The position numbers and the translations under genes are program-made. 36,275 bases of DNA, taken from Gammaproteobacteria bacterium (lineage in GTDB: Bacteria > Pseudomonadota > Gammaproteobacteria > Pseudomonadales > Pseudohongiellaceae). Below the pieces are notes generated by a model. The model ran no database searches, was not told where the DNA came from, and saw only the letters and a list, made by a program, of their open reading frames with translations. The stretch spans positions 1 to 36,275 of the forward strand of contig JAQWOJ010000050.1 of assembly GCA_029245905.1 (NCBI GenBank), given 5' to 3'. Shown one piece after another: positions 1-36,275 of this stretch (position 1 is the first letter of the stretch; every line of letters begins with the position of its first letter).

Positions 1-43
1 ACTCCCCTGCTATTACCCTGACCGAGCTCAATTTTTTAGTCAT
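1..43 (-). CDS. rsmD: RsmD, 16S rRNA m2G966 methyltransferase (N-terminal 14 codons only)
   Basis: A minus-strand reading frame starts with ATG at 43-41 and runs off the left edge. It gives MTKKLSSVRVIAGE, which matches the start of RsmD proteins, where a short basic leader is followed by V/I-R-I-I-G/A-G and then W-R-G. RsmD methylates G966 of 16S rRNA. Divergent rsmD/ftsY is the usual arrangement in gammaproteobacteria, which supports the call more than the 14 residues alone. No catalytic motif is visible because the rest of the gene lies outside the window. Confidence 0.7.
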   Translation of the reverse strand, partial: MTKKLSSVRVIAGE

Positions 44-76
44 GCCTGATTCCCCACGAATTCACTAGCCAGATAG

Positions 77-105
77 TTCTGTTACACATCGGCACTCGTT
101 ATAAA
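77..105 (+). promoter_or_regulatory. Possible sigma70 promoter for the ftsY leader
   Basis: TTCTGT (77-82) and TATAAA (100-105) are 17 bases apart in the rsmD-ftsY gap. The -10 is good and the -35 is poor. A start about 7 bases downstream would give a leader of roughly 90 nt carrying the small ORF at 151. Sequence inference only. Confidence 0.3.
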
Positions 106-138
106 GCGCTGTTCAAGGACGCATGCAATATTGTGTCT

Positions 139-192
139 GGAGGTGCTCTAATGTTAGCATTTCTATTCCCGCACCCCGTAACTTGCACCTCC
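139..192 (+). promoter_or_regulatory. Leader hairpin sequestering a Shine-Dalgarno sequence upstream of ftsY
   Basis: GGAGGTGC (139-146) and GCACCTCC (185-192) are perfect 8-base complements. The left arm is the strong Shine-Dalgarno sequence of the leader ORF at 151-204 and the right arm lies inside that ORF. If paired in RNA they would hide the ribosome site until the stem is opened. A small inner stem, AATG/CATT, lies in the 38-nt loop. The folding is inferred, not measured. Confidence 0.45.
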
Positions 193-204
193 AAAAAGAA
201 TTAA
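151..204 (+). CDS. Putative 17-residue leader peptide coupled to ftsY
   Basis: This short ORF encodes MLAFLFPHPVTCTSKKN. It has a near-perfect Shine-Dalgarno sequence (GGAGGTG, 139-145) five bases before its ATG at 151. Its TAA stop (202-204) is followed at once by the ftsY ATG at 205, in the same frame. FtsY has no Shine-Dalgarno sequence of its own: the bases just upstream are AAAAAGAATTAA. Translation of ftsY therefore probably depends on ribosomes terminating here and reinitiating. The peptide starts hydrophobic and ends basic, with no codon run typical of amino-acid attenuators. The alternative is that the ORF is chance and ftsY is translated weakly. No known family was recognised. Confidence 0.5.
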   Translation: MLAFLFPHPVTCTSKKN

Positions 205-1185
205 ATGTTTAACTATATCAAGAGACAAAAAAGTGAATCAGCAGAAGAGTCGCAGTCATTTCACCAGGCTGGTGGCTGGGCAGAAAAACTTAAACGTGGT
301 TTAGCAAAAACTCGGGGCCGGTTAAGCGAGGGAATATCTTCTTTGGTTTTGGGCCAGAAAATAATTGATCCGAATTTGTTAGAAGAAGTTGAAATGCACT
401 TGCTTAGCGCTGATGTCGGGGTGGAGGCAACCGCCCAAGTAATAAGTAGCCTTGAGAAGAATCTTGAACGCAGGCAGCTCTCGAGCCCCAGCGAATTTAT
501 GGACGGTTTGAAGATAGAGTTAGAGACGATTCTTAAGCCGAGCTCTATTCCGTTAAAAATTGGCTCGGACCAAAAGCCGTTCGTTATTCTCACAGTGGGT
601 GTAAATGGAGTTGGCAAAACTACTACTATCGGCAAGCTCGCAAAGCGGTTTCAAAATGATAGTCTGTCCGTCATGTTAGCTGCGGGGGATACCTTTAGAG
701 CAGCCGCGGTGGAACAGCTTCAGGTTTGGGGCGAGCGAAATGATATTCCTGTTATTTCGCAAGGCAGCGGTGCGGATAGCGCCTCGGTAATTTTTGATGC
801 TTACCAATCGGCAAAATCAAAGAAAGTTGATGTCCTCATAGCGGACACGGCCGGCCGACTGCATACCAAAGATAATTTAATGTCTGAACTCGAGAAAATT
901 GTGCGCGTTCTAAAGAAACAGGACTCAGGATTGCCCAGCGAAATTCTATTAGTACTTGACGCCACAACTGGTCAAAACGCGTTAAATCAAGCCTTGAGCT
1001 TTAATGCGGTAACGCCGCTGACCGGGTTAGCTCTTACCAAACTGGACGGAACTGCAAAAGGCGGTGTCGTCTTCGCAATTGCGAAAAAGCTTAAATTACC
1101 CATTCGGTATATCGGTATAGGAGAGCAAATTGATGATCTAAAGCCTTTCGATGCCAAACAATTTGTTAACGCCTTATTTCCCTAG
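205..1185 (+). CDS. ftsY: Signal recognition particle receptor FtsY
   Basis: FtsY is the membrane-associated SRP receptor GTPase that docks ribosome-SRP complexes carrying membrane proteins at SecYEG. The 326 residues contain an N domain (about 25-115) and a GTPase G domain. The P-loop GVNGVGKTTT is at 132-141, DTFRAAAVEQL follows, DTAGR is at 214-218, TKLDG is at 278-282, and the family-typical GEQIDDLKPFD is near the end. The acidic A domain found in longer enterobacterial FtsY is almost absent, about 24 residues here. The start directly abuts the stop of the SD-bearing leader ORF. In many gammaproteobacteria ftsE-ftsX lie between ftsY and rpoH; here they do not. Confidence 0.97.
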   Translation: MFNYIKRQKSESAEESQSFHQAGGWAEKLKRGLAKTRGRLSEGISSLVLGQKIIDPNLLEEVEMHLLSADVGVEATAQVISSLEKNLERRQLSSPSEFMDGLKIELETILKPSSIPLKIGSDQKPFVILTVGVNGVGKTTTIGKLAKRFQNDSLSVMLAAGDTFRAAAVEQLQVWGERNDIPVISQGSGADSASVIFDAYQSAKSKKVDVLIADTAGRLHTKDNLMSELEKIVRVLKKQDSGLPSEILLVLDATTGQNALNQALSFNAVTPLTGLALTKLDGTAKGGVVFAIAKKLKLPIRYIGIGEQIDDLKPFDAKQFVNALFP

Positions 1186-1197
1186 ATTTTTTGGCAA

Positions 1198-1216
1198 TTC
1201 AGCTACCCAAGCTGAA
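1198..1216 (+). terminator. Hairpin after ftsY, weak terminator candidate
   Basis: TTCAGCT (1198-1204) and AGCTGAA (1210-1216) form a perfect 7-bp stem around a 5-base loop, 12 bases after the ftsY stop. No T-run follows, so it is at best a weak or factor-assisted terminator, or an RNA 3'-end stabiliser. Confidence 0.35.
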
Positions 1217-1256
1217 GACATATTTGAATCTGCTAGAAAATAATTGGCTATTGCTA

Positions 1257-1268
1257 GTGAGTGTTCAC
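1257..1268. promoter_or_regulatory. SlmA-binding-site-like palindrome
   Basis: GTGAGTGTTCAC matches 10 of 12 bases of the published SlmA recognition sequence GTGAGTACTCAC, differing only at the two central bases. It sits inside a wider inverted repeat, TAGTGA/TCACTA, at 1255-1270. SlmA is encoded in this window at 11169. Chance occurrence cannot be excluded. Confidence 0.35.
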
Positions 1269-1496
1269 TACCTCTAGATGATCTTAGGCATAGGACCTTA
1301 AGGCTCTCTGGCGTTTGGCGGCCTTCTGATATGCTCTTGATCGCTATTTTTCCTTGAAAAAACTAAATTCGGACCTACCTTAGTAGAAAGAAGAATATAA
1401 CGAGATGAGAAAAGATGCTTGTAAAGCAGATGATCGAATAAACCTTCGCAAATGCATCTAAGTACCAACGAGCTGATAGCAGATTGGTTCGAAAAA

Positions 1497-1505
1497 TGCT
1501 AAAAT
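1497..1505 (+). promoter_or_regulatory. Extended -10 promoter element before rpoH
   Basis: TGCTAAAAT fits an extended -10 (TGnTATAAT) with one mismatch in the hexamer. No good -35 lies at the right distance. A start near 1512 would give a leader of about 40 nt. Confidence 0.35.
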
Positions 1506-1519
1506 AATCGGTCTAATTC

Positions 1520-1585
1520 ACAAATAGTTCATTAAGGGTTATAAAGAAAGTAATGGCTTCAGGAAAAAATTTACAAATAGTTCAT
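1520..1585 (+). repeat. 13-bp direct repeat flanking the rpoH start
   Basis: ACAAATAGTTCAT occurs at 1520-1532 in the leader and again at 1573-1585 inside codons 7-11 of rpoH, 53 bases apart. One copy lies on each side of the ribosome-binding region. Confidence 0.6.
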
Positions 1586-2413
1586 CCGACAATGCCGGGT
1601 CGTGATTTAACAGCATATATGGCTTCTGTTAATGGTATCTCCGTGCTTACCCCGGAGGAAGAGAAAGATCTTGCAAATCAGTATTTCTATGATGACAACG
1701 TTGATGCCGCAAGACAATTGGTCTTAGCCCACTTGCGTTTTGTCGTTCACATGGCGAAGTCCTATTCCGGTTATGGCCTTCCTCAAGCCGATTTAATTCA
1801 AGAGGGAAATGTTGGACTGATGAAGGCGGTGAAACGCTTTAATCCTGAATTCGGCGTTAGGCTAGTTTCCTTTGCGGTTCATTGGATTAAAGCAGAAATG
1901 CATGAATATATTTTGAGAAATTGGCGGATCGTCAAGGTCGCAACGACCAAGGCACAAAGGAAGTTATTCTTTAACCTTAGGAGCTCGAAGAAACAACTAG
2001 GCTGGCTGAATAACGAAGAAACAGCAGCAGTTGCGGAAGACTTAGGAGTAGATACAAAAGTTGTACGTCAAATGGAAGGCCGCATGAGTGCATATGACAC
2101 CTCCTTTGATGCAGAACCAGATAGCGACGACGATGCGCTCTTCCGTGCGCCAGCTTTTTACTTAGAGGATCAAAGCTCAGACGTTGCTTCGAATATTGAA
2201 GAGTCGGAATGGAGAGAGATAAAAAATAACGGTCTGAGTATAGCTTTGAACGAGCTTGACGATCGCAGTCAAGACATCCTTAAAAGTCGATGGCTGAGTG
2301 ATGACAAAGCCACGCTTCATGACCTCGCAGATAAATATAGTATTTCGGCTGAACGTATCCGACAACTTGAAAAAGCCGCAATGAATAAAATAAAATTAAA
2401 AATGGAAGCCTAG
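1553..2413 (+). CDS. rpoH: RNA polymerase sigma-32 (heat-shock sigma factor RpoH)
   Basis: RpoH directs RNA polymerase to heat-shock promoters. The 286 residues show region 1.2/2.1 near the N-terminus. Region 2 includes [35 protein letters not shown] and [18 protein letters not shown]. The RpoH-specific box QRKLFFNLR is at 135-143 and separates it from RpoD/RpoS. A region 4.2 helix-turn-helix lies near the C-terminus ([20 protein letters not shown]). Length is normal for the family. The start ATG has only a weak purine-rich tract (AAAGAAAG) upstream. A strong intrinsic terminator follows, so it is probably transcribed alone from the promoter near 1500. Confidence 0.97.
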
Positions 2414-2428
2414 CTTGAAAATCATAAG

Positions 2429-2457
2429 AAGCCGCGCATTGTTCGCGGCTTTTTTTT
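2429..2457 (+). terminator. Intrinsic terminator of rpoH
   Basis: AAGCCGCG (2429-2436) and CGCGGCTT (2444-2451) form a perfect 8-bp stem with a 7-base loop, followed by a run of T residues to 2457. It lies 15 bases after the rpoH stop. Confidence 0.9.
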
Positions 2458-2485
2458 GTCAGCGAAAATTACCTAAAGACAAAAA

Positions 2486-2872
2486 ATGTCTCATCCACTA
2501 CTTTTCATCGCAGCCATAAACGGATTCCTTTCGGTATGTTTCGGCGCATTTGGGGCTCACGGTTTAGAAACGACTCTTGAACCAGAACAGTTGGAGACCT
2601 TTCGAACTGGTGCCCAGTACCACATGTACCATTCTCTTGCAATTTTTGGTTCTGGATTGCTGGCCATTCAAAATCCTAAAGACCGCTTACCCAGAATCAG
2701 TGGTTATTTATTTTTACTAGGTATCTTCTTCTTTTCTGGCAGCCTTTATGTTCTAGGATTAAGTGGATTAAGATCTCTAGGGGCAATTGCCCCGATAGGC
2801 GGCTTGTTTTTCCTGGCAGGCTGGGGCGTGATTTGCGTATTTGGGCTAAAACCAAAAACCAAGCAGGAATAA
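2486..2872 (+). CDS. DUF423 (YgdD-type) membrane protein
   Basis: A small inner-membrane protein of 128 residues with four hydrophobic segments (about 4-20, 45-62, 70-92, 98-120). The family signature is clear: GAFGAHGLE after the first segment, then FRTGAQYHMYHSLAIF, and SGSLYVLGLSG. The biochemical role of DUF423 proteins is not established. It starts after the rpoH terminator and is followed by trmB after 34 bases, so the two may share a transcript. Family assignment is confident; function is unknown. Confidence 0.9.
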   Translation: MSHPLLFIAAINGFLSVCFGAFGAHGLETTLEPEQLETFRTGAQYHMYHSLAIFGSGLLAIQNPKDRLPRISGYLFLLGIFFFSGSLYVLGLSGLRSLGAIAPIGGLFFLAGWGVICVFGLKPKTKQE

Positions 2873-2906
2873 TGACGAAATTAAATTACAGTTCGCCTGA
2901 ACGAAA

Positions 2907-3602
2907 ATGAAAACCCAGATTACGAATAAACGACCAGTCAGAAGCTATGTCATTCGCTCTGGGCGCATGACGAATTCCCAGCGCCAAGCGATCGACGAAT
3001 ATTGGGAAGATAATGTTGTAGCTTATACCGGCGATTTACTCGACCTTGAGTGTATTTTCAAAAATAATCTCCCAGTCACTTTAGAGATAGGGTTCGGGAT
3101 GGGAGCCTCTCTAATACAAATGGCTATGAAAGATAAAGGTTGTAATTTTTTAGGAGTGGAGGTGCATAGGCCTGGCGTAGGAAAAACGTTACACGACGCT
3201 AATTTAATGGAAATAAAAAATCTAAAACTGATATGTCATGATGCTCAGGAAGTTGTTCAATACTCACTGGCGGATGATTCGATAGATCGAGTTTTGATCT
3301 TTTTCCCAGATCCTTGGCCAAAAAAACGGCATAGAAAACGACGCTTAATTCAAACGGAATTTGTGAAAACGATAGCCAGCAAACTCAAAACAAATGGTAG
3401 TTTACACTTAGCTACAGACTGGAAAGAATACGCCGAATATATGATGGAAGTCATCGAGCCGTTATCAGAATTTAGAAATGCAGTTGCACCAAATCGTTAC
3501 TTGGAGAAATCAATGAGACCAAAAACAAAATTCGAAAGTCGGGGGCGCAAACTGGGGCATAGCGTTTGGGATCTTCTGTACAAGAAAAATACTATCGCTT
3601 AG
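2907..3602 (+). CDS. trmB: tRNA (guanine-N7-)-methyltransferase TrmB
   Basis: TrmB makes m7G46 in the variable loop of tRNAs using S-adenosylmethionine. The 231 residues carry the family motifs in order: SAM-binding LEIGFGMG, GVEVHRPGVG, the RNA/substrate motif FFPDPWPKKRHRKRR, LATDW, and near the C-terminus TKFESRGRKLGHSVWDL. Length is typical. The stop codon overlaps by four bases the stop region of the convergent YgjP-like gene. No strong Shine-Dalgarno sequence is visible. Confidence 0.96.
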   Translation: MKTQITNKRPVRSYVIRSGRMTNSQRQAIDEYWEDNVVAYTGDLLDLECIFKNNLPVTLEIGFGMGASLIQMAMKDKGCNFLGVEVHRPGVGKTLHDANLMEIKNLKLICHDAQEVVQYSLADDSIDRVLIFFPDPWPKKRHRKRRLIQTEFVKTIASKLKTNGSLHLATDWKEYAEYMMEVIEPLSEFRNAVAPNRYLEKSMRPKTKFESRGRKLGHSVWDLLYKKNTIA

Positions 3603-4333
3603 TCAAACCAAAGCCGATGTTCATGCTTCTTCAGCCATTCAATATACTGCAGATATTTGGGACAAATAGACTCCACGAGGTCCCAGTACCGTCTAGAGTG
3701 GTCCATATGCAATAAATGACAAACTTCATGAGTGATCATGTAATCAATGATGCTGTAAGGCGCTAGCATAATTAACCAATTATATTGGATGACTCCCTTT
3801 GAAGTGCAGTGACCCCATTTAGATTTGGTTTTACGCAGTTTTATCTTTGTTATTTTGTTACGAACGCCTAGATATTCTGCGAGAGCCTCGGCTCTTGGAA
3901 TAATGTATTCTATGGCTTTCTGGGTTAAATACTTTTCTATTTGTATTTTCGCCTTATGAGAGTTCAATTTATGATTTTGAATGATCAATTTATTTCCGTT
4001 AATTAATATTCTTTCCTTTCGTCCTTCTCTAAAAAGAATTGAAAGCTCTCTAGCTCTAAACAAAATTATTTTCCCATCTTCAATTCGTAATTTTTGTTTC
4101 TCGTGGGTCCTTTCTTCAGCCAGCCTTTCTTGAATCCAGCTCTGGTTTTTCTGAACAAACTCCTCTATTTCAGCTTTCGAGGCCCGCAACGGACACCGAA
4201 CAATAGCGATCTGTTGTCTTATATAAAGCGCTAGGGTTTTCCTGTTACTTTTAACCACCTGGTATTGAAGATTTTTTAAACTCGACGATCCTCCATTAAT
4301 TATATTAGAAGATGCCATGTTATGTTTCGACAT
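3599..4333 (-). CDS. YgjP-like (DUF45, SprT-like fold) metallohydrolase
   Basis: This 244-residue protein has a zinc-peptidase-type HEVCH at 202-206 and a third likely ligand in the DHS at 211-213. The family motif KWGHCTSKGVIQYNWLIMLAP precedes it, as in YgjP/DUF45 proteins (COG1451). The N-terminal part (about 25-110) matches the family's beta-rich region. Members are predicted metal-dependent hydrolases and the substrate is not known. It begins six bases after the stop of the upstream methyltransferase, so they form a two-gene minus-strand operon that converges on trmB. Confidence 0.88.
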   Translation of the reverse strand: MSKHNMASSNIINGGSSSLKNLQYQVVKSNRKTLALYIRQQIAIVRCPLRASKAEIEEFVQKNQSWIQERLAEERTHEKQKLRIEDGKIILFRARELSILFREGRKERILINGNKLIIQNHKLNSHKAKIQIEKYLTQKAIEYIIPRAEALAEYLGVRNKITKIKLRKTKSKWGHCTSKGVIQYNWLIMLAPYSIIDYMITHEVCHLLHMDHSRRYWDLVESICPKYLQYIEWLKKHEHRLWFD

Positions 4334-4339
4334 GATGCT

Positions 4340-4882
4340 TTACGGTTTCCTTGCAATAACGCTCGACACTGCTCTTTCAGGCGCAAGCTTAATTCCTTCG
4401 AACCAATGAATTATCTCCCAGTTTTCGAACTCTTGAAGAAGTTCATTTTGCTTAAGTAAATAATTAAGATTTTTGGGTCTCCCAAAATTTAGCTGATACT
4501 CCGTAAACGTTTCATAGAATATAAGCCCACCTCTCGTTATTGCGGCCTTGATGGCTGGGAATAAAGGTCGATGAAGATAGTTAAAAATCAGAATAGAACT
4601 ATAAGCTTCGACTTTTAACGGCACTTTTAAGCATCGCTCAAAATCTACTTCCCAACATTTATAGCGGCCTTCAGCATTCGGAGGCGCCACAGATAATATT
4701 GTATTCAGTGCCATTTTATTCTTGTCTGCAAAAATGATGGGTATATCATTATTTAGCAGAAATAAACCGTTTCGGCCGTTACCACAAGCCAGATCAAGCA
4801 CATATTTATCTTTATTGAGCGCGTTAAACAGTGGCAAATTATCTACTATAAGGTTGGAAGCGCTGTTATTTAAATATGACAT
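4340..4882 (-). CDS. Small class I SAM-dependent methyltransferase
   Basis: The 180 residues have a Rossmann SAM-binding motif, VLDLACGNGRNGLFL (about 28-42). An acidic residue follows strand 2 (IIFADKN), then SILIFNYLHRPLFPAI and RGGLIFYETFT, resembling TehB/Methyltransf_11-type proteins. Substrate cannot be told. It is the first gene of the minus-strand pair with the YgjP-like hydrolase. It shares a 147-bp divergent gap with cmoA that contains a strong hairpin at 4939-4968. Confidence 0.8.
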   Translation of the reverse strand: MSYLNNSASNLIVDNLPLFNALNKDKYVLDLACGNGRNGLFLLNNDIPIIFADKNKMALNTILSVAPPNAEGRYKCWEVDFERCLKVPLKVEAYSSILIFNYLHRPLFPAIKAAITRGGLIFYETFTEYQLNFGRPKNLNYLLKQNELLQEFENWEIIHWFEGIKLAPERAVSSVIARKP

Positions 4883-4938
4883 TTTTTAAAGCATAATACC
4901 TTGAAAAAGGGTTCAGAAAATTTGGCATTAAAATAATT

Positions 4939-4968
4939 CATTCTTAATTGCTTCGCAATATAAGAATG
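4939..4968. repeat. Strong 13-bp hairpin in the divergent gap before cmoA
   Basis: CATTCTTA (4939-4946) pairs with TAAGAATG (4961-4968) and ATTGC (4947-4951) pairs with GCAAT (4955-4959). The loop is TTC and there is one bulged A. It lies between two divergent genes with no T-run, so it is not a terminator of either. It could be an operator or a leader element for cmoA. Confidence 0.6.
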
Positions 4969-5029
4969 TTGTAAAAACTACAAAGCTTCAAAACCATGTC
5001 TACGCGTTAATCTTAATAGAACAATATAT

Positions 5030-5770
5030 ATGGATGAAAATCTCTTACATAAAGATCAAATTTATGCCTCGTCGGTACCGCTCAGTGACTTCGTCTTCGA
5101 TGAAAAAGTGGCGAGCGTCTTTGAGGATATGATTAACCGATCAATTCCAGGTTATAAAACTATAATTTCGATGATCGGAGTACTCGCACACCGGTATTAT
5201 CAAAGAGGTAGCTGTATATATGACTTGGGTTGTAGCTTAGGGGGCGCAACGTTTTCTATATGTAAGAGTTTGCAAAATACTAATTTCTCTTTAATTGCGA
5301 TCGATAACTCTTCGGCAATGATTGAGCGTTTGCAGGCGAAAAAATGGAACTTAGTAGGCAGAGCTCAAGATATCGAAACACGATGCGAAAATATTCAGGA
5401 CGCATCAATAGAAAACGCTTCAGTTGTAGTTTTAAATTTCACGATTCAATTTCTTCCGGTGGCCATTCGAATGAGTCTTATTGAAAAAATCTATTCCGGC
5501 ATGAGACCCGGCGGTATTTTAATTATTTCAGAGAAAATTATCGCGACCGACTCAAGCGTAGATTCTCTTTTAATTGATATGTATCACGAATTCAAGGAAG
5601 CTAAAGGCTATAGCAAATTAGAAATTAGTCAAAAGCGCGCTGCCCTTGAAAACGTTCTGATTCCAGAAACAATTGAGACTCATAGAAATAGGTTGAAATC
5701 CGCAGGCTTTCGTTCAGTCGACGTGTGGTTCCAATGTTTCAATTTTGCATCAATTATCGCAATTAAGTAG
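5030..5770 (+). CDS. cmoA: Carboxy-S-adenosyl-L-methionine synthase CmoA
   Basis: CmoA makes carboxy-SAM from SAM and prephenate, the cofactor CmoB uses on tRNA. The 246 residues show the family hallmarks: FDEKVASVFEDMINRSIPGY near residue 22, the SAM-binding YDLGCSLGGATFSI, and MRPGGILIISEKI before the C-terminal half. Length is normal. No Shine-Dalgarno sequence is obvious before the ATG; the upstream bases are AT-rich. cmoB follows eight bases later, which is the standard cmoAB operon. Confidence 0.95.
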   Translation: MDENLLHKDQIYASSVPLSDFVFDEKVASVFEDMINRSIPGYKTIISMIGVLAHRYYQRGSCIYDLGCSLGGATFSICKSLQNTNFSLIAIDNSSAMIERLQAKKWNLVGRAQDIETRCENIQDASIENASVVVLNFTIQFLPVAIRMSLIEKIYSGMRPGGILIISEKIIATDSSVDSLLIDMYHEFKEAKGYSKLEISQKRAALENVLIPETIETHRNRLKSAGFRSVDVWFQCFNFASIIAIK

Positions 5771-5778
5771 TAATTCTC

Positions 5779-6738
5779 ATGAATTTTGATCCTCTAATAG
5801 ACGCTATTTCAGGCACAAAAATTGAGGCTTTACTTCCACTGTTAAAAAATAGGCAGCTAAATCAAATAAAATATGGGGATTTCCCCAGGTGGCAATTATT
5901 TTTATCACAGATGCCTAATATCGAAACCTCTTCAAGCTGCTTTGGTGATGTTGTAAAAATAGGAGATTCAAGCGAGATCGACAACGTTACCTATAACAAC
6001 TTGAAAACAAAATTAAAAGAATTGACTCCATGGCGGAAGGGCCCTTTTAACATTTTTGGCGTTGAAATAGATTCAGAATGGCGTTGCGAAATGAAGTGGC
6101 ATAGATTGAAGAAACATATTCGACCATTAGCCGGCAGGAAAGTACTCGACGTCGGCAGCGGCAACGGTTATTTCGGCTTTCGTATGATTGAGCAAGAAGC
6201 CGAACTGGTTATAGGTTTGGATCCCCATATTCCATATGTATCACAATTTTGGGCGCTAAAAACTTTCCTCCCGAATTGCCCTAATTTCGTCCTCCCCTAT
6301 GGGCTAGAGCAAATTCCAGGCCAGGTAAGTGGATTCGACACCATATTTTCAATGGGTGTCATTTACCATAGAAAGGCGCCAATCGATCACTTGTTACAAT
6401 TAAGGCAAGCCCTATGCCCTGGCGGAGAGCTGGTGCTTGAGACTCTTTGCGTGGACGGTCCGACTGGGTATTGCCTAACCCCTGAACAAAAATACGCCCG
6501 TATGCCTAATGTATGGTTTATACCATCTTTAGGTACGATAGAGAATTGGCTATCGCGGTGCGGCTTTAAAAACATTCGAGCATTAGAAGAGTGCCCGACC
6601 CATCCAAGTGAGCAGAGACGCACAGACTGGATGCCTTTCCAATCGCTAGCTGATGGATTAAAGGGCGGCCAGGAAAAACAGACCATTGAAGGATATCCAG
6701 CTCCGACCAGGGTAATAGTCTTAGCTTCATTAGAGTAA
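5779..6738 (+). CDS. cmoB: tRNA U34 carboxymethyltransferase CmoB
   Basis: CmoB transfers the carboxymethyl group of carboxy-SAM to 5-hydroxyuridine at tRNA position 34, giving cmo5U, which widens wobble decoding. The 319 residues have an N-terminal helical region (1-115). The catalytic Rossmann domain has VLDVGSGNGYFGFRM, GLDPHIPY and FSMGVIYHRKAP, and the C-terminal RRTDWMPFQSL is also family-typical. Length equals the usual 320-325 residues. It is the second gene of cmoAB. No terminator is evident in the 190 bases after it. Confidence 0.96.
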   Translation: MNFDPLIDAISGTKIEALLPLLKNRQLNQIKYGDFPRWQLFLSQMPNIETSSSCFGDVVKIGDSSEIDNVTYNNLKTKLKELTPWRKGPFNIFGVEIDSEWRCEMKWHRLKKHIRPLAGRKVLDVGSGNGYFGFRMIEQEAELVIGLDPHIPYVSQFWALKTFLPNCPNFVLPYGLEQIPGQVSGFDTIFSMGVIYHRKAPIDHLLQLRQALCPGGELVLETLCVDGPTGYCLTPEQKYARMPNVWFIPSLGTIENWLSRCGFKNIRALEECPTHPSEQRRTDWMPFQSLADGLKGGQEKQTIEGYPAPTRVIVLASLE

Positions 6739-6828
6739 TACCAAGAGAAAGGGTCGTACGTCTTTAATTGGTAAGCTTCTCCTGTTCCTGCAGTGACACA
6801 TCAGTATAGTTAAGTTTTCTTAATTCTT

Positions 6829-6856
6829 TTGTCTAGATATACTCTGTGATTACAAA
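6829..6856 (+). promoter_or_regulatory. Possible promoter for the RAYT-like gene
   Basis: TTGTCT (6829-6834) and TACAAA (6851-6856) are separated by 16 bases, about 75 bases before the ATG at 6930. A short TGACC/GGTCA stem lies further downstream in the leader. Moderate match only. Confidence 0.28.
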
Positions 6857-6929
6857 TCCATGTGTTACCATGCGGTTTTGGTGACCTTTTAGGGTCAGCT
6901 CTAATTTTATCTATTGAAAAGAGAGAAAA

Positions 6930-7898
6930 ATGGCCAGACCTTTGCGAATAGAATATCCCGACGCGTTATATCACATTTCTAACTATAGCGCGGGCAACCA
7001 AAGAGTATTTCCTTCAGAAAAGTACTTCGAGGCCTTCTTAAAAGGATTGGGGGAAACTTGCTCCCGGTTAAACGTGGAAATACAGTCTTTTTGCCTGCTC
7101 CGCAATCAATATCATTTGATCGTAAAAACACCGGAAGCTAATCTTTCCCGTTTTATGAGGCAGGTTGATGGATTGTATACTCAGCATTATCAGAAACTTA
7201 AACGAAGCTCGGGATCTCTGTTCAAAGGCAGATACAAAGCGGTCTTGATTCAATCTGAGAAATATTTATTGCCGCTGTCTAGGTATATTCATTCTAAAGT
7301 TAAAGCTTCTGAGGTGAACAATTATCCCTATAGTAGCTACACATATTTTACTAGGAAGGGAAAACCGCCCCAATGGTTCAATAGGAATGAAATACAAAAA
7401 AAATTAGGAGTAGCCGCTTCAAAAAGGGGTCTAGCGTACAAAAGATATGTCGCGGTTGGCGTCGATGATGAAATGGCACACTTTTATGGGAAGAAAAATC
7501 TTTCATCTATCATGGGTGATGAAAAGTTCAGGAAAGCGGCTCTAAAGAAGCGCTTTGCTACAAAAACAAGGGGAGTGTCTCGCGGCGCGAATGCGAAATG
7601 GCGGCCTTCATGTCGACAAATTGTAACTGCAGTTGCCAAGCGATTCAGAGTTTCAGAAAACAGTATTTATAAAGCGGCTCGGGGCCCAGGGTCGAAGAAT
7701 ATTCCTCGGTGGGTGGCTATGTATCTATGTCAAGAACTGTCTGCTTCAACCCTTCAGTCAATTGCAAAATTATTTAAGTTGAAACGTTACGGAACTGTTT
7801 CGACAACAGTCGGCAAGTTGAGAAAAGAATTAAAAGAAGATTCTAAATTACTTACCTCTACGGAGAGGCTGTCTAAGCAATTAAGCAAAGGAAAGTAA
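6930..7898 (+). CDS. RAYT-like Y1 transposase-family protein with DnaA-domain-IV-like tail; active site altered
   Basis: The N-terminal part (1-135) is a Y1/IS200-type transposase domain of the REP-associated (RAYT) branch: MARPLRIEYPDALYHIS, then TPEANLSRFMRQVDGLYTQHY and SLFKGRYKAVLIQS. The metal-binding HUH motif, usually NHYHL, reads NQYHL (Q60-Y61-H62), so the first histidine is lost. The probable catalytic tyrosine Y119 is kept in RYIH, but the usual following N-P-V-R-A reads S-K-V-K-A. Residues about 225-300 resemble DnaA domain IV (IVTAVAKRFRVSENSIYK, then PRWVAMYLCQELS and a helix with RYGTVS). The gene is solitary, with no inverted repeats or target duplication around it. It may be a domesticated DNA-binding protein; function is unknown. 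Confidence 0.8.
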   Translation: MARPLRIEYPDALYHISNYSAGNQRVFPSEKYFEAFLKGLGETCSRLNVEIQSFCLLRNQYHLIVKTPEANLSRFMRQVDGLYTQHYQKLKRSSGSLFKGRYKAVLIQSEKYLLPLSRYIHSKVKASEVNNYPYSSYTYFTRKGKPPQWFNRNEIQKKLGVAASKRGLAYKRYVAVGVDDEMAHFYGKKNLSSIMGDEKFRKAALKKRFATKTRGVSRGANAKWRPSCRQIVTAVAKRFRVSENSIYKAARGPGSKNIPRWVAMYLCQELSASTLQSIAKLFKLKRYGTVSTTVGKLRKELKEDSKLLTSTERLSKQLSKGK

Positions 7899-7921
7899 CA
7901 GTCGAAAGCGCTTATAGTTTT

Positions 7922-7942
7922 ATGGTCCGATCCACGGACTAT
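7922..7942. terminator. Hairpin in the RAYT-rpmG convergent gap
   Basis: ATGGTCCG (7922-7929) and CGGACTAT (7935-7942) pair over 8 bp (one G-T pair) around ATCCA. The right arm contains the rpmG stop codon (7939-7941). There is no clear T-run on either strand, so it may be a weak bidirectional terminator or an RNA 3'-end stem. Confidence 0.4.
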
Positions 7943-8094
7943 TTGATCTTGCTCTCTTTGTAAAGAACATGTTTCCTTATGACTGGATCGTACTTTTTTA
8001 CTTCCATCTTGTCCGGCGTAGTTCTCTTATTTTTGTCAGTGGTGTAATAATGACCAGTGCCAGCACTTGAAACCAATTTGATTTTATCCCTCAT
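7939..8094 (-). CDS. rpmG: 50S ribosomal protein L33
   Basis: This 51-residue basic protein was read from the minus strand: [17 protein letters not shown], then [20 protein letters not shown] and [14 protein letters not shown]. It matches bacterial L33 along its whole length and is of the zinc-free type, because the paired CXXC motifs are absent. It lies 21 bases after rpmB, the normal rpmB-rpmG operon. Its stop lies inside a hairpin (7922-7942). Confidence 0.96.
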
Positions 8095-8115
8095 TTTTAG
8101 CGCCCTTATTTTTCA

Positions 8116-8352
8116 CTAAACTTTCATTCCTTTTTCGCGGATATTGGCCAACACGTTATCAATTCCCAATTTAACAATAATTCTCATACCCTTCGCCGAA
8201 AGGCGCAGCTTTACAAACCTATTCTCTGATTCAACCCAAAATCTATGGGTATGAATGTTAGGTGAAAAGCGACGACGAGTTCTGTTATTTGCGTGCGAGA
8301 CGTTATTTCCCGTAACCGGCTTCTTTCCAGTTACCATACAAACCCTAGACAT
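8116..8352 (-). CDS. rpmB: 50S ribosomal protein L28
   Basis: The 78-residue basic protein matches L28 throughout: [53 protein letters not shown] (read in overlapping parts) and a C-terminal lysine-rich end. It has the usual length of proteobacterial L28. A good Shine-Dalgarno sequence, GAGGGG (complement of 8359-8364), lies six bases before the ATG. rpmG follows in the same operon. In many gammaproteobacteria radC lies just upstream of rpmB; here there is a gene-free gap instead. Confidence 0.97.
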
Positions 8353-8871
8353 CTTTTGCCCCTCAAAACCCTTATAATTTTAAATTATTACGCCCGGCAT
8401 TCGGATCCGACTAGAATTGAACCCATGGGGCAAAAAAGAGGACGTTTTATACCAGAACAATCTTTCAATTTCAAGCCCAGTAGAGACAGAAATCTCCGCA
8501 GTTCCCTTAATATAGCGCTTTATGTTTATGATGGGCGCCATTCAACTATTAAGGTTGTAATCGCCAAATAATGAACAACGCTCTCATGTGTTTTACGTTA
8601 AGTGATGTGTCGGCAAACCATGTATAAATTAGCTTAAAACGTAATTATGTTACCAAATATATTTAAGCAACTGAAAAACATAAAAATAATAGTCCAAAAT
8701 CATATTTTGAGCGAATCTCCAAATTTCTGCTAGCTTGGCGTAATCGCCAAACGAGGCCTTGGTCAAGCGTCGAACGATAGGTATTTTCCTTAATATTACT
8801 CAAATTGCGCCCATAAGGGGGAGCTGCTAGTCTAGGATCACATTTCAAGGCCTTAAAAATCAGTTATTACC
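8353..8871. other. Gene-free divergent gap between rpmB and coaBC
   Basis: No gene could be supported in these 519 bases. They hold the rpmB Shine-Dalgarno sequence, a perfect 10-bp palindrome TCGGATCCGA (8401-8410), a 12-bp direct repeat GTAATCGCCAAA (8557-8568 and 8740-8751), a hairpin TTGGCG-TAAT-CGCCAA (8735-8750) and a candidate coaBC promoter. radC, often found here, was not recognised in any frame. Confidence 0.6.
8759..8787 (+). promoter_or_regulatory. Possible promoter of coaBC
   Basis: TTGGTC (8759-8764) and TATTTT (8782-8787) are 17 bases apart, about 85 bases upstream of the coaBC ATG. The match to sigma70 hexamers is moderate. Confidence 0.35.
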
Positions 8872-10074
8872 ATGTTAAGCCTCACTAACAAAAGAATTTT
8901 ACTCGGGATTTCCGGAGGAATAGCCGCCTACAAGTGCGGGGAATTGACTCGCTTATTTGTTAAAGCTGGCGCACAGGTGCGAGTAGCTATGACAAAGGCG
9001 TCGACAGAGTTTATTACACCGCTGACTATGCAGGCCCTATCCGGGAATCGCGTTGCTCTCGACTTACTTGATCACGAGGCGGAAGGTGCGATGGGGCATA
9101 TCGAGCTCGCCCGTTGGGCCGATCTGATTTTAATCGCCCCAGCTACTGCCGACTTTATCTCGCGCACCGCTCACGGCAACGCTAATGACCTTCTCACCGC
9201 CTTAATTTTAGCAACGTCAGCGCCAGTAGCAATCGCACCGGCTATGAATCAAGGAATGTGGGGAGATAAAACTACTCAAAGCAATGTAAAAAAACTAGAG
9301 GAGAAGGGGTTTCTTCTATTCGGACCCGCAGAAGGCGATCAAGCATGCGGAGATGTAGGCATCGGCAGAATGGCAGAGCCTATAGAGATAGCAACTAAGA
9401 GCGCTTCCCTCTTTGATAAGGGGAGCCTAGCTGGACTAAATTTCTTGATAACCGGCGGACCAACCCTTGAGGCAATTGATCCAGTCCGGTTCATTACAAA
9501 TCACAGCTCTGGAAAAATGGCCTATGCGCTAGCAGATGAGGCCTCGGCTGCTGGCGCCAAAGTTACACTCGTAAGTGGTCCAGTCAACGTCCGCGCGTCT
9601 AATCTAATTTCGCAAATTGATGTCACGAGCGCATGTCAAATGCATGAAGCCGTTATGGAATGCGTCGCAAGTGCCGATATTTTTATTGGAGTCGCTGCAG
9701 TAGCGGACTACCGGCCCGCGTTTCCGGCCAAACAAAAGATTAAGAAAGTTGAGGAGGAACTTACTTTAAGGTTTGTCAAAAATCCCGATATTATAAGTGA
9801 TGTAGCGAGTATCGAGAACAAACCATTTGTGGTTGGATTTGCTGCAGAGACAAATTCAGTCATTGAAAACGGGAAAAGAAAATTAGATAGCAAGAAACTC
9901 GATTTAATATTTGCAAACAATGCAACGGAAACATTCGATAGTGACGTCATATCGGCAATAGCAATTAGTTCACATTTCGAACAAGAAATTTTACCCGGGA
10001 ACAAAAATTCTGTTGCCCGAGAAATGTTGCAAATTATTTGTGACGTTATGGAGAAAAAAAATAATACTGCCTAA
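8872..10074 (+). CDS. coaBC: Bifunctional phosphopantothenoylcysteine synthetase/decarboxylase CoaBC
   Basis: This enzyme (old name Dfp) makes 4'-phosphopantetheine for coenzyme A in two steps. The N-terminal FMN decarboxylase (CoaC, about 1-190) has GISGGIAAYK, the catalytic His76 in GHIELARWAD, PAMNQGMW, and the reactive Cys159 in DQACGDVG. The C-terminal synthetase (CoaB, about 190-400) has ITGGPTLEAIDPVRFITNHS, SSGKMAYALA, KNPDII and GFAAET. Length is typical at 400 residues. No good Shine-Dalgarno sequence is seen. dut, which usually follows, is absent; argB comes next after about 110-120 bases. Confidence 0.97.
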   Translation: MLSLTNKRILLGISGGIAAYKCGELTRLFVKAGAQVRVAMTKASTEFITPLTMQALSGNRVALDLLDHEAEGAMGHIELARWADLILIAPATADFISRTAHGNANDLLTALILATSAPVAIAPAMNQGMWGDKTTQSNVKKLEEKGFLLFGPAEGDQACGDVGIGRMAEPIEIATKSASLFDKGSLAGLNFLITGGPTLEAIDPVRFITNHSSGKMAYALADEASAAGAKVTLVSGPVNVRASNLISQIDVTSACQMHEAVMECVASADIFIGVAAVADYRPAFPAKQKIKKVEEELTLRFVKNPDIISDVASIENKPFVVGFAAETNSVIENGKRKLDSKKLDLIFANNATETFDSDVISAIAISSHFEQEILPGNKNSVAREMLQIICDVMEKKNNTA

Positions 10075-10170
10075 CAACCAAGGAATAGTACTTTGTCGCG
10101 GCAAAATATTCACCGCTTAGCAAAAGAAAATTTAATCCAATTTTTAGCTATCCAAGAAACAAAAAATTAG

Positions 10171-11094
<924 letters not shown>

Positions 11095-11168
11095 AATAAG
11101 CCTTAGCTATAACGAAGCAGATTGGGAAGAGAACAGTAGAAGATCAGTGATAATTGGATTGAATCTAG

Positions 11169-11792
11169 ATGAACAAACAGGCTAAAACTTCTCGGAAAGA
11201 ACTAATTCTTCAATCTCTTGCGCGCATGTTGGAAAATTCTCCTGGCGAGCGAATCACCACGGCGGCGTTGGCCAGAGAAGTTGGTGTGTCAGAGGCAGCG
11301 CTTTATCGGCACTTCCCTAGTAAAGCGAGAATTTTCGAGGGCCTCATAAAATTCATGGAAGAGACATTATTTCTCAGAATTTCAAGAATATTGAAAGACG
11401 AATCGTCCGCGGAACCCAGATGTCAAAAAATTCTCACCCTATTACTTACTTTTTCTCAAAAAAATCCTGGGATAACTCGTTTACTCACTGGCGATGTTTT
11501 GTCCGGTGAAACAGAGCGATTGCGAGAACGAATAGCTCAATTTTACAACCGGCTTGATTCGCAACTAAAACAAATATTACGGGAAGCACAAGTTAGAGAA
11601 AATCTCAAGCCTTCAATTTCTCCAACCGCATTAGCAAACCTCCTGTTAGCAGTTGTAGAGGGTCGTCTCGCGCAATTTGTTCGTAGTGAATTTAAAAATC
11701 CACCACTAGATAATTGGGATGTCCAGTGGGAATTTTTGAGTGCGAATTTATTTTCCCCGTTTTCACAAGGTTCAGAGTTTTTTGCCGATTAG
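11169..11792 (+). CDS. slmA: Nucleoid occlusion factor SlmA (TetR family)
   Basis: SlmA binds specific chromosomal sites and blocks FtsZ polymerisation over the nucleoid. The 207 residues match SlmA well. An N-terminal TetR helix-turn-helix has ITTAALAREVGVSEAALYRHFPSK split over residues about 35-58, followed by a helical C-terminal domain with NPGITRLLTGDVL and the near-invariant FVRSEFK. The recognition helix VSEAALYRHF is fully conserved, so the binding site is probably the usual GTGAGTACTCAC type. A near match lies at 1257. It converges on pyrE with a 19-base gap. Confidence 0.95.
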   Translation: MNKQAKTSRKELILQSLARMLENSPGERITTAALAREVGVSEAALYRHFPSKARIFEGLIKFMEETLFLRISRILKDESSAEPRCQKILTLLLTFSQKNPGITRLLTGDVLSGETERLRERIAQFYNRLDSQLKQILREAQVRENLKPSISPTALANLLLAVVEGRLAQFVRSEFKNPPLDNWDVQWEFLSANLFSPFSQGSEFFAD

Positions 11793-11811
11793 ACAACTTA
11801 CATAAACGTAT

Positions 11812-12462
11812 TTAGCTCACCCCATAACTATCTCGGTAAGCATCAACCGCTTTTGTATTTTTTTGCAAATTAGGGTTATTCGACTTTTCTAAAAAGCTAA
11901 TTATGTCTTGCAAATTGATAATGTTAATTATCGAGATTTCGTAAGCCTTTTCTAGTTCTTGAATCGCCGATAAGGAACCATTGCCCTTTTCCTGCCGATC
12001 CAGTGCTACGACAACCCCAGACAAATTTGCTTTATTTTCTCGGATAATATTTGCTGCTTCTTTAATCGCGGTCCCTGCAGTTATTACGTCATCAATAATC
12101 AAAACGTCGCCTGCCAGCTTTGATCCGACGATAGAGCCACCCTCACCATGATTTTTATTCTCCTTTCTATTGAAGCAATATGCTTTATCCAAACCATGGT
12201 TCGTAGCTAGCGCCAACGCCGTTGAAGATGCCAAAGGTATACCTTTATACGCAGGTCCAAATAAAGTACAAAAATTTAGACTAGAGCTCTTAATTGCCGC
12301 TGCATAACATGTGGCGAGAAATGATAATTTCTTCCCTGTATTAAATAGACCGGCATTAAAAAAGTATGGACTAACTCTTCCAGATTTTAAGGTAAATTCA
12401 CCGAACTGCAGAATTTTTTCTTTAACAACAAAGTCTAGAAATTCTGATTTATAAGTTTCCAT
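11812..12462 (-). CDS. pyrE: Orotate phosphoribosyltransferase PyrE
   Basis: PyrE converts orotate and PRPP to orotidine 5'-phosphate in pyrimidine synthesis. The 216 residues contain FTLKSGRVSPYFFNAGLF, LFGPAYKGIPLA, FNRKENKNHGEGG and the PRPP-binding DVLIIDDVITAGTA. Length fits bacterial PyrE (about 213). It starts 11 bases after the stop of rph on the minus strand, the classical rph-pyrE operon. No U-rich attenuator is visible in the 11-base gap, unlike enterobacteria. Confidence 0.97.
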   Translation of the reverse strand: METYKSEFLDFVVKEKILQFGEFTLKSGRVSPYFFNAGLFNTGKKLSFLATCYAAAIKSSSLNFCTLFGPAYKGIPLASSTALALATNHGLDKAYCFNRKENKNHGEGGSIVGSKLAGDVLIIDDVITAGTAIKEAANIIRENKANLSGVVVALDRQEKGNGSLSAIQELEKAYEISIINIINLQDIISFLEKSNNPNLQKNTKAVDAYRDSYGVS

Positions 12463-12473
12463 GGCGACTCTCG

Positions 12474-13208
12474 TTAACGTTTGCCGGAATTTATCGCTTC
12501 TTTTTGTTTTCTTATAAGTACTTTAATGCCGATTTCAGCAAGATCAACCATTTCTAGCAGTTGCTTCCGAGTAAAATCTCCCTCTTCGCCAGTTCCTTGA
12601 ATTTCGATAAATCCGCCAGATTCAGTCATCACCACATTCATGTCAGTTTCCGCATTTGAATCTTCTACATAATCAAGATCAAGTACAGGGACTCCTTTAT
12701 AGATACCAACAGAAACAGAAGCTACTAATTGTTTCAAAGGCGACCCGGCATCCGCCTTAGGACTAATGGTGGCAAGAGCATCTACCAATGCGACACATCC
12801 CCCCGTTATAGAGGCCGTCCTTGTTCCGCCGTCAGCCTGAAGCACATCGCAATCTACCTTGATAGTTTTCTCTCCCAAAGCTTTTAAATCTACGGCGGCT
12901 CGTAGAGATCTACCAATCAGCCTCTGGATTTCTAAAGTACGTCCTGACTGTTTGCCTCTAGCGGCCTCGCGGTCCATCCGAGTCCCAGTCGATCTAGGAA
13001 GCATTCCATATTCGGCTGTTATCCAACCTTGGCCCGATCCCTTCAAAAATCTCGGTACCGAATCTTCTATAGAGGCATTGCAAAGCACTTTAGTCTCACC
13101 AAATTCAATAAGCACAGAGCCCTCGGCGTGCTTAGTATAACCCCGAGATATGCTAATAGGGCGAAGCTCGTTCATACTGCGGATGGTTGCTCGTTGCTGG
13201 CTAGTCAT
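12474..13208 (-). CDS. rph: Ribonuclease PH
   Basis: RNase PH is a phosphorolytic 3'-5' exoribonuclease that trims tRNA 3' ends. The 244 residues match along the whole length: [40 protein letters not shown], the phosphate-binding R-rich [35 protein letters not shown], and [17 protein letters not shown]. The full-length frame is intact. It heads the operon with pyrE and is divergent from yicC across 144 bases. Confidence 0.97.
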
Positions 13209-13352
13209 ATTAAAGTAAGGCTCTTAGTTGAAATAGTTGCAAATTATCCTTCAAATTTCTCTGTGTTGCGAGCTTTCACTCCCGATCAACTGCGAAATGT
13301 GTTAAATGTCTTATTAGGTTAGAATGGCAATCATTAATAAGAGAAATTAGCT

Positions 13353-14219
13353 ATGACAAATAGTATGACCGCTTTCTCAAGACAGCAGGCGGACAGTAGA
13401 TGGGGAACTTTAACCTGGGAAATTCGATCGGTAAATCACCGATACCTAGAGGCGAGCGTTCGTTTGCCTGAAAATTTTCGCGGCTTAGAGAACTTAATAC
13501 GGGAAAAACTACGGCAAAAGCTTAAACGCGGAAAGGTCGATTGCCAGCTTCATTTCAAAAAATTCGAAGACAGCTCTTCCGATATTCACATAGACAAAGA
13601 GCTAGTTAAGAATCTTGTAGATGCTAGCTCCGAAATTCATACATTTATGGAGAACCCTTCGCAACTAAGTACTATCGATATATTAAGGTGGCCAGGCGTG
13701 ATCACGGACCAAAAGATTGATACTAGCGTCTTTGAAGAACAAGCAGGTCGGCTTTTTGATCAAGCGATAGATGGATTAATTTCAGCCCGCAAAAGAGAAG
13801 GTGGGGCACTAGAGCTCCAGCTATCAAACAGAATTGGATCTATTAAAAAAATTGTATCTTCAATTAAGTCAAAAATGCCTGAAATCATTTTTAACCAAAG
13901 ACAAGCTCTGCTCAATCGTTTGACTGAATTAAGAGCGGAGCTTGACCCTATGCGCATTGAGCAAGAGATTGTATTACTTGCGCAAAAAGCTGATGTTGAC
14001 GAAGAGCTAGATCGTCTTGATTCACACTTGCACGAAGTAGAGAGAGTAATTGTATCGAATGGTCAAAAAGGGCGTAGATTAGATTTTTTGATGCAAGAAT
14101 TGAATAGAGAAGCTAACACTCTTTCTTCTAAGGCAGTTGTGGCTGACACTACACTTGACGCTGTTGAACTTAAAGTTTTAATTGAGCAAATGCGTGAGCA
14201 AATTCAAAATATAGAATAG
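13353..14219 (+). CDS. yicC: YicC family protein (YicC/YloC-like ribonuclease family)
   Basis: The 288 residues are typical of YicC. The start is MTNSMTAFSRQQ, followed by WEIRSVNHRYLEASVRLPE and LKRGKVDCQL. The C-terminal DUF1732 part has DPMRIEQEIVLLAQKADVDEELDRLDSH (in pieces), GQKGRRLDFLMQELNREANTL and the ending ELKVLIEQMREQIQNIE. Members have been reported as endoribonucleases; the target here is unknown. It is divergent from rph and six bases before gmk, the usual order, so it probably shares a transcript with gmk. A TAGAAT element at 13320-13325 could be its -10. Confidence 0.95.
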   Translation: MTNSMTAFSRQQADSRWGTLTWEIRSVNHRYLEASVRLPENFRGLENLIREKLRQKLKRGKVDCQLHFKKFEDSSSDIHIDKELVKNLVDASSEIHTFMENPSQLSTIDILRWPGVITDQKIDTSVFEEQAGRLFDQAIDGLISARKREGGALELQLSNRIGSIKKIVSSIKSKMPEIIFNQRQALLNRLTELRAELDPMRIEQEIVLLAQKADVDEELDRLDSHLHEVERVIVSNGQKGRRLDFLMQELNREANTLSSKAVVADTTLDAVELKVLIEQMREQIQNIE

Positions 14220-14225
14220 ATAGAA

Positions 14226-14837
14226 ATGGGCGACCTTTATATTATTATAGCACCATCTGGGGCAGGTAAAACTTCATTGGTAGAGCAACTACTTGTTCAA
14301 AATACTAATCTATACGCTTCTATTTCTCACACGACGCGCTCTGCTCGAAAAAACGAACAAAATGGAGTCAACTACCACTTTATTTCTAAAGCTGATTTTA
14401 TAAATATGTCGTCAGAAGGCGACTTCCTTGAATCGGCCGAAGTTTATGGGTACAACTATGGAACATCTAAAAAATGGGTCGATTCGCAGTTAACAGCAGG
14501 CAGAGATGTCATACTAGAGATAGATTGGCAGGGCGCTCAACAGGTTAGAAATATATTACCAAATGCATGTTCTATATTTATCTTGCCGCCTTCTTTAGAG
14601 GCTTTAAAGCAAAGATTGCAAGAGCGTGGGCAAGATGATATCGGCACTATCGAAGATCGCATGCGGGAAGCTCAAAACGTTATCATCCATTTTTCTGAAG
14701 CGGACTTCGTAGTAGTTAATGACGAATTTGAAACCGCACTGCAGGATATCAATGCGATCATAAAAGCCCAACGCTTAAGCGCTAGAAATCAGACAATAGA
14801 TCTTAGAGACCTGATAGAAAATCTGACAAAAGGATAG
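14226..14837 (+). CDS. gmk: Guanylate kinase
   Basis: Gmk phosphorylates GMP to GDP. The 203 residues have the P-loop APSGAGKTSLVEQL near the start, the GMP-binding SISHTTRSARKNEQNGVNYHF and EVYGYNYGTSKKWV, then ILEIDWQGAQQVR, IFILPPSLEAL and RMREAQNVI. Length equals bacterial Gmk. It lies between yicC and rpoZ as in most gammaproteobacteria, which places GTP/ppGpp-related genes (gmk, rpoZ, spoT) side by side. Confidence 0.97.
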   Translation: MGDLYIIIAPSGAGKTSLVEQLLVQNTNLYASISHTTRSARKNEQNGVNYHFISKADFINMSSEGDFLESAEVYGYNYGTSKKWVDSQLTAGRDVILEIDWQGAQQVRNILPNACSIFILPPSLEALKQRLQERGQDDIGTIEDRMREAQNVIIHFSEADFVVVNDEFETALQDINAIIKAQRLSARNQTIDLRDLIENLTKG

Positions 14838-15001
14838 AGCTTTTTCTTAAAACAAAGAGTGTTAGAATGGTGCAATTTTGGGTGGAATTCTATAGACTGT
14901 CCGGCCGCGGTTTGGACAATATTCTCGAGTCAATTCACGGGTGATTTAATTGATTTTTGTATCAAATGAATAATTTTCACTTTCACTTATAAGGTCCCAT
15001 C

Positions 15002-15307
15002 ATGGCAAGAATTACTGTAGAAGACTGCTTGGAAAACGTAGATAACCGCTTTGAATTAGTTATGGTTTCAAGTAAGCGTGCCCGACAACTGCAAATTGGG
15101 GGCAAGGACCCTTTGGTTGGGATAGATAATGATAAACCAACGGTCGTCGCACTTAGAGAGATAGCGGATGGACATATCGACGCTAAAATATTAATTGAGA
15201 AACCCAAAACGGAATTAGAAGATCTGAGTGAGGCTATTTCTGAAGAAACAAAAAATGTTTCGGAACAGGACACCCCTTCAGTGGCCCCTTCTGAGAATAA
15301 TCCCTAG
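15002..15307 (+). CDS. rpoZ: RNA polymerase omega subunit
   Basis: Omega helps assemble RNA polymerase around beta-prime and forms part of ppGpp site 1. The 101 residues start [20 protein letters not shown], continue [20 protein letters not shown] and [16 protein letters not shown], all classical. The tail after about residue 60 is acidic and variable. Its TAG stop (15305-15307) is in the same reading frame as spoT, whose TTG start lies 18 bases further on with no stop between. A TAGAAT sequence at 14863-14868 may be a -10 in the 164-base gap after gmk. Confidence 0.97.
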
Positions 15308-15309
15308 AT

Positions 15310-15324
15310 AAGCGAGTATCGCTT
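15310..15324 (+). promoter_or_regulatory. Hairpin directly before the spoT start codon
   Basis: AAGCGA (15310-15315) and TCGCTT (15319-15324) form a 6-bp stem around GTA, ending one base before the TTG at 15326. It occupies the place where a Shine-Dalgarno sequence would be, and none is seen. It may limit independent initiation of spoT. Confidence 0.45.
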
Positions 15325-15325
15325 C

Positions 15326-17512
15326 TTGCAAGCCAACCCGAAAAACACGATTGACTCCTTTACCGATGGCTTAACTAGTTATTTGGCCGAGGATCAGGTC
15401 AACGGAGTAAAAAGAGCATATTTTTATGCTGAGCAGGCTCACGAAGGGCAAATCCGTCATAGTGGTGATGCGTATATTAGCCATCCCTTGGCGGTTGCCT
15501 CAATTCTCAGCGAAATGCATATGGATCATCAAAGCCTTATGGCAGCAATGCTTCATGATGTTATTGAAGATACGGGCATAACCAAAACAGCAATAAAATC
15601 TCAATTTGGCAATACCGTTGCTGATCTAGTCGATGGGGTAAGTAAGCTTAATAAAATAACATTTAGCTCTCGCGCAGAAGCACAAGCTGAAAACTTTCAG
15701 AAGATGGCGATGGCCATGGCCAAAGATTTAAGGGTCATACTAGTAAAAATTGCGGATCGTCTTCACAATATGCGCACATTAAAGGTTTTAACCCCGGACA
15801 AACGGAGAAGAATCGCACGAGAAACGTTAGATATTTATGCTCCCATTGCCAACAGATTAGGGATGAATAACGTTCGCATAGAATTTGAAGAGTTGGGCTT
15901 CAAAGCCCTCTATCCAATGCGTGCGAAAAGAATTAGCGCAGAGGTCAAGCGAGTAAGAGGAAACCGCAAAGAAATTGTAAGTCAGATTCAAACTGCATTA
16001 GATGCATGTCTCGAAAGAGAAGAGTTATCAGGTCGAACGGTGGGCAGAGAAAAACATCTCTACAGTATTTATGAAAAAATGCGTAGTCAGAGCAAACCTT
16101 TCTCAGAAATTATGGATGTATATGCTTTCCGCATCATAGTCGACCGAGTGGATACCTGCTACCGAGTTCTTGGGGCAATGCATAGTTTGTATAAGCCGGT
16201 TCCTGGTCGCTTTAAAGATTATATTGCTATACCAAAAACCAATGGCTACCAGTCATTGCATACCACGCTCTTCGGAATGCATGGCGTTCCTATAGAAATA
16301 CAAATACGAACTGAAGATATGGAAGCTATGGCCAATAACGGTATAGCTGGACATTGGCTGTATAAATCGGGCGACGATTTACCTAATAACGCTCATATAA
16401 GAGCTCGAGAATGGGTCAACGGCTTGCTGGAAATGCAAAAACGCGCGGGAAATTCTTTAGAGTTCATTGAGAATGTTAAGATTGATTTATTCCCGGACGA
16501 GATTTACTTGTTTACGCCTAAAGGACAAATATTTGAACTTCCTGCGGGCTCGACAGCGGTAGATTTTGCCTATGCTATCCACACCGACGTAGGCAACGCA
16601 TGCGTAGCATGCCGAATAAGTCGGAGACTAGCTCCCCTAAGCGAGCCTCTCCAAAGCGGACAGACAATCGAAATCATCACTGCTCCAGGGACGCAACCTA
16701 ATCCCGCTTGGTTGAGCTTCGTCGTCACAGGAAAGGCTCGGAGTAATATTCGCCATTATCTAAAAAATCAAAAACGTTCGGAATCAATCGCGCTAGGTAC
16801 TAGGCTTCTCAACAAAGCGTTATCTGCTTTCGACTCCGAGCTGAAATCTATTAGCCAGCAAGACATCAGCATCATTCTTAATCAAACCAATTTGAAAACC
16901 ACTGAACAGTTATTAGAAGAGATAGGCTTAGGCAACCATATGTCCTATATGATCGCGCAAAGATTGGTTTCTGTCTCTAAACCAAGTGTCGCCTCTGACG
17001 GAAATCTAAATTATCAGACCGGTCAAGATACTCTGGCGATTAGGGGTTCTGAGGGAATGGTCATGAATTATGCAAAGTGTTGTCACCCAATTCCAGGGGA
17101 CCCTATAGTTGGTCACATAAGTTCAGGGCGCGGAATGGTAATCCATACAGAAAACTGTAACAACGTAATTGATATTCGAGATAATCCAGACAAATGTGTT
17201 TCGGTGACATGGGATCCTAATGTCGAAGGAGAATTTTCAGTAGAATTCCGGGTAGAACTAGAGAATCAGCGCGGAATAATTGCCACGCTAGCGACAACTA
17301 TTACTGGGGCGGAAGCGAATATCGAAAAAATTAGTACGTTAGAGCGAGATGCCAGGTTTAGCATTGTGAATTTATCTTTAAATGTTAGGAATCGTGTGCA
17401 CCTAGCTCGGGTAATGAAGAGGGTACGGCTAATAAAAGCCGTTGCTCGAGTAACCCGAGTCAAAAGCCGCAAAGTACGTAAAACAATAAAAACACCTCTG
17501 GGTAGCAACTAA
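15326..17512 (+). CDS. spoT: Bifunctional (p)ppGpp synthetase/hydrolase SpoT
   Basis: SpoT makes and breaks (p)ppGpp. In order over 728 residues: an HD hydrolase domain with HDVIEDT at 77-83 and ADRLHNMRTLKVL; a synthetase domain with YSIYEKM, RFKDYIAIPKTNGYQSLHT (the RxKD signature at 295-298 marks the bifunctional class rather than RelA's ExDD) and EIQIRTEDME; a TGS domain with IYLFTPKGQIFELPAGSTAVDFAY; and C-terminal zinc-finger-like (AKCCHPIPGDPIVG) and ACT regions. Both active sites look intact. The only start that fits the family is TTG at 15326, without a Shine-Dalgarno sequence and right after a hairpin. ridA starts overlapping the stop by one base. Confidence 0.96.
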   Translation: MQANPKNTIDSFTDGLTSYLAEDQVNGVKRAYFYAEQAHEGQIRHSGDAYISHPLAVASILSEMHMDHQSLMAAMLHDVIEDTGITKTAIKSQFGNTVADLVDGVSKLNKITFSSRAEAQAENFQKMAMAMAKDLRVILVKIADRLHNMRTLKVLTPDKRRRIARETLDIYAPIANRLGMNNVRIEFEELGFKALYPMRAKRISAEVKRVRGNRKEIVSQIQTALDACLEREELSGRTVGREKHLYSIYEKMRSQSKPFSEIMDVYAFRIIVDRVDTCYRVLGAMHSLYKPVPGRFKDYIAIPKTNGYQSLHTTLFGMHGVPIEIQIRTEDMEAMANNGIAGHWLYKSGDDLPNNAHIRAREWVNGLLEMQKRAGNSLEFIENVKIDLFPDEIYLFTPKGQIFELPAGSTAVDFAYAIHTDVGNACVACRISRRLAPLSEPLQSGQTIEIITAPGTQPNPAWLSFVVTGKARSNIRHYLKNQKRSESIALGTRLLNKALSAFDSELKSISQQDISIILNQTNLKTTEQLLEEIGLGNHMSYMIAQRLVSVSKPSVASDGNLNYQTGQDTLAIRGSEGMVMNYAKCCHPIPGDPIVGHISSGRGMVIHTENCNNVIDIRDNPDKCVSVTWDPNVEGEFSVEFRVELENQRGIIATLATTITGAEANIEKISTLERDARFSIVNLSLNVRNRVHLARVMKRVRLIKAVARVTRVKSRKVRKTIKTPLGSN

Positions 17513-17895
17513 TGGCTCGCAAAAAAGCAATACAAACAGATAAGGCACCTAAAGCTATAGGCCCGTATTCTCAAGCGATAGAGTTGGACTCCTTAATATT
17601 TCTCTCAGGCCAAATTCCTTTGATCCCAGAAACCATGAAGGTTGTTGAGGGGGGCATAGCTGAACAAACCCATCAAGTTTTTAAAAATCTCGAGGCCGTA
17701 GCCAGAGAATCAGGAGGCAGTTTAAATAATGCCTTGAAAATAAATATCTTTCTGACCGACTTAACTAATTTTACAGCTGTAAATGAAATTATGACTCAGT
17801 ATTTTCATGAGCCTTTTCCCGCGAGAGCAACTATACAAGTAAGCGCTTTGCCAAAATCGGCCTTGATAGAAATAGACGCGGTAATGGCGCTTTAG
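17512..17895 (+). CDS. ridA: RidA family enamine/imine deaminase
   Basis: RidA hydrolyses reactive enamine/imine intermediates such as 2-aminoacrylate. The 127 residues match the YjgF/YER057c/UK114 family: APKAIGPYSQAIELDSLIFLSG in two blocks, then AEQTHQVFKNLEAVARESG and the substrate-binding Arg105 in FPARATIQVSALP, followed by IEIDAVM. The ATG overlaps the spoT TAA (TAATG), so translation is coupled. The order spoT-ridA-recG is common in gammaproteobacteria. Confidence 0.96.
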   Translation: MARKKAIQTDKAPKAIGPYSQAIELDSLIFLSGQIPLIPETMKVVEGGIAEQTHQVFKNLEAVARESGGSLNNALKINIFLTDLTNFTAVNEIMTQYFHEPFPARATIQVSALPKSALIEIDAVMAL

Positions 17896-17991
17896 ACCAT
17901 CGCCTCATAATTTTTAGTCTCCCACTTCTAGCCCAATACCTAAAAAGCTCTTATACTAATAAAGAATAAGTCGTTAACGCATTTTTAAATT

Positions 17992-20079
17992 ATGCCGGAA
18001 AAATCCCTGGATCAGATCCCACTAACGTATTTGAAAGGCATTGGCCCATCGCTAGAAAAAAAGTTTGCGCTACTCCAGATTTTTAACCTTAGAGACCTAC
18101 TTTTCCACTTGCCTCACCGTTACGAAGATCGCACAAAAATACATTCCATCGATAAAATTGAACTTGGTGAACACGTTTTATTGCGAGGAAAGATCGTATC
18201 TAACAGCATCCAATTTGGTAGGCGTAGAAGCTTAGTTTGTTCAATAACTGATAATACTGGTGTTATTAGCCTTCGGTTTTTCCATTTTAGTGGAGGGCAA
18301 AAAACAGCTTTAGCTAGCGAAAAATATGTTCAATGTTATGGAGAAGTGCGAAGAGGTAGAAGTGGATTGGAGATTTATCATCCTGAATACAAAATTGTAG
18401 ATGGTCCTGACGCGCCGTTAACTGAAGATTCGTTGACTCCAATTTATCCAACAACCGAGGGTATGCAACAATCTAGGCTTCGCTATTTTATAAATCAGGC
18501 GCTAGAAATATCGGATAGTTCTGAGGACATACAAGATTTACTGCCTTTGGAAATTGCCAGTAAATTCAATCTCTGCGGATTAATCACCGCCCTACAGATT
18601 GTTCATCATCCTCCATGTGATTCACCACTGCACTGGACAAGCGACAAGTTTAACTCTGGTCAAAAAAGACTAGCATTTGAAGAGTTACTGGCTCATCAGC
18701 TTTGCATGCGCAAATCGAGAAGTAATTTACAAGAAAAAACTGCACCTGCTCTTAGAAGCAATAACCGTTTAATTAACCTATTTCTTAAACATTTACCTTT
18801 TAAATTAACCGCAGGCCAGCAATTAGCATTTCAAGAAATATCTGCAGACCTAAACAACAAGGTTCCAATGTTGCGGCTTCTGCAAGGTGATGTGGGGTCA
18901 GGTAAAACAGTCATAAGTGCGCTAGCATCTCTGCATGCAATAGATAGCGGGTTTCAAGTTGCGTTTATGGCGCCAACCGAAATACTCGCAGAGCAACATT
19001 TCGAGTCTTTTATGCAATGGTTTTCGCATTTAGGCATAAAAGTAGGTTGGCTTAGTGGAAAATTAAAAGGAGCTTCAAGAGCGCAACAGTTAAAAAACCT
19101 CGCTAGTGGCGACTGTCAAATGATTATAGGGACCCACGCTCTATTCCAAGACGATGTTGAGTACAAAAGCCTAGGGTTAATAATCATAGATGAGCAACAT
19201 CGCTTCGGGGTGCATCAGCGATTGACATTAAAGGATAAAGCTCGCAATACGGCGCTTAGTCCCCACCAACTGATAATGACAGCCACTCCAATCCCAAGGA
19301 CACTTGCGATGAGCGCATATGCTGATCTAGACAGCTCTGTCATCAAGGAGTTACCGCTAGGCAGACTCCCAATTGATACGGCTATTGTATCTAATCACAG
19401 ACGAGGCGAGGTTGTTAAATCGATCAGAAAAGCCTGTGCTGGGGGTAATCAGGCATATTGGGTGTGCACACTAATCGAAGAATCGGAAGCTTTAAGTATC
19501 GAGGCTGCTGAAGTTACCGCAGAGCAACTAGCTAAACTCCTGCCCGATATTAGTATTGGTTTAGTCCATGGAAGAATGAAACCAGAAGAAAAGAAATCCG
19601 TGATGACCAATTTTAGGGAGAAATTAATCCAAGTTCTGGTAGCAACAACGGTTATTGAAGTTGGCGTTGATATCCCTAATGCGAATCTGATGATAATCGA
19701 AAACCCAGAGAGATTAGGCCTTGCTCAACTTCATCAACTTCGGGGACGAGTAGGTCGTAGCGATATACAGAGTTACTGCATCTTGCTATATCAACCACCC
19801 CTTTCTAAGGCAGCCAAGGAAAGACTCTCTGTTATGCGGGATAGCACCGACGGTTTTTATATTGCTGAGAAGGACCTCGAACTTCGGGGTGCAGGGCAAA
19901 TTCTAGGTACTCAGCAAACTGGGTTGATGTCGTTCAAAATCGCCGAAATAGGACGAGACGCCTACCTTCTAGATGAAGTCAAGGAATCATCAGAGCTTAT
20001 TTTCGAACACTATCCCGAGGTGGCTGAATCCCTAATCCACCGTTGGCTTGGAGAGCGGAAGAACTATGCTAGCGTTTAA
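17992..20079 (+). CDS. recG: ATP-dependent DNA helicase RecG
   Basis: RecG reverses stalled replication forks and branch-migrates Holliday junctions. The 695 residues have an N-terminal OB-fold wedge domain (about 10-270) and two helicase lobes. Walker A GDVGSGKT is at 299-306, and MAPTEILAEQH, GTHALFQDDV, the DEQH box in IIDEQHRFGVHQR, ATPIPRTLAMSAY, TTVIEVGVDIPNA and RGRVGRSD follow. The C-terminal DLELRGAGQILGTQQTG is also family-typical. Length is normal. A TATACT at 17952-17957 may serve as a -10 for it, without a clear -35. Confidence 0.97.
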   Translation: MPEKSLDQIPLTYLKGIGPSLEKKFALLQIFNLRDLLFHLPHRYEDRTKIHSIDKIELGEHVLLRGKIVSNSIQFGRRRSLVCSITDNTGVISLRFFHFSGGQKTALASEKYVQCYGEVRRGRSGLEIYHPEYKIVDGPDAPLTEDSLTPIYPTTEGMQQSRLRYFINQALEISDSSEDIQDLLPLEIASKFNLCGLITALQIVHHPPCDSPLHWTSDKFNSGQKRLAFEELLAHQLCMRKSRSNLQEKTAPALRSNNRLINLFLKHLPFKLTAGQQLAFQEISADLNNKVPMLRLLQGDVGSGKTVISALASLHAIDSGFQVAFMAPTEILAEQHFESFMQWFSHLGIKVGWLSGKLKGASRAQQLKNLASGDCQMIIGTHALFQDDVEYKSLGLIIIDEQHRFGVHQRLTLKDKARNTALSPHQLIMTATPIPRTLAMSAYADLDSSVIKELPLGRLPIDTAIVSNHRRGEVVKSIRKACAGGNQAYWVCTLIEESEALSIEAAEVTAEQLAKLLPDISIGLVHGRMKPEEKKSVMTNFREKLIQVLVATTVIEVGVDIPNANLMIIENPERLGLAQLHQLRGRVGRSDIQSYCILLYQPPLSKAAKERLSVMRDSTDGFYIAEKDLELRGAGQILGTQQTGLMSFKIAEIGRDAYLLDEVKESSELIFEHYPEVAESLIHRWLGERKNYASV

Positions 20080-20158
20080 GGCAATCTGTCGTAACCTTAT
20101 CGATCTTAGCCTGATAGCTTACTCCTCTGTAAAAATCCTTTTATTATTGAAAAAATAA

Positions 20159-21073
20159 ATGAACCGATTAAAGAAATTCAAGTCTAGTTCTCGCCGCCTT
20201 TTAAGGTCTATATACTTTAAAATGCGATATAAAATTCCGATACTTATTGAGCTTACCAGGCTAAATCGCCCAATTGGCATATATCTTCTTCTCTGGCCGA
20301 CTATTAGTGCGCTCTGCGTCGCTGCAGAGGGGCTCCCATCTTCTTCTCTGCTCTTAATTTTTCTTTTAGGTACAATCGTAATGCGTTCAGCTGGGTGTTG
20401 CATAAACGATTTTGCTGACCAAAGAATAGACGGAGATGTAAAAAGAACAGAAAAGCGCCCGTTAGTTAGTGGGGCTCTTAAAAGATCTGAGGCGTTAGTT
20501 TATTTCGGTATTTTGTCTAGCCTTGGCTTTATTTTAGTTTTATTCACAAATACAGAGACGATTCTGGTTTCAATATGCTCAATTGCAATAATAGTTTTAT
20601 ACCCTTTTGCAAAACGCTTTACAAATTTACCTCAAGTTATTCTTGGTATTGCTTTCTCTTGCGGAATTCTTATGGCATTCACGGCAACAACGAAAAATAT
20701 TCCTGAAATAGCCTATCTACTCTTTTTTGCAAATGTCCTATGGACTATCGCTTACGATACACAATACGCGATGGTAGATAGAGAATTCGATTTGAAAATA
20801 GGAGTTAAGTCTACTGCTATCTTGTTCGGAAACGCAGACCGTCTAGCAATCGGTCTATTGCAAGCGGGCTTTCTAACAGCTTTTTCCCTTTTAGGTCGTC
20901 AGTTAGACTTTAACTATGGCTTTTATGTTGCTCTTTCTGGCGCAGGCTTATTATTAATCTATCAACAGTACCTTATAAAAGATAGGGTGCCTGACCTATG
21001 TTTTAAAGCATTTGCAAATAATAACTGGGTCGGACTGCTAATGTTTGCCGGCATCTTGCTAAATTATTTTTAA
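20159..21073 (+). CDS. ubiA: 4-hydroxybenzoate octaprenyltransferase UbiA
   Basis: UbiA attaches the prenyl tail to 4-hydroxybenzoate in ubiquinone synthesis, in the inner membrane. The 304-residue protein has about eight to nine membrane segments and both Asp-rich prenyltransferase motifs: NDFADQRIDGDVKRT with KRPLVSGAL, and DTQYAMVDREFDLKIGVKST. The end, CFKAFANNNWVGLLMFAGI, is also typical. An internal ATG at 20222 would remove 21 basic N-terminal residues and give the more usual length. Neither start has a convincing Shine-Dalgarno sequence. ubiC was not seen nearby. Confidence 0.95.
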   Translation: MNRLKKFKSSSRRLLRSIYFKMRYKIPILIELTRLNRPIGIYLLLWPTISALCVAAEGLPSSSLLLIFLLGTIVMRSAGCCINDFADQRIDGDVKRTEKRPLVSGALKRSEALVYFGILSSLGFILVLFTNTETILVSICSIAIIVLYPFAKRFTNLPQVILGIAFSCGILMAFTATTKNIPEIAYLLFFANVLWTIAYDTQYAMVDREFDLKIGVKSTAILFGNADRLAIGLLQAGFLTAFSLLGRQLDFNYGFYVALSGAGLLLIYQQYLIKDRVPDLCFKAFANNNWVGLLMFAGILLNYF

Positions 21074-21106
21074 CAAACGAAAAGTAAAATAACTTATCGA
21101 AAAAAC

Positions 21107-22300
21107 TTATCTTCCGGTAAAAGCCTGAATCCCGGTTTGAGTTCTCCCGAGTATTAGTGCGTGAATATCCTGGGTCCCTTCATAAGTATTAACAACCTCT
21201 AGATTCTGCGAGTGCCTCATAATCGGATATTCATCTGAAATACCGTTACCACCAAGCATGTCTCTTGCTTCTCTGGCAGCATCAAGAGCTTTCAGGCATG
21301 AATTTCTTTTAAGTAGCGAAATTAATGGAGGGGCAAGCTTTCCCAAATCTTTTAGCCGAGAGGCTTGCAAGCAACCTTGCAAGCCCAAACTTATATCGGT
21401 CTGCATTTGCGCTAATTTCTTTTGGATTAATTGATTTGCCGCGAGCGGCCGACCAAATTGCTTCCTGTCCACAGTGTACTTTAATGCGCTGTGCCAACAG
21501 GTTTCCGCTGCGCCAAGCGAACCCCAGGCTATTCCCAAACGAGCTGAATTAAGACAGCTGAACGGGCCATTAAGACCACTAGCGCCTGGTAGTTTGTTTT
21601 CTTCTGGAACAAACACTTCGTCCATCACAATCTCGCCAGTCACTGAAGCACGAAGAGCTAATTTGCCTTCGATTTTAGGGGCGCTTAGCCCCTCCATACC
21701 CTTCTCTAATATAAAACCAGAAATAACACCTTCAGCATCTTTCGCCCAAACAATAAAAATATCAGCGATTGGCGAATTGCTTATCCAATTTTTAGCGCCG
21801 GAAATACTATAGCCCCCAGTTACTGCTCTCGCGCGGGTGTTCATCCCGCCAGGATCCGACCCGTGATCGGGCTCGGTTAAGCCGAAGCAACCGATAAATT
21901 CTCCCGTCGCCAATTTAGGCAAATATCTCTCCTTCTGACTCTCGCTTCCGAAGGTATTAATCGGATGCATTACTAAGCTGGATTGCACCGACATCATGGA
22001 GCGATAACCAGAATCAACAGCTTCTATCTCCCGAGCAATTAAGCCATAACAGACATAATTCATGCCTGCACAGCCATGACCTTCGATCATAGGTCCAAGC
22101 AAGCCAAGCGAACCCATTTCAGTGAAAATTTCGGGATCTGTTTGCTCGTTACGATAAGCATCTCTAACTCTCGGCAATAACTTATTCTGCGCATACTGCT
22201 TCGCAGTGTCGCGAACCATCCGCTCTTCTTCAGATAATTGCTCTTCCAATAAAAAAGGATCCTGCCAGTTGAATGGCACATCATCCGCTCTAACAGACAT
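21107..22300 (-). CDS. gcdH: Glutaryl-CoA dehydrogenase (acyl-CoA dehydrogenase family)
   Basis: This FAD enzyme oxidises and decarboxylates glutaryl-CoA to crotonyl-CoA in lysine/tryptophan breakdown, passing electrons to ETF. The 397 residues have the acyl-CoA dehydrogenase fold: [69 protein letters not shown]. The region around the catalytic Glu374, [16 protein letters not shown] followed by TGIQAF, is characteristic of GcdH within the superfamily. A good Shine-Dalgarno sequence (AGGAG) precedes the ATG. It is divergent from uvrD. No lysine-degradation partner is in the window. Confidence 0.92.
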
Positions 22301-22423
22301 AAAAATCTCCTACTACATACTCAAATAACTTGACGGCGAGATACAGGTCCCTATTCTAGCAAATTAAACGCCATTCTCTAAGTAGCCAATTCAATCCTTA
22401 AACCTTCCTAAATTTAATACGAA

Positions 22424-22456
22424 TTGACATGCGCCGTGGTCACATTTTGATAGAAT
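22424..22456 (+). promoter_or_regulatory. Candidate uvrD promoter close to the start codon
   Basis: A perfect -35, TTGACA (22424-22429), is followed by TTGATA at 17-base spacing (22447-22452) and by the better hexamer TAGAAT at 22451-22456 (spacing 21). Either would put the transcript start within a few bases of the uvrD ATG at 22465, implying a very short or absent leader. No LexA box (CTGT-N8-ACAG) was seen. Confidence 0.4.
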
Positions 22457-22464
22457 AGGTCCCC

Positions 22465-24681
22465 ATGGAAGTTTCCCACATTCTCAGCCCACTTAATGAT
22501 GATCAACGAAATGCGGTTGCCAGCCCAGCGAATAATTTGCTTGTGCTTGCTGGCGCCGGCAGTGGTAAAACCCGCGTGCTCGTGCATCGGATCGCTTGGC
22601 TTATTCAGGCAGAAAACATTTCACCATTTGCGATACTAGCTGTCACCTTTACAAATAAAGCAGCAAGAGAGATGCGCGGCAGAATTGAAGAAATTTTAGG
22701 CCAGCCCAGCAGTCGAATGTGGGTGGGCACATTTCACGGTTTAGCTCATAGACTCCTTCGGTCACATTGGAGAGAAGCTCGCCTCCCACAAGATTTTCAA
22801 ATTCTTGATGCGGATGACCAACTTCGGCTAATTAAGCGACTACTAAGATCATCAAACATCGACGAAGAAAGGTGGCCAGCAAAGCAGTGTCAATGGTACA
22901 TCAATTCCCAAAAAGATGAAGGACTGCGGGCGAAGAACGTCGAGCACTTTGAAGATGAGTATACGAAAACTCTTTTAACGATCTACAAGACATACGAAGA
23001 CGCCTGCGAGAGAGGCGGTATGATTGACTTTGGGGAAATTCTACTTCGAGCTCATGAGCTTTGGTTGCATAATCCTGAAATCCTCGAGCACTATCAAAAA
23101 CGTTTCCAATTCATCCTGGTAGATGAATTCCAAGATACCAATTCAATCCAGTACGCTTGGCTTCGCGTCCTTGCTGGAAATCAAAACCAAATGATGGTGG
23201 TCGGAGATGACGATCAGTCAATCTATGGTTGGCGAGGCGCAAAAATCGAAAATATTCAGAAATTTAACGTAGATTTCCCTGACGCGGACATTGTTCGTTT
23301 AGAGCAAAATTATCGGTCTACTTCAACAATTCTAAATGCTGCAAACAAATTGATTTCTAATAACCATAGTAGGTTAGGGAAAAATCTTTGGACCGACGGA
23401 TCAGAAGGAGAACAAATCAGTCTCTATGAGGCTTTCAATGAGCAAGATGAAGCAAGGTTTATAGTTGATCGGTTACAAGATTGGTCTAACGGGGGAAATC
23501 ACCGTAGCGATAGTGCGATTCTATATCGTTCTAATGCACAATCGCGAGAATTAGAGGATGCTTTATTGCGGGTGGGTATGCCATACGTCATTTACGGCGG
23601 CCACCGATTCTATGAGCGGCTCGAAATAAAAAACGCCCTTGCTTACCTGCGTTTATTAGTAAATCGAGATGACGACACTGCGATCGAACGCATTATAAAT
23701 ATTCCAACCAGGGGTATTGGAGGAAGGACTATAGATATGGCTCGCAGTGTCGCGAGAGAAAACAATTGTTCCTTATGGCAGGCTTGTACAAAATGTATCA
23801 ATGAAAGCATATTATCTTCGAGAGCGACCAATGCTCTGCTTGCATTTATGAAGTTAATTGATGAGTTAGATTCTGCTTCCTCGAATATGGAATTGCATCA
23901 AAAAGCAGAGCATATAATTATGCAGAGCGGCCTTATAAAGCATCACGAGAAGGAAGGTGGAGAAAAAGCTCGAAGCCGTATAGAAAATCTTGAAGAGTTA
24001 GTCACCGCTTGCGGTAATTTCGACGATGCCGAGCTCGTAGCAGAAGAAGGAAAAGGTATTGATCTGACCGCAAAGGACTTCCTCACTGCCTTTTTAGATC
24101 AGGCCTCTTTAGATTCTGGTGATACACAAGCAAGCGAAAATGAAGACGCCGTGCAACTTATGACATTGCACTCAGCAAAAGGCCTAGAGTTTAATCTCGT
24201 CTTCTTAGCCGGGATGGAAGAAGGGTTGTTCCCCCATAAGATGTCTATGGATAATATTAGCGGGCTTGAAGAGGAAAGAAGACTTTGTTACGTGGGGATT
24301 ACAAGAGCGAAGAATAAACTTTACATGAGTCATGCCGAGTCTCGACGACTTCATGGGGACGTCATCTTATGTCGGCCTTCAAGATTTATTAATGAAATCC
24401 CGCAAGAATTAGTCGACGAAATACGTTTAAAAACGACGATACGGACGGCTGGCTCATCAAAGTCGAAAAACAGCGGATCACATCTGCGAGTCACTGGACA
24501 GATCGAGGTCCCACAAACCGAATTGTCTCTTGGACAGCGCGTTGCTCATGGCAAGTTCGGTGAGGGTGTAGTCCTAAACTACGAAGGTCAAGGCAACAAT
24601 GCACGAGTACAGGTAAATTTTGACACTTCTGGTAGTAAGTGGTTGGTCCTTTCTTATGCTAAATTAAAGCCTCTCAGTTAA
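22465..24681 (+). CDS. uvrD: DNA helicase II UvrD
   Basis: UvrD is a 3'-5' SF1A helicase for nucleotide excision and mismatch repair. The 738 residues follow E. coli UvrD closely: start MEVSHILSPLNDDQRNAV, Walker A AGAGSGKT (29-36), AVTFTNKAAREMRGR, MWVGTFHGLAHRLLRSHW, Walker B LVDEFQDTNSIQYAWLR, GDDDQSIYGWRGA, RLEQNYRST, QLMTLHSAKGLEF, EEERRLCYVGITRAKNKL. The C-terminal TUDOR-like end (LGQRVAHGKFGEGVV) separates it from Rep. dctP follows after only eight bases. Confidence 0.96.
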   Translation: MEVSHILSPLNDDQRNAVASPANNLLVLAGAGSGKTRVLVHRIAWLIQAENISPFAILAVTFTNKAAREMRGRIEEILGQPSSRMWVGTFHGLAHRLLRSHWREARLPQDFQILDADDQLRLIKRLLRSSNIDEERWPAKQCQWYINSQKDEGLRAKNVEHFEDEYTKTLLTIYKTYEDACERGGMIDFGEILLRAHELWLHNPEILEHYQKRFQFILVDEFQDTNSIQYAWLRVLAGNQNQMMVVGDDDQSIYGWRGAKIENIQKFNVDFPDADIVRLEQNYRSTSTILNAANKLISNNHSRLGKNLWTDGSEGEQISLYEAFNEQDEARFIVDRLQDWSNGGNHRSDSAILYRSNAQSRELEDALLRVGMPYVIYGGHRFYERLEIKNALAYLRLLVNRDDDTAIERIINIPTRGIGGRTIDMARSVARENNCSLWQACTKCINESILSSRATNALLAFMKLIDELDSASSNMELHQKAEHIIMQSGLIKHHEKEGGEKARSRIENLEELVTACGNFDDAELVAEEGKGIDLTAKDFLTAFLDQASLDSGDTQASENEDAVQLMTLHSAKGLEFNLVFLAGMEEGLFPHKMSMDNISGLEEERRLCYVGITRAKNKLYMSHAESRRLHGDVILCRPSRFINEIPQELVDEIRLKTTIRTAGSSKSKNSGSHLRVTGQIEVPQTELSLGQRVAHGKFGEGVVLNYEGQGNNARVQVNFDTSGSKWLVLSYAKLKPLS

Positions 24682-24689
24682 CCCCCATT

Positions 24690-25826
24690 ATGCAATTATT
24701 TAAGCCCCGATTAATGCTAAAAACTACTAAAGTATCCCTATACCTGAATTTTAGCTTAATCCTAATGTCATGTGGTGAAACAACCCTACCTAAAAGCGTA
24801 AATCAATTTCCAGAAGCATCCGAAAACGTTTATGAGTGGAAAATGATCACGTCGTGGCCGAAGAATTTGCCTGCCCTCGGAACCTCTCCAGAATACTTCG
24901 CAGAAATAGTAGATAGGATGAGTAACGGCCGTATGAAGATACGAGTTTATGGCGCTAACGAATTGGTCGGAGGACTTGAGGTATTTGACGCAGTGTCTCA
25001 AGGGGTAGCAGAAATCGGGCACTCTGGAGCTTATTACTGGCAAGGAAAGATTCCCGCCACACCTTTTTTCTCTTCTATACCATTCGGAATGACAAGTTAT
25101 GAACAAGATAGTTGGCTCAAGTTCGGCGGGGGTAACGAGCTCTGGCGCGAGCTCTATGCTCCTTTTAATCTTATACCAGTGAGAGGTGGCAACTCTGGCG
25201 TTCAGATGTTTGGTTGGTTTAATAGGGAAATAAACTCATTGCAAGATATTCAAGGCTTAAAGATGCGCATACCAAGCCTTGGCGGAGAAGTATTCCGAAG
25301 GGCTGGAGGTATCCCAGTCACCATGCAAGTAAGTGAAGTTTTTACCGCACTGCAAACCGGGGCGCTCGATGCTACTGAGTTTGTTAGCCCATATAATGAT
25401 CTGGCAGCGGGTTATTACGATGTTGCAGATTATTACTATTATCCTGGATGGCACGAACCGGGCTCTACTTTAGAAACTATATTTAATAAAGAAAAGTTCG
25501 AATCGTTGCCCCTTGATTTACAAGAGATACTTATGGCGGGATCAGAGGTCATGAATCAGTTGTTATTAGACGAACTTACAGCAAAAAACAACGAAGCATT
25601 AACTGCGTTAGTAGATCTTCATGGCGTCCAAATCCGGAGGTTGCCAGATGATGTTCTCATTGAACTTCGCAGAATTTCCGACGAGGTTATTATTGAGTTA
25701 GCGCAAGAAGACAATAACACCGCAAGAGTTTATGAGTCTTGGAAAAACTTTAAGGACGGAGTGATAAGCTATAACAGAATTGCGGAAGAGGCTTTTATAG
25801 AAGCGAGAAAACTGCCGGCAGATTGA
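24690..25826 (+). CDS. dctP: TRAP transporter substrate-binding protein, TakP/DctP-like lipoprotein
   Basis: The 378-residue protein begins with a lipoprotein signal ending L-M-S-C (Cys28), so it is probably lipid-anchored in the periplasm rather than free. The DctP fold follows: MITSWPKNLPALGTSPEYFA, LKMRIPSLGGEVFRRAGG with the conserved carboxylate-binding Arg, ALQTGALDATEFVSPYNDLA, and the tyrosine-rich DYYYYPGWHEPGS. The last two are typical of the TakP group, which binds 2-oxo acids. The exact ligand is not known. It converges with dctM/dctQ (minus strand), which presumably encode its membrane partners. An alternative ATG at 24714 would shorten the signal by eight residues. Confidence 0.9.
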   Translation: MQLFKPRLMLKTTKVSLYLNFSLILMSCGETTLPKSVNQFPEASENVYEWKMITSWPKNLPALGTSPEYFAEIVDRMSNGRMKIRVYGANELVGGLEVFDAVSQGVAEIGHSGAYYWQGKIPATPFFSSIPFGMTSYEQDSWLKFGGGNELWRELYAPFNLIPVRGGNSGVQMFGWFNREINSLQDIQGLKMRIPSLGGEVFRRAGGIPVTMQVSEVFTALQTGALDATEFVSPYNDLAAGYYDVADYYYYPGWHEPGSTLETIFNKEKFESLPLDLQEILMAGSEVMNQLLLDELTAKNNEALTALVDLHGVQIRRLPDDVLIELRRISDEVIIELAQEDNNTARVYESWKNFKDGVISYNRIAEEAFIEARKLPAD

Positions 25827-25865
25827 AAAGAAAGTCAGGTAGGTCTTATCATGCTTGCTTGCTTG

Positions 25866-27245
25866 CTAGTTAAGGATAGAAGGAAGCCAAGTCACCAAAC
25901 CAGGCTGCAACGCCAACAGCAAAAGTAAAAGAAGCTGAAGGATTATGAAAGGTATAACTCCTCGGTAAATATCTGTGGTGTTCACAGATTCTGGAACCAC
26001 ACTGCGCAAATAGAATAAGGAAAATCCGAAAGGTGGCGTGAGAAAAGATGTTTGTAAATTGACTGCTATCATAACGCCCAGCCATATAGGATCCAAGCCC
26101 ATTGTTAATAACACTGGCCCTACTAGAGGGACTATCATAAATGTAATCTCAATAAAATCTAGGATAAATCCAAGTAAAAATATTAATAGCATCACCGCCA
26201 GTGTCGCAGAGAAGACACCTCCAGGAAGATCATTTAGAAAAGCTTCTATAAGCTCCTCACCCCCAAAACCTCGAAAAATTGAAGAAAATATAGTAGCGCC
26301 AACAAGTATTAGATAAACCATCGAAGTAATTTTCATTGTTTCGATGGAAACCTCATGGAGAACCGCCAAAGATAATTTTCTTTTAGCAAGGGCCAGTAAT
26401 ATCGCTCCTAAAGCCCCCACACTGGAGGCCTCTGTAGGCGTCGCTATTCCGAGAAGAATTGAACCTAGCACCGCAACCATCAAAATTATTGGTGGGAAGA
26501 ATCCCTTAAAAACTGCCGCTACTAATTCTTTTTTGCTTAGACTAAAACTTTGATCCTCAAGGGAAGGCGCGTCCTTTGGGCGAGTTATCGCGATTCCAAG
26601 GACATAAGTTGCATAAGCAAAAACAAGCAAAAGACTAGGAATAATCGCGCCAGCAAACAGATCACCAGTTGATACAAATTCAGGAGCAAAAACCCCAGCA
26701 TTTAATTGCGACTGCTGGTATGCATTAGAAATTACCTCCCCTAGTAGAACTAAACAAATAGAGGGCGGAACGATTTGGCCCAGGGTCCCAGTCGCACACA
26801 CTGTTCCACAAGCTAGTGATGGGCGGTACCCTGCGTTAAGCATCGTAGGTAATGACAAAATCCCCATAGTTACTACCGTTGCGCCAACTATGCCGGTACT
26901 AGCGGCTAAAAGCATACCAACTAATATCACGGAGATTCCTAGCCCCCCAGGAAGGCGGCCAAAAATCAACCCCATGTTCTTTAAGAGGCTCTCCGCTATC
27001 CGAGATTTCTCAAGCATAGATCCCATGAAGACAAATAAGGGAACAGCAAACAAATTTTGGTTAACCAATATGCCAAAAATACGATTGGGGATTAGCGCAG
27101 TGTAGGCAGTGTCAAAAACACCAATCAAAACTCCAAATCCCGCAAACAGCAATGAAACCCCAGCGAGGGTTAATGCGACGGGGTAGCCCGCGATTAGGCA
27201 AAAGCATACCGTCATAAAGAGGAGTAATGGCAAAATTTCAACCAT
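25866..27245 (-). CDS. dctM: TRAP transporter large permease subunit (DctM type)
   Basis: DctM is the ion-coupled transport subunit of TRAP importers. The 459 residues are mostly hydrophobic, with about 12 or more membrane segments. Family blocks include NQNLFAVPLFVFMGSMLEKS, GILSLPTMLNAGYRPSLACG, GTLGQIVPPSICLVLLGEV, ATPTEASSVGALGAI, and near the end NLQTSFLTPPFGFSLFYLRS. It starts two bases after the dctQ stop, so the pair is one operon. Its binding protein is on the other strand, only 39 bases away and convergent. Four TGCT units (25852-25867) overlap its stop. Confidence 0.94.
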   Translation of the reverse strand: MVEILPLLLFMTVCFCLIAGYPVALTLAGVSLLFAGFGVLIGVFDTAYTALIPNRIFGILVNQNLFAVPLFVFMGSMLEKSRIAESLLKNMGLIFGRLPGGLGISVILVGMLLAASTGIVGATVVTMGILSLPTMLNAGYRPSLACGTVCATGTLGQIVPPSICLVLLGEVISNAYQQSQLNAGVFAPEFVSTGDLFAGAIIPSLLLVFAYATYVLGIAITRPKDAPSLEDQSFSLSKKELVAAVFKGFFPPIILMVAVLGSILLGIATPTEASSVGALGAILLALAKRKLSLAVLHEVSIETMKITSMVYLILVGATIFSSIFRGFGGEELIEAFLNDLPGGVFSATLAVMLLIFLLGFILDFIEITFMIVPLVGPVLLTMGLDPIWLGVMIAVNLQTSFLTPPFGFSLFYLRSVVPESVNTTDIYRGVIPFIILQLLLLLLLALQPGLVTWLPSILN

Positions 27246-27247
27246 AC

Positions 27248-27760
27248 TTAAGCTTTGCGCAATGTATTACTGGATTTCAAAAACTCTGCAACACCCTGAA
27301 TTAACATTAATAATGGGATTACCAAGATAGCGGATTTTAAAATATAGACAAAAGGCAGCCCACTGGATTCGGCTGACCCTTCCCGAATCTGCCAAGAAAC
27401 GGCGACGTAATCCCAACCAGACCAGAGGATAAAACCAGTCGTCAGCGGTAAGAGGATTAAACTGCCAACCGTGTCAATCAGGGCTCTTGTCCTCTCGCTA
27501 AAGCGGTTGTATGCAACGTCCACCCGGACATGAGCGTCCTCTTTTAATGTATAGGCAACCCCAAAGGTAAAGATTAGCGCGTTAAGGTAAGTTATCGTTT
27601 CTTGCAGCGCGATAGATCCCACTTGGAATAAGTAACGAAGTAACACTATGAGAACCATTACCAGCACCATCACCAGCGTGAACCAAGAGCCCATTCGTCC
27701 CAACTTATCAATGATTCTTTCGATAATTCCAATTACTAATGTGGACAATTTTGTGATCAT
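27248..27760 (-). CDS. dctQ: TRAP transporter small permease subunit (DctQ type)
   Basis: DctQ is the small, four-helix membrane subunit that pairs with DctM. The protein has hydrophobic segments near residues 28-50, 60-80, 100-120 and 145-165. A DctQ-typical middle reads ALIFTFGVAYTLKEDAHVRVDVAYNRF (read in parts), including the conserved ExAHVRVD. The start was set at ATG 27760. A longer frame from GTG 27781 would add seven residues. It lies between a small membrane protein gene (30-base gap or slightly more) and dctM (two bases). Confidence 0.9.
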   Translation of the reverse strand: MITKLSTLVIGIIERIIDKLGRMGSWFTLVMVLVMVLIVLLRYLFQVGSIALQETITYLNALIFTFGVAYTLKEDAHVRVDVAYNRFSERTRALIDTVGSLILLPLTTGFILWSGWDYVAVSWQIREGSAESSGLPFVYILKSAILVIPLLMLIQGVAEFLKSSNTLRKA

Positions 27761-27811
27761 ACTTTCATTATCGCATAACACATAATAATCGCGAGCGGAC
27801 TTATACCATGT

Positions 27812-28186
27812 TTAATCCATGAACCAGGTTCTCAACAACTGATAACTTAATACCAACAGCGCTGTACTCAGTATTATAAATGCTAAGCCTAGGACCCTTA
27901 GCCCAAATCGGCGCATCGTATTCCATATTCTAGAATGCCAAGAAGCACCTTTATCTAGCTTTTTTGGTACTCCGACGAAAAGCTCTTCTAAACTGAACAA
28001 CGCTAGCGACCAACAAAAAAGCAATAAGCTCGGTATTGACCATAGCTCACTATCGAACCAAGGGTTATCAATGAAACTAATTACTAATACAAGAAAGCTA
28101 AAAGTACCTAAAATTATGATCACAAAGCGAATTTTCGCTAAAAAGCTAGCAATTCTTTGCAAGCGCTCTATCATCTCAATCCTCAA
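27812..28186 (-). CDS. Small membrane protein of unknown function, upstream of dctQM
   Basis: I do not recognise this 124-residue protein. It has three clear hydrophobic segments (about 20-42, 50-68, 95-117) separated by a charged loop with VPKKLDKGASWHSRIWNTMRRFG split across it. A GAGG Shine-Dalgarno sequence lies just before the ATG, supporting a real gene. Its position as first gene before dctQ-dctM on the same strand suggests one transcript and possibly a role with the TRAP transporter, but that is only inference from location. Confidence 0.65.
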   Translation of the reverse strand: MRIEMIERLQRIASFLAKIRFVIIILGTFSFLVLVISFIDNPWFDSELWSIPSLLLFCWSLALFSLEELFVGVPKKLDKGASWHSRIWNTMRRFGLRVLGLAFIILSTALLVLSYQLLRTWFMD

Positions 28187-28262
28187 TTATATCTTCTTAT
28201 AAACGGCTATCGTAGACATAGCTTAACCTGTATTTGACTACGTAAACTAATCGGATCAAAAA

Positions 28263-28760
28263 GTGAGAAACTTAGACAAAACAGAAATGCCCTTTCTAGC
28301 AGGGACAAACGACAAAGGTGAACCTGTATTTGAGAGCCTAGAAGTTGAATTCATTGCGAATAATCCGAACCACGTAAGACTAATGAAATCTCCGCTACTA
28401 ACGCGTAATCTTGCAGCCGGGGATATATTGCGTGCCATCAATCCCGATACGGCAGAATATGAGCTGATAAAACGGAGCGGCAACCTGTCAATTCGTTTGT
28501 TCGGTCGAGATGACCTAGGGGCCCTAGAGGAGGTATTGTCCTCAAAACTAGAAAAACTAGGGGGTTGTTTGGATCTTAAAAATCAACGGGCGTTGGTTTA
28601 TACCATTCACGTATCGATTGGCTTCCAAGTCATCGAGCTAGCCTTAGATGACGTTTGTAAAGATTATCCTGAAGTGATTTGGTATTATGGGAACGTCTAT
28701 GACCCTGAGGATGGAGCAACACCGCTAGAATGGTGGACAGAGTTCGACGCTCAGGGGTGA
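28263..28760 (+). CDS. DUF4265-like protein
   Basis: A soluble 165-residue protein without signal peptide or membrane segment. The early part, VEFIANNPNHVRLMKSPLLT followed by AAGDILRAI, resembles the DUF4265 pattern, in which a short barrel is followed by a phrase on access to a small domain. No catalytic motif is evident. The frame opens with GTG at 28263; an internal ATG at 28290 is also possible. It is divergent from the TRAP operon and 37 bases before yaaA. Function unknown. Confidence 0.7.
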   Translation: MRNLDKTEMPFLAGTNDKGEPVFESLEVEFIANNPNHVRLMKSPLLTRNLAAGDILRAINPDTAEYELIKRSGNLSIRLFGRDDLGALEEVLSSKLEKLGGCLDLKNQRALVYTIHVSIGFQVIELALDDVCKDYPEVIWYYGNVYDPEDGATPLEWWTEFDAQG

Positions 28761-28797
28761 GCCTTATAACTTTATATTAAATAAGACATGTAATTTT

Positions 28798-29574
28798 ATG
28801 TTAACAGTCATTTCTCCCGCCAAATCTTTAGATTTCGATTCCGAAGTTAAAACAACTAAGCACTCTAAGCCGCTTTTTATAAAGGAGGCCTCGAGTTTAG
28901 TAAAAAATCTTCGCCAATTATCCCCTCCACAACTATCATCACTGATGAATATCAGCGATAAGTTAGCCCTAGAAAATTTTCAGCGTTTTAATGACTGGAC
29001 CACGCCATTCACATTGGAAAATGCTAGACAGGCAATTTTTGCTTTTAAAGGTGATGTTTATCTTGGGCTTAAAGCGGATCAATTTAATATAGCTAACCTA
29101 AATTTCGCACAAAAGCATTTACGTATTTTATCTGGTTTATATGGCGTGTTAAGGCCATTGGATTTAATGCAGGCATACCGCTTAGAGATGGGCAGACAGA
29201 TCAGTGTAGGTAAAACAAAAAATCTATATGAATTTTGGGGCTCAAAGATAACATCGAGTCTTAATCAAGATTTAGAAGAGAGCAGTAAAAGATATCTCGT
29301 TAATTTAGCAAGTAACGAGTACTTTTCTTCTATTAATGCAGACAAATTATCAGCAAAAGTAATCACTCCCCAATTCAAAGACTGGTCAAATGGAAAATAC
29401 CGTGTGATTAGCTTTTTCGCGAAAAAGGCTCGTGGGGAAATGGCAGCATTCATTATCAAGAATAAAATAAAGTCTCCAGAAGAATTAATTAAATTCGATG
29501 TCAACGGCTATAGCTTTTTCAGTTCTGAATCTGATGAAACTACACTTGTATTCAAACGAGAACAGTCGCAATAA
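28798..29574 (+). CDS. yaaA: Peroxide stress protein YaaA (DUF328)
   Basis: YaaA lowers free iron under peroxide stress in E. coli and binds DNA. The 258 residues match the family: start MLTVISPAKSLDF, then ARQAIFAFKGDVYLGL, LRILSGLYGVLRPLDLMQAYRLEMG, NLYEFWGSKIT, LVNLASNEYFSS, VISFFAKKARGEMAAFII and DVNGYSFF. Length is normal. The following DUF938 gene has open frame overlapping its 3' end, but the probable start of that gene lies after the yaaA stop. Confidence 0.95.
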   Translation: MLTVISPAKSLDFDSEVKTTKHSKPLFIKEASSLVKNLRQLSPPQLSSLMNISDKLALENFQRFNDWTTPFTLENARQAIFAFKGDVYLGLKADQFNIANLNFAQKHLRILSGLYGVLRPLDLMQAYRLEMGRQISVGKTKNLYEFWGSKITSSLNQDLEESSKRYLVNLASNEYFSSINADKLSAKVITPQFKDWSNGKYRVISFFAKKARGEMAAFIIKNKIKSPEELIKFDVNGYSFFSSESDETTLVFKREQSQ

Positions 29575-29581
29575 ATCAAAC

Positions 29582-30184
29582 GTGAAATCACAACTCCCCT
29601 TTAGCGAAGCTTGTGAAAAGAATAAAACGCCGATCTTAAACGTTCTTCAGAAACACATAACAAAACAAAAAACCGTTTTAGAAGTCGGCAGTGGCTCAGG
29701 GCAGCATGCAGTATTCTTTGCCGAGCAATTCCGCGATCTAGTGTGGCAAAGCTCAGATATTCTAGAGAATTTATACTCCCTTAATCTTCGTATAGAAGAA
29801 TCGCGACTACCAAATCTCCCAAACGCAATGGCCATTAATGTTGATAATGCGGTATGGAGTAAAGATAAGTATGAATTGATCTTCACCGCGAATAGTTTGC
29901 ATATAATGTCAGAGAAGTCTGTTAAAAATTTCTTTGTTGGAATACCTCGAGTTCTTAAAAATTCCGGGCTAGTGTTAATCTATGGCCCTTTCAGATATAA
30001 AGGTAAATTTACGACAGAAAGTAACGCAGAGTTTGATAACTGGCTAAAAGCGCGAAACTCAAACAGCGGCATAAGAAGTTTTGAGTTAATTAACACTTTA
30101 GCCCAAGAAGCCGGACTTGTGCTTGTTGAGGATAACGACATGCCCGCAAATAATCAGCTATTGGTGTACGCCAAAACTAACTAG
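29582..30184 (+). CDS. DUF938 family SAM-dependent methyltransferase
   Basis: A class I methyltransferase of the DUF938 family (methyltransferase-like 26 type). The family starts around PFSEACEKNKTPIL; then VLEVGSGSGQHAVFFAEQ (SAM motif), WQSSDILENL, FTANSLHIMSE, LIYGPFRYKGKFTTESNAEFD and NSGIRSFE follow. The substrate is unknown. The start was set at GTG 29582, seven bases after the yaaA stop, because the conserved domain begins there. In-frame ATGs at 29498 and 29534 exist inside yaaA but would add an unconserved tail. It overlaps the convergent gene at 30177 by eight bases. Confidence 0.88.
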   Translation: MKSQLPFSEACEKNKTPILNVLQKHITKQKTVLEVGSGSGQHAVFFAEQFRDLVWQSSDILENLYSLNLRIEESRLPNLPNAMAINVDNAVWSKDKYELIFTANSLHIMSEKSVKNFFVGIPRVLKNSGLVLIYGPFRYKGKFTTESNAEFDNWLKARNSNSGIRSFELINTLAQEAGLVLVEDNDMPANNQLLVYAKTN

Positions 30185-30674
30185 CCGGCCCGACTAAAAG
30201 CATGTGGACATTTTTAATTCCTGGACTAGCCCATTCTGGATATTTCGAAACGAATGATTGATAGACGCTCTTGCGTATAGATTCGTCGCTGACGTAGCTA
30301 ACCGTTTGGTTAAATAGTTGGCGACCAACCTTTATTCGCACTCTTGGATCACGAACTATATTGCGATTCCATCCGCGGGCATTGGGGAAGGAGCCCCCTT
30401 CATAATACGCGGACATAATGTAAAACTGGTTGCTATGAGTTGTGCTGTATGTCGTTACGGAGTGGGGAATGAAATACCGCGTTTTTGTTTCTATATGGAT
30501 TTCCTTCACGCTATCGGTAAATGACCAATCAATCACTGGGACCTCAACCAAATTACCTTTCAACCAAAGCCCGGGTCGCTGATCTTTCGGTTCAAAACCT
30601 ACCGCCCAAGCGAGGCCAATAGTTAGAAACAGAAATATGAAGATTGCCCCTAGAGATCTTAATACTATATTCAT
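30177..30674 (-). CDS. Membrane-anchored protein with split-barrel (nitroreductase/F420-FMN type) similarity
   Basis: The 165 residues start with one hydrophobic segment (about 5-25), a probable N-terminal anchor facing the periplasm. The rest loosely resembles deazaflavin/FMN split-barrel proteins: SVTTYSTTHSNQFYIMSAYY, then a basic W-N-R-N-I-V-R-D-P-R-V-R-I-K-V stretch like the N-L-x-x-N-P-x-V motif of that family. The resemblance is weak and the cofactor is uncertain. It overlaps the DUF938 gene by eight bases at its 3' end and follows the acyltransferase gene by 32 bases on the same strand. Confidence 0.6.
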   Translation of the reverse strand: MNIVLRSLGAIFIFLFLTIGLAWAVGFEPKDQRPGLWLKGNLVEVPVIDWSFTDSVKEIHIETKTRYFIPHSVTTYSTTHSNQFYIMSAYYEGGSFPNARGWNRNIVRDPRVRIKVGRQLFNQTVSYVSDESIRKSVYQSFVSKYPEWASPGIKNVHMLLVGPAS

Positions 30675-30706
30675 GTCTTAACTTACCATAGATTTATTGG
30701 GAATAA

Positions 30707-31876
30707 TTAATCACTTATTTTTTTAAATGGTAAAAGAGTTTCGGCATCTGCTTTATAGCGCCCGGTATGCTTGGCTTCCTGCTTCAGGAAATCAGCGATT
30801 GCATCAGAAAATTTCTCATCCTCTATCCAGTGGTTTGAGTAAGTAAAAATTGGTTCGAATCCTCTCTGAATTTTATGCTCACCTTGCGCCCCAGAATCGA
30901 AAGAGAGTAAGCCTTCTTTGATTGCGTATTCCTGGCCCTGATAATAACAAGTCTCGAAATGAAGAAACTGTTGATCAAATCGGCTACCCCAGTACCTACC
31001 AAATAATTGCTGATCACTCTTAAAAAATAACGCTGCGGCAATTTCTTTTTCATCATATAGCGCGCTAATAAGAAAAATATGATCCGGTATAGTTCTAGCG
31101 ACCTCTAGAAAAAAATCCATTTCTAAATATCCTTGCATACCTCGTTTTAAGTACGTTGTCTGGTAAAAAAGGTAAAAGTTGGCCCACTGCTCCTCGCTTA
31201 TTGCTTTGCCCTCTGTAATACGAAAGGTAATCCCTTGCTTCTTAATTTGATCGCGTTCCTTTCTTATGGCTTTTCTCTTCCTTGAGTTTAAAGCGTCTAA
31301 GAAGTTGTCGAAATTTTTGTACCCTTTATTATACCAATGAAATTGGGTGGCGATGCGCGAGTGAATTTTCAGCTCATTGAAGTAATGATGCTCTTTTTCT
31401 GCTGGAAATAAAATGTGCCAGGAAGAGGCACCTAGCTTTACTGCTCTTGCTTTTACGTTTTCAAAAATGAGAGCTATCAAGTCGGCATCTTGGTTACCAT
31501 CTCCAGTGCAAACCCGAGGACCCGCCGATGGGGTAAAAGGAATAGATGTAACTAATTTAGGATAGTAAGCCAGTCCATGCTTCGAATAAGCCTCGGCCCA
31601 GGACCAATCAAATACATATTCACCCCAGGAGTTGTTTTTCAGATAAAGTGGCATCACAGCTATAAGCTGCTTATTTGCTCGCCCGTTAGTAGGCTCTTCG
31701 GAGATACAGACATGCATTGGTTGCCAGCCGGTTGCTTTGGTCGTGCATCCTGTAGATTCCAAGGCGTGAAGAAATTCGTATCGGATAAATGGATTATTTG
31801 TTCCTGATAAGGCATTCCAGTTATCTCTGCCAATTTCTTCAATCGAAGTTACAAAACTAACGGTAGGTTCTTTCAT
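30707..31876 (-). CDS. COG3146-type GNAT/FemAB-like acyltransferase
   Basis: The soluble protein of about 389 residues (start at ATG 31876) matches the peptidogalycan/FemAB-like GNAT family COG3146 (DUF482). Blocks are NALSGTNNPFIRYEFLHALE near the N-terminus, GWQPMHV, VFDWSWAEAYSKHGLAYYPKL, FHWYNKGYKNFDNFLDALNSRKRKAIRKER (in two parts), and FETCYYQGQEYAIKEGL then GAQGEHKIQRGFEP. Substrate unknown. A longer frame from 31924 would add 16 residues; the shorter start fits the family. It is divergent from hexR, with a 70-base gap. Confidence 0.88.
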   Translation of the reverse strand: MKEPTVSFVTSIEEIGRDNWNALSGTNNPFIRYEFLHALESTGCTTKATGWQPMHVCISEEPTNGRANKQLIAVMPLYLKNNSWGEYVFDWSWAEAYSKHGLAYYPKLVTSIPFTPSAGPRVCTGDGNQDADLIALIFENVKARAVKLGASSWHILFPAEKEHHYFNELKIHSRIATQFHWYNKGYKNFDNFLDALNSRKRKAIRKERDQIKKQGITFRITEGKAISEEQWANFYLFYQTTYLKRGMQGYLEMDFFLEVARTIPDHIFLISALYDEKEIAAALFFKSDQQLFGRYWGSRFDQQFLHFETCYYQGQEYAIKEGLLSFDSGAQGEHKIQRGFEPIFTYSNHWIEDEKFSDAIADFLKQEAKHTGRYKADAETLLPFKKISD

Positions 31877-31946
31877 TTTAATTCTATTGGCTTGAATTGA
31901 TGAAATTAAGTAGCATGAGGCCAACTCATAATGTTACAGGCGCCAC

Positions 31947-32804
31947 TTGAATTCACCTAATCTCATCCGTCGGATCACTGAAAATCAGGCGACGCTCAGG
32001 AAGTCCGAGACGAAAGTCGCCACTTTTGTGTTAGCAAACGCAAATGCGGTGATAAAAATGCGAATAGTTGACCTAGCCTCGCAATCAGGGGTTAGTGAGC
32101 CAACTGTGATCCGTTTCTGTAAAGCTTTAGGGTTTGATGGCTTTCAGTCCTTTAAGTTACAACTTGCGCAGCAGCTCGGGCTAGGTTCTGTTTATACGCA
32201 ATTTGCGGTCGACGATAAAGACACTGTTGCGGATCTGCGTAATAAGGTTTTTGATACTACGGTAGGTTCTTTGCTAACTGTTAGGGACGACATAAACCCG
32301 GACGTTTTAGAACAGGCAATAAATACAATAAGTAATGCAAGGAGAGTAGAATTCTATGGCTTTGGGGCGTCTGGATCTGTCGCGGCAGATGCTCAACATA
32401 AATTTTTCCGGTTACAGCTGTCCACTGCGGCATATACAGATCCACATATACAACATATGTCCGCTATTTCACTGGGTAAAAACGACGTCGTGGTAGCTAT
32501 TTCTCAGTCGGGTGAGACGCAAGCACTACTCCAAAGCGTGAACTTGGCAAGAGAAGCCGGAGCCGTTGTGCTTGGATTAGCACCACAGAATACTTCTCTG
32601 TCCAGGCTGTGTAATCTAGCAATCTATGTGGACACGGAAGAAAATCTTGAGTGGTTCACTCCAGTCTCTTCTAGAATCGCACACCTCGTAGTAATTGACG
32701 TTCTGGCCACAGGCGTGGCACGCCATCGAAAACCACTATTGAAAGAGCATCTCAAACGGTTAGAGAAAAGTCAGAGAGCACTGCGGAACCTATCATCAAA
32801 TTAA
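31947..32804 (+). CDS. hexR: HexR-like RpiR family transcriptional regulator
   Basis: The 285 residues have an N-terminal RpiR helix-turn-helix (about 1-77) with VASQSGVSEPTVIRFCKALGFDGFQSFKLQLAQQL (in two blocks), and a SIS sugar-phosphate domain (about 120-250) with VEFYGFGASGSVAADAQHKFFRL and VVVAISQSGETQALLQ. It resembles HexR, which senses 2-keto-3-deoxy-6-phosphogluconate and controls central carbon genes. No zwf, edd or eda gene is nearby. The start is TTG 31947, whose residues align with the HexR N-terminus. A 9-codon ORF from ATG 31931 overlaps it in another frame. Confidence 0.85.
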   Translation: MNSPNLIRRITENQATLRKSETKVATFVLANANAVIKMRIVDLASQSGVSEPTVIRFCKALGFDGFQSFKLQLAQQLGLGSVYTQFAVDDKDTVADLRNKVFDTTVGSLLTVRDDINPDVLEQAINTISNARRVEFYGFGASGSVAADAQHKFFRLQLSTAAYTDPHIQHMSAISLGKNDVVVAISQSGETQALLQSVNLAREAGAVVLGLAPQNTSLSRLCNLAIYVDTEENLEWFTPVSSRIAHLVVIDVLATGVARHRKPLLKEHLKRLEKSQRALRNLSSN

Positions 32805-32863
32805 GCATGTCTAAATATCAATAGCCGTTATATGGTGCTCTAAAGTATTGATTTAGCCTTTTT

Positions 32864-33013
32864 ATGGTATTAAGGTTGTTGCTTGCAGTATTATTCTGTT
32901 ATTCGGTACTAGTTGTTTTGTGCTTTAGGAGAGCTGATAAGGACATCAGTAAACCCGAGCCTGCCGGTGAAGACTGCTTCCCACAGACTGTAAAGCATAT
33001 GTTCGAACCCTAA
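32864..33013 (+). CDS. Doubtful 49-residue ORF with hydrophobic start
   Basis: The ORF starts MVLRLLLAVLFCYSVLVVLC and ends EPAGEDCFPQTVKHMFEP. The hydrophobic N-terminus could be a signal or single membrane segment. No Shine-Dalgarno sequence is seen, and no family was recognised. It may be chance, or the remnant of a longer exported protein that once preceded the cytochrome gene. Confidence 0.2.
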   Translation: MVLRLLLAVLFCYSVLVVLCFRRADKDISKPEPAGEDCFPQTVKHMFEP

Positions 33014-33043
33014 TTTTAAGGCGATCTTTTAGCAAGCAGCGCA

Positions 33044-33065
33044 GTTGTAGATTATATTCTACAAC
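33044..33065. promoter_or_regulatory. Perfect palindrome upstream of the cytochrome-PQQ operon
   Basis: GTTGTAGA (33044-33051) and TCTACAAC (33058-33065) are perfect complements around TTATAT. No T-run follows, so an operator is more likely than a terminator. It shares the TGTA...TACA ends with the published HexR site (TGTAATTAAATTACA), but its spacing is three bases longer. A half site, TTGTAGA, recurs near 33143. The binder is unknown. Confidence 0.4.
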
Positions 33066-33081
33066 ATATTGTCAATTTACT

Positions 33082-33110
33082 TTGCGTCGGCCTAGAGGTA
33101 TATATATATT
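33082..33110 (+). promoter_or_regulatory. Possible promoter of the cytochrome-PQQ operon
   Basis: TTGCGT (33082-33087) and TATATT (33105-33110) are 17 bases apart, right after the palindrome and about 58 bases before the ATG at 33168. Moderate match. Confidence 0.33.
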
Positions 33111-33167
33111 GGGCGTGGGACAAGTTAAGTCCTTTCAAGGATTGTAGAAAGAGGTAGTAAAATAGAT

Positions 33168-33542
33168 ATGACGACGATTAAAAAGCTTGTTTCACTCAGC
33201 TGTCTTCCAATTTTATTAATTGGCTGCGGATCTCAATCAGAAATGCCGTCCAAGGCCGATGAGTTTTTATCTGACCCGATCGCTGTGCAGAGGGGTCGTT
33301 CAATATTCGTTGGAACGTGTGCTGGCTATTGCCATAAATTAACACCCGAGCCAACAGACGCGGTCTATCTATTTGATTGTGAGTGGAAGCACGGCGGTAC
33401 TGACCAACAGATTTTTAATACAGTCACAAACGGCGTCCCAGATACAAGAATGATAGCTTTCGGGTCCAACTTCCCAGAAGGAGAAGATGATCTCTGGAAG
33501 GTCATAGCATTTCTAAAATCAAATAGAACGGAATGCGCCTAG
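33168..33542 (+). CDS. Lipoprotein cytochrome c with CX3CH heme motif
   Basis: This 124-residue protein has a lipoprotein signal ending L-I-G-C (Cys20). After the anchor it has an unusual heme site, C51-A-G-Y-C55-H56, with three rather than two residues between the cysteines. The downstream Met95 in VPDTRMIAFG is the likely sixth iron ligand, as in class I cytochromes. A further Cys71 and Cys123 could form a disulfide. A Shine-Dalgarno-like GAGG lies upstream. It precedes the PQQ dehydrogenase by about 105-120 bases on the same strand, so it is probably its electron acceptor. That role is inferred from position and family. Confidence 0.85.
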   Translation: MTTIKKLVSLSCLPILLIGCGSQSEMPSKADEFLSDPIAVQRGRSIFVGTCAGYCHKLTPEPTDAVYLFDCEWKHGGTDQQIFNTVTNGVPDTRMIAFGSNFPEGEDDLWKVIAFLKSNRTECA

Positions 33543-33662
33543 AGAACATAAAATTTCTATCCAAATGCCCGCGAAATACTAGAAGTAGGGCATAGATTTT
33601 GATCGATCGTTTTTATAAGGGATTATTAGCTTAGAGATAAATTACAAATGAGGTCACTTTAC

Positions 33663-35489
33663 ATGTCTAATTACGGTAAGATTTTTTTCATAGTGCTATA
33701 CGCATTATTCGCTTACAGTTGCACACCCGCCGAGCAAGAAGCAAACCCCACGTTATCCGAAATACCAGAAAGCGCTCCTACGTTTAACGCCGACGATGTT
33801 GGGGAAGCCTTGGAAATTACGACAACACATTGGACCAACGAGCGGCCAATAGGGGATGGTGAGGGGCCGGTCACCGACGAAATGCTTTTGGAGCCCCAAA
33901 GCGCAGCGGCGGGGCGAAATTGGATTCAGTTTGGTGGAGACTATAGCAACAACAGACATAGCCCTATTGAGCAATTATCCGTTGAAAACGTAGATAACCT
34001 AAAGTTTGAGTGGGGTTTTCCTTCGGGCACACTTGGCCAATTTTCCGTCTCTCCGCTGGTTTACGATGGGATAATGTATGTAACCACATCGTACAATCGC
34101 TTGATGGCACTTGATGCTCGAACCGGCCAAATGTACTGGCGCTACGATCATCAGCAACCAGAAGATCTTCGGTTGTGTTGCGGCCCTGCTAACCGCGGAG
34201 CATCAATTCACGGCGATAAAATTTTTATGGCCACATTAGATTCCAGAATAATGGCCTTTGATAGATTCAGTGGCGAAAAATTATGGGATTCTGAAATCAT
34301 CGAATATTTCAGAGGATTTAGCGCGACTTCGGCGCCTTTGATTGTAAAAGACCTTGCTATCATTGGAGTTGGTGGTGGTGAGTTTGGGATTCGTGGTTTC
34401 TTTGATGCCTATAATATAAATACCGGCGAAAGAGTGTGGAGACACTACACGGTCCCCGCAGAAGGGGAGCCTGGATATGAGACATGGTCAGGCAACTCTT
34501 ATGAAACTGGGGGAGCCCCCGCTTGGACAATCGGTACCTATGACGCAGAGTTAAATTTAGTTTACTGGACGACAGGCAATCCGTCTCCGGACTGGAATGG
34601 AGATGCTCGGCTAGGCGATAATCTTTTTTCAGATAGTGTCCTCGCAATAAACCCCGATACAGGCGAAAGAGTCTGGTATTATCAATTCACCCCGCATGAC
34701 GTATGGGACTACGATGGGAATTCTCACTTGTTTCAAGCTGATATTGTCGAGGATGGGGAAACCACTAAAGCGTTGGTTCAAGCAAACCGAAACGGGTTCT
34801 TCTACGCCATAAATAGGACTAATGGGGAATTCATTCGCGCCACTAGCTATATGGAACAATTAAACTGGGCGGATTCGATGGAGCCAAACGGTAGACCTGT
34901 CGTTAACCCCGATGCAATGCCAAATGAAGAGCCGACATTCCGCGTTTGCCCCGGAATTTTTGGAGGCATGAACGGGGCCGTTTCAGGATCGCTCAACCCA
35001 GAGCTCGGTCTAGCCTTTATACCAGTAATCGAAAGCTGCCAGTTGATGCAGAAAGGTATCAGCATGCACGTTGAGGGGCAGCTTTTTTTTGGAGGACTTC
35101 CCATCCCTGTTGACCTAGAACCGGATGAGGACGGAAATTGGGCTGCGTATGGGCATATATCAGCCGTCGATTACAGCACTGGCGATATCGCATGGAGATA
35201 TCACGACCCGCAACCAATGATGGCCGGGACTCTTAGCACGGCAGGTGGATTAGTGTTCACAGGGAGTCAAACAGGTCATGCTATTGGCTTGGATGCAGAA
35301 ACTGGAGAGGTGGTTTGGCGTAAGCGCCTTGGTGGTGGAGTTCGCAGTCAACCCATCGCATATGAGCTAGACGGTGAAGCCTATGTTGCAATTGCGTCCG
35401 GCAACTTCCAAAGTATCGCAGGCTTAGCTGGAGGCGACGTTTCTATTCCTGAAGGTGGTCAACTATATGTTTTTAAATTAGACAACTAA
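33663..35489 (+). CDS. PQQ-dependent alcohol dehydrogenase-type lipoprotein, predicted lanthanide-binding
   Basis: A quinoprotein dehydrogenase of about 608 residues with beta-propeller repeats (for example GEKLWDSE, GERVWRHY, GERVWYYQF, GDIAWRYHD, GEVVWRKRL). The adjacent-cysteine pair CCGPANRG (codons at 34176-34181) is the PQQ-stacking vicinal disulfide. Metal ligands fit: Glu in GGGEFG (34380), Asn in TGNPSP (34578), and the catalytic Asp in TPHDVWDYDGN (34707). The Asp two residues later (34713) is the mark of lanthanide-dependent enzymes. The start was set at ATG 33663, which has GAGGT eight bases upstream; ATG 33648 is an alternative. A lipobox (A-Y-S-C) suggests membrane anchoring. 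Substrate unknown, likely an alcohol or aldehyde. Confidence 0.9.
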   Translation: MSNYGKIFFIVLYALFAYSCTPAEQEANPTLSEIPESAPTFNADDVGEALEITTTHWTNERPIGDGEGPVTDEMLLEPQSAAAGRNWIQFGGDYSNNRHSPIEQLSVENVDNLKFEWGFPSGTLGQFSVSPLVYDGIMYVTTSYNRLMALDARTGQMYWRYDHQQPEDLRLCCGPANRGASIHGDKIFMATLDSRIMAFDRFSGEKLWDSEIIEYFRGFSATSAPLIVKDLAIIGVGGGEFGIRGFFDAYNINTGERVWRHYTVPAEGEPGYETWSGNSYETGGAPAWTIGTYDAELNLVYWTTGNPSPDWNGDARLGDNLFSDSVLAINPDTGERVWYYQFTPHDVWDYDGNSHLFQADIVEDGETTKALVQANRNGFFYAINRTNGEFIRATSYMEQLNWADSMEPNGRPVVNPDAMPNEEPTFRVCPGIFGGMNGAVSGSLNPELGLAFIPVIESCQLMQKGISMHVEGQLFFGGLPIPVDLEPDEDGNWAAYGHISAVDYSTGDIAWRYHDPQPMMAGTLSTAGGLVFTGSQTGHAIGLDAETGEVVWRKRLGGGVRSQPIAYELDGEAYVAIASGNFQSIAGLAGGDVSIPEGGQLYVFKLDN

Positions 35490-35497
35490 TCTAGTAA

Positions 35498-35531
35498 GAA
35501 AAGCAGAGGCAATAGCTTGCTTCTGCTTTTC
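35498..35531 (+). terminator. Intrinsic terminator of the cytochrome-PQQ operon
   Basis: GAAAAGCAGA (35498-35507) pairs perfectly with TCTGCTTTTC (35522-35531), with an inner GCAA/TTGC stem (35509-35512 and 35517-35520) around TAGC. The descending arm contains the T-run. It lies nine bases after the stop. A strong stem with A-rich and T-rich ends can work on both strands. Confidence 0.8.
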
Positions 35532-35674
35532 CCATATAAACCACTAGCAGGCGACGAAAAGTTAAGCGCGGCGGAGGTCGCTGCTTTAAAACTTATGGGC
35601 TCTTTTAACGCTACCGCGACGGTGTCTGCTTGTTGGTTTGTGAAACCTCATAATAAAGTCCATTTAGTTTTTCT

Positions 35675-35947
35675 TCATTCCAAACCCTCTAAGACTCTTA
35701 ACCTTCTGATCTCTTCACGGTTTAATTCAAGTTTTTTTACCACAGGATGACAGTCATCAATTAACCTCCAATAAGGTAGCTGATTTTCTTGTTCCTCTAT
35801 CGCTTGTCTTAAAAAGATACCAGTGGTCACTGGCCAAGTGTTGTCTACCCGTTCTTGGAGTGCAAAATCTAATCTCAATTCCCTTGAGGGCCTAGCTTTT
35901 CCTTTAGATATTTTGAATATAGTTCGTAATTTTTTCAGGAGATGCAA
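35675..35947 (-). CDS. Small hypothetical protein
   Basis: I do not recognise this 90-residue protein. It is soluble and basic at the start (MHLLKKLRTIFKISKGKARP), acidic and amphipathic at the end (LELNREEIRRLRVLEGLE), with no signal peptide. Codon use looks ordinary. It lies 54 bases after the amine oxidase stop on the same strand, so may share its transcript. No clear Shine-Dalgarno sequence is seen. It might be chance, but the length without stops and the charge pattern favour a real gene. Confidence 0.5.
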   Translation of the reverse strand: MHLLKKLRTIFKISKGKARPSRELRLDFALQERVDNTWPVTTGIFLRQAIEEQENQLPYWRLIDDCHPVVKKLELNREEIRRLRVLEGLE

Positions 35948-36001
35948 TTAGTATCTTCTGACCCGCCTTTGAGTCAGAAAAATTTCTCTCCAATGTTTTT
36001 A

Positions 36002-36275
36002 TTATATTTCTATTGACTCGACAGTAACGGAGTTGTTTATAACCGTTACTGGGTAAGATTGTAGATCTAATGGATATAATTCTTTAATTTTTTTGGCTTC
36101 TCTTAGCCCTGTGTTTAAAGCACCATGAGTAAATGCATACTCTAGGACACTTGTTGCCTCGCCGGCAAAAAATATTTTATTTTGAACTGGGCTGGCTAAT
36201 TCGGTTCGCAATTTTAAGTCGTCTTGATTGTGTCCAGGAGCTGAGTAAGCTCCTAGTATGTATGGCTCCATTCCC
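36002..36275 (-). CDS. Flavin amine oxidase, C-terminal part (cut by window edge)
   Basis: The visible 90 or so residues are the C-terminal end of an FAD-dependent amine oxidase: EPYILGAYSAPGHNQDD, then KIFFAGEATSVLEYAFTHGALNTGLREA, read in two parts, is the classical FAD-closing motif (F-A-G-E-A-T-S followed by H-G-A-x-x-S/T-G). Reading continues through the right edge without a start, so the Met at 36271 is internal. Family members oxidise polyamines, monoamines or amino acids; the substrate cannot be told here. A small unknown gene follows. Confidence 0.85.
   Translation of the reverse strand, partial: GMEPYILGAYSAPGHNQDDLKLRTELASPVQNKIFFAGEATSVLEYAFTHGALNTGLREAKKIKELYPLDLQSYPVTVINNSVTVESIEI

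Follow-up and report, generated by a model that had tools for sequence, protein, structure and literature searches.

The stretch of DNA analysed here (36,275 nucleotides, hereafter the window) contains a gene that runs from its ATG start without interruption, as an earlier note made from the letters alone had described it. The gene lies behind two others which, from their sequences and order, we take to be cmoA and cmoB. Its product joins a Y1 transposase domain to a C-terminal helix-turn-helix (HTH) module, and the spacer that separates it from cmoB contains several short blocks that recur in related genomes (Table 1).

Table 1. Features of the cmoB-linked locus, with positions in the window.
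Feature	Position	Strand	Basis
cmoA and cmoB, constant upstream neighbours	5030..6738	+	ORF list, locus comparison
Site A remnant directly behind the cmoB stop codon (AAAGGGTCGTACGTCTTTAATT here, GGGGTCAAGCCTCGCTTTAATT-like in relatives)	6748..6769	+	locus comparison
Site B, GCAGTGACACA, another block conserved within the genus between cmoB and the gene	6790..6800	+	locus comparison
GGTGACC, remnant of the TTGACG promoter-like element of relatives; N17-TAACTA part missing	6880..6886	+	locus comparison, promoter scan
Site C, AGGGTCAGCTCTAATTTTATC, transposon-end-like motif, putative operator	6891..6911	+	conservation, locus comparison
Dead TIRYT-type Y1 transposase homologue with DnaA-domain-IV-like HTH, 322 amino acids	6930..7898	+	ORF, Pfam, alignment, dN/dS, tree
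Y1_Tnp (HUH-fold) domain, residues 14–122	6969..7295	+	Pfam (E = 2.9e-7); fold similar to 4er8
Q60-Y61-H62 in place of H-U-H	7107..7115	+	alignment
Y119 (nucleophile position; Phe or His in many orthologs) and K123, which replaces the metal-ligand Asn	7284..7298	+	alignment; role of Asn from PMC6006769
Bac_DnaA_C-like HTH, residues 230–294, inside the most conserved stretch of the protein	7617..7811	+	Pfam (E = 1.2e-9); fold

Fold and active site

Both Pfam matches exceed the gathering scores. An AlphaFold2 model built from an alignment of 17 orthologs and relatives (mean pLDDT 83.9, pTM 0.62) matches the RAYT/REP-hairpin structure 4er8 over residues 1–189 (Z 15.7, rmsd 2.8, 155 residues) and domain IV of DnaA (1j1v) over residues 226–320 (Z 14.8, rmsd 1.7, 94 residues). 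Unlike DnaA, the protein has no AAA+ part. The superposition on a RAYT structure had been proposed in the earlier note, which also recognised the DnaA-domain-IV-like segment correctly. Its description of the protein as RAYT-like holds for the Y1 fold but not for the class: the NCBIfam model REP_Tyr_transpos scores 43 bits against a cut-off of 80, and the nearest class in the literature is the TIRYT (terminal-inverted-repeat-associated tyrosine transposase; TnpA-Y1 subclass 2.1) rather than the REP-associated RAYT. In the available excerpts of PMC3733652 and PMC6006769, TIRYTs are characterised by a Y1 core with a C-terminal Bac_DnaA_C-type HTH extension, and this is the architecture of the window protein.

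Residues 59–63 of the window protein read N-Q-Y-H-L in place of the N-H-Y-H-L found in HUH-intact relatives (L044–L048), confirming that Gln60 occupies the position of the first metal-binding His. Further downstream, Y-I-H-x-N-P in the same relatives corresponds to Y-I-H-S-K-V in the window. According to an excerpt of PMC6006769, the third metal ligand of these enzymes is an Asn about four residues after the Tyr. The altered N-P-V-R-A stretch after Tyr119, already pointed out from the sequence, can be refined accordingly: its Asn is the third ligand position. Because Gln60 and Lys123 replace His and Asn, the window protein lacks two of its three metal ligands.

The orthologs of this protein form a clade (described below) that we refer to as the dead clade. 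None of its 96 aligned rows, which include at least five same-genome duplicates, contains the complete set of H60, H62, Y119, and N123. Position 60 is Gln in 60 rows, Glu in 19, Gly in eight, Arg in four, His in three, and Ser and Lys in one each. Position 62 is His in 88 rows and Gln or Asn in four each, and position 123 is Asn in none. Tyr119 does mark the position of the nucleophile, as had been supposed, but the residue itself is lost in many orthologs (Tyr in 60 rows, Phe in 31, His in four, X in one). Tyr-to-Phe is the exchange in catalytic mutants of TnpA-REP from E. coli, Stenotrophomonas, and Marinomonas (PMC8266576, excerpt). The active-site end states of the dead clade are QYH, EYH, EYN, GYH, RYH, and HYQ, and the HuH motif and catalytic Tyr of TIRYTs are not conserved in it. 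Two loci of genus g39 (L086 and L087) carry the HYQ state, in which the second His is lost and a His stands at the Tyr position; they sit on a long branch, as a separate path of decay.

Could these proteins still be active or conditional transposases or nucleases with an alternative metal site? A Gln or Glu might replace the His ligand, the third ligand in IS608 is a Gln (PMC6006769, excerpt), and most rows retain His62 and Tyr119. We regard this reading as very unlikely, since position 60 also accepts Gly, Arg, Ser, and Lys, the Asn is never present, and Tyr gives way to Phe or His in 35 of the 96 rows despite strong purifying selection. In addition, the right-end motif is mostly gone, and every dead-clade copy with a flank long enough to judge stands behind cmoB. 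The earlier note had named active relatives with the same QYH as an argument against its own interpretation; among the relatives aligned, none combines QYH with an otherwise complete active site.

Descent, distribution, and selection

In a midpoint-rooted protein tree of hand-picked sequences, 39 dead-clade rows lie on one side of a 100/100 branch and 12 HUH-intact rows on the other. Descent from the TIRYT protein family is borne out by the HUH-intact relatives across this branch, which share the domain order and an upstream sequence word with the dead clade. A single clade with this support suggests that the gene settled behind cmoB once and that activity was lost once.

The position behind cmoB is constant. 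A comparison of synteny, as advised in the earlier note, found cmoB upstream in 37 of 37 loci of a later dead-clade set and likewise in all dead-clade loci compared before, provided that their flank was long enough. The linkage holds in the distant loci L039, L040, L041, L043, and L049, whose downstream genes differ. One of these (L043, CAMDML010000006.1) is titled as a Klebsiella pneumoniae MAG; its cmoB is identical to that of G361 (L079), and it is probably a mislabelled bin. No HUH-intact relative whose flank reaches 1.1 kb or more lies behind cmoB; the flanks of L044, L048, and L091 are too short to tell.

A search of this family of marine bacteria, at a threshold of E 1e-50, found the gene in 95 of 137 genomes, among them 66 of the 92 better ones, and in all eight genera. 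Only one of the 97 listed matches contains an internal stop; the match in G503 has an insertion that leaves the frame open, and those in G025 and G487 are partial. The gene is single copy in the genome of the window. Within the set formed by this genome and others of the same genus (G000–G060), 38 of 61 genomes carry a close ortholog (71–100% identity), whose 5′ end is intact in 37, and the remainder have no gene or, in G058, a 3′ fragment only. Named relatives include uncultured Pseudohongiella isolates. Homologues on plasmids and phages were limited to partial matches below 40% identity.

We then consider the genomes without the gene. cmoB was sought in 31 genomes without an intact copy (including G025 and G058, both with gene fragments); it was found in 22 and gave no match in nine. 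In 19 of these 22, the next genes after cmoB, at a distance of approximately 25 to 350 bp, are rpmG and rpmB, encoded on the opposite strand, and no trace of the gene was detected in the gap; in the other three, the contig stops. The absences fall into clusters of 11, 6, 1, and 1 rows on a cmoB tree of 78 rows and require three changes. Absences this few and this clustered indicate vertical inheritance with a few losses rather than the patchy distribution with frequent frameshifts that would speak against a conserved function. Being absent from whole subclades, the gene is not essential across the genus. The cmoB tree and the dN/dS analysis both exclude ten loci that are duplicates, truncated, or broken (L031–L034, L036–L038, L050, L094, and L108). 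In L108 (G106), the gene and cmoB are both in pieces near a contig end.

Pairwise dN/dS values (NG86) for the gene have a median of 0.058 and a range of 0.006–0.123 in 14 of 15 chosen pairs, one pair having yielded no dS. The median for cmoB in the same pairs is 0.103, so that the gene lies below its neighbour. This check, also suggested in the earlier note, reveals strong purifying selection. Conservation is concentrated in the HTH: over 59 rows, the mean frequency of the major residue is 0.91 for residues 223–300, with 36 of 78 positions invariant, against 0.78 and none of 15 positions for the stretch around the Tyr. The proposal that the gene is a selfish or neutral relic, passively inherited with cmoAB, could draw on its absence from some subclades with no remnant detected in place. 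The dN/dS of about 0.06 largely refutes this proposal, and together with intact frames across eight genera and the highly conserved HTH it makes a relic extremely unlikely. The fixed place behind cmoB, the low dN/dS, and the intact frames instead support the central idea of the earlier note, that of a domesticated DNA-binding protein kept for something other than transposition.

A transposon-end-like motif upstream of the gene

The end motif of TIRYTs is given as GGGGWSAS in excerpts of PMC3733652 and PMC6006769. The word GGGGTCA, which fits its first seven positions, occurs upstream on the coding strand in all 12 scored HUH-intact relatives (0.13 genes expected from shuffles). The nearest copy lies 45–52 bp before the ATG in 11 of them and at 101 bp in L045. 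Its inverse, TGACCCC, is found at or after the stop codon in eight of the 12 (0.19 genes expected), and neither word occurs on the wrong strand within 150 bp. These 12 loci were drawn from 16 HUH-type loci without cmoB linkage, the partial or truncated L088, L089, L091, and L092 having been left out. The 7-mer was chosen after five of the 12 had been seen; the other seven form an independent check, with the qualification that L084 and L090 are near-identical and come from one genome. The shuffles swap non-overlapping dinucleotides and provide a rough control. The full 8-mer GGGGWSAS occurs upstream of only two and downstream of four of the 12 relatives. Directly after the stop codon of L044, six TGACCCC words stand close together.

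The dead clade has kept mainly the upstream copy, in five of its genera. All 45 loci of the window's genus (g1) carry site C as AGGGTCAGCTCTAATTCTATC or a close variant of it, in 40 cases 42–62 bp before the ATG; in genus g38, all eight loci have it in the form GGGGTCAACTGTAATT or one close to it. In a follow-up set from g1, g38, g144, g145, and g146, site C beats the shuffles in 26 of 27 loci, weakly in g145. Of the 22 newly examined loci in this set, 21 pass: no more than 1 of 200 shuffles matched as well, except for L157 with 3 of 200. L152 fails, with nine mismatches to site C, yet carries GGGGTCAACTGTA. L126 (g145) passes with six mismatches, but at 159 bp from the ATG. Site C was not found in g143, g147, and g39, which keep the dead gene (0 of 8 loci, then 0 of 10, four loci being common to both sets). 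At the other end, the right-hand word TGACCC remains in four of 45 g1 loci, none of eight g38 loci, and two of eight other dead-clade loci (L043 and L079, identical in cmoB), in each case overlapping the stop codon; no copy was seen in the window. Another mark of TIRYTs, inverted GGGGWSAS-type motifs at either flank of the gene, is thus not a property of the dead clade.

Site C follows the gene. With up to three mismatches it occurs at 54 places in 50 of the 81 genus genomes, one beside the gene per genome; a double match in G104 represents one locus present on two contigs. Among G000–G060, all 37 carriers whose gene is intact at its 5′ end have site C, and all 23 others lack it; G025 (a carrier cut off before residue 44) falls outside both counts, and the 3′ fragment of G058 is among the 23. 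The earlier note had seen no REP-like repeats nearby and had overlooked this motif. It had proposed a search for short palindromes linked to the protein; the linked DNA word seen here, site C, has a consensus that is not palindromic.

Several candidates for dispersed repeats or a regulon were examined and rejected. As a dispersed repeat of the REP kind, the word AAGGGGTCA is not enriched in the genome of the window (14 copies against 17 for the control), and it exceeds the control in some congeners, for example, G003, G012, G026, and G108. No genome among the 81 has more than three site A-like words, and site B has few exact copies elsewhere. A regulon defined by the 21-mer of site C with up to three mismatches would comprise three weak extra matches, compared to seven for the reversed control; those in G017 and G035 lie inside ORFs, and that in G112 lies approximately 50 bp before an unrelated ATG. 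For GGGTCAnCTnTAATT there are 12 extra copies in the 81 genomes against 10 for the reversed control, and all 12 lie inside ORFs, leaving no second target among them. No Rfam match was found in the window. The lack of AAGGGGTCA enrichment in the window's genome and the non-palindromic site C may set this system apart from the RAYTs (TnpA-REP), which are described in an excerpt of PMC8266576 as catalytically active, tied to multicopy GTAG hairpins, and already domesticated.

The HTH may not read GGGGTCA itself, because HUH-intact relatives share this word though their recognition helices differ. A similar doubt about whether the DnaA-like HTH reads TIRYT ends is voiced in an excerpt of PMC6006769, and site C is unlike the DnaA-box consensus quoted there. 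The bases after GGGGTCA track the recognition helix: L047, L048, and L083 (HYS.VSQ/HYSAVSQ) differ in both from L044, L046, and L080 (RTGSIP). These few independent cases hint that the HTH reads the stretch that follows the word.

Promoter geometry and a possible regulatory role

A TTGAC word precedes site C in 51 of 52 upstream regions, by 43–51 nt in 44 of them and by 26–62 nt overall (L025 was scored on a nearer TTGAC, the usual one being present too). Nearly all loci with this word have a TAACTA-like hexamer 17 nt after it. In most loci, site C starts approximately 18 nt after this −10-like hexamer; in L002, L009, L093, and L112, it starts 2 nt after. The window is the exception, because a deletion leaves only GGTGACC-TTTT-AGGGTCA, and a scan of the + strand from 6700 to 8000 found no sigma-70-like promoter. 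Expression of the window gene may rely on read-through from cmoAB. The same deletion leaves a short hairpin (TGACC-TTTT-AGGGTCA, 6880–6897).

In at least six HUH-intact relatives (L044, L046, L047, L048, L080, and L083), GGGGTCA stands just upstream of a TTGAC word. Since GGGGTCA precedes TTGAC in these relatives and follows the promoter in the dead clade, the promoter seems to have switched sides relative to the end motif, and the former transposon end would now be transcribed early. The early transcribed region is a classical position for a repressor to bind.

We surmise that the dead TIRYT regulates at least its own gene in a sequence-specific manner. This reading is probable, although we infer binding, targets, and the direction of control. 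A Y1 transposase cassette with GGGGTCA ... TGACCCC ends would have settled behind cmoAB in an ancestor of the family. Comparison with the relatives shows the loss of its catalytic residues and, for the most part, of its right end. The protein has remained conserved, as has the promoter-proximal end in five of the eight genera (weakly in one). Most likely the protein binds DNA and recognises GGGTCA-nCTCTAAyTC, in most loci about 18 nt downstream of its own −10-like hexamer. From this position it would repress its own transcription, and it probably acts on a few further sites. We give roughly even chances to the more specific version, in which a Y1/HUH transposase became a vertically inherited transcription regulator and its own transposon end became the operator, with the promoter on the far side of GGGGTCA. 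The inverted half-words TTGAC and GGGTCA around the −10 hexamer may then be bound together by a dimer.

Two other roles are conceivable. The dead protein could be a host-side antagonist of mobile TIRYTs that occupies GGGGTCA ends and blocks active relatives, with invading cassettes as its targets. The word would be common to the dead protein and its active-type relatives, and other Y1 transposase homologues are present in genomes of the genus. We nevertheless judge this role unlikely: beyond the core, site C and the relatives' ends have drifted apart, and AAGGGGTCA is not rarer but slightly more frequent in carriers than in verified empty-site genomes (median ratio to control 0.95 versus 0.70; p 0.003 for 69 of 81 genomes, 12 unclear ones left out, the genomes being non-independent and different in base composition). 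Alternatively, the protein or some other factor could read site C in the 5′ untranslated region of the mRNA, as post-transcriptional self-control. The location of site C downstream of the −10-like hexamer and its constant orientation relative to the gene would fit, but HUH-intact relatives have the word upstream and, inverted, after the gene, as expected of a DNA end. Control of this kind appears quite improbable.

If site C is an operator, this locus would be a clean natural case of the conversion of a transposase to a regulator, and the HUH-intact outgroups, varied active-site states, and empty sites needed for direct tests are all at hand. TldR proteins, dead transposon-encoded nucleases derived from TnpB that act in transcription, offer a conceptual parallel. 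An excerpt of PMC13418256 describes them as RNA-guided transcription factors. In contrast to TldR, which is of the TnpB type and RNA-guided, the protein here is the Y1 transposase itself, paired with a transposon-end-like DNA site.

The dead clade differs from known TIRYTs in the loss of the HuH motif, the Asn, and often the Tyr, in a mostly lost right end, in its fixed place behind cmoB, and in strong selection; it shares with them the Y1 domain with its C-terminal HTH and, at the gene flank, a word fitting the first seven positions of GGGGWSAS. In the survey of PMC6006769, as far as its excerpt goes, Y1 sequences without complete motifs were set aside as probably non-functional. The dead clade, kept across eight genera despite its incomplete HUH/Tyr set, demonstrates that such proteins can be selected more strongly than an adjoining tRNA-modification gene. 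The clade is also relevant to the target of the DnaA-like HTH in TIRYTs, which the same excerpt leaves undecided. The literature searched, to which most subscription papers did not belong, contained no description of this dead cmoB-linked protein.

The remaining blocks of the spacer lie nearer to cmoB. Site A is possibly an outer transposon end. Site B (TTGC-GTGACACA) is repeated in tandem over a short stretch in L006. The spacer of G002 (L015) is stretched to approximately 960 bp, and on contig C106 of this genome, site A-like words recur at a spacing of 341 bp upstream of the gene. The site B array of L006 and the site A repeats of G002 are local repeat expansions in the spacer between cmoB and the gene.
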